In this document: in pieces, positions 1 to 64,000 of the stretch
How the letters are laid out: each line of letters starts with the position of its first letter
Numbering within the stretch: position 1 is the stretch's first letter
Assembly (NCBI RefSeq): GCF_018614525.1
Contig: NZ_JAGGOL010000009.1
Coordinates: 1 to 64,000, forward strand
DNA length: 64,000 nucleotides
Direction of reading: 5' to 3'
DNA from: Streptomyces sp. ISL-11
GTDB taxonomy: Bacteria; Actinomycetota; Actinomycetes; Streptomycetales; Streptomycetaceae
The notes under the pieces: model-generated
What the model was told of the DNA's origin: nothing
The model's input: only the letters and a program-made list of their open reading frames with translations
The model's database searches: none
Position numbers and translations under genes: made by a program

Positions 1-169
1 GGCCGGCGCTGTCGCCGCAGGCGGCCGCCCAGGCACCGGCCGCGACCAGGCCGGTACCGGCCGCCAGCAGCTGCCGCCGATCCAGGCCGGCGCGCGGTAT
101 TCGGCCCGCGCCCCCGTCCGTGCCCGCCGTGTTGTCCGTGGTCCCGCCCACGCGTCCGCCCCTGGCCAT
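1..169 (-). CDS. N-terminus of a Tat-exported lipoprotein (cut by window edge)
   Basis: An open frame read leftwards from ATG at 169 runs off the window start, giving about 56 residues. It has a long basic and glycine-rich N-region, then a twin-arginine stretch (LDRRQLLAAGTG) and a hydrophobic Ala/Gly segment ending in AWAAAC, which fits a lipobox. This looks like a Tat-dependent lipoprotein such as a substrate-binding protein or membrane-anchored enzyme. The mature domain is outside the window, so no function can be given. It is divergent from the lipoprotein gene that starts at 515. Confidence 0.6.
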   Translation of the reverse strand, partial: MARGGRVGGTTDNTAGTDGGAGRIPRAGLDRRQLLAAGTGLVAAGAWAAACGDSAG

Positions 170-514
170 ACCGATCCGCCACCCCACTGCCGCTGTTCGC
201 CGACGCTTCTCGTCGTCCGGCGTCTAGACAGATGGCGTACCCAGGTAGCCGGTTCCCTCACTTCGCTCCGCGACGTGTGTGGCGGCGTCCTCGCGGGCGA
301 GGGAGCGGGCGCGGCGGGCGGGGCCGCGCCAGCCGCAGGTACAGCGGGCGGTGCAGAACGAACCGGTCTCGCTGGTGCTGGTCGAGTGGGCCGCGGGGAG
401 ACCCGCGGCGGCTGGGTCGGACACGCGACCACGCTACCGGGCCGTGACGGTGGCACCGGCGCGGTCGTTGACCGTTACGGGTTCCACAGCGCGGTGGCAG
501 GGGGCTGGCAGAAC

Positions 515-1444
515 ATGGTGGTGCGGCGGCACGGATGCAGAGGCGCGGTCCTCGGCCATGTGGTGGCGAGCGGCCTCGCCCTGGGAATGCTGGTCTCCGG
601 CTGTGCGACGCGGGTCGTGGTCCCCGACGGGGCCGGGCTGCGCGACGGGCTGCGGAGCAGCCTGAGCAGCCAGGCGCGCCCGGCGCGCGGCGAGACCGAT
701 CCGGGCCCGGCGCGCGAGGCCGTCCGCCGTGCGGCACGGGCGCTCGCCGACGCGGGCGGCGCGAAGGTCCGTACGTCCATGGAGACGGTCAGCGGCGGCA
801 CCCGGCTCACCATCCACGGCAGCGGCGATTACGACTTCGCGCGGCCCATCGGACGGCTGACGGTGCTGGTGCCCGAGGACGCCGCCGGGGCCGTCGAACA
901 CCGGCCCATCACCGAGGTCTTCACGCCGGGCGCGCTCTTCATGAAGAATCGCGGCGCCGGTGTGCCGGACGACAAATGGGTGCGGCTCGCCACGGCTTCA
1001 CTCGCCGACGGGAATCTCCTCACGAGCGGTGCCACGGATCCGCTGGCGGCGGCCGAACTGCTCGGCGGCGCACGTGAGGTGACATACATGCGGGACGAGC
1101 GGGTAGGCGGGGTCCGCGTGAGGCACTACTGGGGGACGATCGATCTCGACCGGGCCGCGCGAGCCGCGCCGGAACGGGACCGTGGGCCATTGTCGGTAGC
1201 GGCGAAAGGGTTCTCCGGCGGGACCGTCGCATTCGACGCCTATCTCGACGAACAGGGGAGACCGCGGCGGGTGCGCCACCGCTTCAGCGTGGAGGAGAGC
1301 GGACGTAACGCTTCCGTATCGCCGGCGCCCTCGATGACCGTGGTCTCGACCGTCGAACTCTACGATTTCGGCACCCCGGTCGACGTCGCTCTTCCCGCCC
1401 CCGCCGATATCTATGCGGGGAAGGTCGGTTCGCCGCGGAATTAG
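515..1444 (+). CDS. Putative secreted lipoprotein
   Basis: This 309-residue product starts at ATG 515 behind a purine-rich stretch (gcaggggg). I rejected in-frame starts further upstream because their coding is shadow-like. An N-terminal hydrophobic segment ends in the lipobox LVSGC, with the lipidated cysteine near residue 30, so the protein should be anchored outside the membrane. The rest is mixed beta-rich sequence, loosely like the LppX/LprG-type lipoproteins of actinobacteria with their fatty-acid-binding-like fold. No catalytic motif was seen. The function is unknown. Confidence 0.7.
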   Translation: MVVRRHGCRGAVLGHVVASGLALGMLVSGCATRVVVPDGAGLRDGLRSSLSSQARPARGETDPGPAREAVRRAARALADAGGAKVRTSMETVSGGTRLTIHGSGDYDFARPIGRLTVLVPEDAAGAVEHRPITEVFTPGALFMKNRGAGVPDDKWVRLATASLADGNLLTSGATDPLAAAELLGGAREVTYMRDERVGGVRVRHYWGTIDLDRAARAAPERDRGPLSVAAKGFSGGTVAFDAYLDEQGRPRRVRHRFSVEESGRNASVSPAPSMTVVSTVELYDFGTPVDVALPAPADIYAGKVGSPRN

Positions 1445-1557
1445 CGCGGCAGGGCGTAGTTGGCCATGGAAATGGTCCTTCTGTGCCATGCGCGCCATGT
1501 GTACCGATCACTACGCTGGTAAGCCGAGGAAACGAAAGACCCGAGGAGGTGAATCAC

Positions 1558-1737
1558 GTGGTTTCGCGGCGCGGTTCGTCGGGCGGGCCGGATCCCGTGG
1601 CCCTCATCGAGATCGATCTCTACGGCGATTTGATGATCGCCGCGTCCAGCGCGGACGAGGAACGCCTCAGTCCGGACCGCATCGACGAAGTGCTGCGGGT
1701 TGTCCCGCAGGAGGCTTCGGAGGGGGACGGCGGCTGA
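1558..1737 (+). CDS. Small conserved-looking protein, 59 aa
   Basis: The product is 59 residues from GTG 1558, placed by an excellent ribosome-binding site (gaggaggtgaa, 6-8 nt upstream). The ATG at 1483 in the same frame lacks such a site. The middle of the protein (ALIEIDLYGDLMIAAS) is amphipathic, followed by an acidic helix (RIDEVLRVV). There is no signal peptide or membrane segment. It resembles short Streptomyces proteins of unknown function; I do not recognise a family with certainty. It follows the lipoprotein gene by about 110 bp. Confidence 0.6.
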   Translation: MVSRRGSSGGPDPVALIEIDLYGDLMIAASSADEERLSPDRIDEVLRVVPQEASEGDGG

Positions 1738-1881
1738 CGTCTGCGCGTCCGCGCTGCAGCCGGGGCATTCGGCCGAGCCGGGCGGCGCGGGAGTGGTGCC
1801 CTTGGCCGTCAGGCGGCCCACGCCCCGATGCCGCCGCCGTCCGCGCCCTGGGGCTCCGCCCCTGACCCCGGTGGCCTCAAT

Positions 1882-1960
1882 CTCCCCCAGCTACCTCCCC
1901 CAGACTCCGTCCGGGGGTGCCCCCAGAGGTGCCCCCAGCCGGGCTTGATTTCCCGGCGGA
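1882..1960. repeat. Copy of a CTCCCCCAG...GGTGCCCCC hairpin repeat
   Basis: The intergenic stretch between the small ORF and csoR contains CTCCCCCAGCTAC followed by two GGTGCCCCCAG-type returns, then GGGCTTGATTTCCCGGCGG. The same building blocks recur at 44582-44616, 45897-45927 and 53193-53223, always between genes. The complementary C-rich and G-rich halves can fold into hairpins, so this is probably a dispersed intergenic repeat that may act as a terminator. No coding was seen in 1738-1982. Confidence 0.5.
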
Positions 1961-1982
1961 GCCCCGAAGGAAGCCGGAAACC

Positions 1983-2363
1983 CTACGTCCGCAGCAGCCG
2001 TGCGATCGCCGCGCTCGCCTCCGCGACCTTCGCGTCGATCTCGTCGCCGCCCTTGACCGCCGCGTCCGCGACGCAGTGCCGCAGGTGCTCCTCCAGGAGC
2101 TGGAGGGCGAAGGACTGGAGCGCCTTCGTGCTCGCGGAGACCTGGGTGAGTATGTCGATGCAGTAGACGTCCTCCTCGACCATGCGCTGGAGGCCGCGGA
2201 TCTGGCCCTCGATCCGGCGCAGGCGCTTGAGGTGCTGGTCCTTCTGCTTGCTGTAGCCGTGCGGGCCGTGGCCCTGGCTTCCGGCCTCCGGCTCGGCCGC
2301 GGTGTGGCAGGACGCCGCGGCCGGCTCGGTGGTGCCCGTCGCTCCGGTTTCCGTGGTCGTCAT
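1983..2363 (-). CDS. csoR: Copper-sensing repressor CsoR
   Basis: This 126-residue DUF156 protein matches Streptomyces CsoR closely. After a disordered, His-containing N-terminus of about 40 residues comes the helical core with HLKRLRRIEGQIRGLQRMV, then the Cu(I) ligands in the order Cys (EDVYCIDIL), His and Cys (EEHLRHCV). CsoR tetramers repress copper-efflux genes and release DNA on Cu(I) binding. No copZ or copA gene is adjacent; the upstream DNA carries an operator-like sequence, so autoregulation is likely. The start is the ATG at 2363. Confidence 0.92.
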   Translation of the reverse strand: MTTTETGATGTTEPAAASCHTAAEPEAGSQGHGPHGYSKQKDQHLKRLRRIEGQIRGLQRMVEEDVYCIDILTQVSASTKALQSFALQLLEEHLRHCVADAAVKGGDEIDAKVAEASAAIARLLRT

Positions 2364-2434
2364 GGCGTCGTCCTCCGTCGTACCGTCGCGGCCCCGGCGG
2401 GGTCCGCGGGCCGGGGATTCACCCCTGTCGTTGC

Positions 2435-2468
2435 GTATACCCCACTCGTATACCCCCGACGGGTATAT
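2435..2468 (-). promoter_or_regulatory. CsoR operator / csoR promoter region
   Basis: Three copies of a GTATACCCC-like element lie within 34 bp, about 70-105 bp upstream of the csoR start: GTATACCCC at 2435, GTATACCCCC at 2448 and its inverse GGGTAT at 2461-2466. The last two form the imperfect palindrome ATACCCCCGACGGGTAT (2450-2466). This matches the G-tract/ATAC...GTAT pattern of known CsoR-type operators and supports copper-responsive autoregulation. Confidence 0.72.
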
Positions 2469-2614
2469 GGTACAGAACTTTGCCGCCGGTCGCGGTACCT
2501 GGCTTGCCGAGCACTCTGCCCGATGGGCGACACTGAGGGAATGCCAGTTAGCTGTGGCTGGGTGATGCGCCTAGCATCAACGAGACCGAATCCGCTGCAC
2601 CCCGAGGATCCCAC

Positions 2615-3235
2615 GTGCGCTTTCGTCTGACCCCCAGGGAGACGAGCTTCTACGACATGTTCGCCGCCTCCGCGGACAACATCGTCACGGGCTCCAAGCT
2701 CCTGATGGAACTGCTCGGAGCGGACACGTCCGCCCGGGCCGAGATCGCCGAGCGGATGCGGGCAGCGGAGCACGCGGGTGACGACGCGACGCACGCGATC
2801 TTCCACCAGCTGAACTCCTCCTTCATCACGCCGTTCGACCGCGAGGACATCTACAACCTCGCCTCGTCGCTCGACGACATCATGGACTTCATGGAGGAGG
2901 CCGTCGACCTGGTCGTTCTGTACCAGGTCGAGGAACTCCCCAAGGGCGTCGAGCAGCAGATCGAGGTCCTCGCGAGGGCCGCCGAGCTGACCGCCGAGGC
3001 CATGCCGAACCTGCGGACCATGACAAACCTCACGGAGTACTGGATCGAGGTGAACCGGCTGGAGAACCAGGCGGACCAGATTCACCGCAAGCTCCTCGCC
3101 CAGCTCTTCAACGGCAAGTACGACGCCATCGAGGTTCTCAAGCTCAAGCAGATCGTGGATGTGCTGGAGGAGGCGGCCGACGCTTTCGAGCACGTCGCCA
3201 ACACGGTCGAGACCATCGCGGTCAAGGAGTCCTGA
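2615..3235 (+). CDS. PhoU-like DUF47 protein paired with Pit
   Basis: The 206-residue all-helical protein begins with RLTPRETSFYDMFAASADNIV, typical of the DUF47/PhoU-like family that accompanies Pit transporters. Helical repeats such as DREDIYNLASSLDDIMDFMEEAVD carry the acidic residues that bind metal clusters in PhoU folds. The start is GTG 2615 after gaggatccc. Its stop lies only 6 bp before pit, so the two are co-transcribed; it probably modulates the Pit transporter. It corresponds to the gene before pitH1 in S. coelicolor. Confidence 0.88.
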   Translation: MRFRLTPRETSFYDMFAASADNIVTGSKLLMELLGADTSARAEIAERMRAAEHAGDDATHAIFHQLNSSFITPFDREDIYNLASSLDDIMDFMEEAVDLVVLYQVEELPKGVEQQIEVLARAAELTAEAMPNLRTMTNLTEYWIEVNRLENQADQIHRKLLAQLFNGKYDAIEVLKLKQIVDVLEEAADAFEHVANTVETIAVKES

Positions 3236-3241
3236 CCCCCG

Positions 3242-4240
3242 GTGGACACCTTTTCTCTCGTCGTGACCATCGCGGTCGCGCTCGGCTTCACCTATACCAA
3301 CGGCTTCCACGACTCCGCGAACGCCATCGCGACCTCGGTCTCCACGCGGGCGCTGACCCCGCGCGCGGCCCTCGCGATGGCGGCGGTGATGAACCTCGCG
3401 GGTGCCTTCCTCGGCAGCGGGGTCGCCAAGACCGTCAGCAAGGGTCTGATCGAGACGCCGGTGGGCGACAAGGGGATGGGCATCCTCTTCGCGGCCCTGG
3501 TCGGCGCGATCGCCTGGAACCTGATCACCTGGTACTACGGCCTGCCGTCGTCCTCCTCGCATGCCCTGTTCGGCGGCATGGTGGGCGCGGCACTCGCCGG
3601 CGGCACGACCGTCATCTGGTCGGGCGTCGTCGAGAAGGTCGTCATCCCGATGTTCCTCTCGCCGTTCGTCGGCCTGATCATCGGCTATCTGGTGATGGTC
3701 GTGATCATGTGGATGTTCCGCAGGGCCAACCCGCACAAGGCCAAGCGGGGCTTCCGGATCGCCCAGACGGTGTCCGCCGCCGGCATGGCGCTCGGCCACG
3801 GCCTGCAGGACGCACAGAAGACCATGGGCATCGTGGTGATGGCCCTGGTCATCGGTGATGTGCAGGACAAGGACGCGGCGATCCCGCTCTGGGTCAAGCT
3901 GGCCTGTGCGATCACGCTCTCGCTCGGTACGTACGCCGGTGGCTGGCGGATCATGCGGACGCTCGGCCGCCGCATCATCGAGCTGGACCCGCCGCAGGGC
4001 TTCGCCGCCGAGACGACGGCCGCCTCGGTCATGTACACGGCGTCGTTCATGTTCCACGCGCCGATCTCCACCACGCACGTCATCACCTCCGCGATCATGG
4101 GTGTCGGCTCCACGAAGGGCTCCCGCGCGGTGCGCTGGGGCGTCGCGAAGAACATCGTGATGGGCTGGTTCATCACCATGCCGGCCGCGGCGCTGGTCGC
4201 CGCGTTCAGCTACTGGATCGTGAACCTGGCGTTCGGCTAG
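3242..4240 (+). CDS. pitH1: Low-affinity inorganic phosphate transporter Pit
   Basis: This 332-residue polytopic protein belongs to the PiT family (metal-phosphate/H+ symport). The duplicated PiT signature is visible: TNGFHDSANAIATSVSTRAL near residues 19-38, and the second half-site around MFHAPISTTHVITSAIMGVG. About ten membrane segments are apparent. GTG 3242 follows the DUF47 gene directly. It converges on pstB across a strong terminator, so low- and high-affinity phosphate uptake genes sit back to back, as in the S. coelicolor pitH1-pst locus. Confidence 0.92.
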   Translation: MDTFSLVVTIAVALGFTYTNGFHDSANAIATSVSTRALTPRAALAMAAVMNLAGAFLGSGVAKTVSKGLIETPVGDKGMGILFAALVGAIAWNLITWYYGLPSSSSHALFGGMVGAALAGGTTVIWSGVVEKVVIPMFLSPFVGLIIGYLVMVVIMWMFRRANPHKAKRGFRIAQTVSAAGMALGHGLQDAQKTMGIVVMALVIGDVQDKDAAIPLWVKLACAITLSLGTYAGGWRIMRTLGRRIIELDPPQGFAAETTAASVMYTASFMFHAPISTTHVITSAIMGVGSTKGSRAVRWGVAKNIVMGWFITMPAAALVAAFSYWIVNLAFG

Positions 4241-4266
4241 CGGCCGTACGCACCCGGAAGACGGAC

Positions 4267-4301
4267 GGGCCCGCCCCCTGGTACGAACAGGGGGCGGGCC
4301 C
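4267..4301. terminator. Bidirectional terminator between pit and pstB
   Basis: A perfect 14-bp stem, GGGCCCGCCCCCTG (4267-4280) with CAGGGGGCGGGCCC (4288-4301), encloses a 7-nt loop. It sits between the convergent pit and pstB stop codons, so it probably terminates both. Confidence 0.88.
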
Positions 4302-4351
4302 TTCGCCTTGCGGCGGCACCGCCATGCAGCGCCGCAAGGCGGTATGGGGGT

Positions 4352-5131
4352 TTACCCGAAGCGGCCCGAGATGTAGTCCTCGGTGGCCTGCACGGACGGG
4401 TTGGAGAAGATCCGTTCCGTGTCGTCGATCTCGACCAGCTTGCCCGGCTGGCCGACGCCCGCCAGGTTGAAGAAGGCCGTACGGTCCGACACGCGCGCGG
4501 CCTGCTGCATGTTGTGCGTGACGATGACGATCGTGAAGCGTTCCTTCAGCTCGCCGATCAGGTCCTCGATGGCCAGGGTGGAGATCGGGTCGAGGGCCGA
4601 GCAGGGCTCGTCCATCAGCAGGACCTGCGGCTCCACCGCGATCGCCCGGGCTATGCACAGCCGCTGCTGCTGACCGCCGGAGAGGCCCGCTCCCGGCTTG
4701 TTCAGCCGGTCCTTGACCTCCTTCCAGAGGTTGGCGCCCTTGAGGGACTTCTCGACGACGCCGTCCAGCTCGGACTTGCGGAGCCGGCCGCCGTTGAGGC
4801 GGATGCCGGCGGCCACGTTCTCGTAGATCGACATGGTCGGGAAGGGGTTCGGCCGCTGGAAGACCATGCCGACCGTGCGGCGCACGGAGACGGGGTCCAC
4901 GCCGGCGCCGTAGAGGTTCTCGTCGTCCAGCATCACCTTGCCCTCGACGCGGCCGCCGGGGGTGACCTCGTGCATGCGGTTCAGGGTGCGCAGGAAGGTG
5001 GACTTGCCGCAGCCGGAGGGGCCGATGAAGGCGGTCACGGAGCGGGGCTCGACGGTCATCGAGATGTCCTCGATGGCCTTGTGGGTGCCGTAGTAGGCGT
5101 TGAGGCCGCCGACATCGATGCGCTTGGCCAT
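4352..5131 (-). CDS. pstB: Phosphate ABC transporter ATP-binding protein PstB
   Basis: This 259-residue ATPase energises the PstSCAB importer at the inner face of the membrane. It has Walker [10 protein letters not shown] at residues 37-45, the PstB-type Q-loop segment [18 protein letters not shown], signature LSGGQQQR, Walker [14 protein letters not shown] and the H-loop [14 protein letters not shown]. The start is ATG 5131, about 40 bp after pstA. It is the last gene of the leftward pstSCAB operon, and transcription should end in the hairpin at 4267-4301. Confidence 0.95.
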
Positions 5132-5169
5132 GGAAATCACTGCTTCTTTCGTAAATCCCGTGACCGCGG

Positions 5170-6255
5170 TCAGCGGCCGGCGGTCTGCGGGGCCTTCCAG
5201 CGGGCGATGCCGCGGGCCACCAGGTTGAGGATCATGACGAAGGCGATGAGGACGAGTGCCGCCGCCCAGGCGCGGTCGTAGCTGGCCTCGTTGCCGGCCG
5301 CCCACTGCTCGTAGATGTAGTACGGCAGGGACGACTGGGCTCCGTCGAAGGGGTTGTTGTTGATCACCTGGGAGCCGAAGACCAGGAGGACGATGGGGGC
5401 GCTCTCGCCCGCGATGCGGGCGACGGCGAGCGTCACACCGGTCGCGATGCCGCCGATGGCGGTCGGGAGGACCACCTTCAGGATCGTGCGCCACTTGGGC
5501 ACGCCGAGGGCGAGGGACGCCTCGCGGAGCTCGTTCGGCACCAGCTTCAGCATCTCTTCGGTGGAGCGGACCACCACCGGCATCATCAGGATCGCCAGGG
5601 CCATCGCCCCGGCGAAGCCGGAGTAGCCGAAGTCCAGCATCAGGATCCAGAAGCTGAGGATGAACAGACCCGCCACGATCGACGGGATGCCCGTCATGAC
5701 GTCCACGAAGAACGTGACGACCTTGGCGAGCCGGCCGCGCCCGTACTCCACGAGGTAGATCGCGGTCAGCAGGCCGACCGGGGCCGCGATGGCGGTGGCG
5801 ATGCCGACCTGCTCCAGGGTGCCGATGATCGCGTGGTAGACGCCGCCACCGGGCTGGATGGTCAGGACACCGGCCATCGAGTGGGAGAGGAAGGCGCCGT
5901 CGAGGACCTTCGCGCCGCGCGAGACCGTCTCCCAGCCGAGGGAGACCAGCGGTACGACGGCCAGCAGGAAGCAGATCCACACCAGGCTGGTGGCCAGGCG
6001 GTCCTTGGCCTGCCGGCGGCCCTCGATACGGGCGGCGAGCGCGTACGTCCCGCCGACGAAGAGCACCGCGGCGATCAGGCCCCACTGGATCCGGCTGCTC
6101 AGGCCCGCCCCGGCGCCGATGCCGACGCCCACGGCGGCCGCGCCGAGCGCGACGGCGGGGGTGGCCCAGCGCGGCAGCCGGGGCTGGCGCAGGGTGGTGC
6201 GGGGCAGCGGCGCGCTGTCGGCGACCAGCGGCTTTTCCATGGTCACGTCGCTCAT
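5170..6255 (-). CDS. pstA: Phosphate ABC transporter permease PstA
   Basis: The 361-residue permease has an extended N-terminus with two extra hydrophobic segments before the usual PstA core, common in actinobacterial PstA. The cytoplasmic EAA loop that docks to PstB reads [21 protein letters not shown]-like near residue 255. At least six membrane segments are visible. Its ATG overlaps the pstC stop by 4 bp (6252-6255), so the two subunits are translationally coupled. Confidence 0.94.
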
Positions 6256-7241
6256 TCCGAGTACTCCTTGCGACGCGCGATGATCATCCGGGCCGCGCCG
6301 TTGACCAGCAGGGTCAGGACGAACAGCACGAGGCCGGAGGCGATCAGGGCGTCCTTGCCGATCTCACCGGACTCCTTGAAGCTGCTCGCGATGTTCTGGG
6401 CGAACGTGCCGCCGCCCGGGTCGAGCAGGCTGCCGCTGATCAGGAAGCTGGGGGAGAGGACCGTGGCGACGGCCATGGTCTCGCCGAGCGCGCGGCCCAG
6501 GCCCAGCATCGAGGCGCTGATGACACCCGACCGGCCGAAGGGGAGTACGGCCATCCGGATGACTTCCCAGCGGGTCGCGCCGAGTGCCAGCGCGGCCTCC
6601 TCGTGCATCTTCGGCGCCTGGAGGAAGACCTCGCGGCTGACGCTGGTGACGATCGGCAGGATCATGATCGCCAGCAGGATGCCGATGGTGAAGAGCGAGC
6701 GGGCGGCACCGTCGTGGTAGGCGAGGACGCCGGTCCAGCCGAAGTAGTCGTCGAGCCAGCTGTAGAGACCGCCGAGGTGCGGCACCAGGAAGAGGGCGCC
6801 CCACAGGCCGTAGACGATGGACGGCACGGCGGCGAGCAGGTCGATCACGTACGCGAGCGGGGCGGCCAGCTTGCGGGGCGCGTAGTGCGAGATGAAGAGC
6901 GCGACACCGATGGCGACCGGCACCGCGATGACCATCGCGATCAGCGAGCTGACGATCGTGCCGAAGGCCAGGACCGCGATGCCGAAGACCGGCGGGGTGG
7001 CGTTGGCGCTCCACTCGAAGGTGGTGAAGAAGTTGCCCTCGTTGTGCGAGAGGGCGCTGGTGGCCCGGACGGTGAGGAAGACCGCGATCGCGGCCATGAT
7101 CACCAACAGCAGGAGGCCGGACCCGCGCGAGAGGGCGAGGAAGATCCGGTCGCCGGGGCGGGTGGCCGCCTTCGCCTGGTCGACGGGGGCCTGGTCGCGT
7201 GGCAGGGGCGGCGGGCCCGCTGCCTGCGTGGGTATGTTCAT
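6252..7241 (-). CDS. pstC: Phosphate ABC transporter permease PstC
   Basis: The 329-residue protein starts at ATG 7241, preceded by ggagaaa. It has six membrane segments and the EAA loop [22 protein letters not shown]; PstC and PstA form the heteromeric channel. Frames extending upstream of 7241 read through the pstS-pstC hairpin and were rejected. A strong hairpin in the 100-bp gap to pstS probably lowers expression relative to the binding protein. Confidence 0.94.
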
Positions 7242-7307
7242 GGGTTTCTCCGGTCTGCGGAGGCGGCCGCCGGGGCCGGCGCTCCTGGCGCGGCGGTGCA
7301 CCGGACG

Positions 7308-7343
7308 GTGCGGCCGGGGGCCCGGACGGGGCCCCGGCCGCAC
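7308..7343 (-). terminator. Hairpin between pstS and pstC
   Basis: GTGCGGCCGGGG (7308-7319) pairs with CCCCGGCCGCAC (7332-7343) directly after the pstS stop. In binding-protein operons such a stem usually stops most transcripts or protects the pstS mRNA 3' end, giving more PstS than permease. There is no U-tract, so partial read-through is likely. Confidence 0.7.
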
Positions 7344-7348
7344 ACGGG

Positions 7349-8479
7349 TCAGGAGAGGCTCGCGACGTTCTCGCGGACCTTCTTGGCGATCTCGGCGGGC
7401 AGCGGGGCGTAGCCGAGGTCCTTGAGGACGGACTGGCCGTCCTCACTGGCGATGTAGGTCAGGAAGGACTTGGTGGCGGCGAGGGTGTCGGCCTTGTTGC
7501 CCTGGTCGCCGACGACCTCGTACGTCACCAGGGTGATCGGGTAGGCGTTCTCGGCCTTGGTGGCGTAGTTGAGCTTGAGGGCGAGGTCCTTGCCGGTGCC
7601 GGTGATCTTCGCCTCGGCGATGGCCGTGGAGGCGTTGGCGGAGGTGGCCTCGACCGGGGTGGCGGCGCCGGTGTTGAGCTTCACGGTCTTGATGCTGTTG
7701 GCGGTGGCGTAGGAGAGCTCGAAGTACGAGATGGCGCCCGGGGTCTGCTTCACCTGCGAGGAGACGCCGGCGGAGCCGTCGGCGGACTGGCCGCCCTTGG
7801 CCTTCCACGCCTTGGCGGGCTCGTACGGCCACGACTTGTCGGCGGCGGCCTTGAGGTACTTGGTGAAGTTGTCCGTGGTGCCCGACTCGTCCGAGCGGTG
7901 GAACGGCTGGATCTTGAGATCCGGAAGCTTGGCGTCCTTGTTGAGCTTGGCGATCGCCGGGTCGTTCCACTTCTCGATCTTCGCGTCGAAGATCTTGGCG
8001 AGGGTGTCGGCGTCCAGGACGAGGCTGTCCACGCCGGGCACGTTGTAGCCGACCGCGATGGGGCCGCCGACCAGCGGCAGGTTGATGCCCTGGCCGCCCT
8101 TGACGACGTCCTTGGACTTCGCGACCTCCTCCGGCTTGAGCGCCGAGTCGGAGCCCGCGAAGGCGGTCTTGCCCTGGAGGAACTCCTGGATGCCCGCGCC
8201 CGAACCGGTGGGCTTGTAGTTGATCTGGATGTCCTTGCAGGCCGCCATGAAGTTCTTGACCCACAGGTCCATGGCGTTCTTCTGCGCGGACGACCCCGAG
8301 GCCAGCAGCTGGCCCTTGCCCTCGCACTTGATGTTGCCGGCGGCCTTGGTGGAGCCACCGCCGGTGGAGCCGCCGCCGCTGTTGTCGTCCGAGCCGCACG
8401 CCGTGAGGACCAGGGCGCCGGAGACGGCGATGACGCCGAGAGTGGCGGCACGGAGCCGGTTCTTGCGCTGAAGCTTCAC
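7349..8479 (-). CDS. pstS: Phosphate-binding lipoprotein PstS
   Basis: This 376-residue extracytoplasmic receptor delivers phosphate to PstCA. The GTG start at 8479 gives a lipoprotein signal ending in ALVLTAC, with the lipid-anchor Cys at residue 28, followed by a Gly/Ser-rich linker. Ligand-loop sequences typical of PstS are visible: GSSAQKNAMDLW, TGSGAGIQEFLQGKTAFAGS and HRSDESGTTDNF. In Streptomyces pstS is strongly induced by PhoP under phosphate limitation, and a PHO box lies about 240 bp upstream. The open frame continues 5' of 8479 but loses PstS-like character. Confidence 0.95.
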   Translation of the reverse strand: MKLQRKNRLRAATLGVIAVSGALVLTACGSDDNSGGGSTGGGSTKAAGNIKCEGKGQLLASGSSAQKNAMDLWVKNFMAACKDIQINYKPTGSGAGIQEFLQGKTAFAGSDSALKPEEVAKSKDVVKGGQGINLPLVGGPIAVGYNVPGVDSLVLDADTLAKIFDAKIEKWNDPAIAKLNKDAKLPDLKIQPFHRSDESGTTDNFTKYLKAAADKSWPYEPAKAWKAKGGQSADGSAGVSSQVKQTPGAISYFELSYATANSIKTVKLNTGAATPVEATSANASTAIAEAKITGTGKDLALKLNYATKAENAYPITLVTYEVVGDQGNKADTLAATKSFLTYIASEDGQSVLKDLGYAPLPAEIAKKVRENVASLS

Positions 8480-8719
8480 TTTCGGGTGTTCCTTCCGGGA
8501 GCCGCCGCTGGGGCGGCGTGCGAGAGGTGATGGTGCTTGATGTTCCCCGTCGGGCGTCCGTGCCGGGGTGTCCGCTCGTAGGGCTGCCGTACGGCCTTCC
8601 GCACGGCGTTCGTACAGCCTTCGTACGGCTTCCGTTCGAGTGAGGGCCATCCGGACGGTGTGGCCCGCACCCTCTGTCCTCGAAATTAGGCAGGACAGGT
8701 GAAGGGGTCGATGGGTCAG

Positions 8720-8737
8720 AGTGAACGGAGGGTGAAC
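8720..8737 (-). promoter_or_regulatory. PHO box (PhoP-binding direct repeats) of pstS
   Basis: On the minus strand GTTCACC (8737-8731) is followed after 4 bp by GTTCACT (8726-8720), the 11-bp-period direct repeat bound by the response regulator PhoP in Streptomyces. It lies about 240 bp upstream of the pstS GTG. The intervening 5' region (8480-8719) has no gene; it contains repeated CGTACGGC/CTTCCG blocks at about 8585-8640. Confidence 0.85.
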
Positions 8738-8872
8738 CTCACCCGTCAGGGTGGTGGCCCGCGGAGCCGGTCGTGCGCAGGCTGACGGAACGGCTGATTC
8801 CGTCCAGAGTGTGACGCAGATCTCTGTCGGTTTGTCGCCTGGCGTGACAGCATCCGTTCCTTGCGTGACGGC

Positions 8873-10000
8873 ATGTCGGACGTGGGGCGGACGCCGCGGA
8901 GGTGGCCTGTGAGGCGGTACGGCAGGGGTGCGGGCGGACGCCCGGGTGACGGCGCGGGCGCGGTCGCGGGCCGGTACGTGATCACGACGACGGCGCTGCT
9001 GTGCGTGGCGGCCGGCGTGGTGGCCGCGCCGGGTGTGGCGTACGCGGACCCGCAGCCGCCGCCGCGCAGCCTGGAGGACGTCCACAAGGAGGTGGAGAGC
9101 CTCTACCGCAAGGCGGAGGCGGCCACGGACGCCTACAACGCGGCGGACGAGGCGCGGCGCGAGCAGGAGAAGTCGATCCTGGGGATCGCCCGCTCGGCCG
9201 CCGCCGCCCAGGAGCGGATGAACCGGCTCAAGGACCAGGCGGGCGCCCTGGCCCGCGCCCAGTACCGCGACGGCGGCATGCCGCCGCAGGCGCGGCTCTT
9301 CCTCTCCTCGTCGCCCGAGACGTTCCTCGACGGCATCTCCCTCACCCACAAGGGCCAGGCGGCCACGCGCGGGGTGATGGCCCAGGTCGCCGCCACGCAG
9401 AAGACCCTGGACGGCTACGCCAAGGCCGCGAGCGAGCGCTGGAAGACGCTGGACGGCGAGCGGAAGAAGAAGGAGAACGCGAAGAAGGAGATCGAGACGA
9501 AGCTGTCCGCCGCCCAGGCGCTGGAGTCGCGCCTGGAGGCGAAGGAGCGGGAGCGGCTGAAGCAGCTGGAGGAGGAGCGCGCCCGGCAGGCGCAGAACAA
9601 GTGGCTCGCCTCCGACGCCGTGAAGGGCCTCAAGGGCTCCGGCGCGGCCACCGCCGACGGCAAGCGGGCCGTCGCCTTCGCGACCGCCCAGATGGGTAAG
9701 AACTACGTCTGGGGCGCCGAGGGCCCGGACACCTACGACTGCTCCGGGCTGACCCTCAAGGCGTGGGCGGCCGCCGGGCGCGCGATACCGCGCACCTCGC
9801 AGGAGCAGTGGCGCCAGCTGCCGAAGGTGGACGTGAAGGACATGCGGCCGGGCGACCTGATCATCTACTTCGCGGACGCCAGCCACGTCGCGATGTACGT
9901 GGGGGACGGCGCGATGGTGCACGCGCCGCGGCCGGGGCGGCAGGTGACCATCGCGGGGGCGGGGTCGATGCCGATCCTGGGCGTGGTGCGGCCTGGGTGA
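8873..10000 (+). CDS. Secreted NlpC/P60 peptidoglycan endopeptidase
   Basis: The product is about 375 residues from ATG 8873 (a second ATG at 8861 is possible). An N-terminal signal segment (TTTALLCVAAGVVAAPGVAYA) is followed by a long coiled coil (about residues 45-245, rich in KAEAATDAYNAADEA and KERERLKQLEEERA) and a C-terminal NlpC/P60 domain. The catalytic Cys is in DCSGLTLKAW, the first His in SHVAMYVGDGAMVH and the third polar residue follows. It should cleave stem peptides in the cell wall, with the coiled coil as regulatory or docking region. It diverges from pstS. Confidence 0.9.
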   Translation: MSDVGRTPRRWPVRRYGRGAGGRPGDGAGAVAGRYVITTTALLCVAAGVVAAPGVAYADPQPPPRSLEDVHKEVESLYRKAEAATDAYNAADEARREQEKSILGIARSAAAAQERMNRLKDQAGALARAQYRDGGMPPQARLFLSSSPETFLDGISLTHKGQAATRGVMAQVAATQKTLDGYAKAASERWKTLDGERKKKENAKKEIETKLSAAQALESRLEAKERERLKQLEEERARQAQNKWLASDAVKGLKGSGAATADGKRAVAFATAQMGKNYVWGAEGPDTYDCSGLTLKAWAAAGRAIPRTSQEQWRQLPKVDVKDMRPGDLIIYFADASHVAMYVGDGAMVHAPRPGRQVTIAGAGSMPILGVVRPG

Positions 10001-10018
10001 GCTCACGGTGTCCGGCGG

Positions 10019-10549
10019 TCAGCGGGGCGGGAGGGCTTCGCCGAACGCGTCGTACGCCTCTTCGCCGAAGAGGACGAAACGGACTTCGGTGATGCCGGAG
10101 TCCGCCGCTTCCGCGAGTGTCTCCGTGACCGTACGGACCGCGATGCGGGCGGCGTCGGCGAGCGGCCAGCGGTAGGCACCCGTCGAGATGGCGGGGAAGG
10201 CGACCGTACGGGCGCCGAGCTCGCCGGCGACGCGCAGTGACTCGCGGTAGCAGGACGCGAGGGTCGCCGAGCGGTCCTCGTCGCGGGAGTAGACCGGGCC
10301 CACCGTGTGGATGACCCAGCGGGCGGGCAGCCGGCCGGCGGTCGTGGCGACGGCCCGGCCCGCGGCCAGCCCGCGCCCGTACCGCGAGGCGCGCAGCTCG
10401 CGGCAGGCGGCCAGGACGGCGGGTCCGCCCTTGCGGTGGATGGCGCCGTCGACACCGCCTCCGCCCAGCAGGGAGCTGTTCGCGGCGTTCACCACGGCGT
10501 CGACGTGTTGATCTGTGATGTCTCCCCGGACCAGCGTGATGAATGTCAT
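10019..10549 (-). CDS. Macrodomain protein, likely O-acetyl-ADP-ribose deacetylase
   Basis: The 176-residue single macrodomain runs from ATG 10549. It shows the ADP-ribose-binding signatures VRGDITDQHVDAVVNAANSS and GGGGVDGAIHRKGG, then AISTGAYRWP for the distal phosphate loop. Bacterial relatives (YmdB/MacroD type) hydrolyse O-acetyl-ADP-ribose or remove mono-ADP-ribose from proteins. It stands alone, convergent with the NlpC/P60 gene and divergent from the phosphatase gene. No ADP-ribosyltransferase is adjacent. Confidence 0.9.
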   Translation of the reverse strand: MTFITLVRGDITDQHVDAVVNAANSSLLGGGGVDGAIHRKGGPAVLAACRELRASRYGRGLAAGRAVATTAGRLPARWVIHTVGPVYSRDEDRSATLASCYRESLRVAGELGARTVAFPAISTGAYRWPLADAARIAVRTVTETLAEAADSGITEVRFVLFGEEAYDAFGEALPPR

Positions 10550-10715
10550 TCCATGATTGTTCCAGGACGCGCCAAATGCCGCCCCGGCGAGGGCATATGA
10601 CAGCGGCGAGTGGCTCCGTTCCATTCCGTTCGACCGTGCCTGACGCTAGTGTCGCGTTCGGTACTCGCCGGTCGGCGGGGGCCGATCCCCGGGGGGAACG
10701 GAAGGAAACTTCGCC

Positions 10716-12146
10716 ATGCCCGTACCCGCGCCGAGGCCCGCGGAACCGTCCGCGACCCCGCCCGACGCCGGGCTGACCCTCCTGGTGATCGAGGGTGACC
10801 CTGGTGGGTCGCTGTCGGTCCCGGTGCCGGAAATGGCTGATATGCCCGGACTGGCCGGCAGGCCGGTCCGCATCCGTACGGCCCGCAACCTCACCGAGGC
10901 GGAGCGGCTGCTCACCGATGACGTCGACTGCATCCTTCTCGACCTCGCCCTGTCCCTCACCGACGGCGCCCCCGAGGGCTGCCCGGACGACGAGCTGGCC
11001 GCGCTCCGCGAGGTGCTGCGGCTCGCCCCGCGCCACGCCGTCCTCGCGCTGACCGCGGAGGCCGACGCCGAGCGCGCGGCCGAGGCGGTGCGCGTCGGGG
11101 CGCAGGACTACCTCTTCCGCGACGAGCTCGACGGCCGGGTGCTCAGCCGGGCCATCCGCTACGCCGTCGAACGCAAGCGCGCCGACCTCGCCCAGCGCCA
11201 GCTCACCGAGTCCCGGCTGCGCGCGCAGGAGAACGCCCGGCTGGAGCGCGGCCTGCTCCCCACGCCGCTGCTCGCGGGCTCGGGCCTGCGGTTCGCGGCC
11301 CGTTACCGGCCCGGCCGCAGCCGCGCCCTGCTCGGCGGCGACTTCTACGACACGGTGCGCACGCCCGACGGCACCGTGCACGCGATGATCGGCGACGTCA
11401 GCGGCCACGGCCCGGACGAGGCGGCACTCGGTGTCGAACTGCGCATAGCGTGGCGGGCCTTGACCTTCGCGGGGCTGTGCGGCGACGAGCTGCTCGCCAC
11501 GCTCCAGCAGGTGCTGGAGCACGAACGCGCGGACGAGGAGACCTTCGCGACGCTGTGCGCCGTCGACATCTCGCCGGACGGCCGCCGGGCCGGCCTGAGC
11601 CTGGCCGGTCACCCGGCACCGCTGCTCGTACTCCCCGGCACCACCCCGCGGTTGCTGCCGCAGGAGGACGGCGGCCCCGCGCTCGGCCTGCTCCGGCGCG
11701 CCCGCTGGCCGCGCCGCCAGGTCGAACTCGGCGGCCGCTGGAGCCTGATGATGTACACCGACGGCCTGATCGAGGGCAAGGTGGGAGCCGGTTCGGAGCG
11801 CCTGGGGCAGGAGGGCATGGTCGAACTGATCGCCGGTCAGGTGCGCGACGGCCTGCGCGGCGAGGAGCTGCTGGAAGCGGCGGTGACGCGGGTGCGGGAG
11901 CTCAACGGCGGGGAGCTGACGGACGACCTCGCGGTGCTGCTGCTCTCCCGGGGCGGCGCGGAGAGCCGCGACGGCGGCGAGAGCCGCGAGGGCCGGGACG
12001 GGCGGAGCGCGTACGGGGAGCGGGCCGAACGGGCCGACGGCGGGCGTGAGGAGGGCGGGCGGGCCGCCATTCCGGCGCAGGCGAAGGGGCCGGTGGCTGC
12101 GGCTGCTCAGGTCGCTCCCGCGGTGACGCGGGCGTCGAGCGGGTAG
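10716..12146 (+). CDS. Receiver-PP2C (SpoIIE-type) serine phosphatase
   Basis: This 476-residue protein starts at ATG 10716 after ggaagga. Residues about 20-145 form a response-regulator-like receiver (CILLDLAL with the acceptor Asp, ALTAEAD, QDYLFRDEL). A short coiled linker (QRQLTESRLRAQENARLERGLLP) leads to a PP2C/SpoIIE domain with metal-binding GGDFYD, GDVSGHG, MYTDGLIEG and DDLAVLLL. The C-terminal 70 residues are low-complexity Glu/Arg/Ala. Such proteins usually dephosphorylate anti-sigma-factor antagonists in partner-switching networks, but no antagonist or kinase gene is adjacent. Confidence 0.9.
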   Translation: MPVPAPRPAEPSATPPDAGLTLLVIEGDPGGSLSVPVPEMADMPGLAGRPVRIRTARNLTEAERLLTDDVDCILLDLALSLTDGAPEGCPDDELAALREVLRLAPRHAVLALTAEADAERAAEAVRVGAQDYLFRDELDGRVLSRAIRYAVERKRADLAQRQLTESRLRAQENARLERGLLPTPLLAGSGLRFAARYRPGRSRALLGGDFYDTVRTPDGTVHAMIGDVSGHGPDEAALGVELRIAWRALTFAGLCGDELLATLQQVLEHERADEETFATLCAVDISPDGRRAGLSLAGHPAPLLVLPGTTPRLLPQEDGGPALGLLRRARWPRRQVELGGRWSLMMYTDGLIEGKVGAGSERLGQEGMVELIAGQVRDGLRGEELLEAAVTRVRELNGGELTDDLAVLLLSRGGAESRDGGESREGRDGRSAYGERAERADGGREEGGRAAIPAQAKGPVAAAAQVAPAVTRASSG

Positions 12147-12178
12147 GGCCGGAGACCGTCGGTTTTCGGGCCTCCGCC

Positions 12179-12529
12179 TCAGCGGCGGCCGTTGTACGGA
12201 CCGTACGGCCCGTCCGAGCTGGAACCGCCGCCGCGGCGGCGGCGGGGGCCGCGCCTGCCCCCCGCCTGCTTCAGGGCGGGCCGCACGTCCACGACGTAGA
12301 CGATCGTGGCGATGAGCCCGATGATCGGCAGGAAGCTGAGGATGCCCATGAAGGCGTTCACGGCGGCCGCGATGCCCAGGATGATCAGCCAGAACGGCTT
12401 GGACTGCTTGTCGGCGGCGCGGTACGCGTCCTCGCGGTGCAGAGCGGCGTTGATGAACGCGAAGAGGCTGAAGGCGAGCAGCCCCAGGGACACCCAGGAC
12501 ATGACCTTGCCGAATCCCTCTAGCAGCAC
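12179..12529 (-). CDS. DUF2516 family membrane protein
   Basis: The 116-residue protein starts at GTG 12529 behind gaggtgagg. Three hydrophobic segments (WVSLGLLAFSLFAFINAAL, PFWLIILGIAAAVNAFMG and FLPIIGLIATIVYVVDV) precede a basic Gly/Arg tail. The pattern and the RPAL motif fit the actinobacterial DUF2516 family, whose function is unknown. It converges on the PP2C gene and lies left of a strong hairpin. Confidence 0.82.
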   Translation of the reverse strand: MLLEGFGKVMSWVSLGLLAFSLFAFINAALHREDAYRAADKQSKPFWLIILGIAAAVNAFMGILSFLPIIGLIATIVYVVDVRPALKQAGGRRGPRRRRGGGSSSDGPYGPYNGRR

Positions 12530-12604
12530 GTCGCCTCACCTCATGCTCTTGCCGGCTGTCTCCCGGGCCGCCCGGCCGGCGGCCTCCCGCCACCGTACCG
12601 GGAG

Positions 12605-12639
12605 AACGGCCCGGGCACCGGAAAGGTGCCCGGGCCGTT
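12605..12639. terminator. Strong hairpin terminator
   Basis: A perfect 15-bp stem, AACGGCCCGGGCACC (12605-12619) with GGTGCCCGGGCCGTT (12625-12639), closes a 5-nt loop. It sits just beyond the stop of the HBHA-like gene on the minus strand and probably terminates the XRE/HBHA-like operon. Confidence 0.85.
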
Positions 12640-12657
12640 CCTGAACGCAGCGGGTGG

Positions 12658-13242
12658 TTACTCGTCGCCCGTCTTGGTGTCCGCCTTCTTGGCGGCGGGC
12701 TTGCGGGCGACGGGCTTCCGCGCGGCGGGCTTGTCGGCGTCGGTGCCCGCGTCGGCGGTGGCCGGCTCCTCGGTGGAGGGCTTGTCGGTCGCGGTCGTGG
12801 TCGCGGGCTTGTCGCTCTCCGGTTCGATGGCGACGGCGATGTCCGCGACCTCCTCGGCGGCCTCGCCGCGCCAGGTCTTCACGGCCTCCCGGCCGCGCTC
12901 GGCCAGCTTCTCGTACTGCTCGCCGGCCCGCGCCGCCACACCGACGGCCTGCCCGACGCCCTGGAGCGCCAGGTCCTGGGCGGTCTGGCTCAGCTTCTTG
13001 AAGTCGGTGTCGAGGGCACCGGCGATCTCGGAGAACTTCGCGGTCACGGTGGCCTGGGCCTCCTTGGCCCGCTGGGTCACCTTCTCCTGGACGGCCTTCG
13101 GGTCGGTCTTCTTCAGCTGCTCGAACCGCTCGGGAGCCTCGGCGACGAGCTGCCCGATCTTCTCGGCGGTGAGGTCGGCGGCACCGGCCGCGGCGTACGC
13201 GGTGTCGGTGGCGACCTTGCGGATGTCTTGCGTGGTGGCCAT
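12658..13242 (-). CDS. HBHA-like helical protein with Lys/Ala/Pro tail
   Basis: The 194-residue product starts at ATG 13242, 17 bp after the XRE gene. Residues 1-130 are predicted helical and resemble mycobacterial heparin-binding haemagglutinin (EKIGQLVAEAPERFEQLKK, then VTAKFSEIAGAL). The C-terminal 60 residues are repetitive KPAARKPVARKPAAKKA, like the lysine-rich tails of HBHA or histone-like proteins. In Streptomyces these proteins may associate with the membrane, glycans or DNA; the role is not established. It shares an operon with the XRE regulator. Confidence 0.75.
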   Translation of the reverse strand: MATTQDIRKVATDTAYAAAGAADLTAEKIGQLVAEAPERFEQLKKTDPKAVQEKVTQRAKEAQATVTAKFSEIAGALDTDFKKLSQTAQDLALQGVGQAVGVAARAGEQYEKLAERGREAVKTWRGEAAEEVADIAVAIEPESDKPATTTATDKPSTEEPATADAGTDADKPAARKPVARKPAAKKADTKTGDE

Positions 13243-13259
13243 GGCGATGGTCTCCCGGA

Positions 13260-13637
13260 TCAGCTCGAAGGTTTGCTGTCGTCGTCCGTCGCGAGCCCGT
13301 TCTCCTTGCGGAAGGACTCGTAGATCTGGAGCAGCGCCTGCTTCTGCTGCTCGTTGATCGAGGGGTCGGCGAGGATCACACTGCGGACCTCCGCCTCGTC
13401 CCGGTCCCGCTCGTCGAGGATCCCGGCCTGTACGTACAAGGTCTCGGCGGAGATCCGCAGCGCCTTGGCGATCTGCTGCAGGATCTCGGCACTCGGCTTG
13501 CGCAGGCCGCGCTCGATCTGGCTCAGGTACGGGTTGGACACCCCGGCGGCATCGGCGAGCTGCCGCAGCGTGAGCTGCGCGTTGCGGCGCTGCTCCCGCA
13601 GGTACTCGCCGAGATTGCCGACGTTGAGTGATGCCAT
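13260..13637 (-). CDS. XRE-family transcriptional regulator
   Basis: The 125-residue protein from ATG 13637 has an N-terminal helix-turn-helix (LREQRRNAQLTLRQLADAAGVSNPYLSQIERG) of the Cro/C1 (XRE) type, then a short helical C-terminal domain. It is the first gene of a two-gene operon with the HBHA-like protein. A perfect 14-bp inverted repeat 26 bp upstream of the start is the obvious autoregulatory operator. The Tn7-like element is inserted just beyond it. Confidence 0.9.
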   Translation of the reverse strand: MASLNVGNLGEYLREQRRNAQLTLRQLADAAGVSNPYLSQIERGLRKPSAEILQQIAKALRISAETLYVQAGILDERDRDEAEVRSVILADPSINEQQKQALLQIYESFRKENGLATDDDSKPSS

Positions 13638-13662
13638 GCGGACGATGCTGCCCGAGCTCGCT

Positions 13663-13692
13663 AACTTTTGCAAGCAGGTGCTTGCAAAAGTT
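13663..13692 (-). promoter_or_regulatory. Perfect inverted repeat, likely XRE operator
   Basis: AACTTTTGCAAGCA (13663-13676) and its exact reverse complement TGCTTGCAAAAGTT (13679-13692) are separated by GG. The dyad lies 26 bp upstream of the XRE start codon, where a dimeric repressor would overlap the promoter. It is unusually AT-rich for this DNA. Confidence 0.8.
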
Positions 13693-13703
13693 TGGCGAAG
13701 CGG

Positions 13704-13755
13704 TGTGACTGAGCACGCTAGATGGCCAGTTTCCAGATCTGTTGGCCAATCCGAG
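13704..13755 (+). repeat. Left terminal inverted repeat of the Tn7-like element
   Basis: This arm begins TGTGACTGAGCACG and continues with GATGGCC, TTTCCA and GTTGGCCA blocks. All of them recur in the same order in the reverse complement of 19025-19078. Several GTTGGCCA-like words between 13730 and 13800 may be TnsB-binding sites. Confidence 0.78.
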
Positions 13756-14415
13756 CAGACGAGTTGGCCAGCCGGGTCTGGCCCCAGTGGGCGCTGGCCA
13801 GGATGAACGACCCTCGCTGCCTGCCGGGTCTGATCGACCTGATAGCCAGCGCTCGGTTCGGCTTCGCGACAGCTTCCGCCGGATACCCCTTGCGGTCCCC
13901 TCGCTCCACGAAGTGCTGGGACACCCCTCGGACCACACCTAGGCGCTTTTGCCCGCGCTGCGCGACCAGCTCGACACCACCACGGACGGCCCCTTGCCCA
14001 ACCGGTTCTGTCAGGTACTCGCGGATCGGGGGCCCCTGGCCAAGGTGGCGGTCCCACAACTACTCGGCCTGCTGGAGGACGATAGAACCTGGACCGCGGC
14101 GGCGACGGCCCTAGGAGGAATCGGCATGGCGGGGAACGGCGCACGGGATCTGCTGCTCAGCCGATCGAGTACCGGCGGGGCCCAGGCCGATCTCGCGGCC
14201 TGGGCGTACTGGTAAGTCGGTAGAACGCCTGAAGCAGCACTGGACGTACTCGAACGAGCCGCCACGGAAGGCCGGATCCGGCATCCTGTCCTGCGTAAAC
14301 TCGCCGACCTCGGCCCGCATGCCGCCCCCTTCGCGGACCAGTTCCGGGTATTGACCGCCGACACCGAGCCGCTCAGGGGGCGTCGTGGATCTGTGCGAAC
14401 TTTGGAGAAGAGTGC
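13722..14415 (+). pseudogene. HEAT-repeat protein remnant
   Basis: Three pieces of one HEAT-repeat protein can be read: ALARMNDPRCLPGLIDLI in the frame of 13722, then after a frameshift near 13885 LHEVLGHPSDHT, a stop (TAG 13940), LLPALRDQL...LLGLLEDDRTW..LLLSRSSTGGAQADLAAWAYW, another stop (TAA 14213), and finally VLERAATEGRIRHPVLRKLADLGPHAAPFADQF. The residues around each stop fit an uninterrupted HEAT protein of a type common in Streptomyces. Both ends are truncated: the left overlaps the transposon end and the right abuts the ParA-type gene. It is non-functional. Confidence 0.72.
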
Positions 14416-15405
14416 ATGAAGATCATCTCCTTCTTTAACCATAAGGGTGGCGTCGGAAAGACCACCCTCGTCTATAACATCGGCATCGCTTTGGCGAAAA
14501 ACAAGCGTGTGCTCTTCATTGACGCTGACGCGCAGGCCAACCTGACAAGTGCCGCCCTGCCGGTAGCTGATGTTGAGACATTGTTCAATTCGGGCAGGAC
14601 GATCTATTCGTGCCTTCGACCTGTAGTCGAGGGGTCAGGTCCCCTGAAAGTGATTCGCCCCGTACAGGTCAGGGATTCCGCTTGGATCCTTCCGGGGGAC
14701 ATTCGGTTGAGCGATTATGAGGAATTCGCCCCCACTGGATGGACCGAAGCTCTCGCGGGACAACCTCGCGGATTCCAGGTGAGTACGGCCATCTATCGCC
14801 TCATTAGAGATATCGCTTCCCAGGTATCGGCCGATTACGTCTTCGTCGATCTTGGCCCGAATGTCGGAGCCCTTAACCGAAATGTCATCATCGGCTCGAC
14901 TGGGTTCGTTGTCCCCCTTGCCCCGGACTTGTTCTCCTTGACGGCCCTCCCGAGCGTTGGAAAGAGCGTTGCCAACTGGATCGATGAGTGGGGTACGGCA
15001 AAGAGGGCAGCAGAAAGAAAGGATCTATCCTTTGATTTCGAGCTTCCGCCTGGACTGCCAAGCCCGCTCGGCTACGTAAGTCAGCAATTCACTGTATATC
15101 GAGACCAGCCAGCCGAAGCATATAAGCACTGGAACGAACGAATGCCCGCCGCTTACCAGTCGGGAATTGTGGAATCCTTGGCTAGGGTGGGATCACTCGC
15201 TCCTTCATCTGCTGCATCGATTGGAGAAGTCTCCAACCTTTCGAGCTTGGTTCCCATTGCTCAACGAACGCATAAAGCAGTGTTTGAGCTGAACGGGAGC
15301 GAGGCGCGGGGTGCGCATTACACTCGCGCGCGTAACGCCGTCAATCTCTTCAGTTCCCTCGCCGATGAGATTTCTTCGCGTGCTGACGAAATTGCAGGCA
15401 GGTAG
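14416..15405 (+). CDS. ParA/MinD-type ATPase, cargo of the Tn7-like element
   Basis: This 329-residue protein has the deviant Walker A motif HKGGVGKTT (signature Lys 10 and Lys 15), switch DADAQANLT near residues 36-44 and Walker B DYVFVDLGPN. It is longer than a partition ParA, with an insert between the switch regions (LRPVVEGSGPLKVI...) and a C-terminal helical extension; no ParB gene or parS-like array is nearby. Its stop is 2 bp before the PIN-like gene, so the pair is translationally coupled. G+C and codon use are clearly lower than in the flanking core genes. The pairing suggests a two-component conflict module rather than plasmid partition. Confidence 0.82.
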   Translation: MKIISFFNHKGGVGKTTLVYNIGIALAKNKRVLFIDADAQANLTSAALPVADVETLFNSGRTIYSCLRPVVEGSGPLKVIRPVQVRDSAWILPGDIRLSDYEEFAPTGWTEALAGQPRGFQVSTAIYRLIRDIASQVSADYVFVDLGPNVGALNRNVIIGSTGFVVPLAPDLFSLTALPSVGKSVANWIDEWGTAKRAAERKDLSFDFELPPGLPSPLGYVSQQFTVYRDQPAEAYKHWNERMPAAYQSGIVESLARVGSLAPSSAASIGEVSNLSSLVPIAQRTHKAVFELNGSEARGAHYTRARNAVNLFSSLADEISSRADEIAGR

Positions 15406-15407
15406 AG

Positions 15408-16400
15408 ATGCTGATTGCCCTCGACACGAACCTGCTACCCAGGCAGGGGAAGGTTCAGAGCGTTGCCATCGCCACACTACTTCGCGTTGCCCCCGCTCTT
15501 AATGCAACCGTCGCCATACCTCGCGTTGTCCTCGCTGAATCAATTAATGCCAGACGGCAAGAGGCGCAAGAGGCGATCGATCAACATAGCGCGGCGGTAT
15601 CGAACCTTGCGAAGTACTGTGAAGTGGATTCGTACTACGTTCCTTCGCTGGACGTGATCGTAGGTGAATGGAGAGAGGGGCTGGAGGCTTCATTTGCCAT
15701 TCTTGAACTGGATGGAGAGGATGCCGTTGAGGCTCTGGAACGCGAGGCCCTGAGGAGGAAGCCGGCCAAATCAAATGGCACGGGCGCTCGCGATTCGGCA
15801 ATTTGGCTGTGCGTCAAGAGGGAGCACTTCAAGCAGGTCGGCGACACGCATTTTGCCTCAGGCAATACGGACGACTTTGCGGCCTCAAAGCGTGATCACT
15901 CGTTGCATCCAGATCTCGCTGAGGAACTAGGTGAACGACTCTCTGCTTTTCACTATCACACGAGTGTCGAGTCCGTAATCGCGGCTCTCTGCTCGCGCAC
16001 GAAGGTCTCGATTACTACAGAATCATTCCCGGATGACGTACTTCTGTCAATCATCGACCAGGTCGTCGGACATGAAGAGTTGAATAAGTTCACCGAGTTT
16101 TCTGGTCGAAGCCCCGAAGATTTCGGCCCGATTGAGTCTCTAGAGTTCACTGAAGTCAACGTTCGCGGTGCATACTCCGCCGCAGGGATTACCGTAGGCT
16201 TTCTTTCCGCCTCATTTGAGATGCCGTTCGCCCCCGAAGTGCATGAAACGCTCGGAACCTCGGCGTCGGGCAGGCTGGGGGGCTGGTTTGCGCTATCTAG
16301 CGACGGAGAAGTAGTAGAATTTGACGTGACCCTGTTGAGGAGCCTGTCTTACGTGAGGCCCTGGGAAGCGGAAGATGAAACGCTCGACGACCTAAACTGA
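15408..16400 (+). CDS. PIN-like (DUF4935-type) nuclease, partner of the ParA-type ATPase
   Basis: The 330-residue product begins MLIALDTN, the first acidic motif of PIN-fold RNases. AESINARRQ supplies a conserved Glu, TGARDSAIWLCV matches the central Asp motif of DUF4935 PIN proteins, and SGNTDDFA matches the final Asp motif. The C-terminal 130 residues form a separate unknown domain. PIN proteins usually cleave RNA as toxins or effectors. No antitoxin-sized gene is present, so the coupled ATPase upstream may control it. It shares the low-GC character of its partner. Confidence 0.75.
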   Translation: MLIALDTNLLPRQGKVQSVAIATLLRVAPALNATVAIPRVVLAESINARRQEAQEAIDQHSAAVSNLAKYCEVDSYYVPSLDVIVGEWREGLEASFAILELDGEDAVEALEREALRRKPAKSNGTGARDSAIWLCVKREHFKQVGDTHFASGNTDDFAASKRDHSLHPDLAEELGERLSAFHYHTSVESVIAALCSRTKVSITTESFPDDVLLSIIDQVVGHEELNKFTEFSGRSPEDFGPIESLEFTEVNVRGAYSAAGITVGFLSASFEMPFAPEVHETLGTSASGRLGGWFALSSDGEVVEFDVTLLRSLSYVRPWEAEDETLDDLN

Positions 16401-16433
16401 ATTTGAATGAGTGATGTCGGTCTGGTGTGTCAG

Positions 16434-16764
16434 TCAGCTGTCCATGAACAGACCGGTTCCGGCGAGACATCCGTCGACCAGGTGGGGCCGGTACTGGATC
16501 TGCTTGAGGCTGCGCTTCACGGCCCTGGCCATCTGATCGAGGTTCACTGCGGCGAGGTTGCCGATGGCCCGCTTGACCAGGGCCCAGATGCCTTCCTAGG
16601 GGTTGAGGTCCGGCGCGTAGGAAGGCATCTGGAAGACAGTCAGCCAGTCGCCGTTCGCCTCGGTGAACGCTCTCATCTGCGGCATCAGGTGAGCGCGCAG
16701 GTTGTCCCAGACAACCCGGACACCGGCTCCAGTCGGGAGTCCAACCACTTCGGCCCCTCGATTT
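16434..16764 (-). pseudogene. 3' fragment of an IS630-family transposase
   Basis: Reading leftwards, VRVVWDNLRAHLMPQMRAF, then DWLTVFQMPSYAPDLNP, a TAG stop, and EGIWALVKRAIGNLAA ending GTGLFMDS match the C-terminal DDE region of IS630 transposases. The stop between DLNP and EGIW replaces the usual Gln/Glu codon, and the N-terminal half is absent. The fragment probably inserted into the end of the tniQ remnant. It converges on the PIN-like gene. Confidence 0.75.
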
Positions 16765-18135
16765 TCAGGCTGGTGATCGCCGAACTGCCTCTGCCACGAC
16801 AACCGCCGGAACCTCCCCGACCTGGGCGGGGAGCATTCGGCGCATCCGCCCTGAGAGGCGCGGAGTGTTCGCCAGAGTACGGACGTGGTGCCTGGCCAGC
16901 CCGGGGCGAGCCAGGAACTTGCTGGCACGGCTGGCAATGGCGTTCGGGGATCTGGCATCGAGGAACTCCGAGGCGAGGAGCATCAGACAGCCCAGAGCGT
17001 CGGAGCGGAAGGGCGGGATGTCGCATTCGGCATAGTGACCGCGGAGGAGGGGGGCGAGATAGTCCCGCTCGGCCGCTTGCCCTTCGCATTCGCGCCAGCA
17101 GAGATAGGGTTCGACACTCCGGCGGTGAGCAGAGCCGACCAGGGAGTGGGGAAACGCTGCCTGGATGAGGCGGGCAACCACCCGCAGGTCGGTGAAGTAG
17201 GTCGGGGCGCTTACCCGACGGCCAAGGCTCTGAGGCCGAGGATGGGTACCGTCCAAGATCTGGTCCAGTTGGGTTTGCAGCGTGATCAGAAGGGGCGTGG
17301 AGCGTCCGGCAACCACCACAGCCCGGGAGACGTCCACTCGGGCACCGCAGTAGACGCCGTCGCGCCATCGGCCGCTTCGGCAGGTGGCGGGGTGTACGGG
17401 CATTCCGTTGGGCGTGGGGATGAGTGTCGTCTGGTAGATCGGATGTCTGCCAGGCCCCGCCGTACCGCTCTTGCACTGGCGGATCAGCCGTTCCTTCGTA
17501 CGCATGGTTACCTTCGAGCGGTGCAGGCACTCCGCGTGCACGGCCTCAATGGCCTCCGCGAGCCGCTCGTCGACCTCTCTCTCCCGCCCGGATGCCATCA
17601 GCTGACGGCCGTATCCGCGCAGCCCCTCCGGGTGGACACGGCACTCGTCGGCGATCCGGCGCAGGGTTCGTTCACTGACATACTCCAGGCCCAGCAGAGC
17701 GGTTTCTTCTGAGGCGAGCCGGCGCAGTTCACCCACCTTGGTGCGGAAGCGCTCCAGGCGGTTCGTCGTTCTCGGGTCGTACTCCGGACGCGGCTCACCC
17801 GGCGCCGGACAACCGGGATCCCCGCTGCGGAACCCGCAGTCCGCCTCCAGCGCGTGCGCTACCCGCAGCCGCATCCGCTCGAAGTCCGCGTCATCGAGGT
17901 CTTCCACGCGCGGGCTCTGGCCCGGGCGCCCGCTCCTCGGCATCCGGACGGCATCCAGCAGCTGCCCCGCTGTGCACGCCCACTGCCGCCCAGTCTCGCT
18001 CACCAGCACTACCGTCCCGGTGGCAGGGCTCAGCTCCTTCACCACCCAGACGCCGTCATCGAGCAACAGCTTGGTTCCCGGCATCAGTTCCAACTGCTGG
18101 GCATGCCCGTTCACGCTCGCCTGCCCGAACGACAA
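16765..18135 (-). pseudogene. Deletion-fused TnsB N-terminus / TniQ C-terminus
   Basis: A single 456-codon frame joins two proteins. Residues 1 to about 215 match the N-terminal part of Streptomyces TnsB-like transposases (MPGTKLLLDDGVWVVKEL, EYDPRTTNRLERF, YVSERTLRRIADE, VHAECLHRSKVTMRTKERLI) and stop before the DDE catalytic core. From about residue 230 the sequence resembles the C-terminal half of TniQ (TCRSGRWRDGVYCGARVDV, APTYFTDLRVVARLI). The simplest explanation is an in-frame deletion removing the TnsB catalytic core, TnsC and the TniQ N-terminus. It could still be translated, but it lacks transposase activity. Its start overlaps the tnsA end. Confidence 0.7.
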
Positions 18136-19006
18136 ACAATCGAGGCATCACGCAACGGGCTGGCCAAGTCGACCCCGAGACGCCGCTCCCACAACAGACG
18201 CAGCGCATGCGCCCGCGCCATCACCGGCAGCTCGACCGACTCAACGAGCTCCCTGAACGGCACAGGCTTCTCTGCCGCATCCCACAATTGCCGCTCGATT
18301 CCATACGGGTCCTCCAGCGGACGCCGCTGGGCCGAGATCGTCTCCAGACCGGTGATCACGTTCTCCTGCCACCCGGTCACCACGTCGTAGCGCCCAAGCC
18401 GAGGCAAAGGCCGCCTCCCGCGCGGCAGCAAAACTCTCAACGTCCTCCGGCTTGATGAGCCGGCGTGGCCGGACGTCGATCAGCCAGCAGCCGTCCCGAA
18501 GGAGCACCAAGAAGTCCGGGGTGTGCTGACGGCTGCGGACCAACCCAACGAACCGCAGCCGGAACGGCTGCGGCAACACGTCCCGGATCCGGCCTGCGAA
18601 GTCGAGCGCGAGCAGGAAACGCTGCTCTTCCAGGCTCGAACCCATGATGGCGACCGGTGGAGAGCATGTACTGAAGCCCCGGCCTATGCCGCTGACGCGC
18701 CCGCCAGCTGAACTGCCGCACCGGCTGCGCTCGTGCCAGCGGGACCGTACCGAGATGGGGCAGGCTGCACACCACCTTCGTACCGGCGATGCGCCACTCC
18801 GCCGACCACCGGTCGCTCGTCGCCAGCCCGGAGCACTCTGCGGTGAAGCCCTCGAAGAGATCACCCAGCACGCAGGACTGCGACCACAGCCGACCGCCGT
18901 CGTGCACTGGGACAGAGCCGTTCGTGTGCATGGTTCCAGAGCGCCAGAACTGGACCCGCCCGTCACCAGCCCCCACCGAGATGCCACCCGTACAGGGCTG
19001 AAGCAC
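18111..19006 (-). pseudogene. TnsA-like endonuclease with two frameshifts
   Basis: Three frames read in sequence give one TnsA-like protein: QPVRQFSWRARQRHRPGL...STGRHHGFE, then SSLEEQRFLLALDFAGRI..QPFRLRF..HTPDFLVLLRDGCWLIDVRP, then GLETISAQRRPLEDPYG...ARAHALRLLWERRLGVDL. The frame changes near 18640 and again near 18400-18440. The E...PDF...DVRP pattern is the TnsA nuclease motif. TnsA makes the 5' cuts in Tn7-type cut-and-paste transposition; here it is inactivated. It begins about 20 bp inside the right-end repeat region. Confidence 0.72.
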
Positions 19007-19024
19007 CTTGTTTCGGCTGTGCTA

Positions 19025-19078
19025 CCGAGCCTGGCCAACTAGATTGGAAATTTCGGCCATCCGCCGTGCTCAGTCACA
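19025..19078 (-). repeat. Right terminal inverted repeat of the Tn7-like element
   Basis: The outermost 14 bp, CGTGCTCAGTCACA (19065-19078), are the exact reverse complement of 13704-13717. Inward, GGCCATC, TTGGAAA and TGGCCAAC match the left arm in inverted order with small gaps. Confidence 0.78.
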
Positions 19079-19215
19079 GCGGAGGGGGTCTGTTGTGCCT
19101 CGTCACGCTAACTGTCGCGTTTGCACGACAACCGGCGTCGGCCTTGGTCGCCATGCCGGAGCCACCCCCATTCCGAGCGGTGCCAACTGTCAGACCTCAC
19201 CGCTAGCGTGTGGAC

Positions 19216-19761
19216 ATGGAAGCGGCTGACCAGGCGGACAAAACGAAGCGCCGGAAGGCGATTGAAACCGAGTTCAGACGACTCGAAGAGAGCGCGATGT
19301 ACAGCGCTCAAATGCAGTTCGAACAGACGAAGCAGTGGAGGAGCGTCAACCTGGCCTTGGGATTGCCTGCCACTACCCTCGCCGCAGTGGCGGGCACCAC
19401 AGCGCTCGTTGAATCGACCGGTCGCGTCGCCGCCGGCATCCTGGCCCTTGTCTCGGCAGGCTTTGGAGCCATCCTGACGACGGTCAACGCCTCGCACCGG
19501 ATGAATCAGGCCGCAGCGGCAGCGAACGCCTACCTGGAGATTCAGACTGCCGCCCGCCAGGCGCGGGAGATCGACCTCATCACCTGGTCGCCCGACGACG
19601 CCCGTGCCGCTCTGGCTGAGCTGACCGCTCGACGTGACGAGCAGAACAAGACGGCAGAACCACCGAACCGCCGCTCCTACCGCAAGGCGAAGGCCAACAT
19701 TCAGTCGGGCGGCCAGTCCTACGCCGTCGACGAGGCACACTCACACCAGAACAGCAGGTAA
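19216..19761 (+). CDS. SLATT-domain two-TM effector (CBASS-like)
   Basis: The 181-residue product (an in-frame GTG lies at 19210) has a helical N-terminus (FRRLEESAMYSAQMQFEQTKQW) followed by two membrane segments (RSVNLALGLPATTLAAVAGTTAL and VAAGILALVSAGFGAILTTV), then HRMNQAAAAANAYLEIQ. This fits the SLATT domain, a 2TM effector found beside CD-NTases and SLOG sensors. Such effectors are thought to form membrane pores on sensing a nucleotide signal, killing the infected cell. The stop lies 4 bp before the CD-NTase start, so the two form an operon. Confidence 0.76.
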   Translation: MEAADQADKTKRRKAIETEFRRLEESAMYSAQMQFEQTKQWRSVNLALGLPATTLAAVAGTTALVESTGRVAAGILALVSAGFGAILTTVNASHRMNQAAAAANAYLEIQTAARQAREIDLITWSPDDARAALAELTARRDEQNKTAEPPNRRSYRKAKANIQSGGQSYAVDEAHSHQNSR

Positions 19762-19765
19762 TCCA

Positions 19766-20806
19766 ATGCCGCGATCCGTACCCGAGGGGTTCGACGTCTT
19801 CCTGTCCCGACTCGTCCCGCTGGCATCACAGCGGGAAGCAGCAGCCAAGCATCGGTCCCGAGTCGAGTCCTCGCTCAGCAACGCGCTCGGCATCCATCTC
19901 TTTCGGGAGATCGGCTCATCGTTCAGTCATGGAACCGGCGTACGAGACCACTGCGATGTCGACCTGTTGGTCAGCATCAAAGGAGAACGCCCCAACAGCC
20001 CCGACACTGCGCTTGGGCGGGTGAAGTCGGCCCTACAGACTAGTTTCCCGTACACCGAGGTCGCCATCCGCAAGCCGACCGTCGTAGTCAAGTTCGCTCA
20101 GGGGATGGAGACCTGGGAGGTCCTCCCCGGGTTCATCACCTCCCGCGGTAGCCAGAATATGCCGGTATATGACATCCCGGGCGCCGCAGGCGGCTGGATG
20201 GATACCGCACCGACCGCGCACTTGGCCTACGTCAACGAAATCAACAACCTGCCTGGCATCGCAGGGGGAGCCAAGAAACTGGCTCGCCTGGCCAAGGCGT
20301 GGAAGTACTACAACGAGGTGCCCATGTCCTCGTTCTATCTGGAGATGAGGGCAGCGCGATACATGTCGACACAGTCACCATTCGTGCCCGTATGGGATGT
20401 ATGCGGCTTTTTTGAGCATCTGCACTCGATCCAGTTGGCGGCGATGAACGACCCCAAGGGGAACGCCGGGAGGTTCTCCGCATACTCGGCGCCAGCCGAA
20501 GGCGCAGAGGCCCTTTCCAAGTTGGCCAACGCTGCCAGCCGTGCTCGGAGGGCGCTCGCCGCCCACAACAGCAGCGACGCGGCAACCGCGTTCCACAACC
20601 TTGATCTTCTGTTCGGGGGGGAGATTCCCCTCACGCTGACCAGTACCACCAGCCTGCGTGCGACCGACCCTGGCTTCTTCACTTCCTGCTCATCGAGGTG
20701 CCAACCTGGCCGCAGGGAGGCGACACGCCGCCAGGCAACTCGCCTGCAGTACTGTGATCATCACCCTGCGGGGCGGCATATCTGTGTGCTACCCCTGACG
20801 TCATGA
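19766..20806 (+). CDS. CD-NTase (SMODS-type nucleotide cyclase), CBASS-like
   Basis: The 346-residue nucleotidyltransferase shows GSSFSHGTGVRDHCDVDLLV (GSS at 50-52; catalytic Asp 64 and Asp 66). WEVLPGF supplies the third acidic position as Glu rather than the usual Asp. The SMODS C-terminal helical domain follows (LARLAKAWKYYNEVPMSSFYLEM). It should make a cyclic oligonucleotide that activates the SLATT protein upstream. The last 60 residues (after LLFGGEIP) look unlike coding sequence and end in an ATGA overlap with the next gene; a late frameshift is possible. No Cap2/Cap3 or HORMA/TRIP13 genes are present, so this is a minimal type. Confidence 0.8.
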   Translation: MPRSVPEGFDVFLSRLVPLASQREAAAKHRSRVESSLSNALGIHLFREIGSSFSHGTGVRDHCDVDLLVSIKGERPNSPDTALGRVKSALQTSFPYTEVAIRKPTVVVKFAQGMETWEVLPGFITSRGSQNMPVYDIPGAAGGWMDTAPTAHLAYVNEINNLPGIAGGAKKLARLAKAWKYYNEVPMSSFYLEMRAARYMSTQSPFVPVWDVCGFFEHLHSIQLAAMNDPKGNAGRFSAYSAPAEGAEALSKLANAASRARRALAAHNSSDAATAFHNLDLLFGGEIPLTLTSTTSLRATDPGFFTSCSSRCQPGRREATRRQATRLQYCDHHPAGRHICVLPLTS

Positions 20807-21723
20807 GCTCTGATGTGAACGACAGGGTCCGCCCTGGAGACCTGCCGGCGATGGCCTTCACGATTCTCTCGGAGGCGTTCTTCGATGATCGGGGACGTTC
20901 GGTTTCCTTCCATCTGCGGGACAAGCGAAACACCCAGGATGACCCGTTCGACGAGTACGTCACCGATCTGCTCCACGAGCAGTTGCCGGCGGAGGTCATC
21001 GTTCTCCGGGCAGATAAACCCTTGGTCAGCCCCGACGCTGTCATTGCGAGTCCAGAGGAGTACGAGCTCCTGAGGGCAGGTGGGGTCGACTACGACCCCG
21101 GAGCGATCTTCGGCCTCGAGGTCAAGAAGGTCGACCTGGGCAGGAACGGGAAGCCCGCCCGTTCCACGGGTCTCGACTACAACAGCACCCCGCCATGCGC
21201 AACCGTCCGTGTGTATGCCGAGGACGGCAACGAGATCCGCATCCCTGGTTTCTACCTGTTTGTCGCTCTTGAGGGAAACGAAGAGGGCGGCATGGTGCAA
21301 GTGCATTCGATGGCTCTGGTGGCCGGTGCCGCCCTTAATAAAGATGTGGATCTCTACGACCGCATCACGGGAACGCGAACCAAGCAGATTGGACTCGGTA
21401 CTTACGGTGACGGAGCAAACCGGGTACGGCCGATGCTGCTCTTCTCCAACCCGCTCGGCTGGGAATGGATGCTCGGCGCGGCAACGCTCATCAGCGAGCG
21501 CAACGACCTTGCAGACTACCAGTCTCTTGCTCACGTACGCGACATGACCCGCACCGTCTCGCCAGGAGTGTTCGAGCTCTTCCACTGTTACCGGCTTGCC
21601 AAACTTTCTCCCCCGGTCGAGGAGACCGCGCACGACCCCTTCCCGCAGCCATCGAAGCGAAAGGAGGAGACAGCTCAGCGGGGCCGGTTCGGGATCGATC
21701 TGCGAACACTCACCCTCGGTTAG
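20803..21723 (+). CDS. PD-(D/E)xK-like restriction endonuclease (probable)
   Basis: The 306-residue protein starts with the ATGA overlap on the CD-NTase stop. It has a candidate nuclease core: VSPDAVIASP, then GAIFGLEVKKVDL (D...ExK spacing) and GLDYNSTPP. It lacks transmembrane segments and a helicase domain. The gene is convergent with, and overlaps by 14 bp, the large DNA methyltransferase gene, the expected partner of a type II system. Assignment rests on the motif and the neighbour, not on a recognised close family; its coupling to CBASS genes is unusual. Confidence 0.6.
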   Translation: MSSDVNDRVRPGDLPAMAFTILSEAFFDDRGRSVSFHLRDKRNTQDDPFDEYVTDLLHEQLPAEVIVLRADKPLVSPDAVIASPEEYELLRAGGVDYDPGAIFGLEVKKVDLGRNGKPARSTGLDYNSTPPCATVRVYAEDGNEIRIPGFYLFVALEGNEEGGMVQVHSMALVAGAALNKDVDLYDRITGTRTKQIGLGTYGDGANRVRPMLLFSNPLGWEWMLGAATLISERNDLADYQSLAHVRDMTRTVSPGVFELFHCYRLAKLSPPVEETAHDPFPQPSKRKEETAQRGRFGIDLRTLTLG

Positions 21724-23872
21724 AGCGCGCGTCGAGAGCGGCGGCGGCGGCAGCAACCGCCTCTCCGGCTTCCGCCGCCAGCTCCTCAACAGACAGCGAG
21801 TTTCCGGGCACGGTATGCAGCGCGAGGACAGAGCCCCTAACCACGGATTCGACGTCCGCATAACCGACCTTAACGCCAGCCTCCTTGCACTCACGCAGCG
21901 CGATAATGGCACGCTCCCTCACCGCCTCTACCGAGCACGCCTCGGACCCCATGTGTCCGATCAGCCGGCACACCACAATCGAATCCAGGTTTGACGGATC
22001 GGCCGCACTTGACTTGATGGCGCTCGTGCTCATTTCTGCCTTGACAGGCTGTACTGCGGTAATGACCAATCCCGCGTTCTCCAATGCCTTGACCAGCTCA
22101 ACCCATCCCGCAATCCGAGCCTGATGGAAGGTGAACGCAAGCAGACCATTCGGCTTAAGGAGTCGGGCACACTCCTTCCATACGGCGGCAATGGCATGGC
22201 CAAACTCGGCGGGATCTGCAGATTGGACTTCCTCTGCATGGCGTGTGGTGATGACGTCTGCCGGATAGCTCTCGAATGGCCGGAGCTGTCGAAGCCATAC
22301 ATGGAAGAAGTCGGCGAGTTCGCTGTAGTGGACGTTATCCATGAACGGGGGGTCAGTGATGACCAGATCTACTGACGCATCTGGGAGATCGAAGGATGCC
22401 GATGATCCATAGTGAACGTACGCACTCGTACTCCCCTGCTCGAAGGACTCAGCGTCACCGATCTCTAGCGAAAGGGGCTGCGATAGCCCAAAGACGCGCT
22501 CCGAGTTATCACCCACGGGCACGAGATCATGCGGAGCACGCTTGTACTCCCACGCGCGGATGATGCGAGACTGATAGAGCGTCGAGAAGGCGCCAGAGGA
22601 TGCGGGAGTGCCCCAGGGATGCGCTTCAAGCGGAGTCCGTTCGGGCTTTAGGGCATGGTTGGAGAACATGTGCCGGACGGCACCAGTCCCTTCCCCCTTG
22701 AACGAGCAGAATAGGTTATTGAATTCCAGTACGCCAGAGAAGAGTGCAGCCAGGGCTTCGCGCTCCGGTCCGGGTTCAAGGTCGCGGATAGCCTTGCCAA
22801 GCAACCCAAGGCTGTAGAGCTGACGAGCGTTGAAGAACTGGCGCCACTCGCGATAGTTCCAGCGGATCGCCTGTCGGGTGTTATGGCCGTCATCCAATGT
22901 GCCGACTGGCAGTACGAGCTCCTTGCCTCGCTCCTCAAGCAGCTTCTCAGCCTTCGCGTAAAGCGCGAGGTCGAAGTCGTCGATGGGTTCGTACAGCCGC
23001 GATCCGTCTGCAGCAAGCACTTGTTTCGCGTACATGCGGAGCCGCGGAGGCTGCCCCCCCAAAGCGTCGATGACTTTCGCCGAGTGGCCCTGGGAACAAG
23101 TCATGGTCGCGCGGTTGACCGGGCCAGCGAGGTCTGAGACTTGGCTGCAGGAAGAACATGTCAGCTGCTTATCTTTCACCACATCGACGATTGCAATGGC
23201 ATGACAGTGCGGACACGTCGCCTTGCTTGCCGGATACTTCTTCGGATAGGCGTGTTGAGCAAAGACGTACCGACTGAATAGCTCCACGGGCGGCGCGTCC
23301 GGAGGGCATTGGGGACACTGGGCGAGGGCGACCCAGAAGTAGTAGAGGACGGGCCGACCACGCTTGTCCCTGTGCAACTGATCGATTTCGGAGCGGACCT
23401 GAGACTCCACTTGCTTAAATGCACGGTCCAGTCGGGCACGATCCCAAGGAGCCAGCGCCTGCCGCTGAACCAGCGTCGCCACCGGGTTAATGTCCCTGCC
23501 AATCACTCGCGCCCCGAGCTTTGCTGCCTCTGCGAGCGTCGTCCCGGAGCCGGCAAAGGGGTCGCAGACAGTAAGACCATCGAGCCGAAGCGCATTGCTG
23601 TAGCACTCGATGGCATCTTGCTCATCCTGCGCAACAGCTGCGGCTAGGATCCCACGGAAGACAGAGCCAAGCCGTTGCGCCCACCACTTGTGAGTGTGCG
23701 TGGCCGGTCGGTGCACCTCCTTGCGCCAGGACTCCCGCTCGGCCGCAGCCGACACGATCCCGGCAGGGAAAGCCGTCTCCAGCGCTGCCACCGCAGGGAT
23801 CGAACTCCGAACGATCGACGTCGGGCCGTCTTCCGTAGCGCTGAAGATGCTTTCCTGCTCGAAGACCGTCAT
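21710..23872 (-). CDS. Zinc-ribbon DNA methyltransferase (alpha-type motif order)
   Basis: The 720-residue protein starts at ATG 23872 behind ggaggtatga. Motif I (DPFAGSGTTLAEAAKLGARVIGRD) lies near residue 105. A central region holds several CxxC pairs (CPQC, CPHCH, CSSCS), probably zinc ribbons for target recognition, and motif IV TDPPFMDNVHYSEL lies near residue 510. The N-terminal HKWWAQRLGSVFRGIL segment resembles DUF1156-like methyltransferases found in defence loci. DPPF with this motif order suggests exocyclic amino (N6-adenine or N4-cytosine) methylation. It is the probable protective partner of the convergent nuclease. Confidence 0.83.
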   Translation of the reverse strand: MTVFEQESIFSATEDGPTSIVRSSIPAVAALETAFPAGIVSAAAERESWRKEVHRPATHTHKWWAQRLGSVFRGILAAAVAQDEQDAIECYSNALRLDGLTVCDPFAGSGTTLAEAAKLGARVIGRDINPVATLVQRQALAPWDRARLDRAFKQVESQVRSEIDQLHRDKRGRPVLYYFWVALAQCPQCPPDAPPVELFSRYVFAQHAYPKKYPASKATCPHCHAIAIVDVVKDKQLTCSSCSQVSDLAGPVNRATMTCSQGHSAKVIDALGGQPPRLRMYAKQVLAADGSRLYEPIDDFDLALYAKAEKLLEERGKELVLPVGTLDDGHNTRQAIRWNYREWRQFFNARQLYSLGLLGKAIRDLEPGPEREALAALFSGVLEFNNLFCSFKGEGTGAVRHMFSNHALKPERTPLEAHPWGTPASSGAFSTLYQSRIIRAWEYKRAPHDLVPVGDNSERVFGLSQPLSLEIGDAESFEQGSTSAYVHYGSSASFDLPDASVDLVITDPPFMDNVHYSELADFFHVWLRQLRPFESYPADVITTRHAEEVQSADPAEFGHAIAAVWKECARLLKPNGLLAFTFHQARIAGWVELVKALENAGLVITAVQPVKAEMSTSAIKSSAADPSNLDSIVVCRLIGHMGSEACSVEAVRERAIIALRECKEAGVKVGYADVESVVRGSVLALHTVPGNSLSVEELAAEAGEAVAAAAAALDARSNRG

Positions 23873-23983
23873 TCATACCTCCAGGTTCCGTTCAAGTATC
23901 CCTGGACTCCGCTGCTGCACTGCGGACTCACGGGGTCACCCAGCTAACGATCGACACGCACCTTGCAACCGATGTAGATCGAA

Positions 23984-24049
23984 CTAGGTCAATCAGATCT
24001 TACCTAGGTGACCACCAGTCGGCAAGTAGGCTGACCTAGGCCGACTAGG
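23984..24049. promoter_or_regulatory. CTAGG-repeat operator array upstream of the GntR gene
   Basis: Four CTAGG cores occur at 23984, 24004, 24036 and 24045. The second lies in the perfect palindrome ACCTAGGT (24002-24009), and the third in GACCTAGGCC. CTAG is rare in Streptomyces DNA, so the cluster is striking. It lies in the 185-bp gap between the divergent methyltransferase and GntR genes and could control both. Confidence 0.55.
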
Positions 24050-24057
24050 ATCACCGT

Positions 24058-24441
24058 ATGGAGCTAAGTCCAGACGATCCGCGCCCTGCCTATCTGCAGA
24101 TCGCCGCCGCTCTGCGTGAGCAGATCTTGGACGGCAGGCTCGAGCCCGGTTCTCGGCTTCCGTCCGGCAGGGAGCTCGCGAAGGAGTTCGGCACTGCGTT
24201 GATGACCGCCCAAAACGCCCTTCGGGTTCTCCGCGACGAGGGGCTGGTCAGTCCTCAGCAAGGCCGGGGAGTGTTCGTTCGTGCCCCCGAGCTGCATGAG
24301 GCAGATATGCAGGACCACCACGCGCAAGCGCCCCTCGCATCGCAACTGGAGGCCATCCTTGTTGAGCTGCTCAGGGTGAATCAACGACTGGCCGCCATCG
24401 AGAGACGTCTCGACAGTGAGGCACATGGCGCCGTTGATTGA
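24058..24441 (+). CDS. GntR-family (YtrA-like) transcriptional regulator
   Basis: The 127-residue protein has a GntR winged helix (PAYLQIAAALREQILDGRLEPGSRLPSGRELAKEF, then TAQNALRVLRDEGLV and GRGVFVR) and only a short helical tail (LLRVNQRLAAIERRL), as in YtrA-type regulators. In Streptomyces such small GntR proteins are often on mobile elements. It is divergent from the methyltransferase gene and just downstream of the CTAGG array, so it probably controls the island's restriction-modification genes or itself. Confidence 0.87.
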   Translation: MELSPDDPRPAYLQIAAALREQILDGRLEPGSRLPSGRELAKEFGTALMTAQNALRVLRDEGLVSPQQGRGVFVRAPELHEADMQDHHAQAPLASQLEAILVELLRVNQRLAAIERRLDSEAHGAVD

Positions 24442-24525
24442 TCGTCCGACGCCCCTCGTCCGCTCCCGAGGCGTCACTCGGGAGCAATGTTGGTGGATGC
24501 CAGGTCTTGCCGCGCGCCGTGTCGT

Positions 24526-25240
24526 TCAAGCTACATGCCGCGTACGCTGGCGCTCCCGCTCGTGGAGTGCGTCGGCCAACCACCGTCTGCCCGGCCCTCG
24601 CGGTGCGCGGGGAGTGAGGGCCAGCTGGAGAGGGAGAGAGCTCCCCGGCAGGTGTCGCAGGTAGGCGGTGAGCGCCGCGGCGCGGGCGGCAGCCGCCCCG
24701 CCCAGGGGCGCGACTGTCTCACGAGCCTCCGTCTCTTCGCAGTTCAAAAGGTGATCGGCCATGTGCAATGCGGCAGCTCCAGCCAGGGCGTCGACGGCGG
24801 GGCGCAGAAGCGCCTTGGAGCTGTGCTTCTTGCCGCCGTGCAGCAGCCGCTCGTAATCGTGATGGCGCCAGGCGGCTTCGGCGTCGAGGACCTGCGCGAG
24901 CAGCGGGGTCGCGCACAGGGGGCGGGCGGCGGGCCAGGACAGCAACGCCAGGGGGGCGACGGCCCGCAGGTCCATGAAGTGCTGGGCCGCGGGGATCGGC
25001 CAGCCGGTGCTGCGGACGGTGGGCGGTGCGGAGGGGGACAGCACCCCGCCGATGCGTCGCTGAAGGCGGTCGACGACACGCCAGGTGGACGCGTCCAGGC
25101 CCGGTTCCGGATAGTCCTGCGAATTGGCCAGTTGAGCGTCGCACCCGCGTCGTCGGCACTGGGTCGGGTGGAAGTCCTCTTCATCGGGCGCGGTCGATCA
25201 TGTCGGCGGTGGCGACAAACATGTCGCAGCCGGGGCACAG
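24526..25240 (-). pseudogene. TniQ-like remnant
   Basis: Reading leftwards, one frame gives DLCPGCDMFVATADMIDRAR then a stop. The adjacent frame gives CDAQLANSQDYPEPGLDASTWRVVDRLQRRIGG and the intact stretch LSPSAPPTVRSTGWPIPAAQHFMDLRAVAPLALLSW, ending at 24526. The zinc-type CPxC pattern and the aromatic-x-DLRAVA helix recall TniQ C-terminal regions, as in the fused relic at 16765. It is not an intact gene. It could instead be an unrelated decayed mobile-element protein; the identification is tentative. Confidence 0.4.
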
Positions 25241-25373
25241 ATCGCGGCCCGTACGGACACGACAACAAGGGCGCCATATCGACGACAGTTAACGTGCCAA
25301 TCCCGATCGATCGCCGCTGCTCCGCTCCTCGGGCAGACGACAACTACTGAGACGAGTCACATCTGCGCCCGAG

Positions 25374-26207
25374 TCAGTGGGCGGCGTCGTCCGGCACGGT
25401 GTTCCAGCGGGTCGGGGGCCAGGCGATGGCGACGGCGCGGCCCACCACGTCGCCCACCGGGACCATGCCGTGGTTCCTGTCGCCCTGGTGGTAGCGGGAG
25501 TCCCACGAGTCCTGACGGTGGTCGCCCATCACCCACACCGTGCCCGGGGGCACGGTGACCGTGAACTGGCCACCCTGCTGGTCGACGCTGCACGGGGTGT
25601 TGCCGGCGTGGACGTACGGCTCGGCGAGCGGCTTGCCGTTGAGCTTCAGCGGGCCCGTGCCGCGGCACTCGACGGTGTCTCCCGCCACCCCGATCACCCG
25701 TTTGATCAGGTCCTTCTCATCGGCGGACGGCATCAGTCCGATCTGCCCGAGGGCCTTCCGCAGGGTGTTCGGGTGCGGTGTCGGCTCGTTCTTGAGCCAG
25801 CCGTCCGGGTCATGGAAGACCACGGCCTCGCCGCGCTGCGGTGTCGAGCCGAACCACGGGGTGAGCTTGTCGACCAGGACGCGATCGCCCGGCTGAAGGG
25901 TGTTCTGCATCGAACCCGAGGGGATGGAGAATGCCTGCACCAGGAAGGTCTTGATGACGAGCGCCAGCACGAGCGCCACCACCACGAGGACGGGGAGCTC
26001 CTTCCACAGGGGGCGCCGTTTCGAGGACCGCGAGGACCGTGATGACCGTGAAGTCCACGGGAACCGCGAGGACTTCGAGGACGTCGGTGGCTCAGGGGCG
26101 TCCGGTGAGCCCTGAAGCCCCGGATCGTCCGCTCCCGCGGGCCGTGGCCTCTGCCCGGCACCCTCCGCCACCTTGCCCACGCCCGTCTCCCTGGCCGATC
26201 GCCGCAT
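25374..26207 (-). CDS. lepB: Type I signal peptidase
   Basis: This 277-residue membrane protease removes Sec and Tat signal peptides. A disordered Ser/Arg-rich cytoplasmic stretch (about residues 1-65) is followed by one membrane segment (LPVLVVVALVLALVIKTFLV) and the catalytic box SIPSGSMQNTL with the nucleophile Ser 99. KDLIKRVIGVAGDTV carries the general-base Lys, and GDHRQDSWDSR is the conserved box E. ATG 26207 was chosen over upstream frame extension, which is shadow. It stands apart from the usual Streptomyces sip cluster, so it is probably one paralogue of several. Confidence 0.9.
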   Translation of the reverse strand: MRRSARETGVGKVAEGAGQRPRPAGADDPGLQGSPDAPEPPTSSKSSRFPWTSRSSRSSRSSKRRPLWKELPVLVVVALVLALVIKTFLVQAFSIPSGSMQNTLQPGDRVLVDKLTPWFGSTPQRGEAVVFHDPDGWLKNEPTPHPNTLRKALGQIGLMPSADEKDLIKRVIGVAGDTVECRGTGPLKLNGKPLAEPYVHAGNTPCSVDQQGGQFTVTVPPGTVWVMGDHRQDSWDSRYHQGDRNHGMVPVGDVVGRAVAIAWPPTRWNTVPDDAAH

Positions 26208-26322
26208 CCCGTCACCCCGTCCCCCTCCCCAACGAACGGGAGTTCCCGGCCGGCGCGTCGGCCCCAGCGCGCCAGGGCCGCCGCTGAGGAATCGCCATGG
26301 GGCAGGTGATTGACTACGTCGC

Positions 26323-27342
26323 ATGGACCTCGCGCGCGCGGCTTGGGATGTGCCCCCTCTCGATCCCGAACTGAGGGTCGCGCTGGCGGGTTTGGGTGAC
26401 ACGGTGAGGGAACCGTTCACCCCGGAGAACCTCGCGGCCCGGCAGGAGCGGGATGCCGCGGCCCGGCCCAGGCCGACGGTCCACGACCTCCGGGCGGACG
26501 GCCGCTTCGAGGTGGACGAGCTGCGGGTGCCGGGAGCGCCGAGCGGGCAGGACGTCACGCTCGTGAGCGCACGGCCCGCCGGGATCGCCGGGCCGCTGCC
26601 GTTCCTGTACTACATGCACGGCGGCGGAATGATCACGGGCAACGCGTGGTCCGTACTTCCGCGGCTGCTGCGCGAATGGGCTCTCACGCTGGAGCTGGCC
26701 GTCATCTCCGTCGAGTACGGGCTGGCACCGCGGGCGCAGTACCCCGGACCGGTGGAGGACTGTTACGCCGGATTCGTCTGGACGGTCGCGCACGCGGCCG
26801 GACTGGGCATCGACGCGGACCGCGTCATCATCGGGGGGAAGAGCGCCGGCGGCGGCCTCGCCGCGGCACTCGCTCTGCTCATCCGCGACCGAGGCGGCCC
26901 CGCACCGATCGGGCAACTGCTCCTGTGCCCGATGCTCGACGACCGCAACAACACGTTCTCCAGCCACCAGATGGCCGGCGTCGACACCTGGGACCGTACC
27001 TCCAACGCAACGGCGTGGCAGGCGCTGCTGGGCGACCGGTACGGTACCGCGGACCTGCCGCCCTACGCGGCTCCCGCCCGCGCCACGGACCTGTCCGAGC
27101 TGCCCCCGGCCTACATCGAGGTCGGGTCGGCCGAGACCTTCAGGGACGAGGACGTGGCCTACGCCCATGCGATCTGGCAGGCCGGCGGCCAAGCCGAACT
27201 GCACGTATGGCCCGGAGCCTGCCACGGCTTCGACACCTTCGCGCCACGGGCAGCTCTCAGCCAGGACGCCCGCGACGCCCGTACCCGCTGGCTCCGGCGC
27301 ATCCTCACACAGTCCGATGGGGGCAAGGGGCCCGGCTGCTGA
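26323..27342 (+). CDS. HSL-family alpha/beta hydrolase (esterase)
   Basis: The 339-residue product starts at ATG 26323. It has the oxyanion motif YYMHGGGMITG, the nucleophile elbow GGKSAGGG, an acid in AETFRDEDVAYA and the catalytic His in CHGFDTF. This is the hormone-sensitive-lipase family of carboxylesterases, with a variable cap of about 80 N-terminal residues for substrate choice. Substrate unknown. A 105-bp gap separates it from the SDR gene on the same strand, so co-transcription is possible. Confidence 0.9.
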   Translation: MDLARAAWDVPPLDPELRVALAGLGDTVREPFTPENLAARQERDAAARPRPTVHDLRADGRFEVDELRVPGAPSGQDVTLVSARPAGIAGPLPFLYYMHGGGMITGNAWSVLPRLLREWALTLELAVISVEYGLAPRAQYPGPVEDCYAGFVWTVAHAAGLGIDADRVIIGGKSAGGGLAAALALLIRDRGGPAPIGQLLLCPMLDDRNNTFSSHQMAGVDTWDRTSNATAWQALLGDRYGTADLPPYAAPARATDLSELPPAYIEVGSAETFRDEDVAYAHAIWQAGGQAELHVWPGACHGFDTFAPRAALSQDARDARTRWLRRILTQSDGGKGPGC

Positions 27343-27447
27343 GCACCGGCCGAGTCGGTCGAACCCTGACCCAGGAGCCGTATCACCTCTGGTACTACGC
27401 TCCTTCCGGCCGCCACCCCCGGCCATTCGTTCGATCGAAGGCACGAC

Positions 27448-28194
27448 ATGAAGCTCACCGACCGCAGGGTGGTCATCACCGGTGCCGGCCGCGATTTCGG
27501 CCGCGCCCTCGCCCACCACTTCGCCGGCCTCGGCGCTGAAGTCTTCCTCGCCGCGCGCACGGTGGAGGCGGCCGAGCGCACTCGGGCGGAGATCCTCGAA
27601 CGCGGTCACCACCAGGTACACGCCTTCGCCTGTGACCTCACCGACCCCCCTTCGATCCGAGCGTTCGCCCACGCGGTCGGCGAACGCACCGATCACATCG
27701 ACGTGCTGGTCAACAATGGCGCCCGCTGGCTGGAGGGGCCCGACCTCCTCTCGGCCTCGGACGAGGACGTGGTCGACACCCTGGCCTCGGGCGGCACCGG
27801 CACCGTTCTGGTGACCAAGAACCTTCTGCCGCTGCTGCTGGCCTCGGAGCGGCCCGACGTGGTCACGATGGTCTCCGTCTGCGGTGTCCCCGGATTCCAG
27901 CACCCGAGTGCACACGAGGCGTACTACGCCGCCAAACATGCCCAGCGGGGCTTCGCCGAGGCTCTCTCGCGCCGCCTGCGCCCCCAGGGAGTCCGCGTGA
28001 TCTCCCTGTTCCCGCCGGACTTCGACAGCAGCCGCGATCCCCTGTCGCCGGAATGGGACGCCACTCCGCGAGCCGCCCAGGACCCGCTCGCCGCGCAGTC
28101 ACTGCTCGACTGCATCACCTTCGCGATCCAGCAGCCACGCGACTGCTACATCAACGCCTTTCACTTCGAGTCCATGAGCCGTTCCCGGAGCTGA
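27448..28194 (+). CDS. Short-chain dehydrogenase/reductase
   Basis: The 248-residue classical SDR has the cofactor loop TGAGRDFGRALA, acidic DLTD, NNGAR, the catalytic Ser region TMVSVCGVPG and YxxxK in EAYYAAKH. A basic/Ala pattern (AARTVEAAERT) after beta-2 suggests NADP(H). The C-terminus (CYINAFHFES) resembles ketoacyl-reductase-like SDRs. Substrate cannot be inferred. It follows the esterase gene. Confidence 0.9.
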   Translation: MKLTDRRVVITGAGRDFGRALAHHFAGLGAEVFLAARTVEAAERTRAEILERGHHQVHAFACDLTDPPSIRAFAHAVGERTDHIDVLVNNGARWLEGPDLLSASDEDVVDTLASGGTGTVLVTKNLLPLLLASERPDVVTMVSVCGVPGFQHPSAHEAYYAAKHAQRGFAEALSRRLRPQGVRVISLFPPDFDSSRDPLSPEWDATPRAAQDPLAAQSLLDCITFAIQQPRDCYINAFHFESMSRSRS

Positions 28195-28415
28195 GCGGAC
28201 TCAGGCCTTGCGACTGCCACCCGCCCACGTTCCGGACGTCGATGCCTGCCTCGCCTCTCGTCATGTTCGCATGGTGCGGGGAAGTCCGCCTGGGTGTAGC
28301 GCCGTTGCGGGGGCCAGCCCCCGGCGGCGCCCGCCCGGAAACCGGTTGGGGCCGGCCCGGGGCCCGGCGTAGGGTCGCGCCGGAACCACGAGATCGACGA
28401 GGGGCAACGAACCGA

Positions 28416-29765
28416 GTGACCGTCACGGCTGGAACGCTGCTGGCCGCCTACGAATCCCAGATGCGCGGCCGCGTGCCGGAGGGCCTCCATCTGCCGTGGG
28501 GCGCGGTGGTCGAACGCGACGGCCCGTTGGTACGCACCCACTACGGCACCCACGGGACCGTCGACCACTCGGCCGGGCTCGACCCCGACGGCCTGGACGA
28601 ACTGGTCCGCAGGCAGCAGGAGGTCTTCGCCGCGCGCGGGGAGCCGGTCGAATGGAAGGTCCACTCCCACGATGCGCCCCTCCTCGCCGAGTCGCTGCGG
28701 GCGGCCGGGTTCACGCCGGGGGCGGAACGTTCCCTTCTGGTAGCCGACACAACCGACACAGCCGGCACAACCGACCTGGCGTCGGCCGGCGTCCCGGGTG
28801 CCGGGCCGCGGACACGTTCATGGCGCGCCGACGGACACCGTGAGAAGGAGCGGATCCGCGGTCTCGCGGCGGCCGCCGCCGAACAGCTCAGGCCGCTCGC
28901 GGAACTGGAGGCCGACGGGACGGCACGCGTCCACACCTCGGAGATGGAGGTCCTGGTCCTGGAGGGCAAGGGCCCGCGGACCCAGGACGCGCTCTGGATC
29001 GAGCGCGTGGGCGGCACGGACTTCGCCGCGATCGGCGGGATCACCGGCCCTCGTCCCGAACTCCTGGCCGCCGCCGTGGAATGGGCGTCCTGCCGGAGCT
29101 TCGGGTTCGTCCTTCCCGGGCGTCGGCGGAGCCGCCTGGTGGCCGAGGCGGATGCCGCGCTCGTGCCCGTCCACACCGCGGCGGGGTTCCAGGAGATCTC
29201 CCGGGTCAGCACCTACCGCTGGGCGCCGCCCGGCGAACCGGCCCGGGAGCGGCCCGCCGAGCAGCTGATGAGCCAGCCGGAGCACGACGAGATCTGGAAG
29301 CGGTTCGAGAAGCGGTTCGAGGTCACGTACGAGACGGCCGACGGGGGAATCGCCGAACCCCCGGGCTCCGTCACCTGGCACCTCGCGGACATCGATCACC
29401 GGGACGACCCGCTGCTCGCCGAGGTGGAGAAGGTGATCGCACGCGGCCTGCGCGCCTGCGGCAGGCACGGGGACCGGCTCTACCACCTCAAGTGGTACAT
29501 CAACGGCTCCCGCCTCGACCCCACCCGCGTCGGCGGACCGGGGCAGCCGCGCTGGACGGGCTACGCCTACCTCGTCGACGAGCGCGTGATCCAGGTGACC
29601 GGCGACCTCCGGATGGGCACCTACGGCGATTTCCGGGAGGCATCCCTCTGCGTCTTCGGCGCGGAACTCGTCGCCAGGGTCCAGGACGAGCTCACCGATC
29701 TCCTCGGCACGGTGCTGCGGCGCGACGGCCGCCCGGTCGGGAACGTATGGAGTTTCGGGCCCTGA
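28416..29765 (+). CDS. GNAT-like domain fused to DUF2716
   Basis: The 449-residue protein starts at GTG 28416, placed by gagggg 9 nt upstream; the ATG further 5' gives non-coding-like sequence. Residues 1-280 resemble a duplicated GNAT-type acetyltransferase (AIGGITGPRPELLAAAVEWA, VPVHTAAGFQEISRVSTYRW). Residues 290-449 match DUF2716 (LYHLKWYINGSRLDPTRVGG, YLVDERVIQVTGDLRMGTYGDF). The combination suggests a modification enzyme with its own sensor or substrate domain. Function unknown. Confidence 0.72.
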   Translation: MTVTAGTLLAAYESQMRGRVPEGLHLPWGAVVERDGPLVRTHYGTHGTVDHSAGLDPDGLDELVRRQQEVFAARGEPVEWKVHSHDAPLLAESLRAAGFTPGAERSLLVADTTDTAGTTDLASAGVPGAGPRTRSWRADGHREKERIRGLAAAAAEQLRPLAELEADGTARVHTSEMEVLVLEGKGPRTQDALWIERVGGTDFAAIGGITGPRPELLAAAVEWASCRSFGFVLPGRRRSRLVAEADAALVPVHTAAGFQEISRVSTYRWAPPGEPARERPAEQLMSQPEHDEIWKRFEKRFEVTYETADGGIAEPPGSVTWHLADIDHRDDPLLAEVEKVIARGLRACGRHGDRLYHLKWYINGSRLDPTRVGGPGQPRWTGYAYLVDERVIQVTGDLRMGTYGDFREASLCVFGAELVARVQDELTDLLGTVLRRDGRPVGNVWSFGP

Positions 29766-29797
29766 GAGCGCGTCGTGTCGTCTCCGGAGGACGAGCG

Positions 29798-30226
29798 TCA
29801 CGCCGAGGCTTTCAGGGAGTCGTACGACGTCGTCAGGTTGTGGGTCATCCGCTCCAGGACGGTGACGGCGACGCGGTACTCCTCGCGGGAGATACCGGTC
29901 GCCGCCAGGTCGCGGAAGGCGCCGACGCGTGCGGCGGCCTCGGCCAGGCGGGTGCGGCCGTCGTCGGTCAGGGTGAGGCGGGCCGGGGCCGGGCGGGTCA
30001 GCCAGCCGTCGGCCAGGACGGTCTCGATGGCGGCGGTCAGGGCAGAGGAGCCGGCGTTGGCGGCCAGGACGGTCAGGACGTCGGGGTCGGTGGCCTGCGG
30101 GCGGTCGTCCACGACCTTGAGGACCTGCCAGGCGAGGCGGGTGAGGCCGAACTCGGCCAGCATGGCGTCCATGCGGCCGGTGAGGGCTGTGTCGGTGCGG
30201 TTGAGCCAGTAGCCGATGGGCTTCAT
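29798..30226 (-). CDS. MarR-like winged-helix regulator
   Basis: The 142-residue product starts at ATG 30226 with aggagga upstream. Helices (YWLNRTDTALTGRMDAMLAEFGLTRLAWQVLKVV) and a wing region (GWLTRPAPARLTLTDDGRTRLAEA) give a MarR-type fold, though the recognition helix (GSSALTAAIETVLADG) is atypical. It lies 59 bp after the NAD(P)-binding gene on the same strand and may form an operon with it. Confidence 0.78.
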   Translation of the reverse strand: MKPIGYWLNRTDTALTGRMDAMLAEFGLTRLAWQVLKVVDDRPQATDPDVLTVLAANAGSSALTAAIETVLADGWLTRPAPARLTLTDDGRTRLAEAAARVGAFRDLAATGISREEYRVAVTVLERMTHNLTTSYDSLKASA

Positions 30227-30284
30227 GGCGTCCTCCTGGACGGGTCGGTGGTGCTGTCCGGGGCAGCGGCGGGACCGGTCCGGG

Positions 30285-31127
30285 TCAGTGCCGGGCGAAG
30301 GCGTCCGCGTGCTCACGGGCCCACTGCCGGAAGGTGCGGGCGGGCCGGCCGAGGAGGGTCTCGGTGGTGTCGGCGACGGCCGCCGGACCGTGCAGGGCGG
30401 CTTCCCACAGATCGAGCAGCGAGGAGATCATCGGCGCGGGCATGTGGCGGGCCATCTGCCGCTCGGCCTCCGCGCGGGTGATGTGCTCGACCGGGATCTC
30501 CCGGCCGATGGCGTCCGCGAGGACCGCGAGCTGCTCACGGAAGGTGAGTGACTCGGGGCCGGTCAGGGTGACCGAGCGGCCGGTCAGGGAGGTGCCGGTC
30601 AGGGCCTCCACGGCGATGTCGGCGATGTCCTCGGGGTGGATGGGCGCGATGTGCGCGTCCGGGTAGGCGAGCTGGACGGGCAGGGACCGGCCGATGGGGT
30701 GGGCCCAGCCGAGGGCATTGCTCGCGAAGGCGTCCGGGCGCAGGAACGTACGGGCGAAGGCGGAGTCGGCGAGCGCGCGCTCGACCTTGAGGCTGTGGCT
30801 CGCGAGCGGGTCGTTCTCGGCGTCGGGGCCGAGGACCGAGGAGGAGGACAGCAGGACGACGTGCTCGACGCCCGCGGCCTCGGCCGCCTTGACCAGGTCG
30901 TGGATGCCGGCGGGCTCCGGATAGAGGAAGACCTGGCGGACGCCGTGGAGTGCGGAGGGGAAGGTCTCGGGCCGGTCGAGTACGAGCTCGGCGACCTCGA
31001 CGCCGGCCGGGACGGTCAGTTCGGCGGGCGCGGCGCTGGCGGCCCGGACGGTGAGACCCGCGGAGTGCAGGCGGCCGGTGATCGCCCGGCCGACCTTGCC
31101 GCGGGCACCGGTGATGAGGATGGTCAC
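30285..31127 (-). CDS. NmrA-like NAD(P)-binding protein
   Basis: The 280-residue atypical SDR starts at GTG 31127 (VTILITGARG), chosen because ggag lies at the right distance; ATG 31142 is the alternative. It has the Rossmann motif TGARGKVGRAI, VLLSSSSVLGPD, then LRPDAFASNALGWA, and a C-terminal ESLTFREQLAVLADAIGREI substrate half. NmrA/HSCARG-type proteins often act as redox sensors or quinone reductases. It diverges from a MarR gene, the usual arrangement for a regulated detoxification reductase. Confidence 0.83.
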   Translation of the reverse strand: MTILITGARGKVGRAITGRLHSAGLTVRAASAAPAELTVPAGVEVAELVLDRPETFPSALHGVRQVFLYPEPAGIHDLVKAAEAAGVEHVVLLSSSSVLGPDAENDPLASHSLKVERALADSAFARTFLRPDAFASNALGWAHPIGRSLPVQLAYPDAHIAPIHPEDIADIAVEALTGTSLTGRSVTLTGPESLTFREQLAVLADAIGREIPVEHITRAEAERQMARHMPAPMISSLLDLWEAALHGPAAVADTTETLLGRPARTFRQWAREHADAFARH

Positions 31128-31156
31128 GAGGACTCCGTTCATTGCTTGCTGGCATA

Positions 31157-31198
31157 TGCATGCTTGCATGCACACGTTTTCACGTCAACACATGTGTT
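31157..31198. promoter_or_regulatory. Two palindromes in the NmrA/MarR divergent promoter
   Basis: TGCATGC (31157-31163) and GCATGCA (31166-31172) form one inverted repeat around TT. AACACATGTGTT (31187-31198) is a perfect 12-bp palindrome. Both lie in the 99-bp region between the divergent start codons and are good candidate MarR operators. Confidence 0.66.
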
Positions 31199-31226
31199 CG
31201 CAATGTCATCCAGGTACGCTGAGGCC

Positions 31227-31706
31227 ATGACGAAGCCCGAGGCGAGAACCCCCGACGAGCTGCTGGACGCGGTCGGCCCGGCATTCGGGAAGCTGCGGCG
31301 CACCTCGCTCCTGGAGGTCGAGAACCCGATCTCCCAGAAGGATCTGAGCCGCACGCTGATCCTCAACATCATCTTGGAGGCCGAGCGGGACGGCGCCCGG
31401 GAGGTCACCGTCGGGGCCGTGGCCGAGCACCTGGGTGTCGACCCGTCGGTGGCCAGCCGCATGGTCTCCGACTGCATCTCCGCCGGCTACCTGATCCGCG
31501 CCGCCTCCCAGCACGACGGCCGCCGCACGATCCTTCACCTCAGCCCCGGGGGCAAGGACCTGATGACCCGCTTCCGCCGGCATCAGCGCTCGGCCTTCGA
31601 GCAGATCACCGCCGACTGGGCCGAGCGCGAGCGCCTCGAATTCGCCCGCCTCATGCTGAAGTACGTCGAGTCCCAGGACGCGGTCCGCCACCGTGGGTCT
31701 CGCTGA
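31227..31706 (+). CDS. MarR-family transcriptional regulator
   Basis: The 159-residue protein from ATG 31227 has the MarR winged helix (VTVGAVAEHLGVDPSVASRMVSDCISAGYLIRAASQHDGRRTILHLS), with the DGRR wing, and long dimerisation helices at both ends. It most likely represses the divergent NmrA-type gene and itself through the palindromes at 31157-31198. It is followed within 8 bp by the 134-residue ORF. Confidence 0.91.
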   Translation: MTKPEARTPDELLDAVGPAFGKLRRTSLLEVENPISQKDLSRTLILNIILEAERDGAREVTVGAVAEHLGVDPSVASRMVSDCISAGYLIRAASQHDGRRTILHLSPGGKDLMTRFRRHQRSAFEQITADWAERERLEFARLMLKYVESQDAVRHRGSR

Positions 31707-31713
31707 GGCTCGC

Positions 31714-32118
31714 ATGGACCCGGCCGCCGCGCCGTTCCCTCCTGCCCCGATCCGGGGCGTCCGGGCTCTGTACGTGCGTCAGGCAGGCTGCCCGTCGGAC
31801 TTCGCGGAGGTCACCGTGGACTTCGAGCCGTGGGAGGAAGGGGTCGCGTTCGAGGTGGCCGACGGCGCGGTGGTCGACGGCTGTTCCCCGGACGAGGCCG
31901 GTGAGTTCCGCGCCGGACTCCTGGAGGGCGTACGGGACGAACTCGCCTGCCTGGACGAGGAGATCACCGTCGCCGTGGCGGTCGTCCTGCGGAGCCTTCG
32001 CGCCCACGAGGTCGATTCACATCCAAGGGCGTTCCGTGCGGCCGGACGCCTCGCGGTCCGCAACGCCCTGACCCGGCTCTACGGGCCGCCGCCCCGGCCC
32101 AAGCGAAGGCGCCGGTGA
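31714..32118 (+). CDS. Orphan EF-G domain IV-like protein
   Basis: The 134-residue product starts at ATG 31714, 7 bp after the MarR stop. DFAEVTVDFEPWEEGVAFEV, EFRAGLLEGVRDELA, ITVAVAVVLRSL and HEVDSHPRAFRAAGRLAV follow the order of the S5-like domain IV of EF-G-type GTPases (FAxVxxxxEP...VxxGI...VDSxxxAFxxA). There is no GTPase domain. Similar stand-alone domains occur near ribosome-protection-like genes, but the role here is unknown. It is probably co-transcribed with the MarR gene. Confidence 0.6.
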   Translation: MDPAAAPFPPAPIRGVRALYVRQAGCPSDFAEVTVDFEPWEEGVAFEVADGAVVDGCSPDEAGEFRAGLLEGVRDELACLDEEITVAVAVVLRSLRAHEVDSHPRAFRAAGRLAVRNALTRLYGPPPRPKRRRR

Positions 32119-32577
32119 GGAGCCCGGGCCGCCGGTTTCCTCTCGTACGGTGAAAGGGGCGTGCGTGCGTCCGTGCGGAGGGCGCAACCACCGGGCAGCC
32201 GCGTGTACTTCGGCGCGCGAGCCGGGTGAAGCGGGGCTCGCCGCCGGTCGTGCGCTCTCCGTCGGCCCGCGCGCCTGTGCCGGGCGCCCGCGCATCAACC
32301 CCTGCCACGACAGGGCGACGAACCGGACGCGGGGCTTCCTCCGTCGCCAAGTTCCGCAGGCGTGCCGCGGGATGCCACCAAACTCGCGCGGCCGCCCCAC
32401 ACCGTACGTGCCACCGGCTCCGGCGGCCGGCATCACGGGGCCCTGCGCGGCGGATGAACAGGCGCCGGGTCGCGGAGGGGGCCACAGGAAGCGCGCCCGG
32501 ACCCCGGAAATGTTCCTGCCGCCCGCCCCAACTTCCCTGGGACAGGCGGCAAAAGGCGGAACAGGGAACCCGAGAGG
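32119..32577. other. 459-bp intergenic region without a recognised gene
   Basis: Six-frame reading gives only low-complexity Arg/Pro/Ala frames without ribosome-binding sites. Near the right edge, TGTTCC (32511-32516) and GGAACA (32558-32563) with GCC/GGC-rich flanks form an imperfect stem-loop that could terminate the leftward reductase gene. Nothing else is visible. Confidence 0.5.
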
Positions 32578-33171
32578 TCAGGCGCCGTACGGGCGGTTGG
32601 TGCGGGCCTCGCGGAGGGAGAGGGCCCACCAGCCGAGCTGGTCGAGCATGACCTTCGCGGCGCCGGCGGCCGCGGTGCCGGCCTCGGTGTCCAGCAGGCT
32701 GCCGTCCTCGGCGAACTTGCCCCACGGGCTGTGGAAGCTGATGGTCTCGCGGATGGTGACCGCGTGCAGCTCGGAGAAGACCGGGCGCAGGTGCTCGACC
32801 GAGCGCAGGCCGCCGGCGAGCCCGCCGTACGACACGAACGCGACCGGCTTGGCCTGCCACTGGGTGTAGTGCCAGTCGATGAGGCTCTTGATGGAGGCGG
32901 GGTAGCTGTGGTTGTACTCCGGCGTGATCACGACGAAGGCGTCGGCGCGCTCCAGTCGCGGGGTGACCTGCGCGAGGAGGGCGGCGTCCGCCTCGCCCGG
33001 CTCGCGGGTCAGGCTCAGCGGCAGCGGGTGGTCGGCGAGGTCGATGACGTCGATCTCGATGTCGTCGCGCTGGGCGACCTGCGTGGTGAACCAGTTGGCG
33101 ACCGTGGGGCCGAAGCGGCCGTCGCGGGTGGAGCCGATGATGACGGCGAGGCGGTACGTGCTCTCGGACAT
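32578..33171 (-). CDS. NADPH-dependent FMN reductase
   Basis: This 197-residue flavodoxin-like enzyme shows the FMN phosphate loop GSTRDGRFGP and the isoalloxazine loop TPEYNHSYPASIKSLID, then VSYGGLAGGLRSVEHLR. It belongs to the NAD(P)H:FMN or quinone reductase family (PF03358). The start is ATG 33171 with gaggaaca upstream. It is a single gene; substrate (quinone, azo or chromate) is unknown. Confidence 0.91.
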   Translation of the reverse strand: MSESTYRLAVIIGSTRDGRFGPTVANWFTTQVAQRDDIEIDVIDLADHPLPLSLTREPGEADAALLAQVTPRLERADAFVVITPEYNHSYPASIKSLIDWHYTQWQAKPVAFVSYGGLAGGLRSVEHLRPVFSELHAVTIRETISFHSPWGKFAEDGSLLDTEAGTAAAGAAKVMLDQLGWWALSLREARTNRPYGA

Positions 33172-33364
33172 GGTGTTCCTCTCGGGAAGCGGGGACGGGC
33201 CGGATCTGCGCGCCGCCTCGGTGGCGGGCCGTTGAACCGTTGATCAGAAGCTTGAGTCCTCAAGTGTGGTTGAGGTCAAGTGGAGGCCGGTGGTGGGGGC
33301 AATCGCCCGAAAGGTCCGGCGCTCAGGGGCTACTGGCGGGCAGCCGCGCGTCACTGACCCGGCA

Positions 33365-34606
33365 TCAGAAGATGTCCGGGCACCACGGCCGCCGAGCCGT
33401 ACGCAGCAGTCCGTCCGCGACCGCGAGGGCCCCGGCGCGCTCCTCGGCCACCCGGCCGAGGGCCGCCAGCCGCGAGGCCGACTCGTCACCGAGGGCCAGC
33501 GCGCCGAGCGCGCCGACGTCCAGGGAGAGGTCGGCGGAGCGGGTGGTGGGTGTGCACCGGGCGCCGTCCGGGCCGGCGTCCAGCAGGAAGCGGCCGGCGG
33601 CGAGGCCGGCCGCGTCGGTGACGTCGAGGACGAGCGCACCGGAGGTGACGTACGTACGGGCCGTCAGCAACTCCGGTACGTCCAGCGGCCGCAGCCACAG
33701 GAAGTCGGCGTGGGCGATGACCCGGGCGGCGCGCGGATCCGGCAGCAGCAGGGGGAGGAGGTCGTCCGGGGCGCGGAAGCCGGTGCGGACACGGGTGACC
33801 CAGTCGACCGACAGCAGGAAGTGCCACAGGGCCCGTTCGGCCTCGGGGGTGACCGCGATCAGGTCGCGGACGGAGGCGGTGGTGAGGGAGAGCTTGGCCT
33901 CCCACTTGTCGTCGCAGGTATACGCCAGCAGGCCGTCGACCGTGCCGTCCGCGGAGCGGTACAGGGCGTAGAACGGTTCCGTCCACGGGCTCTCGTCCAC
34001 CGCGACCGCACCGGTGTTGCGCCGCCACCAGAACTCGGAGCGGTCGACGGCGCCGTGCCGGGTGGCGCGCGTCCGCTCGTGCAGGCCGGGGCCGTGCTCC
34101 CGGACCTCCGCGGCGTCCACGAGGTCCACGCGGCCACCGCCGGCAGGGCCCGCGTAGCGGGGATCGAGACCGGTACGGGCCACCTCGACGTCCCACTCGG
34201 TGACCCAGGCGGCCGGGCCGAAGCCGTAGCGCCCGTAGATCGGGTACTCGGCGGAGATGAGCGTCGCCGCGACGTCCCCGCGCTCCTTGGCGGCCCGCAG
34301 ATCGCCGGCCATCAAGCGGCTGAGCAGCCCGCGCCGGCGGTGCGTCGGCGAGACGGTCACGTTGCTGACCGCGTTCACGGCGACGTCCGCCCCGCCGGGG
34401 ACGCTCAGCCGCTGGGCGAAGCTGCGGTACGTGGCCACACAGCGCCCGGCGTCGAAGACGCCCTGCGCCCGCTTCCAGTCCACCGTCGTCCGCCGCGACT
34501 CGATCTCCTGCTTGCTGACCACGGGCGGGCGCAGGAACCCGGTGTGCAGCGCGCGTATCCAGTCGGGGAGGTCGGCATCGGTGATCGTACGGACGTCAGG
34601 GCTCAT
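33365..34606 (-). CDS. Eis-like GNAT acetyltransferase
   Basis: The 413-residue protein has the Eis architecture: an N-terminal GNAT with the CoA-binding [35 protein letters not shown], a second GNAT-like domain and a C-terminal SCP2-like domain ([26 protein letters not shown]) ending in the conserved Phe (CPDIF), whose carboxylate takes part in catalysis in Eis. Eis enzymes acetylate lysines or aminoglycosides at several positions. It could give low-level aminoglycoside acetylation, but the natural substrate is unknown. The start is ATG 34606. Confidence 0.9.
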
Positions 34607-34685
34607 GCGGGCCACGCTAGGCGTGGCCCGACACGCGCCGCACGCGGTTTTTTCGCGCGCGGCAGAGGTCCCCGGCGGGGCCTCC

Positions 34686-35657
34686 TCAGAACGCCGCCCG
34701 GATCTCCCCCACGCGCTCCGCGCCGCCCAGCAGGGGGCTGTCGGCGATGCGGGCGAGGACGGGGGAGTCGACGCCCAGCAGTTCCAGGCCGCGGGCCAGG
34801 ACCGGGCCCATCGCCCGCATCGCACCGTCGTCGATCTTGAAGGCGAGGGCGCGGCCGTCCGGGAGCGCCACGGCCTGTACGGCTTCGGCGCCCATCTTCG
34901 ACAGGGCGCCCGGCACCTCGCGCATCAGCCAGGTGTCGGGGCGGCGGGAGCCGGCCACGTACTCGGGGTGGGCGCGCATCGCGTCCGCGACGCGGCGCTC
35001 GGGCGTGCCCGGCTCGGCGAGGACGAAGTTGCGGAAGGCGCGGGCCAGGCCGGTGAGGGAGATCGCCATCAGGGGCGCGCCGCAGCCGTCCGTACCGACG
35101 TGGGCGACGCGCTCGCCGCTCGCCGCCTCCACGGCCTGGAGGGCGAGCAGCTGGAGGGGGTGCTCGGGAGCGAGGTAGGAGTCCACCGGCCAGCCGTTGG
35201 CGACACAGACGGCGATCATGGCCGTGTGCTTGCCGGAGCAGTTCATCGTGACGCGGTGGCGGGAGTGGCCGGCCGCGAGGTAGGTCTCGGCCTCGGCCGG
35301 GTCCAGCGGCAGGTCCGGCGGGGTCTGGAGGGTGTCCTCGGCTATCTCGAACTCGGCGAGCATCTTCCGGACGAGATCGAGGTGGAACGTTTCCCCGGAG
35401 TGGCTCGCGGCCGCCAGCGCCAGCCGTTCGCCGGAGAGGTCCAGGCCGGCCCGCAGCACGGCGGCCGCCTGCATCGGCTTGTTCGCGGAGCGCGGGTAGA
35501 CCGGGGCGGCCGGATCGCCCAGCGACAGTTCCACACTGCCGTCGGCCGCCAGCACCACCAGCGAGCCGCGGTGGTGGCCCTCGACGAAGCCGGAACGCAC
35601 GACCTCGGCGAGGACCGGTCGTACGGCGGCGGGGGAGAGAGGTGTCGTGGAGGTCAT
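34686..35657 (-). CDS. R. etli-type (class 3) L-asparaginase
   Basis: The 323-residue enzyme belongs to PF06089. Characteristic segments are [31 protein letters not shown] (the SxxK-type nucleophile region), [14 protein letters not shown] and [21 protein letters not shown]. These thermolabile, sequence-unrelated asparaginases hydrolyse L-Asn to Asp and ammonia. The cysteines near CSGKH and DGCG fit the metal-binding residues described for the R. etli enzyme ReAV. It lies 43 bp from rsiG on the same strand and may share its promoter. Confidence 0.91.
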
Positions 35658-35700
35658 CGTCGGCCTTCCGGGGGAGGTGGTGCGGACCGCCCCCGGTGGA

Positions 35701-36291
35701 TCACGAGAGGAGGTCGTCTACTTGTGCTTCCCCTTCACGGTACCTGCGGGCGATCTCGGCACTGCAATCGTCGGCCGTCCGCTGGAGGTGCTGGCGGCGC
35801 ACCGAGACCCGCCGCTCGCAGGTCATCAGGCGGCGCATGCCCTCGTGCAGCTCGTGGTCGGTGCGGGCGCCGAGGTCGGAGAGCTCCACCTCGGACAGCA
35901 TGTCCTCGGCCAGCCGCCGGTACTCCTCGCTGTGCGGGGTCCGCAGCGTCACATGGCGGGCGGAGGAGCGCTGGGTGGACGGGTCGTCGGCGAGGATCTC
36001 CGACAGCCGGTCGACGACCAGCCGGGCCATGACCGGCGCCTCCGGCGAGGCCCGCCGCGACAGCTCCGCCCGCAGGATGTCGATGCGTCCCTGGAGCAGC
36101 CGCCGCACATAGCTCAGGTCCGCCTCGTCCCGCTGGGCGTCGCGGCGCAGCACCCGCACCTCCGCCAGGCGCAGCTCGTGCAGACTCCGCCCCGGGACGT
36201 CCGCCTGCCGGCCGGTGCGCTGGCTGGGCGGCCGGGGGTGCACGCTGTCGGCTGCCTTGAGCATGGGGCCGTCCTCAATGGGTGTGGTCAT
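35701..36291 (-). CDS. rsiG: RsiG, c-di-GMP-dependent anti-sigma factor of WhiG
   Basis: The 196-residue, mostly helical protein carries both copies of the c-di-GMP-binding motif E(x3)S(x2)R(x3)Q(x3)D. The first is E56-S60-R63-Q67-D71 (EADLSYVRRLLQGRID) and the second E159-S163-R166-Q170-D174 (ERRVSVRRQHLQRTAD). In Streptomyces RsiG holds sigma-WhiG inactive when loaded with a c-di-GMP dimer, so falling c-di-GMP releases WhiG and starts sporulation. The N-terminal 35 residues are disordered. All ligand residues are intact, so it should be functional. WhiG itself is elsewhere. Confidence 0.93.
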   Translation of the reverse strand: MTTPIEDGPMLKAADSVHPRPPSQRTGRQADVPGRSLHELRLAEVRVLRRDAQRDEADLSYVRRLLQGRIDILRAELSRRASPEAPVMARLVVDRLSEILADDPSTQRSSARHVTLRTPHSEEYRRLAEDMLSEVELSDLGARTDHELHEGMRRLMTCERRVSVRRQHLQRTADDCSAEIARRYREGEAQVDDLLS

Positions 36292-36439
36292 GCGTTTCCG
36301 TTCCCCTCGGGCGGTGGGCGTCCCGGGTCACGTTGCCCGCATAAGCACCGCCTGCACGCATCGTGCCACTCAGTGAGGCCCGGGCGCAGGGTCCCGGCAC
36401 CCGAACGGCCCTGGATGGACGCACGGCATCATGGTCCGT

Positions 36440-36865
36440 ATGCGTGCAGTGGTGCAGAGAGTGGACGGGGCGGCCGTCGTCGTCGACGGCGAGACCGTAG
36501 GGGAGATCATCGGACAAGGGCTCTGCGTCCTTGTCGGAGTGACACATGAGGACACCCGGGAGAAGGCCGCGCAGCTCGCCCGCAAGCTGTGGTCCGTACG
36601 GGTTCTTGAGGACGAGAAGTCCTGTTCGGATGTGGGAGCACCGTTGCTGGTGATCTCCCAGTTCACTCTCTACGGTGACGCCCGTAAGGGGCGGCGCCCC
36701 ACGTGGAACGCGGCTGCCCCCGGCGGGGTGGCGGAGCCTCTGGTCGAGGAGGTCGTCGCTCAGCTCCGCGCGCTGGGCGCGCATGTGGAGACAGGGCGCT
36801 TCGGCGCCGACATGAAGGTGTCGTTGACGAACAACGGTCCCTTCACGGTCCTGATCGAGGTCTGA
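36440..36865 (+). CDS. dtd: D-aminoacyl-tRNA deacylase
   Basis: The 141-residue protein starts at ATG 36440 (MRAVVQRV), which matches the usual N-terminus; ATG 36431 in frame adds three residues. The active-site loops [15 protein letters not shown] and [11 protein letters not shown] (the NxGP cross-subunit motif) are complete. The homodimer removes D-amino acids, and glycine mischarged on tRNA-Ala, from tRNA. It converges on ygfZ across a hairpin. Confidence 0.95.
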
Positions 36866-36894
36866 GCCCGGCACGGCTCCGCAGGGCCCGCCGT

Positions 36895-36962
36895 CGCGGC
36901 GGGAGGGAAAGCGCGGGAGGGAAGCGCGGGAGGGAAAGCGCGGCGCCTCCCCTCCCGCCGCG
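36895..36962. terminator. Terminator hairpin with an internal tandem repeat
   Basis: CGCGGCGGGAGG (36895-36906) pairs with CCTCCCGCCGCG (36951-36962). The loop holds three tandem copies of a GCGGGAGGGAAAGC-like unit (about 36899-36937). It lies between convergent dtd and ygfZ and probably terminates both. Confidence 0.68.
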
Positions 36963-36968
36963 GAGCGG

Positions 36969-37952
36969 CTACGGCTCGACCACGACCTCCTGCGAGGCCG
37001 CCGTCCCCTCGCCCACCAGCAGCGGAGCGTCCACCGGGACGTTCCGCTTCACCAGGGCCAGGGCGATCGGCCCCAGCTCGTGGTGGCGGGCCGAGGTGGT
37101 CACGAAGCCCAGCTGGCGACCCTCCGGGCCGTCCGAGGCCAGCCGCACGGCGGTCCCGTGCCCGGGCAGCGACACCTCGCTGCCGTCCAGGTGCAGGAAG
37201 ACCAGCCGGCGCGGCGGCTTGCCGAGGTTGTGGACGCGGGCGACGGTCTCCTGGCCGCGGTAGCAGCCCTTCTGGAGGTGGACCGCCGTGCCGATCCAGC
37301 CCAGCTCGTGCGGGATGGTGCGGTGGTCGGTCTCCAGGCCCACCCGCGGGCGGTGCGCCTCGACGCGCAGCGCCTCGTACGCCAGGACGCCCACCGCCGG
37401 GCCGTGCGTGCCGGCGAACTCCTCCAGCCGCTCGCGCGGCAGGAACAGGTCGCGGCCGTGCGCCGTCTCGCGCACCGGCACCCCGTCGGGCGCCTCGCCG
37501 ATCGAGCCCGCCGGCAGGTGGACGACCGCGAGGTCGTCCGTGCGGTCGGCGACCTCGACCCGGTAGAAGAACTTCATGCTCTCCAGGTACGCGATGAGCT
37601 CGCCCTGGGTGCCCGGCTCCACGTGGATCCAGGTCGTCTCCCCGTCGTCGACCAGGTAGAGCGCGTGCTCGATGTGACCGTTGGCGGAGAGGACCAGCGC
37701 CTCCGTGGCCTGCCCGGGCGGCAGCTCGCTCACGTGCTGGGTGATGAGCAGGTGCAGCCAGCTCAGCCGGTCGGCGCCGGTGACGGTGACGACCCCGCGG
37801 TGCGAGAGGTCGACGAAACCGGTCCCGCCGGCGAGCGCGCGCTGCTCGCGGAAGAGATCGCCGTAGTGCGCGGCGACGCCTTCGTCCGGGCCCTCGGCAC
37901 CGACGGCACCGGGCAGCGACAGCAGCGGGCTGGCTTTCGATTGACGCAGCAT
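36969..37952 (-). CDS. ygfZ: Folate-binding protein YgfZ (iron-sulfur maintenance)
   Basis: The 327-residue GcvT-like protein has the diagnostic motif KGCYRGQETVARVHN, whose Cys is the conserved YgfZ residue, and the folate-fold segments GVVTVTGADRLSWLHLLITQHV and LSANGHIEHALYLV. YgfZ uses tetrahydrofolate to support activity of some Fe-S enzymes. It follows nur by 10 bp on the same strand and is probably co-transcribed. Confidence 0.93.
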   Translation of the reverse strand: MLRQSKASPLLSLPGAVGAEGPDEGVAAHYGDLFREQRALAGGTGFVDLSHRGVVTVTGADRLSWLHLLITQHVSELPPGQATEALVLSANGHIEHALYLVDDGETTWIHVEPGTQGELIAYLESMKFFYRVEVADRTDDLAVVHLPAGSIGEAPDGVPVRETAHGRDLFLPRERLEEFAGTHGPAVGVLAYEALRVEAHRPRVGLETDHRTIPHELGWIGTAVHLQKGCYRGQETVARVHNLGKPPRRLVFLHLDGSEVSLPGHGTAVRLASDGPEGRQLGFVTTSARHHELGPIALALVKRNVPVDAPLLVGEGTAASQEVVVEP

Positions 37953-37962
37953 GCGGACAAGC

Positions 37963-38466
37963 CTACGACCCGTCCGCCACCGTCTCCGAAGAGCCGTCGC
38001 CGCCGGCGGATCCCGTGGCCTTCCCGGAGCCGGCCGGGGCGCCCCCGCCCTTCGCCGCGCAGTCGGCGCACCGCCCGAAGATGGCGAAGTGCTTCATGTC
38101 CGTCTCGAAGCCGAACGCCTCGCGCAGCTGCTCCGTGAACGGCCCCGCCACCGACAGATCGGCCTCGATGACACCCGTGCAGTCCCGGCACACCAGGTGT
38201 ATGTGGTGGTGCCGGTCGGCGAGATGGTAGGTGGGCGCGCCGTGCCCGAGGTGGGCGTGGCTGACCAGCCCCAGCTCCTCCAGCAACTCCAGGGTCCGGT
38301 AGACCGTGGAGATGTTGACGCCGCCCGCGGTCCTGCGGACCTCGGTGAGGATGTCGTCCGGCGTCGCGTGCTCCAGCCGGTCGACCGCCTCCAGGACGAG
38401 CTGGCGCTGCGGGGTCAGCCGGTACCCGCGCTTACGGAGATCGCTCTGCCAGTCGGTGTCCACCAC
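37963..38466 (-). CDS. nur: Nickel-responsive Fur-family repressor Nur
   Basis: The 167-residue protein matches Streptomyces Nur. The HTH is LTPQRQLVLEAVDRLEHATPDDIL and INSTVYRTL-like (NISTVYRTLELLEELGLVSH). Ligand positions agree exactly with those described for S. coelicolor Nur: His33, His86, His88 and His90 (M-site), His70, His72 and His126 (Ni-site), and Cys93/96 with Cys133/136. It represses nickel uptake and sodF-type genes when nickel is plentiful. It lies between an ABC metal-type transporter operon and ygfZ, all leftward. The C-terminal Gly/Ser tail is longer than usual. Confidence 0.92.
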   Translation of the reverse strand: MVDTDWQSDLRKRGYRLTPQRQLVLEAVDRLEHATPDDILTEVRRTAGGVNISTVYRTLELLEELGLVSHAHLGHGAPTYHLADRHHHIHLVCRDCTGVIEADLSVAGPFTEQLREAFGFETDMKHFAIFGRCADCAAKGGGAPAGSGKATGSAGGDGSSETVADGS

Positions 38467-38513
38467 ACCACCAGTCTAGGCAGCGCGGGCCGGTGGCACC
38501 TCCGTCGGATACG

Positions 38514-39551
38514 TCAGATATCAGTGCGTACCCCCTTCAGATATCCGGCGAGTGCGGCGATGGCCGCGGGGTTGCGGGGGCTCTCGACCAGATCGACGTA
38601 GTCGAGGACGAAGATGCGGTCGTTCTTGACCGCCGAGACATTGGCGAGCGGCGGGTAGGACTTCAGGAACTCCCGCTTCCGCTCGGCACTGACGTCACCG
38701 TAGTTGTTGATCACGATCACGTCGGGGTCGCGGTCCACGACCGTCTCCCAGCTGACCGTCGTCCAGGAGTCCTTGAGGTCCTTCATCACGTGGTCGCCGC
38801 CGGCCTTGGTGATGATGTCGTGCGGCCCGGCGAAGGCACCGGAGGTCACCGGCTTGTCCCGGCCGTCGTCGTAGAGGAAGACGGAGGGCTTCTTCCCGCC
38901 CGCGGGCACCCGCGCCCGCGCGTCCGCGACCTGCTGACGGAAACCGGCGATCAGCTTCGCGGCCCGGTCCTCGACGTCGAAGACCTTCCCCAGCGTCTCC
39001 AGGCCGGTGTAGAGCGCCTCCAGCGGCGGCATCACGCCGCGCGAGCTGCCCGAGCCGCCGTTGTGGCAGGACTCGGTGAGCACGTACGAGCCGATGCCGA
39101 GCTTCTTCAGCGAGGCGGGGGTGAAGTTGTTGCCCTCGCCGAAGCCGTAGTTCCAGCCGGCGAAGACCAGGTCCGCCCGTGCGTCCAGGACGATCTCCTT
39201 GGTGATCTCCTTCTTGGACAGCCACTTCACCTTCTGGTAGCCGCCCTTCCACGGCACCGCCGCTTCACGGTCGTCGCGAGCGCTCCTGTAGTCCGGCGCC
39301 ACATAGCCCGCCATGCGGTCCTCCAGCCCCAGCGCGAACATGACCTCCGCGATGCCGACGTCATTGGTGACCACGCGCTCCGGCGCCTTGTCGTACGTCG
39401 TCCTCACCCCGCAGTTCTCGACGGTCACCGGATAGTGGCCCGAGGCCCCGTCCCCGGTCTCCCGGGTGTCCGGGACCTTCGCGCCGCAGCCGGCCAGGGC
39501 GACGGCGCAGAGCAGGGCGAGCGCGGTACGTGCGGCGGTACGGGCGTCCAT
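38514..39551 (-). CDS. Periplasmic-binding-type lipoprotein of a FecCD/BtuCD-like transporter
   Basis: The 345-residue protein has a lipobox (VALAGC at about residue 22) and the class III binding-protein fold (PERVVTNDVGIAEVMFALGLEDRMAGYV; DPDVIVINNYGDV). It belongs to the family for siderophores, haem, cobalamin or chelated metals. The cysteines in VENCGVRTTY and ESCHNGGSG are unusual and may form a disulfide. It is the third gene after the permease and ATPase, 47 bp upstream of nur, which hints at a metal (possibly nickel-chelate) substrate; this is inference. Confidence 0.84.
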   Translation of the reverse strand: MDARTAARTALALLCAVALAGCGAKVPDTRETGDGASGHYPVTVENCGVRTTYDKAPERVVTNDVGIAEVMFALGLEDRMAGYVAPDYRSARDDREAAVPWKGGYQKVKWLSKKEITKEIVLDARADLVFAGWNYGFGEGNNFTPASLKKLGIGSYVLTESCHNGGSGSSRGVMPPLEALYTGLETLGKVFDVEDRAAKLIAGFRQQVADARARVPAGGKKPSVFLYDDGRDKPVTSGAFAGPHDIITKAGGDHVMKDLKDSWTTVSWETVVDRDPDVIVINNYGDVSAERKREFLKSYPPLANVSAVKNDRIFVLDYVDLVESPRNPAAIAALAGYLKGVRTDI

Positions 39552-39566
39552 GAGCGGGCGGCGTCC

Positions 39567-40346
39567 TTACGGAGTCGGGGTGGGGAGGCGGTCGAACAGC
39601 AGGCGCGGGGCGCCGGACTCGGGATGCGGCACGCGGTGCGCCCGTACGCCGAAGACGCCGGCGAGCAGCTCGGCGGTCAGCACGTCCGCCGGCGGGCCGG
39701 ACGCGACGACGCGGCCGCCGGCGAGGACGTACAGCACGTCGCAGTGGGTGGCGGCCAGGTTCAGGTCGTGCAGCGCGGCCAGCACCGTCAGTCCCGCGCC
39801 GCGCACCAGTGCCAGGACGTCCAACTGCTGGGCGATGTCCAGGTGGTTGGTGGGCTCGTCCAGGACCAGCACGCTCGGCTCCTGGGCCAGCGCGCGGGCG
39901 ATCAGCACCCGCTGCTTCTCACCGCCCGACAGGGTCGGGAAGCTCCGCCCGGCCAGGTGCGCCCCGCCGACCCGCTCCAGGGCCGCCGCGCAGATCTCCG
40001 CGTCGCGCGCCGTGGCCCGCCCGGCGCCGCTCTGGTGCGGCAGCCGCCCCATCGCGACGACCTCGCCCGCGGTGAAGTCGAACTCGCTCGCCGACTCCTG
40101 CGGCAGCGCCGCCAGCCTGCGCGCGCCCTCGCGCGGGCTCAGCGCGCGCAGGTCGTCGCCGCCCAGCCGGACCACGCCCGCCGAGGGGCGCAGCGCCCGG
40201 TAGACACAGCGCAACAGGGTCGACTTCCCGCTGCCGTTGGGGCCGATCAGCCCGACGAAGGTGCCGCTGCCGGCCTCCAGCGCGATGTCCGCCAGCAGGC
40301 GGGTGCCCGCGACGTCGACCGCCACGTCCTCGATCTCGACCCGCAT
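39567..40346 (-). CDS. ATP-binding protein of the FecCD/BtuCD-like transporter
   Basis: This 259-residue ATPase has Walker A GPNGSGKSTLL, the Q-loop at LPQESASEFDFTAGEVVAMGR, signature LSGGEKQR, Walker B VLVLDEPTNHLD and H-loop ALHDLNLAATHCD. These are characteristic of the iron-siderophore/B12 importer subfamily (FepC/BtuD). It starts 2 bp after the permease stop, so the two are coupled. Confidence 0.93.
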   Translation of the reverse strand: MRVEIEDVAVDVAGTRLLADIALEAGSGTFVGLIGPNGSGKSTLLRCVYRALRPSAGVVRLGGDDLRALSPREGARRLAALPQESASEFDFTAGEVVAMGRLPHQSGAGRATARDAEICAAALERVGGAHLAGRSFPTLSGGEKQRVLIARALAQEPSVLVLDEPTNHLDIAQQLDVLALVRGAGLTVLAALHDLNLAATHCDVLYVLAGGRVVASGPPADVLTAELLAGVFGVRAHRVPHPESGAPRLLFDRLPTPTP

Positions 40347-40348
40347 CG

Positions 40349-41440
40349 CTACGCTCCTCCGAGGACATGGCCGCGGCGGCGCATGAGCACCACGAAGGCC
40401 GGTACGCCGATGATCGCGGTGATGGCGCCGACGGGCAGCTCGACGGGTGCCAGCAGCGTCCGCGAGACGACGTCGACCCACACCAGCAGGACCGCGCCCA
40501 GCAGCGGTGCCACGGCCAGCACCCGCCGGTGGTCGGCGCCGACGAGCATGCGCGTGATGTGCGGGACCATCAGGCCCACGAAGCCGATCGCGCCGCTGAC
40601 GGCGACGACGGCGCCGGTGACGGCGGCCGCGACGACGAACAGCCGGCGCCGCAGCCGGTCGGGGTCCACGCCGAGCGCGGCGGCCGTCTCGTCGCCCATG
40701 GCCAGGGCGTTGAGGCCGCGAGCCGTCCACAGCAGGTGGCCCAGCCCCGCCAGTACGACGCCCGCGGCGATCGGCACCGACGACCAGGTGGCGCCGCCGA
40801 GGCTGCCGAGCAGCCACATCATCGCCGAGCGGGCGGCCTCGCCGCGGTCGGCGCTGAAGACCATCAAGGTGGTGACGGCGGAGAAGCCGTAGTACATCGC
40901 GGAGCCGGTCAGCACCAGCCGCAGCGGCGTCAGCCCGTGCGCGGTGCGGGCGGCCGCGTACACGAGCAGCATGGCGGCGAGCGCCGAGGCGAACGCGGCG
41001 CCCGACAGTGCCCAGACGCCCAGCGAACCCAGCGCGCCGAAGAGCAGCACGGCGTTCGCGCCCACGGCCGCGCCGGAGGAGATGCCGAGGACGAACGGGT
41101 CGGCGAGGGCGTTGCGGACCATGGCCTGCACGGCCACACCGATCGCGGCCAGGCCCGCGCCGACGACGGCGGCCAGCAGGGCGCGCGGGAAGCGCAGCTC
41201 CCACACGATGGTGTAGGCGGAGACCTCGTCGGGCGCGATGGTCCCGCCGGTCAGGCCCGCCCGCAGGTAGCGCAGCGTCTCGGCCCAGGTCACCCCGGCC
41301 GCGCCGAGGCCCACCCCGCAGCAGAGGGAGACCAGCAGGGCGACGGCCAGCCCGGCGACGAGCGGGACCAGCGGCCACCGCCGCGGTGGTGGCGGCCCGC
41401 CGGTGGCCCGGGGGACGGCGGTCTGGGAGGTGGTTGCCAC
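40349..41440 (-). CDS. FecCD-type permease
   Basis: The 363-residue permease starts at GTG 41440, chosen because further upstream frames cross the palindromic promoter element. About ten membrane segments are visible, with the family motifs GVAVQAMVRNALADPFVLGISSGAAVGAN and GAIGFVGLMVPHITRMLVG. FecCD/BtuC dimers move Fe-siderophores, haem, cobalamin or other metal chelates. It is the first gene of the leftward operon permease-ATPase-binding protein, followed by nur and ygfZ. Confidence 0.92.
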   Translation of the reverse strand: MATTSQTAVPRATGGPPPPRRWPLVPLVAGLAVALLVSLCCGVGLGAAGVTWAETLRYLRAGLTGGTIAPDEVSAYTIVWELRFPRALLAAVVGAGLAAIGVAVQAMVRNALADPFVLGISSGAAVGANAVLLFGALGSLGVWALSGAAFASALAAMLLVYAAARTAHGLTPLRLVLTGSAMYYGFSAVTTLMVFSADRGEAARSAMMWLLGSLGGATWSSVPIAAGVVLAGLGHLLWTARGLNALAMGDETAAALGVDPDRLRRRLFVVAAAVTGAVVAVSGAIGFVGLMVPHITRMLVGADHRRVLAVAPLLGAVLLVWVDVVSRTLLAPVELPVGAITAIIGVPAFVVLMRRRGHVLGGA

Positions 41441-41473
41441 GAGCGCGGTACGCCTTCGCCTCGGGCCGCGTCC

Positions 41474-41491
41474 GTACGTAGTGCTACGTAC
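41474..41491 (-). promoter_or_regulatory. Palindrome in the transporter promoter
   Basis: GTACGTAG (41474-41481) and CTACGTAC (41484-41491) form a perfect 8-bp inverted repeat around TG, 34 bp upstream of the chosen GTG. It is a candidate operator. It does not match the known Nur consensus (TTGCAA-type repeats) or an iron-box (TTAGGTTAGGCT), so the regulator is unknown. No riboswitch was recognised in 41492-41712. Confidence 0.5.
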
Positions 41492-41712
41492 CGAGGAGGC
41501 GGCCCGGGGCGGGGAGCGTCCGGGTCTCCCCTCGCAGTCCACGGCGAGTTGTGCGGGGAGCGCACGCCGCCGTGGGTGATCGGGCTCGCGGCACGTGTGG
41601 CCGCCTACCGTTGCGGGTCAGCGCCGGATTTTGACCGGACTTCTCCCACGGGGCGCGGTGAGGGCGATGCCGCCCTCAGGGTTCTCAGGAGTCTCGGGAG
41701 TTCCCTGGGAAC

Positions 41713-42309
41713 TCAGGAGCTCTCGGGGTTGTACGGCGTGCCGTCCGGGTTGAAGAAGGCGACGCCGTCCGGCATGTCGTCGGGCAGGCTCTGCGCCCAC
41801 TCCTGAAGGCCGGCGATCTTCTTCAGGTGCGCCGACATGTAGGGGCGCAGCGGGACCTCGGGGGTCGCCTTCTCGCCGACCCACATCAGGTCGCCCTTGA
41901 CGTAGCCGTACAGGCGCTTGCCGCCGGAGTACGGGCCGGACGCCTCGGTGCGGGCGACGGCGTCCGTGGCCAGGTCGATCTGCGGCTTCTGGTCGGCCAG
42001 CTCGCCGTACCAGACCTCGGCCACACCGGCGTCGCGGACCATGACGATCTCCAGCTTGCGGTCCTTGTCGATCCGCCAGTAGCCGCTCTCGGTCTCCAGC
42101 GGGCGGACCATCTTGCCCTCGGCGTCGAGCACCCAGCTGTGGGACGTGTACTCCAGGAAGTCACGGCCGTCGTGGGTGAAGACGACCTCCTGCCCGAAGT
42201 TGCACTTCTCGGTGCCCGGGAAGTCGGCGACGCCCGCGCCTTCCCACTTGCCGAGGAGGAAGACCAGGGGGACGAGGTCCGGGTGGAGGTCGGACGGAAT
42301 CTCGATCAT
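41713..42309 (-). CDS. Nitrobindin-like haem-binding beta-barrel protein
   Basis: The 198-residue protein has the family signature LLGKWEGAGVADFP (GxWxGxG) near the N-terminus. It continues with FTHDGRDFLEYTSHSWVLD, ETESGYWRI and a His in the C-terminal half (MSAHLKKIAG), matching the nitrobindin/THAP4-like fold. Such proteins bind ferric haem and handle nitric oxide or peroxynitrite. The C-terminus (VAFFNPDGTPYNPESS) is usual for actinobacterial members. The start is ATG 42309. Confidence 0.83.
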   Translation of the reverse strand: MIEIPSDLHPDLVPLVFLLGKWEGAGVADFPGTEKCNFGQEVVFTHDGRDFLEYTSHSWVLDAEGKMVRPLETESGYWRIDKDRKLEIVMVRDAGVAEVWYGELADQKPQIDLATDAVARTEASGPYSGGKRLYGYVKGDLMWVGEKATPEVPLRPYMSAHLKKIAGLQEWAQSLPDDMPDGVAFFNPDGTPYNPESS

Positions 42310-42350
42310 GGGAGCTCAGGCGATCTGTAGGGAGACGGACAACGACACGG

Positions 42351-42452
42351 TCAGCGCTGGCCCTGGTACAGCTTCTTCCAGGTCAGGCCGGCGAACGCGA
42401 GAACGCCGACGACGACCAGAATCAGCAGGGCGGTGAAGAATGCCTCAAGCAC
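42351..42452 (-). CDS. Small single-TM protein, 33 aa
   Basis: A 34-codon frame from GTG 42452 to TGA 42351 encodes VLEAFFTALLILVVVGV, continuing through a hydrophobic segment to LTWKKLYQGQR. It thus has one membrane helix with a basic C-terminal tail (positive inside). A good ribosome-binding site (gaggag) lies about 9 nt upstream. It is too short for normal ORF calls but has clear coding character; I believe similar ORFs occur at this place in other Streptomyces. Function unknown. Confidence 0.66.
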   Translation of the reverse strand: MLEAFFTALLILVVVGVLAFAGLTWKKLYQGQR

Positions 42453-42579
42453 GAGCGCGCTCCTCGGTCGGAGTGAGGGTGGACGGACCGGTGCCGAGTC
42501 TAGTCGGAGCCGTCCGGAGCGGCGCTGTGAGGTCGATCGTCCCGGGCGGCACCGCGGGAACGCCCCCTAGAGTGATCGC

Positions 42580-42948
42580 ATGGCGTACAAGAAGCTCGTG
42601 ATCAAGGTGACGGCGGGGACGGACGCGCCCGAGCGGTGCTCGCAGGCGTTCACGGTGGCGGCGGTCGCCGTCGCGAGCGGCGTCGAGGTGTCGCTGTGGC
42701 TGACCGGTGAGTCGTCGTGGTTCGCGCTGCCGGGCCGGGCGGCGGAGTTCCAGCTGCCGCACGCGGCGCCGCTGCCGGACCTGATGGAGGGCATCCGGAT
42801 GGGCGGCGGCATGATCACCGTGTGCACGCAGTGCGCGGCGCGGCGGGACATCGAGGAGAAGGACCTGATCGAGGGCGCGCGGATCGCCGGCGCGCAGGTG
42901 TTCGTCAGCGAGATCATGGCGGACGGCGTGCAGGCGCTCGTCTACTGA
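42580..42948 (+). CDS. DsrE-family protein
   Basis: The 122-residue protein is a DsrE/DsrF-like fold (PF02635): AYKKLVIKVTAGTDAPERCSQAF at the start, VSLWLTGESSW in the middle and TVCTQCAARRDI with two Cys, then GAQVFVSEIMADGVQALVY. DsrE proteins carry sulfur as cysteine persulfide. Its nearness to the sulfurtransferase and DUF1416 genes fits a sulfur-transfer role. The start is ATG 42580. Confidence 0.82.
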   Translation: MAYKKLVIKVTAGTDAPERCSQAFTVAAVAVASGVEVSLWLTGESSWFALPGRAAEFQLPHAAPLPDLMEGIRMGGGMITVCTQCAARRDIEEKDLIEGARIAGAQVFVSEIMADGVQALVY

Positions 42949-42961
42949 CCGGGGCGCCCGG

Positions 42962-43246
42962 CTACTGATCGCGCTCCTGATCCTGCGACCTGGGCCGGCG
43001 CTTGCCGTCCAGTTCGTCCCACCACTCGTCCGACTTCGCGTCGCCCGAGGGATCGTCCCACCAGCGGTCGTCCGGGCCCCTGCGGTTGGCCATGATGGCC
43101 GCCACGGGCGGGATCACCATCGCCACCAGGCACATCGCCACGGCGGCGGGCACCGACCACAGGCGCACCACGGCCCACGCCAGGACGAACAGGCCGATGC
43201 AGGTGCCCATCATGGCGAAGTACCAGTGGCGACGCCGCGCGTACAT
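42962..43246 (-). CDS. DUF3099 membrane protein
   Basis: The 94-residue protein from ATG 43246 has two membrane segments (WYFAMMGTCIGLFVLAWAVV and VPAAVAMCLVAMVIPPVAAIM) after the basic start MYARRRH, and an acidic Trp-rich tail (DDRWWDDPSGD, DEWWDEL). This is the actinobacterial DUF3099 family of unknown function. It converges on the DsrE-family gene. Confidence 0.85.
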   Translation of the reverse strand: MYARRRHWYFAMMGTCIGLFVLAWAVVRLWSVPAAVAMCLVAMVIPPVAAIMANRRGPDDRWWDDPSGDAKSDEWWDELDGKRRPRSQDQERDQ

Positions 43247-43308
43247 GCTTCCACGGTACGACCGGTCGCGGGCGGTGCGAAGGGGCGACCGCGCGCGGGA
43301 CCACGGCG

Positions 43309-43361
43309 CGAAGGGCCGCACCCCCCATCAAGGCGTCCAACCCCGGGGGTGCGGCCCTTCG
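43309..43361 (-). terminator. Strong terminator downstream of DUF1416 gene
   Basis: A perfect 17-bp stem (43309-43325 with 43345-43361) has arms CGAAGGGCCGCACCCCC and its complement, around a 19-nt loop. It lies 36 bp beyond the stop of the leftward sulfurtransferase-DUF1416 operon. Confidence 0.85.
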
Positions 43362-43396
43362 GCCGTTCGTGCGCCCGGTCCGCGGGCCCGCCGGAC

Positions 43397-43684
43397 TCAG
43401 ACGGCGATGGCGACCTCGGCCAGGCCGCCCTGCTGGGCGACGACCTTGCGGTCGGCGGTGGCGCCGGGCACCAGCGCCCGCACCGTCCACGTGCCCTCGG
43501 CCGCGTAGAAGCGGAACTGCCCGGTCGCCGAGGTGGGCACCTCGGCGGTGAACTCGCCGGTCGAGTCCAGCAGGCGCACGTAACCGGTGACGGGCTGGCC
43601 GTCGCGGGTCACCGAACCCTGGATGGTGGTCTCACCGGACTTGGCGGTCGAGGCGTCGGGGCCGCCGGTCTTTGCTCCACACAT
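43397..43684 (-). CDS. DUF1416 protein (sulfurtransferase partner)
   Basis: The 95-residue beta-rich protein begins MCGAKTGGPDAS and continues GETTIQGSVTRDGQPVTGYVRLLDSTGEFTAEV, the pattern of actinobacterial DUF1416, which always follows a CysA-type sulfurtransferase. It lies 30 bp downstream of that gene here. Its exact role is unknown; the N-terminal Cys could accept sulfur. Confidence 0.9.
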   Translation of the reverse strand: MCGAKTGGPDASTAKSGETTIQGSVTRDGQPVTGYVRLLDSTGEFTAEVPTSATGQFRFYAAEGTWTVRALVPGATADRKVVAQQGGLAEVAIAV

Positions 43685-43714
43685 AAGTGATCCTTGAAGA
43701 GGGGGACGGAGGGG

Positions 43715-44560
43715 TCAGTTGCCGGCGCCGAGCTCGATCGGCACGCCGACCAGCGAGCCGTACTCGGTCCAGGAGCCGTCGTAGTTGCGGACGTTGGCCT
43801 GGCCCAGGAGCTCGTGCAGGACGAACCACGTGTGCGCGGAGCGCTCGCCGATGCGGCAGTAGGCGATGGTGTCCTTGGCCAGGTCCACGCCGGCGCCCTC
43901 GTAGACGGCCTTGAGCTCGTCGTCGGACTTGAAGGTGCCGTCGTCGTTGGCCGCCTTCGACCAGGGGATGTTGCGCGCACTGGGCACGTGGCCGGGACGC
44001 TGCGACTGCTCCTGCGGGAGGTGCGCCGGGGCGAGCAGCTTGCCGCTGAACTCGTCGGGGGAGCGGACGTCGACGAGGTTGAGCGAGCCGATCGCGTCGA
44101 CGACGTCGTCGCGGAACGCGCGGATCGAGGCGTCCTGCGGCTGGGCCTTGTACGCGGTGTGCGGGCGCTGCGGCACCTCGGCCACCAGGTCGCGGGAGTC
44201 CAGCTCCCACTTCTTGCGGCCGCCGTCGAGGAGCTTCACGTCCTGGTGACCGTAGAGCTTGAAGTACCAGTAGGCGTACGAGGCGAACCAGTTGTTGTTG
44301 CCGCCGTAGAGGACGACCGTGTCGTCGTTGGCGATGCCCTTCTCCGAGAGGAGCTTCTCGAAGCCGGCCTGGTCGACGAAGTCGCGGCGCACCGGGTCCT
44401 GGAGGTCGGTCCGCCAGTCGATCCGCACGGCGGTCTTGATGTGGTTCTTGTCGTAGGCCGAGGTGTCCTCGTCGACCTCGACGATGACGGTCTTCGGGTC
44501 GCCTGCGTCGATGCGGGCCTGTACCCAGTCGGCGTCCACCAGGACGTCACTGCGGCTCAT
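43715..44560 (-). CDS. sseA: Two-domain thiosulfate sulfurtransferase (rhodanese)
   Basis: The 281-residue protein has an inactive N-terminal rhodanese domain (VIVEVDEDTSAYDKNHI) and an active C-terminal domain with the persulfide-forming Cys in AYCRIGERSAHTWFVL. It transfers sulfane sulfur from thiosulfate to thiol acceptors. It matches the actinobacterial CysA/SseA type (cysA2 in mycobacteria). A Cys-rich leader peptide lies 200 bp upstream, and DUF1416 and DsrE genes follow, giving a sulfur-metabolism cluster. Confidence 0.94.
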   Translation of the reverse strand: MSRSDVLVDADWVQARIDAGDPKTVIVEVDEDTSAYDKNHIKTAVRIDWRTDLQDPVRRDFVDQAGFEKLLSEKGIANDDTVVLYGGNNNWFASYAYWYFKLYGHQDVKLLDGGRKKWELDSRDLVAEVPQRPHTAYKAQPQDASIRAFRDDVVDAIGSLNLVDVRSPDEFSGKLLAPAHLPQEQSQRPGHVPSARNIPWSKAANDDGTFKSDDELKAVYEGAGVDLAKDTIAYCRIGERSAHTWFVLHELLGQANVRNYDGSWTEYGSLVGVPIELGAGN

Positions 44561-44581
44561 GCTGTTCTCCTCCGGGGCGAT

Positions 44582-44616
44582 GGGGGCACCCCCAAGCCCT
44601 CAGGGCTGTGGGGGAG
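44582..44616 (-). promoter_or_regulatory. Candidate attenuator hairpin before the sulfurtransferase gene
   Basis: Between the leader peptide and the sulfurtransferase start, GGGGGCACCCCC and CCCTCAGGG...GTGGGGGAG offer alternative G/C-rich stems, including pairing across 44582-44616. This is the arrangement expected for attenuation controlled by leader translation, and the sequence also belongs to the CTCCCCCAG/GGTGCCCCC repeat family seen elsewhere here. Confidence 0.45.
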
Positions 44617-44758
44617 GGTGTGCGCGGGCGCCGGGGTCGCGGGAGAGGGGCGCGGCGCCGCGCAGCTGATGGTGTGGGAGGGCCTCGGCGGTGCGAGGCG
44701 GAACAAGCGGGGGACGAGCGGCCGGCGGGGGTGGGTCCCGCCGGGGGCATGGTCCCCG

Positions 44759-44839
44759 TCAGACATGGCGACAGAGCATGGCGGCGACGCGGCACAGGTC
44801 TATTGCCCGCCGCTTCGTGAGGTCCGCCTGTCGCTTCAT
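44759..44839 (-). CDS. Cys-rich leader peptide of the sulfurtransferase operon
   Basis: A 27-codon frame from ATG 44839 to TGA 44759 encodes a 26-residue basic peptide whose second half reads LTKRRAIDLCRVAAMLCRHV. The DLCRVxxxLCR motif is that of the actinobacterial Cys-containing leader peptides (Ms5788A-type) found before sulfur genes. Ribosome stalling at the Cys codons when cysteinyl-tRNA is scarce is thought to raise downstream expression. The peptide itself probably has no other function. Confidence 0.8.
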   Translation of the reverse strand: MKRQADLTKRRAIDLCRVAAMLCRHV

Positions 44840-45065
44840 GCGTCCGATCGTAGGGACGGACAGGCGTGCGTGTCACCGGTGTGTCGAATGGCGAGACGGG
44901 ATCTTCCGCTATGTGAGATCGGAGCCTCTGGCGGAGCAGCGGGACGGGCGGGTCCGGCCGGTGATCCCGTACGGGGTTCTGTCGTACGGACGTGCCCGTC
45001 TCGCTGGGTGGACCGGCCCGGACAGCCCGGACCGGCGGGAAACGGGGCCCCGGCCGGGCCCCGCC

Positions 45066-45773
45066 TCAGCCGGCCAGGTTGACGTTCGTGCCGGCGAGGG
45101 TGATGTCGACGCCGTCGGGCGTCGTGACGACCTTGTCCAGCTTGATGCCCTTGGGCAGGCCGTTGATGCGGCGGTCCAGGTCGATCTTCTGGCGGACGGC
45201 CTGCTCCAGGCCCGGAATGCCCTGCGAGGGCACCTCGTCGGCCCGTACGCGGACGGTGTCACCGTTCTGCACGCTCACGGTGGAGACCACGCTGCGTTCG
45301 ACGGGCTGGCCCATCACCAGGACCTTGCCGGTGACCTTGACCTTGCTCTGGCCCGCCGCGTCGGTGCCGCCGTAGGCGATGGTCACGCCCGGGTCGGCGG
45401 CGGCCTTGGTGAGCTCGGCGTAGGAGATCCGCGCGGTGCCGGACGCGCTGTCGGCGACGGCGGAGGTGAAGCTGCTGTTGATGCGGACGTCGCGCAGGGT
45501 GGCGTCGAAGCCCGACACCCGCACGGACTCGCGGCCCGAACCGGCGGTGACGCCGTCGAGCTTCACCTCGACCTCGTCGAGGCGGGAGCCGGCCACCTGC
45601 GTCAGGAACGGGAAGCCCTTGATCGAGACCTCCGGAGTGCCGGAGAGGCCCTGGCTGCTGCGTATCTTCTCGGCGGCCTGGTCCTCGGCGAGATACACCG
45701 CGAGGCGGTCCGCGCCCACGAAGAGTGCCCCCAGAATCACGGCGATGATCAGGGTTATTCGTATTGCGCGCAT
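45066..45773 (-). CDS. DUF2993 (LmeA-like) exported protein
   Basis: The 235-residue product has an N-terminal membrane anchor (IRITLIIAVILGALFVGADRLAVYL) and the repeated beta pattern of DUF2993 (GTPEVSIKGFPFLTQVAGSRLDEVEVKLDGV; GIKLDKVVTTPDGVDITLAG). DUF2993 proteins such as mycobacterial LmeA bind phospholipid and support cell-envelope lipid assembly. The start is ATG 45773. It stands alone. Confidence 0.88.
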   Translation of the reverse strand: MRAIRITLIIAVILGALFVGADRLAVYLAEDQAAEKIRSSQGLSGTPEVSIKGFPFLTQVAGSRLDEVEVKLDGVTAGSGRESVRVSGFDATLRDVRINSSFTSAVADSASGTARISYAELTKAAADPGVTIAYGGTDAAGQSKVKVTGKVLVMGQPVERSVVSTVSVQNGDTVRVRADEVPSQGIPGLEQAVRQKIDLDRRINGLPKGIKLDKVVTTPDGVDITLAGTNVNLAG

Positions 45774-45896
45774 TGAATCCTTCGCTCCCCCGGGTCTCGG
45801 TCAGGCCCTTTGCCTGTCCAGGGAGCGTAGGCCGTGTCCGGCGGATCATGTGAGCGGGTGTCGTGCGCACCACCGCTGCGCGGTGATGTCCTCAAA

Positions 45897-45985
45897 CTCC
45901 CCCAGCTACCGCTGGGAGGTGCCCCCAGACGGGCTTGATTGCGGCTGAGCTCAGCCAAATCAAGCCCGTCCGGCGATTGAGGACG
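45897..45985. repeat. Intergenic hairpin repeats with a dispersed-repeat copy
   Basis: This 329-bp gene gap (45774-46102) holds a CTCCCCCAG...GGTGCCCCC repeat (45897-45927). It is followed by a long hairpin in which ACGGGCTTGATT (45929-45940) pairs with AATCAAGCCCGT (45958-45969) around the palindrome GGCTGAGCTCAGCC (45943-45956). The right arm is a copy of the CAAGCCCGTCCGGCGATTGAGGAC repeat also clustered at 51.8-52.2 kb. It probably terminates the leftward membrane-protein gene. The rest of the gap is G/C-rich CGGC/GCCG repeats without a gene. Confidence 0.7.
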
Positions 45986-46102
45986 CGCCCGCAGGGCGCC
46001 CGCCGCCGCAGGCGGCAAAGACGGCGGCCTGCGGCCGAAGACCCGCGCCCGCCGCCGTGGCAGGCAAAGGCGGCCGCCGGCCGAAGCCCCACCGGACACC
46101 GC

Positions 46103-47551
46103 CTAGGCCAGCGCCCGCCCGATCAGGTAAACCGCCGGCGCCGCAGCGGCAAGCGGCAGCGCGACGCCCGCCGTCATGTGGACGAAGCGCGACGGGTAGT
46201 CGTAGCTCGCCACCCGCAGGCCGATCAGCGCGCAGGCGCCCGCCGCCAGGGCGAGGAGCGCGCCGGAGTTGCCCATCCCGGTCAGTCCGCCGGTGGCCAC
46301 GCCCGAGCCCGCCGCCGCGACCAGCGCGACGACCGGGGCGGCGAAGGACGGCAGCGGCAGCGCGCGCGCCAGGGCCGCCACGGCGACACCGGCGGCGCCG
46401 ACCACGACCGCGTCGGAGTGGGCGGCCGCCGCGAGGTGACCGGCCGCGACGACGGTGAGGGCGGCCGAGGCACCGGCGACCATCAGCCCGTACAGGCGCT
46501 CGTCTGGCGACGCGTGGCTGCGCAGCTGGAGCACCAGCGTCAGCAGCAGCCACACGCCCATCGTGCCGATGAGCACGGTCGGCGCCTGGCCGGTGTCCGT
46601 GGCCAGCAGCCCGATGTCGGCGGCCACACCGCCCATGAAGGCCAGTGCGATGCCCTGACGGGCGGGCCACATGCCGTTCAGCCGGAACCAGCCCGCCGCC
46701 GTCACCGCCTGGAGCAGCACCACCGGCACCACCAGCGCCAGTTGCCCCACCGGTGCGGCCAGGGCGAGCAGCGCCGCCAGGACCGAGGTCAGCACGGCCG
46801 GCTTCAGGCCCGGCGAGAGGATCTGCGGCCGGCCCTCGGCCCGCGCCTTCTCCGCGGCCGTCATCGGCCGCCCGGAAGCATCCGGAGCGGCGGCGTCCGG
46901 CTCTTCCGGCTCCTGTGCCCCCGGGACGGGCCCGGGCGGCCCGGGCTGCGCGTGGCGGCCCGGCGCGCGCGATTCCGTCACGCCCGGCCACTCGCCACCC
47001 GTCGCGCCGTCGTCGGCGCGGTGGTGGCCGCCGTGGCGCGGATACGGGCCGGAGGCGCCCTCGCCGAAGCCGGACGGACCCTGCCCGTAACCGGGCACGG
47101 CCTCCGGGAGCGGGCCGCCGGGCCGCGGCGCGCCGTACGCGTCGTCCGCCGCGGGGGCGGGCGCGGCGGGCCGCTGCCAGGTCTGGGTGTCCCAGGTCGG
47201 CGTCTGCCAGGTCTGCGTCGGGGGCTCGGACTGCGCGTAGCCCTGCTGCCCGCCCTGCGTCGTGGGCCACGCCGCGGGGGACTGCGGCTGCTGCGCGTGC
47301 CCCTGCGCGTGCCCCTGCGCCGTGTACGGGTCGTACGCGCCGCCGTCGTAGGGGTTGTGCGTGTCGTACGCGCCCGGGTTCTGCGCCGGGGGCTGCGCGC
47401 CCGGTGCCCCCTGGGACCCGTGATCGTAGGGGGCGTAGCCCTCCTGCTGCTGCCCGTAGCCCTCGTGGGGCTGCTGCCCGTAGGTCTCCTGCGGGCGGTA
47501 CGGGTCGTACGGCTCTCGCGGCTCGTACGCGTTGTGCGGCTGATTGGTCAT
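46103..47551 (-). CDS. Membrane protein with Pro/Gln/Tyr-rich cytoplasmic N-terminus
   Basis: The 482-residue product starts at ATG 47551. About 250 residues are low-complexity (YDPYRPQETYGQQPHEGYG, QGHAQGHAQQPQSP and three TW/QTW repeats), probably disordered. They precede eight or so membrane segments (VLTSVLAALLALAAPVGQLALVVPVVLL through GVALPLAAAAPAVYLIG). It has no transporter or enzyme signature. The stop of the MoaD/ThiS-like gene lies 10 bp upstream, so the two are co-transcribed. Confidence 0.78.
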   Translation of the reverse strand: MTNQPHNAYEPREPYDPYRPQETYGQQPHEGYGQQQEGYAPYDHGSQGAPGAQPPAQNPGAYDTHNPYDGGAYDPYTAQGHAQGHAQQPQSPAAWPTTQGGQQGYAQSEPPTQTWQTPTWDTQTWQRPAAPAPAADDAYGAPRPGGPLPEAVPGYGQGPSGFGEGASGPYPRHGGHHRADDGATGGEWPGVTESRAPGRHAQPGPPGPVPGAQEPEEPDAAAPDASGRPMTAAEKARAEGRPQILSPGLKPAVLTSVLAALLALAAPVGQLALVVPVVLLQAVTAAGWFRLNGMWPARQGIALAFMGGVAADIGLLATDTGQAPTVLIGTMGVWLLLTLVLQLRSHASPDERLYGLMVAGASAALTVVAAGHLAAAAHSDAVVVGAAGVAVAALARALPLPSFAAPVVALVAAAGSGVATGGLTGMGNSGALLALAAGACALIGLRVASYDYPSRFVHMTAGVALPLAAAAPAVYLIGRALA

Positions 47552-47561
47552 CGTGCCGGGG

Positions 47562-47888
47562 TCACCCTCCTGCGAAGGGCGGGAGCACCTCGACGGTGCC
47601 GCCCTCGGCCAGTTGGACCGTCGTGTGGTCGCGCGTGCCGACCGGGTCGCCGTCCACGAGGAACGAGCAGCGCAGCAGCACCCGCGCGAACTCCGGGCGC
47701 TCCGCGTGGCGCCGCCGGGCGGCGTCGAGCGCCTCGGCCAGCGTCCGGGCCGCGAACGGCTCCTCGGCCGTGCCGGCGGCCGCCTTCGCCGCGGCCCAGT
47801 ACCGGATCGTGCCCGCCGGTCCCGGCTGCTCCGGCAGCTCATCCGACAGAGCCGGTTTCACCGGATGTGCCGGTTGTGTCGTCGCCAC
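47562..47888 (-). CDS. MoaD/ThiS-family small sulfur carrier
   Basis: The 108-residue ubiquitin-like protein has a disordered first 25 residues, then GTIRYWAAAKAAAGTAEEPF, CSFLVDGDPVG and a C-terminal VEVLPPFAGG. The terminal Gly-Gly is the site of thiocarboxylation in MoaD/ThiS carriers. It could serve molybdopterin synthesis or another sulfur-insertion pathway. No MoaE or ThiG gene is nearby. It shares an operon with the membrane protein. Confidence 0.88.
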   Translation of the reverse strand: MATTQPAHPVKPALSDELPEQPGPAGTIRYWAAAKAAAGTAEEPFAARTLAEALDAARRRHAERPEFARVLLRCSFLVDGDPVGTRDHTTVQLAEGGTVEVLPPFAGG

Positions 47889-48003
47889 GGCGACCCCTTT
47901 CCTTCATCTGCGCCTCCCATGATGACGGGTGCCGGACCGCCCCCGGCCCGCCACCGGTAAAACGGGAGGCTGCGCGGCGGGGCGCTCCTCTAGGCTGCGT
48001 GGT

Positions 48004-49737
48004 GTGCTGGTACGACTTATGCGGGCGTATTTGAGGCCCTATTCCAAACCCATCGCGTTGGTCGTGCTCTTGCAGCTCGTCCAGACGCTTGCCACGCTCT
48101 ACCTCCCCACGCTCAACGCCGACATCATCGACAATGGTGTCGTCCAGGGCGACACCGGCTACATCCTGGAGCTCGGCGGCTGGATGCTCGGCGTCTCCGT
48201 CGTCCAGATCGTCTGCGCCGTCGGAGCCGTCTACTTCGGAGCCCGTACGGCCATGGCGCTCGGCCGTGACCTGCGCGGCGCGGTCTTCGACCGGGTGCAG
48301 TCCTTCTCGGCCCGCGAGGTGGGCCGCTTCGGCGCCCCCTCGCTGATCACCCGCACCACCAATGACGTGCAGCAGGTCCAGATGCTGGTCCTGATGTCCT
48401 TCACCCTGATGGTGTCCGCCCCGATCATGTGCGTCGGCGGCATCGTGATGGCCCTCAACCAGGACGTGCCGCTGTCGGCGCTGCTGCTCGTGATCGTCCC
48501 GGTCCTCGGCACCATCGTCTCGCTGATCATCTGGCGCATGCGGCCCATCTTCCGGGGCGTGCAGGAGCGCATCGACACGGTCAACCGCGTCCTGCGCGAG
48601 CAGATCACCGGCATCCGCGTCATCCGGGCCTTCGTCCGCGACACCCACGAGCGGGAACGGTTCCGGTCCGCCAACACCGAGCTCATGGACGTGTCCCTGC
48701 GCGCCGGCCGGCTGATGTCGCTGATGTTCCCGACCGTGATGCTCGTCGTGAACCTCTCCTCCGTCGCCGTCCTGTGGTTCGGCGGCCACCGCATCGACGG
48801 CGGCCACATGGAGATCGGCGCGCTGACGGCCTTCCTCAGCTACCTCATGCAGATCCTGATGGCCGTCATGATGGCCACCTTCATGTTCATGATGGTGCCG
48901 CGCGCCGAGGTCTGCGCCGAGCGCGTCCAGGAGGTCCTCGCCACCCACTCCAGCGTCGTGCCCCCCGCCGCGCCCGTCACCGAGCTGCGCCGCGCCGGCC
49001 ACCTGGAGCTGTCCGGTGTGGAGTTCCGCTACCCCGGCGCCGAGGAGCCCGTGCTCAAGGACGTCTCGCTCGTCGCCCGCCCCGGTGAGATCACGGCCGT
49101 CATCGGCTCCACCGGCAGCGGCAAGTCCACGCTGCTGGGCCTCGTGCCCCGGCTGTTCGACGCCACCGGGGGCTCGGTCCTCGTCGACGGCGTCGACGTC
49201 CGCGAGCTCGACCCCGTCCTCGCGTCGGAGACCGTCGGATTCGTCCCCCAGAAGCCCTACCTCTTCTCCGGCACCGTCGCCTCCAACCTCCGCTACGGCA
49301 AGCCCGACGCCTCCGACGAGGAACTGTGGCGCGCCCTGGAGACCGCGCAGGCGCGCGAGTTCGTCGAGGACATGGAGCTGGGCCTCCAGGCACCCATCGC
49401 CCAGGGCGGCTCCAACGTCTCCGGCGGCCAGCGCCAGCGCCTGGCCATCGCCCGCGCCCTGGTCCGCCGCCCGGAGATCTACCTCTTCGACGACTCCTTC
49501 TCCGCCCTCGACTACGCCACCGACGCGCGGCTGCGCGCCGCCCTGGCCCGCGAGACGGAGGACGCGACCGTCGTCATCGTCGCCCAGCGGGTGTCCACGA
49601 TCCGTGACGCCCACCGGATCGTCGTCCTCGACGAGGGCCGCGTCGTCGGCACCGGCACCCACACCGAACTGATGACGTCGAACGACACCTACCGGGAGAT
49701 CGTCCTCTCCCAGCTCACCGAGGAGGAGGCGGCGTGA
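48004..49737 (+). CDS. ABC exporter half-transporter (heterodimer subunit 1)
   Basis: The 577-residue type I exporter (start GTG 48004; ATG 48019 is possible) has six membrane helices (residues about 15-320) and a nucleotide-binding domain. This has Walker A GSTGSGKSTLLG, Q-loop FVPQKPYLFSGTV, signature NVSGGQRQR and Walker B IYLFDDSFSALD. The Asp in place of the catalytic Glu after Walker B suggests one degenerate ATP site, common in heterodimeric exporters. The next gene overlaps by 4 bp, so the two form a heterodimer of the BmrCD/TM287-288 type. Confidence 0.93.
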   Translation: MLVRLMRAYLRPYSKPIALVVLLQLVQTLATLYLPTLNADIIDNGVVQGDTGYILELGGWMLGVSVVQIVCAVGAVYFGARTAMALGRDLRGAVFDRVQSFSAREVGRFGAPSLITRTTNDVQQVQMLVLMSFTLMVSAPIMCVGGIVMALNQDVPLSALLLVIVPVLGTIVSLIIWRMRPIFRGVQERIDTVNRVLREQITGIRVIRAFVRDTHERERFRSANTELMDVSLRAGRLMSLMFPTVMLVVNLSSVAVLWFGGHRIDGGHMEIGALTAFLSYLMQILMAVMMATFMFMMVPRAEVCAERVQEVLATHSSVVPPAAPVTELRRAGHLELSGVEFRYPGAEEPVLKDVSLVARPGEITAVIGSTGSGKSTLLGLVPRLFDATGGSVLVDGVDVRELDPVLASETVGFVPQKPYLFSGTVASNLRYGKPDASDEELWRALETAQAREFVEDMELGLQAPIAQGGSNVSGGQRQRLAIARALVRRPEIYLFDDSFSALDYATDARLRAALARETEDATVVIVAQRVSTIRDAHRIVVLDEGRVVGTGTHTELMTSNDTYREIVLSQLTEEEAA

Positions 49738-51758
49738 CGTCCCCGCAGAAACCCCAGCAGGACGGCGACGCCGGTACGGGCGCCGGCCCGGGCGCAGGCA
49801 AGGGCTCCGGCGCCGCGCCCGCGCGCAGAGGCCCCGCCCCGGCGGTCGGCATCGCGCGCTTCATGGGCGGCCAGCCCACCGAGCGGTCCATGGACTTCGC
49901 CGGCTCCGGCAAGCGGCTCCTGGCCACGCTCCGCCCCGAACGCGCCGTGATCGTCTTCGGGCTCCTCCTCGGCGTCGCCAGCGTCGCGCTGACCGTCCTC
50001 GGCCCCAAGATCCTCGGCCGGGCCACCGACCTGATCTTCTCGGGTGTCATAGGCCGGCGCTTCCCCGACGGCATCAGCAAGGCCGAGGCCATCGGCCGGA
50101 TGCGGCGGGAGGGCAACGGCCAGGTCGCCGACCTGCTCGCCTCCGTCGACTTCACCCCCGGCCGGGGCATCGACTTCGACGCCGTCGGCGAGGTGCTGCT
50201 CTGGGTCCTGCTGATCTACGTCGGTGCCTCGCTCTTCGGGCTCGTCCAGGCCCGTATCGCCACCAACGTCGTCCAGCGCGCCGTCTTCCGGCTGCGCGAG
50301 GAGGTCGAGGAGAAGCTGGGCCGGCTGCCGCTGAGCTACTTCGACAAGCAGCAGCGCGGCGAGGTGCTCTCCCGGGCCACCAACGACATCGACAACATCG
50401 CGCAGACCCTCCAGCAGACCCTCAGCCAGATAGTCACCTCCCTGCTGACCATCGTCGGCGTGCTGGCCGTGATGTTCTGGATCTCCTGGCTGCTGGCCCT
50501 GGTCGCCCTGGTCACCGTGCCGGTCTCCGTCGTCGTCGCCACGAAGATCGGCAAGCGCGCGCAGCCGCAGTTCGTCGCCCAGTGGAAGTCCACCGGCACG
50601 CTCAACGCCCACATCGAGGAGATGTACACCGGCCACTCGCTGGTCAAGGTCTTCGGCCGGCAGAAGGAGTCCGCCGAGACCTTCCGCAAGGAGAACCAGG
50701 ACCTCTACGAGGCCGGGTTCAAGGCGCAGTTCATCTCCGGCGTCATCCAGCCCGCGATGATGTTCATCGGCAACCTCAACTACGTGCTCGTCGCCGTCGT
50801 CGGCGGCCTGCGGGTCGCCTCCGGCGCGCTGTCCATCGGTGACGTCCAGGCGTTCGTGCAGTACTCGCGGCAGTTCAGCCAGCCGCTCACCCAGGTCGCC
50901 TCCATGGCCAACCTCGTCCAGTCCGGCGTTGCCTCCGCCGAGCGCGTCTTCGAGCTCCTCGACGCGGAGGAGCAGTCACCGGACGCGCCCGCCGCCGTGC
51001 GGCCGGAGCGGGTGCGGGGCCGGGTCTCCTTCGAGAAGGTCTCCTTCCGCTACGAGGCCGACAAGCCGCTCATCGAGGACCTCTCCCTCACGGTGAACCC
51101 CGGCCAGACCGTCGCCATCGTCGGCCCCACCGGCGCGGGCAAGACGACCCTGGTCAACCTGCTGATGCGCTTCTACGAGGTCAGCGGCGGCCGCATCAGC
51201 CTCGACGGCCTCGACATCGCCGCGATGTCCCGCGAGGAGCTGCGCTCGCACATCGGCATGGTCCTCCAGGACACCTGGCTCTTCGGCGGCACGATCGCCG
51301 AGAACATCGCCTACGGCGCGGCCGCGGGCACGCCCATGGACAAGATCGTCGAGGCCGCGAAGGCCACGCACGTCGACCGCTTCGTCCGCACCCTCCCGGA
51401 CGGCTACGACACCGTCATCGACGACGAGGGCTCCAACGTCAGCGTCGGCGAGAAGCAGCTGATCACGATCGCGCGGGCGTTCCTCGCCGAGCCGGAGATC
51501 CTCGTCCTGGACGAGGCGACGAGCTCCGTCGACACGCGCACGGAGGTCCTGATCCAGCACGCGATGGCCCAGCTCCGCACGGGCCGCACGAGCTTCGTCA
51601 TCGCGCACCGGCTGTCCACGATCCGTGACGCGGACGTCATCCTGGTGATGGAGTCGGGCCGGATCGTGGAGCAGGGCACGCATGACGCGTTGCTGGTGGC
51701 GGGTGGGGCTTACGCGCGGCTGTACGAGGCGCAGTTCGCGGAGCCGGTTGTGGGGTGA
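49734..51758 (+). CDS. ABC exporter half-transporter (heterodimer subunit 2)
   Basis: The 674-residue partner starts at GTG 49734, overlapping the upstream stop. It has an N-terminal Gly/Ala/Pro extension, a larger extracytoplasmic insert between the first two helices (FPDGISKAEAIGRMRREGNG), six membrane segments and an NBD with GPTGAGKTTLV, signature NVSVGEKQL and ILVLDEATSSVDTR. This subunit keeps the catalytic Glu; its signature is NVSVG rather than NVSGG, a mild deviation. The substrate is probably a hydrophobic compound or lipid; it is unknown. Confidence 0.93.
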   Translation: MTSPQKPQQDGDAGTGAGPGAGKGSGAAPARRGPAPAVGIARFMGGQPTERSMDFAGSGKRLLATLRPERAVIVFGLLLGVASVALTVLGPKILGRATDLIFSGVIGRRFPDGISKAEAIGRMRREGNGQVADLLASVDFTPGRGIDFDAVGEVLLWVLLIYVGASLFGLVQARIATNVVQRAVFRLREEVEEKLGRLPLSYFDKQQRGEVLSRATNDIDNIAQTLQQTLSQIVTSLLTIVGVLAVMFWISWLLALVALVTVPVSVVVATKIGKRAQPQFVAQWKSTGTLNAHIEEMYTGHSLVKVFGRQKESAETFRKENQDLYEAGFKAQFISGVIQPAMMFIGNLNYVLVAVVGGLRVASGALSIGDVQAFVQYSRQFSQPLTQVASMANLVQSGVASAERVFELLDAEEQSPDAPAAVRPERVRGRVSFEKVSFRYEADKPLIEDLSLTVNPGQTVAIVGPTGAGKTTLVNLLMRFYEVSGGRISLDGLDIAAMSREELRSHIGMVLQDTWLFGGTIAENIAYGAAAGTPMDKIVEAAKATHVDRFVRTLPDGYDTVIDDEGSNVSVGEKQLITIARAFLAEPEILVLDEATSSVDTRTEVLIQHAMAQLRTGRTSFVIAHRLSTIRDADVILVMESGRIVEQGTHDALLVAGGAYARLYEAQFAEPVVG

Positions 51759-51769
51759 CGTTTGGGTGC

Positions 51770-52212
51770 CCTCAGTCGCCGGGCGGGCTCGGGTTCGGCT
51801 CGCCGCCGTCGCGGGGGTGTCCTCAAGCGCCGGACGGGCTGGGGAGTGGCCGGGCGTGCTGTTCGGCTGACCGCCGTCCGGGGGTGTCCTCAATCGCCGG
51901 ACGGGCTTGATGGTGCCGGGCGCGGCTGCCGGCCTTGCGGCTGGGGGAGCCCATTCCAGCCCGTCCGGCGATTGAGGACGACCTCAGCCAAATCGCGCAT
52001 ACAGCGCTCAAGGGCGACCTCAGCCCAATCCAGCCCGTCCGGCGTTTGAGGACAGGCTCAGCCCCGGTTGGGGGTGCCAATTCCAGCCCGTCCGGCGCTT
52101 GAGGACAGGCCCCGCCCCGGTTCGGGGCGCTCAATCCAGCCCGTCCGGCGATTGAGGACAAGCCCCGCCCCGGCCCGGCGCGTCAAGACCAGCCCGTCCG
52201 GCGTTTGAGGAC
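51770..52212. repeat. Cluster of eight dispersed GTCCTCAAnCGCCGGACGGGCTGG repeats
   Basis: Eight copies with core CAGCCCGTCCGGCG followed by nTTGAGGAC lie within 443 bp. Copies at about 51770 (degenerate), 51820 and 51887 are in inverted orientation. Those at 51956, 52030, 52083, 52135 and 52189 are direct. Spacers vary between 28 and 55 bp and are not conserved, so this is not a CRISPR. Opposite copies can form large hairpins. The array separates the exporter operon from the convergent hydrolase gene and provides that gene's last codons. Confidence 0.88.
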
Positions 52213-53048
52213 ACCCACTCCGCGACCCGCCCCAACAGCTCAACCCCCGCCGAATTCTCCGCATGGCCGAACCCCCGCTCGATCCACAACTCAACAGCCC
52301 CAGGCGCAGCCGCCACCAGCATCCGCGGATGATCCAAAGGAAAATACGCATCGCGGTCCCCGTGCACGACCAGCAGCGGCCGAGGCGCGATCAACGGCAC
52401 CGCCTCCGTCGGGGACAACGGCACGGGATCCCAGTCCTCCGAATGGACCCGCGTCCGTAGCCCGAACCGGGCGATCGCGCGGCCGGACGGGCGGGAGATC
52501 GCCCAGTGCAGTCGCCGCATCGGCGCGGTACCCCGGTAGTACCAACGCGCCGGCGCACTGACGGACACCACCAGGTCCGCGTGTGCGGCCGTGCGCCCCC
52601 CATGCTCTCCCCCTTCGCCGGGCAGGTACAGCGCGCCGTGCCGCAGCACCACCGAGCCGCCCATCGAGAAGCCGACCGTCGCCACCCGCTCATGGCCCAG
52701 CGATCGCGCCCAGGCCACCGCCACGGCCAGGTCGAGCACCTCCCGGTCGCCCACCGTGGACCGCCCGCCCGAGCGCCCGTGACCCCGGAAAGAGAACGTG
52801 ATCACGGCCGCACGCTGTGCGAACACCCGCGCCGCGCGGCGCAGCCCCGGGCGGTCGAGCGCCCCCGTGAAGCCGTGCGCCAGCACCACCGCGGGGGGCG
52901 GGGCCCCGCCCGTCGCCGGGCCCTCGTACGGTTCGTACGCCGCCTCGATCCGGACCCCGTCCGCTGTCAAGAGGGCCTGACGACGACCACTCGAAGTGAT
53001 CGACGAAACACAAGCTCGTGCAAAATCGTCCGCTCCTCCGAAAGCCAT
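52131..53048 (-). CDS. Alpha/beta hydrolase, C-terminus running into repeats
   Basis: The product is up to 305 residues from ATG 53048 (GTG 53012 is an alternative). It has the oxyanion/strand motif [15 protein letters not shown], the nucleophile elbow [10 protein letters not shown], catalytic Asp in [10 protein letters not shown] and His in GFGHAEN. This is a serine hydrolase of unknown substrate, at the place of the hydrolase gene beside glnR in other Streptomyces. The last 25 residues or so ([16 protein letters not shown]...QSPDGLD) are encoded by two dispersed-repeat copies, so the original stop has been lost. Confidence 0.85.
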
Positions 53049-53251
53049 GTGGGCTATTCTGCTGGGCAGAGAGGATCCGGGCAGAGTAGCCCCCGGGTCC
53101 TTTTGTGCATTCGGACGCGCACGTGCGCGAATGAGCGCACGCGTGCTCGCAGGGCGCGCACAGCCCGTAACCGTACGAAGCAGAGCCGCATACTCCCCCA
53201 GAGCCAGCCTGGGTGGTGCCCCCTTCGCAGGGACCGAGGAGGACCGACGTC

Positions 53252-53317
53252 ATGGGCGAGCGAAGCGCGCAGATCCGCCGGAACCGTACGACGACCGAGG
53301 CGGGTGGCAGCCGATGA
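53252..53317 (+). CDS. 21-codon upstream ORF overlapping the glnR start
   Basis: ATG 53252 is preceded by the strongest ribosome-binding site of the region (gaggagga at 53236-53243). It encodes a 21-residue basic peptide ([20 protein letters not shown] plus R) whose TGA stop overlaps the glnR ATG as ATGA. The layout predicts translational coupling: ribosomes load at the uORF and reinitiate at glnR, which has only a weak site of its own. Whether the peptide has any function is unknown. Confidence 0.6.
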
Positions 53318-54102
53318 GCTCCTTGCTGCTCCTGACCAATGCCCTCCAGCCGTCCACGGAGGTGCTCCCCGCGCTGGGCCTGTTGCTGCACAGCGTGCGG
53401 GTGGCGCCGGCCGAGGGCCCGGCCCTGGTGGACACCCCGGGCGCCGACGTCATACTGATCGACGGCCGCCGCGACCTTCCGCACGTACGCAGCCTCTGCC
53501 AGCTGCTGCGTTCCACCGGCCCCGGCTGTCCGCTGATCCTCGTGGTCACGGAGGGCGGCCTGGCCGCCGTGACCGCCGACTGGGGCGTCGACGACGTCCT
53601 GCTGGACACCGCGGGCCCGGCCGAGGTCGAGGCGCGGCTGCGGCTGGCCATGGGGCGCCAGCAGATCTGCACGGACGACAGTCCGATGGAGATCCGCACG
53701 GGCGACCTGTCCGTCGACGAGGCGACGTACAGCGCGAAGCTCAAGGGCCGGATCCTGGATCTGACCTTCAAGGAGTTCGAGCTGCTGAAGTACCTCGCGC
53801 AGCATCCGGGGCGGGTGTTCACCCGGGCCCAGCTGCTGCAGGAGGTGTGGGGTTACGACTACTTCGGCGGTACGCGCACGGTCGACGTCCACGTGCGGCG
53901 CCTGCGCGCGAAGCTCGGCCCGGAGCACGAGTCGCTGATCGGCACCGTCCGGAATGTCGGCTACCGCTTCGTGGTCCCGGAGAAGCCCGAGAAGGGTGCC
54001 GACCGGTCCGAGGACGCCAAGCCGAAGGAGACCGCCTCGCAGCCCCGCGCGGAGGAGCCGCAGGGTGCCCAAACCGATACCGCTCGCCCGGCCAAACGCT
54101 AG
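53314..54102 (+). CDS. glnR: Global nitrogen regulator GlnR
   Basis: The 262-residue orphan OmpR-type regulator begins [20 protein letters not shown], as in Streptomyces GlnR. The receiver-like domain keeps Asp50 and Arg52 (ILIDGRRD), which hold the phosphorylation-independent dimer in GlnR. The winged helix reads [27 protein letters not shown], then [16 protein letters not shown]. GlnR controls glnA, amtB-glnK-glnD, nirB and many others under nitrogen limitation. The C-terminal 35 residues are charged and disordered. The gene follows the uORF and is followed 24 bp later by a LacI-family gene. Confidence 0.95.
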
Positions 54103-54126
54103 GTGGACCCGCGTAGACTGCCCGGC

Positions 54127-55152
54127 GTGGCCAAGGTGACGCGGGACGATGTGGCGAGACTTGCGGGGACGTCGACCGCGGTGGTCAGCTACGTCATCAA
54201 CAACGGGCCGAGGCCGGTGGCCCCGGCCACGCGCGAGCGTGTCCTGGCCGCGATCAAGGAGCTGGGATACCGGCCCGACCGGGTCGCCCAGGCGATGGCG
54301 TCCCGACGGACGGACCTCATAGGTTTGATCGTCCCGGACGCCCGGCAGCCGTTCTTCGCCGAGATGGCGCACGCCGTCGAGCAGGCGGCCGCCGAACGCG
54401 GGAAGATGGTCCTCGTCGGCAACTCCGACTATCTCGACGAGCGCGAAGTGCACTATTTGCGCGCGTTCTTGGGCATGCGCGTCTCCGGCCTGATCCTCAT
54501 CAGCCAGGGCCCCAGCGAGCACGCCGCCACGGAGATCGACGCCTGGGACGCCCGGGTCGTGCTGATGCACCGGCGGCCCGACGCGATAGACGACGTCGCC
54601 GTCGTCACCGACGACGTGGGCGGCGCCCAGCTCGCCACCCGCCACCTGCTGGAGCACGGCCACCCGTACGTGGCCTGTCTCGGCGGCACGGAGGAGACCC
54701 CCACGGTCGGCGACCCCGTCACCGACCACGTCGAGGGCTGGCGCCGCGCCATGCGGGAGGCCGGGAAGTCCCTGGAGGGCCGGCTCTTCCAGGCCCCGTA
54801 CAACCGCTACGACGCCTACCAGGTCGCCCTGAAGATCCTCTCCGGCCCCGACCGCCCCCCGGCCCTCATCTGCGCCACCGACGACCAGGCCATCGGCGTC
54901 CTGCGCGCCGCCCGTGAGCTGCGCATCGACGTCCCTGGCGAGCTGGCCGTCGCCGGCTTCGACGACGTCAAGGAGGCGGCCCTCACGGACCCGCCCCTGA
55001 CCACGGTCGCCTCCGACCGCATCGCGATGGCCCGCTCGGCCGTCGACCTCGTCCTCGACGACGGCCTGCGCGTGGCCGGTTCCCGCCGGGAGCGCCTGAA
55101 GCAGTTCCCCTCGGCCCTGGTCATCCGCCGCTCCTGCGGCTGCGGCGACTGA
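54127..55152 (+). CDS. LacI-family transcriptional regulator
   Basis: The 341-residue protein starts at GTG 54127 (ATG-like upstream codons are less likely). The LacI HTH is [40 protein letters not shown] with hinge [15 protein letters not shown] periplasmic-binding-type effector domain follows ([42 protein letters not shown]). The effector sugar is unknown, and no sugar transporter is adjacent. It sits next to glnR as in other Streptomyces. Confidence 0.92.
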
Positions 55153-55165
55153 CGCGGGGCCGCGC

Positions 55166-55813
55166 TCAGCGGGGCGGCCCGTCCAGCAGGTTGGTGATCA
55201 GCTTGCGCAGGCGCCCCTCCACGACCTCTTCGACGCCGTGGACGAGCTGGGCACCGTAGACGACGGCCGTCCCGGCGGGCGGTGCGCTGGTCCAGCGGGT
55301 GTGCGGGATCGCGCGCAGCTCCGCGACGGCCTCCGGGCCGGCCTCGTGGGAGATCTCCCGGGTGAAGCGCGTGCCGGGGGCGAAGCCGCTGCCCGCGACG
55401 GCGGTCCGGTCGGTCCACAGGGCGTCGGAGGAGCACGTGTCGACGAAGAACTGCCCGCCGCGCTCCGCCTCCCGCAAGTGGAACGCCACCCGCGCGACCC
55501 GCTGGGGCCGCGAGTCCGGGTCGTCCACGCCGTGCAGGTGCGGATCGATCCGGTCACCGGGCCCCAGGTCGTGGTAGTCCCACGGCGTGACACCGGCGAC
55601 GGACGGGAACACCCGGCGGATGGCCGGCAGCGCGCGCTCGACGGCGGCCGCCATGATGTCCTGCGCCTCTACGGGCGGGACCATGCCGTCACTGGGCCGG
55701 GCGGGAACCCACCCCGTCGCCGCCAGATGGTCGTCCAGCACCTTCGTCACCTGGGCGATCTCGTCGGGCGTGAGGAAGCCTTCGATCGTGTGCACGGCCA
55801 GGGTCTCGGTCAT
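55166..55813 (-). CDS. 2OG-Fe(II) oxygenase, prolyl-4-hydroxylase-like
   Basis: The 215-residue protein from ATG 55813 shows the iron facial triad in IDPHLHGVDD (His and Asp) and QLVHGVEEV (distal His). GRLRKLITNL carries the basic residue for 2-oxoglutarate. Segments PWDYHDLGPGD and RVAFHLREAERGGQFFVD fit the P4Hc fold. The substrate could be a small molecule or peptide; no biosynthetic cluster is adjacent. It converges on the LacI gene. Confidence 0.8.
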   Translation of the reverse strand: MTETLAVHTIEGFLTPDEIAQVTKVLDDHLAATGWVPARPSDGMVPPVEAQDIMAAAVERALPAIRRVFPSVAGVTPWDYHDLGPGDRIDPHLHGVDDPDSRPQRVARVAFHLREAERGGQFFVDTCSSDALWTDRTAVAGSGFAPGTRFTREISHEAGPEAVAELRAIPHTRWTSAPPAGTAVVYGAQLVHGVEEVVEGRLRKLITNLLDGPPR

Positions 55814-55961
55814 GTGAATCACGCGGTAACTCACTCCTGTCGCACGGGGCATGGAGCATCGGAACCGCATTCCACCCCGCCACCGGTACGGGCGGCTAGG
55901 CGTCGGCGCGCCATTCCCGGCCCGCGCGGCGGAGAGGCCGGCGGGCCGGGTGATCGTCAGG

Positions 55962-56555
55962 TCACGTGCACGGTACGTTGATGGTGTACGTGCGCTGACC
56001 AGAGTCGATGGCCTGGTCCTGGCCCCAGTACGGACCGACCTGACGGAACGTCATGGTGACGCTGTACGAGCCGCAGCCGTTGAGGGCGGCGGGGGAGCCG
56101 CCGCTGCCCGAACCGTTGAGGGAGGTCTGCTTGACCTGGGGGACGGAGTAGTTCCCCGACTGGCCGCTCTTGCTCAGGGTGCCACTGGCGGTCCAGTTGG
56201 CGGGGTAGCTGCTGCTGGCGGAGTACCAGGAGCCGCCCCAGTAGTACTGCGAGTTGGTGTTGTTGACCCGCACCTCGTTGCCGCCGGACCCGAATCGCAG
56301 GCACACCTGCGCCTCGGCGTAGGTGTACTGGCCCGATCCGTAGAAGCTCTCCTTTGCGGCGCAGTAGTCGCCTGAGGGTGCGGCGGCGCGGTGCCCGGCT
56401 GCCGTGGCGGTGGTGCCGGTGGCGAGACCCGACAGCGCCAGAAGTGCGACGGCCAGGCCGGCTCCGATTCTGCGCGTGGGGAGCCCACCTGGGGCGGTAG
56501 GCACGGTGCCTTGCGAGTGGGGCGTTACTGGTGTGGTGCGTCGTGAAAGCCGCAT
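55962..56555 (-). CDS. Secreted Tyr/Ser/Gly-rich protein of unknown function
   Basis: The 197-residue product starts at ATG 56555, where aggagg lies 6 nt upstream, rather than at ATG 56576. A twin-Arg-containing N-region and a hydrophobic segment (IGAGLAVALLALSGLATGTTATA) form a signal peptide. The mature part has four Cys (YCAAKES, QVCLRFG, NGCGSYS and final VPCT) and aromatic-rich stretches (NSQYYWGGSWYSASSSYP). It may be a disulfide-stabilised beta-sheet protein. I recognise no family. Confidence 0.7.
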   Translation of the reverse strand: MRLSRRTTPVTPHSQGTVPTAPGGLPTRRIGAGLAVALLALSGLATGTTATAAGHRAAAPSGDYCAAKESFYGSGQYTYAEAQVCLRFGSGGNEVRVNNTNSQYYWGGSWYSASSSYPANWTASGTLSKSGQSGNYSVPQVKQTSLNGSGSGGSPAALNGCGSYSVTMTFRQVGPYWGQDQAIDSGQRTYTINVPCT

Positions 56556-56861
56556 GAGCCGCCTCCTGCTTCGCATGCCGCCCCCTTGGTTGCGGGGTGT
56601 GTCCAGGACAGCAGGGGGCGGCAGTGACGTAGCGTCGCTATCCACACGATTCACTCATGAGGGTGACTGACGCTGTTGACGCGGCTGTGGGCCGGGAGTG
56701 GCCGACCCACTCCTGCCCGGGAACGCCGTGGGGGTGCTTCTTAATGCGTTGACCCTCCCGTCGGCGCCGTCATACGCTGCGGAACGCCCCTGTTGCCGTT
56801 GATCGGAGAAGGACGTTGCTCGTCTGAGGTCTTGAGACACCGCGCTTGCGCAGCCGTAGTC

Positions 56862-57035
56862 ATGCCATCACGGCGTCACCGCTGCCCGCGTTCCGTGTGC
56901 GACCTCGACGCATTGAGCCGTCCTCCCGCCGGTGCGGGGATCTTCTCTTCCCTCACGCCGGTCGTGGTCGCCCTGTGGTGTCCCAACACGTTGCCCTGGC
57001 CGCTTTCCTCCAGCCATCACGTGAGGCCCGCATGA
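56862..57035 (+). CDS. Possible upstream ORF overlapping the ABC-F gene start
   Basis: The 476-bp gap 56556-57031 holds the promoter and leader of the ABC-F gene. A 57-codon frame from ATG 56862 ends with a TGA that overlaps the ABC-F ATG (ATGA at 57032-57035). ABC-F antibiotic-resistance genes are commonly controlled by leader peptides with attenuation. The frame has no strong ribosome-binding site, so it is only a candidate. Nothing else is recognised in the gap. Confidence 0.35.
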   Translation: MPSRRHRCPRSVCDLDALSRPPAGAGIFSSLTPVVVALWCPNTLPWPLSSSHHVRPA

Positions 57036-58672
57036 CCCATCCCCCGTCTTCCATCACCTGCGCATCGCTCTCCTTCACCTGGCCCGACGGCACCACCGTC
57101 TTCGACGGCCTCCAGGTCGCCTTCGGACCCGGCAGGTCCGGCCTCATCGGTCTCAACGGGTCGGGGAAATCGACCCTGATGAAGCTGATCACCGGCCGGC
57201 TCGCACCGACCGAGGGCACCATCCGCGTGGCCGGTGAGATGGGCTACCTGCCGCAGAACATCACGCTCGACACCACCCTCCGCGTCGAGGACGTCCTCGG
57301 CATCGCCGGCACGCGCGCCGCGCTGCACGCCATCGAGGCGGGCGACGTGCGGGAGGAGCACTTCACGGTGGTCGGCGACGACTGGGCCGTCGAGGAGCGC
57401 GCCACCGTGACGCTCGCCGGGCTGGGCCTGGACCACATCGGCCTGGACCGCACCATCGGCGAGGTCTCCGGCGGCGAGTCCGTGCTGCTGCACCTGGCCG
57501 CGTTGCTGCTGCGCCGGCCCGACGTCCTCGTCCTCGACGAACCCACCAACAACCTCGACCTGTACGCGCGCCGGCGCCTGTACGCGGCCGTCGAGGCGTG
57601 GTCGGGCGTCATGGTCGTGGTCAGTCACGACCGTGAACTCCTCGAACGCGTCGACCAGATCGCCGATCTGCGGGCGGGCGAGGTCACCTGGTACGGGGGC
57701 AACCTCTCCGCGTACGAGGAGGCCCTCGCCGCCGAGCAGGAGGCGGCCGAGCGCCTGGTCCGGGTCGCCGAGTCCGACCTGCGCAAGCAGAAGCGCGAAC
57801 TGACCGACGCCCACGTCAAACTGGCCCGCCGCAAGCGCTACGGCCAGAAGATGAACGACACCAAGCGCGAGCCGAAGATCGTCATGGGTCAGCGCAAGCG
57901 GCAGGCCCAGGTCTCCGCCGGCAAGCACCGCATCATGCACGAGGGCAAACTCACCGAGGCGAGGGAACGCCTCGACGAGGCCGTGGAAGCCGTGCGCGAC
58001 GACGACGAGATCCGCGTCGACCTCCCGTCCACGGCGGTCCCGCCCGGCCGCTCCGTACTCACCTTGCGCGAGCTCACCCTGACGTACGGGGCCCGGGTGG
58101 AAGGCGAGTTCGAGCTGCGCGGTCCCGAGCGGATCGCGCTCGTCGGCGGCAACGGCGCGGGCAAGACGACGCTCCTGCGCACGATCGCCGGAGAGCTGGA
58201 CGCGCTCGCCGGCGAGGCGATGGCCCACGTTCCGCTGCGGTTCCTGCCGCAGCGGCTCGACGTCCTGGACGAGGAGCTGACGGTCGCCGGGAACGTGGCG
58301 CGGTTCGCCCCCGAGGCGACCGACAACCAGGTCCGGGCGCGGCTGGCCCGCTTCCTGTTCAAGGGATCGCGGGCCGACCAGCGAGCGGCGACCCTCTCCG
58401 GCGGAGAGCGCTTCCGGGCCACCCTGGCGGCCCTGATGCTCGCCGAGCCCGCACCCCAGCTCCTGATGCTGGACGAGCCGACGAACAACCTGGACATGGC
58501 GAGCGTTCGCCGGCTCATCACGGCCCTGGAGTCCTACGAGGGCGCCCTGATCGTCGCCAGCCACGACCTCCGCTTCCTGGAGTCTCTCGGCGTGACGCGC
58601 TGGCTGCGCCTGGCCGGCGAGCTGCGGGACACGACGGTGGAGGAGGTGCGGGCGGAGATGGCCGGGAGCTGA
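57032..58672 (+). CDS. ABC-F ribosome-protection-type ATPase
   Basis: The 546-residue soluble protein has two ABC domains: LNGSGKSTLMKLI with VSGGESVLL and LVLDEPTNNLD, and GGNGAGKTTLLRTI with LSGGERFRA and LMLDEPTNNLD. A charged linker (residues about 230-330, KQKRELTDAHVKLARRKRYG) reaches the ribosomal P/E sites in this family. No membrane domain is present. The long linker and leader region suggest an antibiotic-resistance ABC-F (macrolide, lincosamide or pleuromutilin type), but a housekeeping role is possible. ATG 57032 follows gtgagg. Confidence 0.9.
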   Translation: MTHPPSSITCASLSFTWPDGTTVFDGLQVAFGPGRSGLIGLNGSGKSTLMKLITGRLAPTEGTIRVAGEMGYLPQNITLDTTLRVEDVLGIAGTRAALHAIEAGDVREEHFTVVGDDWAVEERATVTLAGLGLDHIGLDRTIGEVSGGESVLLHLAALLLRRPDVLVLDEPTNNLDLYARRRLYAAVEAWSGVMVVVSHDRELLERVDQIADLRAGEVTWYGGNLSAYEEALAAEQEAAERLVRVAESDLRKQKRELTDAHVKLARRKRYGQKMNDTKREPKIVMGQRKRQAQVSAGKHRIMHEGKLTEARERLDEAVEAVRDDDEIRVDLPSTAVPPGRSVLTLRELTLTYGARVEGEFELRGPERIALVGGNGAGKTTLLRTIAGELDALAGEAMAHVPLRFLPQRLDVLDEELTVAGNVARFAPEATDNQVRARLARFLFKGSRADQRAATLSGGERFRATLAALMLAEPAPQLLMLDEPTNNLDMASVRRLITALESYEGALIVASHDLRFLESLGVTRWLRLAGELRDTTVEEVRAEMAGS

Positions 58673-58709
58673 GCCCCCATGGCGGTTGCCGGTCGGTATG
58701 CGGGCGCGA

Positions 58710-59372
58710 TCAGGCCCGCCCCTGGCTGACGTCGAACCGTTCGAGCCTGGTGAAGGTGCGGCCGTCGCCGGGCGAGGCCAGCCTGATGGGTCCCTGGGCC
58801 CTGTACAGCGCTCCGCCGGCCGGTGGCCCGCCGGGCCTGGCCTTCTGGCGCGGGGGTGGGAACCGGGTGAGGTGGGCGACGAGGTGCGGCGCGGCGGAGG
58901 TGGTGAACAGGAACGGGCCGGTGCGGCCTCCGAGGCGCTCGACGGTCATGACGATCGGCTGCCGCCAGTCCTCCAGGAGCCCGTCGGGGGACCTGCTGAT
59001 CCTGCTGTTCGGTGTGCTGACGAGGGGCGGTGCCAGAGTGACCTTGCCGAGCAGCGGGTGGGAGGCGTTCATGGCGAAGTCGAGGACTTCGTAGCGGGCG
59101 AAGTTGGGGCCGCCGGGGAGGATGGTCAGCGTCCGTGAGCCGGTGAAGTTCAGCCGCGGGTGCGGTGGCGGTGCGTGGCTGACGAGAGTGACGCCGAAGG
59201 CGTTCAGGCTGAGCCGGTAGGTCTGCCCCACGGTCGGCAGCTTCCCGGCGCGGTCCCGCGGGGCCGCACCGGCGTCGCTGCCGGCCAGGGCGAGCCCCGT
59301 GCCGGCGATCGCCGCACCTGCGGCACGACGGATCAGGTGCCTGCGGCTTACGGGCGAAGTGGGCTGATTCAT
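58710..59372 (-). CDS. Tat-exported protein of unknown function
   Basis: The 220-residue protein from ATG 59372 has a twin-arginine signal (SRRHLIRRAAGAAIAGTGLALAG) and a mature, Pro-rich beta-type domain (TYRLSLNAFGVTLVSHAPPP, SRTLTILPGGPNFARYEVLDFAMNASHPLLGKVTL). No known enzyme motif is seen. Its stop lies 37 bp from that of the convergent ABC-F gene. Confidence 0.72.
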   Translation of the reverse strand: MNQPTSPVSRRHLIRRAAGAAIAGTGLALAGSDAGAAPRDRAGKLPTVGQTYRLSLNAFGVTLVSHAPPPHPRLNFTGSRTLTILPGGPNFARYEVLDFAMNASHPLLGKVTLAPPLVSTPNSRISRSPDGLLEDWRQPIVMTVERLGGRTGPFLFTTSAAPHLVAHLTRFPPPRQKARPGGPPAGGALYRAQGPIRLASPGDGRTFTRLERFDVSQGRA

Positions 59373-59524
59373 GCAGGTGAGTGTGCACTTGTCGGCACCC
59401 GGGGTGGGGCCGATGCGCGTCCCTGCCCCACCAACGGGTGACGTCCGGCCGCGGGCCGGAACGGCCGGCGGTGACGCGTGCCAGGACTGTCGTGCCGCAT
59501 GCCGGGATGTGCCCGGCACGGCGG

Positions 59525-60616
59525 TCAGCTCTTCCGGGGGGCGGGTCCCTCCGTGGATTCCGCCGTGGGTTCCGCTGTGGCCGGGGGAAGGTTGCGCCGG
59601 TAGAAACGTCGGTAGGCGCGTACGGTGGGGCCGTCCGCCGCCGACCAGAGGTCCTTGGCCACCGGGCGCATCCAGCGCAGGATGTCGAAGTCGGCATGGT
59701 GATTGCGCCTGACCAGACGCCAGAGGAAGGCCGCCCAGAGCCGATTGGCGGGCCAGAGCAGCCAGTCGGGGCCGAGTTTGCGGACGATCAGGCACCACGT
59801 CGCGATCGTGATGCCGGGCCGCACGGGACTCACGGCGGCGACGAAGGCCATCCGGTGCGGCTTGCCGTCCGGCTCCGGGCCCGGTTGGTGGGTGACCAGC
59901 GCCGTGGTCGGGCCCACCATCGAGACCACGACGCGCGGGCGGAAGTGGTGGATGCGGAGGTCCTGCGCTTCGGCGGGCTGGATCCGGAACGAGAAGTGGC
60001 GCCCCTCGTCGCGCAGGGGGACGGAGACCATCGGGTGCCCTTTGCTGTGCGTGTAGGCCCAGTGCGAGGAATCGGTCACGTGCTCACCGATCGGGAGCAG
60101 GTCCGCGTGGCACACGAGCACCTCACCGGTCAGGTAGAGGTGCCGGCCGCGGTCCTCGGCGAAGGCCAGCTCGCCCAGGGGCTCCGGGGTCGGTGACCCG
60201 TGCCAGAACCAGATGACGCCCGCCACCTCGGTCACGGGAAGGCTGCGCTGCACGGCCCGGGAGGGGATCCGGTCCGCGCCGGGGATCTTCCGGCACGTCC
60301 CCTCCTTGTCGAACTCCCAGGCGTGGAAGCCGCAGACCAGCCTCTCCTCGCGCACGTGACCGCACCGGCTGAGGTCGGCGCCCATGTGACAGCACTGACT
60401 GTCGATCACGGCGGCCCGTCCGCCGCGCGTGCGGAACAGCGCGTACTGCCGGTCCATGCGGGTGATGGGGACCACCTGGCCGGGGCGGAGGTGCTTGCTG
60501 AAGCGTGCGAAGTACCAGCCGATGGGGGACGGCTCCTGCTCCCCGCCGTGACCGATGGGCCGCAGGCTGTGGAGTTCCCGGTCGTACGGTCGTGGCCTGG
60601 GGCGCCGCCGTGTCAT
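59525..60616 (-). CDS. Rieske non-haem iron oxygenase
   Basis: The 363-residue protein has a Rieske [2Fe-2S] motif (CCHMGADL...VCGFHAWEF, i.e. CxH and CxxH). A catalytic domain follows with HVTDSSHWAYTHSKGHP, where Asp and His residues fit the mononuclear iron site. The overall layout resembles KshA-type or cholesterol 7-desaturase-type oxygenases. Its ATG overlaps the stop of the monooxygenase gene upstream by 4 bp, so the two enzymes act together, possibly on a terpenoid or steroid-like substrate. No ferredoxin reductase gene is adjacent. Confidence 0.87.
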   Translation of the reverse strand: MTRRRPRPRPYDRELHSLRPIGHGGEQEPSPIGWYFARFSKHLRPGQVVPITRMDRQYALFRTRGGRAAVIDSQCCHMGADLSRCGHVREERLVCGFHAWEFDKEGTCRKIPGADRIPSRAVQRSLPVTEVAGVIWFWHGSPTPEPLGELAFAEDRGRHLYLTGEVLVCHADLLPIGEHVTDSSHWAYTHSKGHPMVSVPLRDEGRHFSFRIQPAEAQDLRIHHFRPRVVVSMVGPTTALVTHQPGPEPDGKPHRMAFVAAVSPVRPGITIATWCLIVRKLGPDWLLWPANRLWAAFLWRLVRRNHHADFDILRWMRPVAKDLWSAADGPTVRAYRRFYRRNLPPATAEPTAESTEGPAPRKS

Positions 60617-62178
60617 GCGGTGATTCCTTCCGCGTCCGCCGTACGGCCGTGGTCCGCGGGCGCCCGAGGGGCGGGCGCCGGGCCGGATGATGCGCGGTAG
60701 GTGTAGTCGGCGGCACGGAAGTGGTTCAGCCGGCGGACGAGCCGGCCGGTGGACCAGGGCCAGCAGAAGGTGTTCCGGCCGCCGGGGCCGAAGTAGTAGC
60801 TGGAGCAGCCGCCCGTGTTGTACACGGTGGTCCGGAGTGCTTCCTGTACCGCGGCGTTGTACGCGGCCTGGACGGCCGGTCTCACGTCCATGGAGGTGTG
60901 GCTGCCGAGCCGCAGGTGTGCCAGCGCGGAGCAGAGGTAGGCGAGCTGGGCTTCGAGGACGGTGATGGCGGAGCTGGAGCCGGAGAGGAGGTTGGGGCCC
61001 AGGAGGAGGAAGAGGTTGGGGAATCCGCTGACGCTCGTGCCGAGGTACGCCTGGGGACCGTCCTCGCCCCAGGTCTCGTGCAGCGTCCGCCCGTCCGTGC
61101 CGTGGACGCTGCGGGCCAGTGGCAGCTCACCGACACGGAAGCCGGTGGCCAGGATCAGCACGTCGGCCTCGGCCTCGGTGCCGTCGGCGCCGATGACACG
61201 GTTCCCGCGGACGGCGGAGACGGCGGTGGGGTGGAGGTGGACGTGGGGTTCGGCCAGGGCCGGATAGTAGGTGCTCGACGTCAGCAGGCGCTTGCAGCCC
61301 AGGCGGTAGCCGGGCGTCAGTGCCCGCCGCAGTACCCGGTCACGTACCGCCAGACGCAGGTACGCGCGGGACGCGGCCTGCACGGGGCCCACGAGCCGTG
61401 GGTGGCGGAAGGCGTGGCCGAAGCCTTCCTGGAGGCCGTACTGCCCGGCCCGTATGGCGCGCTGCGCGCCCGGGACATGGGACAGGCACCACTTGAGTGC
61501 CGGGGAGACCGGGAGGTCGGGTCTGGGCAGGAGCCACTGGGCGGTGCGCTGGAAGAGGTGCACGGCCGCTGTCCGGGCTTGGATGGCCGGGACGACCTGG
61601 ACCGCGGAGGCGCCGCTGCCGACCACGGCCACGCGCCGGCCGGACAGGTCCACTGCGTGGTCCCACTCGGCGGTGTGGAACACCGGCCCGCCGAACGCGT
61701 CGAGCCCCGGCACGTCGGGCCGCCGCGGCTCGTGCCACGGTCCGGTGGCCAGGACCAGCGCCTTGGCGCTGTACTCGCCGTCGGTGGTCTCCAGACACCA
61801 GCGCCGTGCGCTCGGGTCCCACCGGGCCCGCAGGACACGGACACCGCACCGCAGCACCTCGCCGACGCCGTACCGGTCCGCGGTCGCCCGGAGATAGTCG
61901 TGGATCTCCTGCTGCCCGGCGAAGGTCCTGCTCCATCCCGGGTTCGGGGCGAAGGAGTAGGAGTACAGCGGGGACGGCACGTCACACGCACAACCGGGAT
62001 AGGTGTTCTCCCGCCAGGTGCCCCCGAGCTGCGGGGCCTTCTCCAGCACCAGAAGGTCACGGACACCGTGCCGACGCAGCCGGATGGCGGCGCCGATACC
62101 GGAGAACCCGGCACCGACCACCACCACCTGCACATCCCTGGCCCCTCGGGCCTCACGCGGTAACTCGGGTGGAACGGA
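60613..62178 (-). CDS. Flavin monooxygenase (Baeyer-Villiger type)
   Basis: The 521-residue enzyme starts at GTG 62178 (gggggtccc upstream); an in-frame GTG at 62208 is possible. It has the FAD motif VVVGAGFSGIGAAIRL, the BVMO fingerprint FGGPVFHTAEWD (FxGxxxHxxxW-D/P), the NADPH motif VVGSGASAVQVVPAI and the later ILATGF. Such enzymes insert oxygen next to a ketone. It is followed in the operon by the Rieske oxygenase, and a TetR gene lies upstream on the same strand. The substrate is unknown. Confidence 0.9.
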   Translation of the reverse strand, partial: SVPPELPREARGARDVQVVVVGAGFSGIGAAIRLRRHGVRDLLVLEKAPQLGGTWRENTYPGCACDVPSPLYSYSFAPNPGWSRTFAGQQEIHDYLRATADRYGVGEVLRCGVRVLRARWDPSARRWCLETTDGEYSAKALVLATGPWHEPRRPDVPGLDAFGGPVFHTAEWDHAVDLSGRRVAVVGSGASAVQVVPAIQARTAAVHLFQRTAQWLLPRPDLPVSPALKWCLSHVPGAQRAIRAGQYGLQEGFGHAFRHPRLVGPVQAASRAYLRLAVRDRVLRRALTPGYRLGCKRLLTSSTYYPALAEPHVHLHPTAVSAVRGNRVIGADGTEAEADVLILATGFRVGELPLARSVHGTDGRTLHETWGEDGPQAYLGTSVSGFPNLFLLLGPNLLSGSSSAITVLEAQLAYLCSALAHLRLGSHTSMDVRPAVQAAYNAAVQEALRTTVYNTGGCSSYYFGPGGRNTFCWPWSTGRLVRRLNHFRAADYTYRASSGPAPAPRAPADHGRTADAEGITA

Positions 62179-62351
62179 CACGGGACCCCCATGGCGGTGA
62201 GACCACACGCGGCCCTCCCCAGGGCCGACGGCCGCCCCAGTGTGCGGGAAACCGGAAGAACACCATCAGGGCGCGGACCGGCGCACGAACCGCGCTTCAC
62301 CCGACCGGAAGGGCGCACGGCCGAACTCCCGCTCCGGTCCGCTGCCTTCGA

Positions 62352-63008
62352 TCAGGCGGGGTCCGGGGCGTCGGTACGGGTGGCGTAGTCGGCGAGGGAG
62401 GGCTCCAGGAGGCCGAAGACCCGGTCGGCGTCCTCGGTGACGAGGGCGGCGATCGAGGCGTTGTCGTGTCCGGTGAGAGTGAGTTCCTGGATCCGCTGGA
62501 ACAGGAGGCGGTGCGCGGCGCCGAGTTGGGCCGCCGTGGCCCGGGGGCCGATGTCGCCCGGAGCGGCGTCGGTCGCGGCCGTCAGGGCTTCGGCGAGGGC
62601 TTCCTCGCGCTGGTCGTGGAGGTCGCGGAGCCGTGCGGTGAGGGTGGGGCTGTCGGCGATCATGTGGGAGAAGTCCGGCCCCGCGAAGCCCGCCACGGGG
62701 TCGTGGTCCCGCACGGCGGTACCGAAGGCGCCGCGCAGTGCGGCCAGCGCGGATTCGCCGGGGGCGCGCGCGGCGACGGCCCGGGCCAGGCTCGTCACGA
62801 ACTCCTGGTGGTGGTCGAGGGCCAGATCCTCCTTGCGCGGGAAGTAGTTGGTGACCGTCTTCTTCGCCACCCGGGCCGCGTTGGCGATCTCGGCGATGGT
62901 GGTGCTCTCGAAGCCCTGCTCCATGAAGAGCCTGGTCGCGTGAGCGGAGATCGACTGCCGGGTCTCCTGCTTCTTGGACTCCCTGAGCCCTACGGGTTCA
63001 CTGGTCAT
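62352..63008 (-). CDS. TetR-family regulator
   Basis: The 218-residue protein has a TetR HTH (TRQSISAHATRLFMEQGFESTTIAEIANAARVAKKTVTNYFPRKEDLAL), which aligns well with the family, and a helical ligand domain. It is divergent from the VOC gene, with operator-like repeats in between. It is also 170 bp upstream of the monooxygenase gene on the same strand, so it may control either or both. Confidence 0.92.
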   Translation of the reverse strand: MTSEPVGLRESKKQETRQSISAHATRLFMEQGFESTTIAEIANAARVAKKTVTNYFPRKEDLALDHHQEFVTSLARAVAARAPGESALAALRGAFGTAVRDHDPVAGFAGPDFSHMIADSPTLTARLRDLHDQREEALAEALTAATDAAPGDIGPRATAAQLGAAHRLLFQRIQELTLTGHDNASIAALVTEDADRVFGLLEPSLADYATRTDAPDPA

Positions 63009-63016
63009 GAGGCGAC

Positions 63017-63084
63017 TTTACCCCCGACGTAAATTTCCCCTTGACCTATTAGCTGCCCTCGGCCTAACTTTACGTCGGTAGTAA
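63017..63084. promoter_or_regulatory. TetR operator pair in the TetR/VOC divergent promoter
   Basis: TTTACCCCCGACGTAAA (63017-63033) and, in inverted orientation, TTTACGTCGGTAGTAA (63069-63084) share the half-site CCGACGTAAA. A -35-like TTGACC (63041-63046) and -10-like TAACTT (63065-63070) for the VOC gene lie between or within them, so a bound dimer would block that promoter. Confidence 0.72.
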
Positions 63085-63120
63085 GTAGTAGCCAGCGACC
63101 GTTTCCCTCTGAGGAGCCAG

Positions 63121-63510
63121 ATGAACGTCACCGCCTCCGCCGTGTGCCTGACCGTCGAGGACGTCGCCGCTTCCCGGGACTTCTTCACCACGCACTTCGG
63201 CTACACGCAGACCATGGCTGCGGACGGGTTCTCCTCGTTGACCCGCCAGGACGCGGCCGTCGACCTGGTCCTGCTCCGGCGCGGCATAGAGATACTGCCC
63301 GCCGAACAGCGCGACCAGCACGCCTCCGGCCTGATCGTGGTCTTCACCGTCACCGGCATCGAGGAGCAGGAGCGCCGGCTGAGCGCCGAGGGCGTCACGA
63401 TCACGCTGCCGCTGCGCGAGGAGCCCTGGGGCGAACGGCTCTTCCAGGTCACCGACCCGAACGGCGTGGTGGTCGAGCTCGTCGAATGGACGACTCCGGC
63501 CGACGCGTGA
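63121..63510 (+). CDS. VOC/glyoxalase-like metalloprotein
   Basis: This 129-residue protein from ATG 63121 has gaggag 4 nt upstream. It has the VOC beta-alpha-beta-beta-beta repeats (TVEDVAASRDFFTTHFGYTQ; VTDPNGVVVELVEWT), the latter with the metal-site Glu typical of glyoxalase or dioxygenase VOC domains. It is controlled by the divergent TetR gene. Function could be glyoxalase-like detoxification or drug binding. Confidence 0.9.
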   Translation: MNVTASAVCLTVEDVAASRDFFTTHFGYTQTMAADGFSSLTRQDAAVDLVLLRRGIEILPAEQRDQHASGLIVVFTVTGIEEQERRLSAEGVTITLPLREEPWGERLFQVTDPNGVVVELVEWTTPADA

Positions 63511-63664
63511 TCCGTCCGCCCGGGCCGCCGACGGTTCCAAGGGGTCGGAACGATCCTCGCACTCGAGGAGCGGCCCACGCCGTAGAAGACAGCGAGAGCG
63601 GCGTACGGAAGCTGGAACCACAGGATCACCAGGGTCGCGATCACCCGGCCACGCCGTAACCGAT

Positions 63665-63698
63665 CCGGGGGCCTGAGTATTTCTACTCAGGCCCCCGG
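63665..63698 (+). terminator. Strong terminator hairpin
   Basis: A perfect 15-bp stem, CCGGGGGCCTGAGTA (63665-63679) with TACTCAGGCCCCCGG (63684-63698), encloses a TTTC tetraloop. It lies 155 bp past the VOC stop and before the next gene. Confidence 0.85.
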
Positions 63699-63723
63699 CC
63701 ATCGATCAGGGAAGGCTGTAGGC

Positions 63724-64000
63724 ATGAACGCCTCCCCCACAGAACCGCGCCCTGTCATACCGCGAGTGTCCGGAGCGGCTGTCACTGGTGCGGTTCTGGC
63801 CTGCGGTGCCGTGTACTTCTTCTCCTGGGTCAAGCGTGACAGCGATCAGGCATGCGAGAAGACAGACAGCTTCTGCTGGGGCTGGACATGGTGGGGCTTG
63901 GCGGAAATCCCCCTCACCTTTACGACTGCCTTGATCGTCCTGGTGATCGTCTACAAACGACTGGGCATCAGGCCACGGCACGCAGTCATCCCGCCGACGA
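63724..64000 (+). CDS. Small membrane protein (cut by window edge)
   Basis: From ATG 63724 a frame runs off the window after 92 codons. It has two hydrophobic segments (SGAAVTGAVLACGAVYFFSWV and LAEIPLTFTTALIVLVIVY) with an intervening Cys/Trp-rich loop (ACEKTDSFCWGWTWWGL), and a basic tail. The two loop cysteines may form a disulfide. No family was recognised. Confidence 0.6.
   Translation, partial: MNASPTEPRPVIPRVSGAAVTGAVLACGAVYFFSWVKRDSDQACEKTDSFCWGWTWWGLAEIPLTFTTALIVLVIVYKRLGIRPRHAVIPPT

Follow-up and report, generated by a model that had tools for sequence, protein, structure and literature searches.

What does a ParA-type ATPase do when its gene is followed at once by that of a PIN nuclease? 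The question is raised by a gene pair in a 64,000-nucleotide stretch of DNA from Streptomyces sp. ISL-11 (the window; the source genome is 6.67 Mb). The first gene (14416..15405, plus strand) encodes a 329-residue ATPase of the ParA (SIMIBI) type matching Pfam AAA_31/ParA at 84.5 bits, and the second (15408..16400, plus strand) a 330-residue PIN_12 nuclease (42.1 bits over residues 3-155), both scores lying over the Pfam cut-offs. A preliminary description of this locus had proposed an abortive-infection module in which the ATPase senses or gates the nuclease, and most of its anatomical observations were reproduced. The ORF list and the sequence both place 2 bp between the ParA stop codon and the PIN start, both frames are intact, and the genes have G+C contents of 0.552 and 0.553 respectively against 0.699 for the window. 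There is no ParB_N gene on the contig of the pair, the single ParB match of the genome lying on another contig, and inspection of the ORF list by eye recognised no small gene beside the pair.

The same description took the two genes to be the only intact ones in a decayed transposon, and this part stood less well. Decayed transposase remnants do lie downstream on the minus strand (16596-19040), including a DDE_3 fragment (16599-16958, minus strand; 29.1 bits against a Pfam cut-off of 28.6), presumably IS630-like, and a weak, below cut-off TnsA-like N-terminal match (18244-19038, minus strand). However, no element ends were identified, nothing marks the pair as the cargo of such an element, and an intact-looking CBASS-like operon begins 2.8 kb downstream of the pair, at 19210. 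PADLOC CBASS models identify its first two genes as a SLATT 2TM effector (19210-19761; E 1.5e-74) and a CD-NTase (about 19766-20806; E 2.7e-107). The third gene (20803-21723) overlaps the CD-NTase gene by 4 bp, has no match in Pfam, PADLOC or NCBIfam, and may be an undescribed CBASS accessory gene. Beside the operon lies a gene for a large DNA methylase (21710-23872, minus strand), distant kin of the DUF1156 antiphage-associated family, which scores 122 bits against a DUF1156-type NCBIfam model with a cut-off of 1000.

The ATPase carries the deviant Walker A motif KGGVGKTT at residues 10-17 of the translation (14443..14466, plus strand). In a 42-row alignment it is a full-length member of its ParA clade, with K10, G11, G12, V13, K15 and T17 of the Walker A motif invariant, as are D36, D38, Q40 and D145. 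Its C-terminal region is specific to the clade. The structure model has a pLDDT of 93.8, and its top structural match in the PDB is 3pg5, followed by Soj/ParA proteins. Entry 3pg5 (DIP2308 of Corynebacterium diphtheriae, from structural genomics) aligns with the ParA profile over positions 1-326 (E 1.3e-74), alone near full length among the 60 PDB matches listed. DIP2308 has no assigned function. None of the PADLOC models fits the window ParA past the first 40 residues. We propose that this protein acts as a gate or antitoxin, or as a sensor.

In the second protein the PIN domain occupies about residues 1-190, and the remaining C-terminal part is without a Pfam match. Four acidic residues are invariant in all four close relatives, namely Asp6 (15423..15425), Glu44 (15537..15539), Asp129 (15792..15794) and, as a candidate fourth residue within an NxxDF motif, Asp156 (15873..15875), all on the plus strand. 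By analogy with PIN/VapC proteins the first of these, Asp6, would be catalytic, and Glu44, Asp129 and Asp156 would probably share in catalysis. Loss of the catalytic residues had been named beforehand as evidence against the proposal, and no such loss was seen. The structure model is of moderate confidence (pLDDT only 69.6). Its residues 2-189 resemble VapC toxins in predicted fold with Z up to 8.9, a value reached with 7vwo (rmsd 4.2 over 130 residues), and the best Foldseek match is likewise a VapC toxin (E 1.7e-3). The fold matches from VIA-align include no clear one to the C-terminal part, which is not evidence for a new fold, and none of the PADLOC models fits the PIN protein. We propose that the PIN_12 protein is a toxic effector.

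A genome-contig scan with the PIN alignment (built on two peptide patterns, which relatives can escape) recovered three loci, one each from S. griseoviridis, S. eurythermus and S. achromogenes, and in all three ParA lies upstream of PIN. Across the tandems ParA is 85-87% and PIN 63-66% identical. Among 246 sampled genomes of the genus, PIN matches at E up to 1e-3 occurred in 23, the window's own included; close homologues (63-65%) were found in two besides the window, S. griseoviridis and S. eurythermus, both with ParA directly before them. The PIN branch is thus small, comprising four pairs, all in Streptomyces; counting that of the window, three of the 246 genomes carry one. In one of them, locus L034 from S. 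eurythermus, the first start codon chosen by the script for PIN falls 47 nt inside ParA, and the homologous ATG lies 7 nt past the ParA stop. The other two tandem loci, L033 and L035, have about 4.9 kb in common at 94% identity; they are near-copies and therefore not independent. Among the three divergent lineages pS is 0.71-0.87, with synonymous sites near-saturated, whereas pN is only 0.07-0.08 for ParA and 0.19-0.23 for PIN, which argues for purifying selection on both genes. When the flanks of the window, L034 and L033/L035 were compared by blastn, nothing but the pair was common to them. The pair has hence been inserted into, or moves between, these three contexts as a unit.

A ParB near the pair in intact relatives, or homologues found mostly apart, would also have spoken against the preliminary description. 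No ParB lies near the pair in any of three genomes; ParB_N was absent from the pair's contig in all three, and the one and two ParB matches of the two relatives lie on other contigs. The four close pairs all keep their genes together, but distant homologues are unlinked, with none of 20 distant PIN_12 relatives having a clade ParA within 1.5 kb. A PIN-anchored scan of the viral contigs gave no relative, and neither did a search of the phage collection; on plasmids 19 records held partial PIN matches, all under 60% identity.

The neighbours of the pair are partly of defence type. Directly before the pair in L033 lie genes for a C5 cytosine methylase and for a product that matches the family of the SacI restriction endonuclease at 118.5 bits, and L035 has the same two genes upstream of the pair, its DNA being 94% identical to that of L033. 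These SacI-type restriction-modification genes immediately precede the pair (L033 6648-8914; L035 6636-8902), near genes that we take to resemble an integrative conjugative element. In L034 no defence neighbour was noticed by eye, DUF1152 being the single neighbour scanned, and in the window the neighbour is the CBASS operon.

We then looked at the ATPase clade as a whole, which occurs on plasmids, in phages and prophages, and on chromosomes. Full-length relatives on plasmids and phages, found by tblastn with the window ParA, are about 27-35% identical to it. In phylum-wide samples the window ParA found relatives in at least 4 of 296 genomes with an E threshold of 1e-20 and in at least 5 of 396 with one of 1e-40, its own genome included in both; these are lower bounds, as the top few candidates per genome were scored. 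A profile of 13 clade ParAs run against 392 Streptomyces genomes gave 22 full-length matches of at least 254 bits, whereas the other ParA-family matches reached at most 121 bits and covered the first 200-240 profile positions. One intermediate match (L080, 175 bits) had half coverage. The E. coli genomes held no match to the DNA of the Salmonella ParA-SIR2 pair.

Regions hand-picked for diversity were opened from 14 of the 202 plasmid records and 4 of the 18 phage records with a ParA match. Annotated SIR2 partners are present in L037, L040 and L041 and an annotated HEPN partner in L038, overlapping ParA by 1-4 nt, and SIR2-like, HEPN-like and cyclase-like ORFs come after ParA in L051-L055 and L057. 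In phage Pf1 (L044, AY324828.1) an unannotated ORF (5019-5546) after the 'Soj-like' Orf317 matches RiboL-PSP-HEPN at 38.1 bits, and also PHROG 13503, of unknown function. Together with Orf317 this ORF gives Pf1, a classical filamentous phage, a ParA-HEPN pair of its own. No partner was found in L036, L039, L042, L043, L045, L050 and L056.

Several of these solo genes have settings of their own. In the P22-like phage ST160 (L043) an orphan clade ParA (3995-5068) is separated from the preceding c2 repressor gene by one small gene. The site after a phage c2 repressor is typical for accessory genes expressed in lysogeny. Further orphan clade ParAs are found in L050 and L153-L167. On an E. coli IncX1-type plasmid (L042, 4001-5065) a divergent solo clade ParA adjoins a ParA/ParG partition locus. 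Among the 60 plasmid ParA matches listed, 29 (H51-H79, 30.1% identity) look like this one IncX1-type gene and are seemingly solo. They form the largest group among the matches listed, of which L042, without a partner, is the sole member opened. The IncX1-type solo ParA seems to be common on enterobacterial plasmids.

In order to count partners we assembled 122 loci, the viral contigs contributing the best 80 of 272 ParA relatives. Six were dropped: L091 and L104 had no open ParA frame by script, L080 lacked the KGG motif in a truncated match, and L108, L112 and L155 lay at contig ends. (The contig of L104, frame-less in this forward scan, reappeared with SIR2 as L200.) With the window the remaining 116 loci make 117 rows, of which 85 were left once near-copies had been removed at 90% identity. 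A coupled downstream gene was present in 44 of the 85 rows thus selected and absent from 41. The 44 partners comprise 16 HEPN, 13 SIR2, 6 RelA/SpoT, 3 PIN, 3 cyclase-like, 1 PglZ and 2 unassigned proteins, and start between -47 and +19 nt from the ParA stop, within 8 nt in 38 of 44. Partner labels refer to downstream genes and were given by hand from translations, with BLAST clustering and, for representatives, Pfam and PADLOC as a check. A ParA was called solo when no credible gene started between -60 and +30 nt, so that partners upstream or farther away are still possible; both flanks were viewed for 11 loci (L088-L090, L092-L097, L036 and L116), and the Streptomyces loci L061-L079 had flanks of about 1.5 kb each. 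Counted as solo were L068, L069 and L071, whose ORFs (at -53, -4 and -4 nt) are spurious-looking G+C-rich frames that clustered with nothing, and L048, with an ORF 76 nt downstream that we take to be DUF4062-like.

Pfam scans of 20 partner representatives placed 2/2 SIR2_2, 3/3 RelA_SpoT and 10/11 HEPN_RiboL-PSP proteins over cut-off (L129 was below), and none of the 11 scanned HEPN partners passed the MAE_28990/18760 cut-off. L100 (4001-7293) is the single example of coupling to PglZ: ParA and its partner gene share 4 nt, and the partner fits a PADLOC PglZ model from end to end (E 1.9e-281), although it falls just under the Pfam cut-off. In L054, L123 and L146 ParA is followed by a protein of 223-236 aa with an FxDxLG(Y/F) motif, called cyclase-like by appearance only. 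No relevant Pfam family was matched by L054, L123 or the partner in L126.

On a maximum-likelihood tree of the ParA proteins, partner type required 9 changes, against a minimum of 7 and a shuffled mean of 40.6; none of 200 shufflings gave a number as low. Partner type therefore tracks ParA phylogeny. PIN, SIR2 and cyclase-like partners each form a single branch (support 100, 99 and 99 respectively) and HEPN needs two changes. RelA/SpoT appears in two places, one being the long branch L098 inside a nine-row set that holds the PIN branch. The tree was made by a quick method without bootstrap and has long branches at L042, L041, L054, L116, L140 and L098. The nearest non-PIN relative of the window ParA, L088 (49% identical), has no coupled downstream partner. 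As to co-occurrence, the same ATPase clade does pair with SIR2, HEPN, RelA/SpoT-like and PglZ proteins, but nearly half of the 85 members stand uncoupled. Collectively our data show that the pair is a real, mobile module under selection, and that its PIN protein is a new effector branch of a partner-swapping ATPase clade.

The search was also run from the partner side. In viral loci a clade ParA lies upstream of SIR2 in 15 of 15 cases, RelA/SpoT in 9 of 9 and HEPN in 13 of 14, hence 37 of 38 in total; 22 of these 38 contigs are shared with the forward scan, several are near-copies, and the queries were partners found beside ParA. Among the 16 contigs new to this search ParA is present in 15. 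In L194 and L212 ParA is cut by the contig end, and L202 has a partial ParA. All eight plasmid SIR2 records at E up to 1e-15, which include the query's own and three near-identical ones from Salmonella, carry ParA alongside. In Streptomyces the four HEPN homologues at E up to 2e-14 have a clade ParA, and none of 14 weaker homologues has one within 1.5 kb. The ATPase thus accompanies nearly every close partner, whereas it often has no partner itself.

These data are consistent with an ATPase-gated toxin module of the toxin-antitoxin or abortive-infection type, a reading inferred from anatomy, phylogeny and context to which we give a probability of slightly under 0.6. The ATPase, encoded upstream, would be the earlier product, and one of its states, set by bound nucleotide or DNA, would keep the PIN nuclease inactive. 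A disturbance of ParA, such as a phage seizing the nucleoid or the nucleotide pools, or the action of a DNA-binding protein of the phage, would then free the nuclease or switch it on, so that it cuts RNA and halts growth ahead of phage multiplication. Under this model PIN would be an active, toxic RNase that ParA restrains rather than activates, and both the trigger and the phage as target are conjectural. The observed basis is a conserved mobile tandem with intact active-site residues, in a clade whose toxin-like partners are interchangeable and, when close, rarely ATPase-less. A functional tie between the two genes, as first suggested, is well supported by the conserved tandem moving as a unit and by the SIR2, HEPN, RelA/SpoT-like and PglZ partners of the same ATPase clade.

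The ATPase might instead be an activator and sensor, the effector idling alone until it is switched on by ParA gathered on foreign DNA. Dimerisation with ATP and DNA binding are established properties of the ParA family, and tight coupling and partner swapping fit an activator equally well. Orphan activators would be useless, yet ParA stands alone in 41 of the 85 rows (the viral ones being the best 80 of 272), and close partners are rarely alone (ParA in 37 of 38 viral loci and 8 of 8 plasmid records). Mainly on this asymmetry, which is an indirect argument, we prefer an antitoxin-like gate and consider an activator unlikely.

Still less probable is a module for addiction or element stability, which would keep an integrative element, plasmid or prophage in place with no role against phage. 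Plasmids, phages and prophages do carry members, and others lie, by eye, near integrative-element-like genes. Against this, restriction-modification and CBASS systems are among the neighbours, and the PglZ, SIR2 and HEPN partners are of kinds typically seen in defence; addiction and defence are in any case not exclusive.

The prophage orphans could also be primary, being superinfection-exclusion or counter-defence ATPases to which toxins were added later in some lineages. The solo gene after c2 and one small gene in ST160 fits this order of events, as do the 41 solo rows of 85 (viral rows again the best 80 of 272); but the stability of partner-linked clades over large distances is left unexplained, and we regard it as distinctly doubtful. 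As 41 of the 85 clade ParAs, L088 included, lack a coupled downstream partner, the ATPase may nevertheless have a function of its own. That the pair is an ordinary ParABS-like partition ATPase that chances to precede an unrelated PIN gene is very improbable, since, although family databases label the protein ParA or 'ParA-like partition protein' and L042 adjoins partition genes, three of three genomes lack ParB near the pair, the 22 clade matches are full-length and reach at least 254 bits while other ParA-family proteins of the genus, the half-length match of 175 bits apart, stay at or below 121, and the tandem is kept in three unrelated contexts.

The gated-toxin reading extends to the clade. 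The window pair has the arrangement of the ParA-clade effector modules, in which a toxin-like gene comes directly after a full-length clade ParA. We put at even odds that these modules, gated by ParA and serving immunity or addiction, form a large family as yet without a name, in which one ATPase clade serves at least five effector classes (PIN, SIR2, HEPN, RelA/SpoT-like, PglZ and perhaps cyclase-like) on plasmids, prophages and chromosomes of Actinomycetota, Pseudomonadota and Bacteroidota. If so, a DNA-moving ATPase family would have become a general-purpose switch for toxins of several unrelated kinds, and many phage 'ParA-like partition protein' genes would be defence gates. Filamentous phage Pf1, with Orf317 and its HEPN gene, would belong to the family, and orphan prophage ParAs could be antitoxins that disarm such modules. 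The annotation of many phage and plasmid 'partition' genes would change, that of classical phage Pf1 included. The same ATPase with different effectors would also offer a clean system for what a ParA-type switch senses in infection.

Compared with known systems, the pair resembles VapBC in that a PIN-fold nuclease, in predicted fold closest to VapC, is the second gene of a tight two-gene unit, and in that the conserved acidic residues are present in this putative toxin. It differs from VapBC in its partner, a 329-aa ATPase in place of a small DNA-binding antitoxin, and in a nuclease more than twice the length of the matched VapC chains. With ParABS it shares the ATPase fold and the deviant Walker A motif, but it has no nearby ParB, its ParA has a clade-specific C-terminal part, and the partner genes in the clade are toxin-like. 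In PARIS, Septu and similar defence pairs an ATPase controls a nuclease effector, the same general logic as proposed here. The ATPases of these pairs are, however, of the ABC/AAA type, unlike the SIMIBI/ParA-type ATPase of the window. The excerpt of PMC10440598 names such pairs and describes AAA ATPase antitoxins, and it does not name ParA. A segment of Propionibacterium acnes gained with defence genes holds parA genes without parB, according to part of PMC5379612. No ParA-PIN or ParA-SIR2 system is named in the excerpts of PMC9503650, PMC2701414, PMC5379612, PMC10440598 and PMC11578894, and no mention of ParA was found in that of PMC8195603. Neither the PIN version nor the multi-effector family was found in the open PMC literature (which leaves bioRxiv outside and includes few subscription papers). 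The claim that the system is undescribed holds to this extent for the PIN version, but the general arrangement was anticipated by Anantharaman et al. (2013; PMC3710099), who predicted a HEPN (MAE_18760)-ParA/Soj dyad to be a toxin-antitoxin system. Dyad and window pair alike have a ParA/Soj-type ATPase gene at the 5' side with an RNase-type gene directly after it, and in both the ATPase is the proposed antitoxin and the nuclease the proposed toxin. The partner in the window is PIN_12, whereas that of the 2013 dyad is HEPN of the MAE_18760 family, and the window pair is therefore a variant of the dyad rather than a member. A further difference is that SIR2, RelA/SpoT, PglZ and cyclase-like partners occur elsewhere in the clade of the window ParA.
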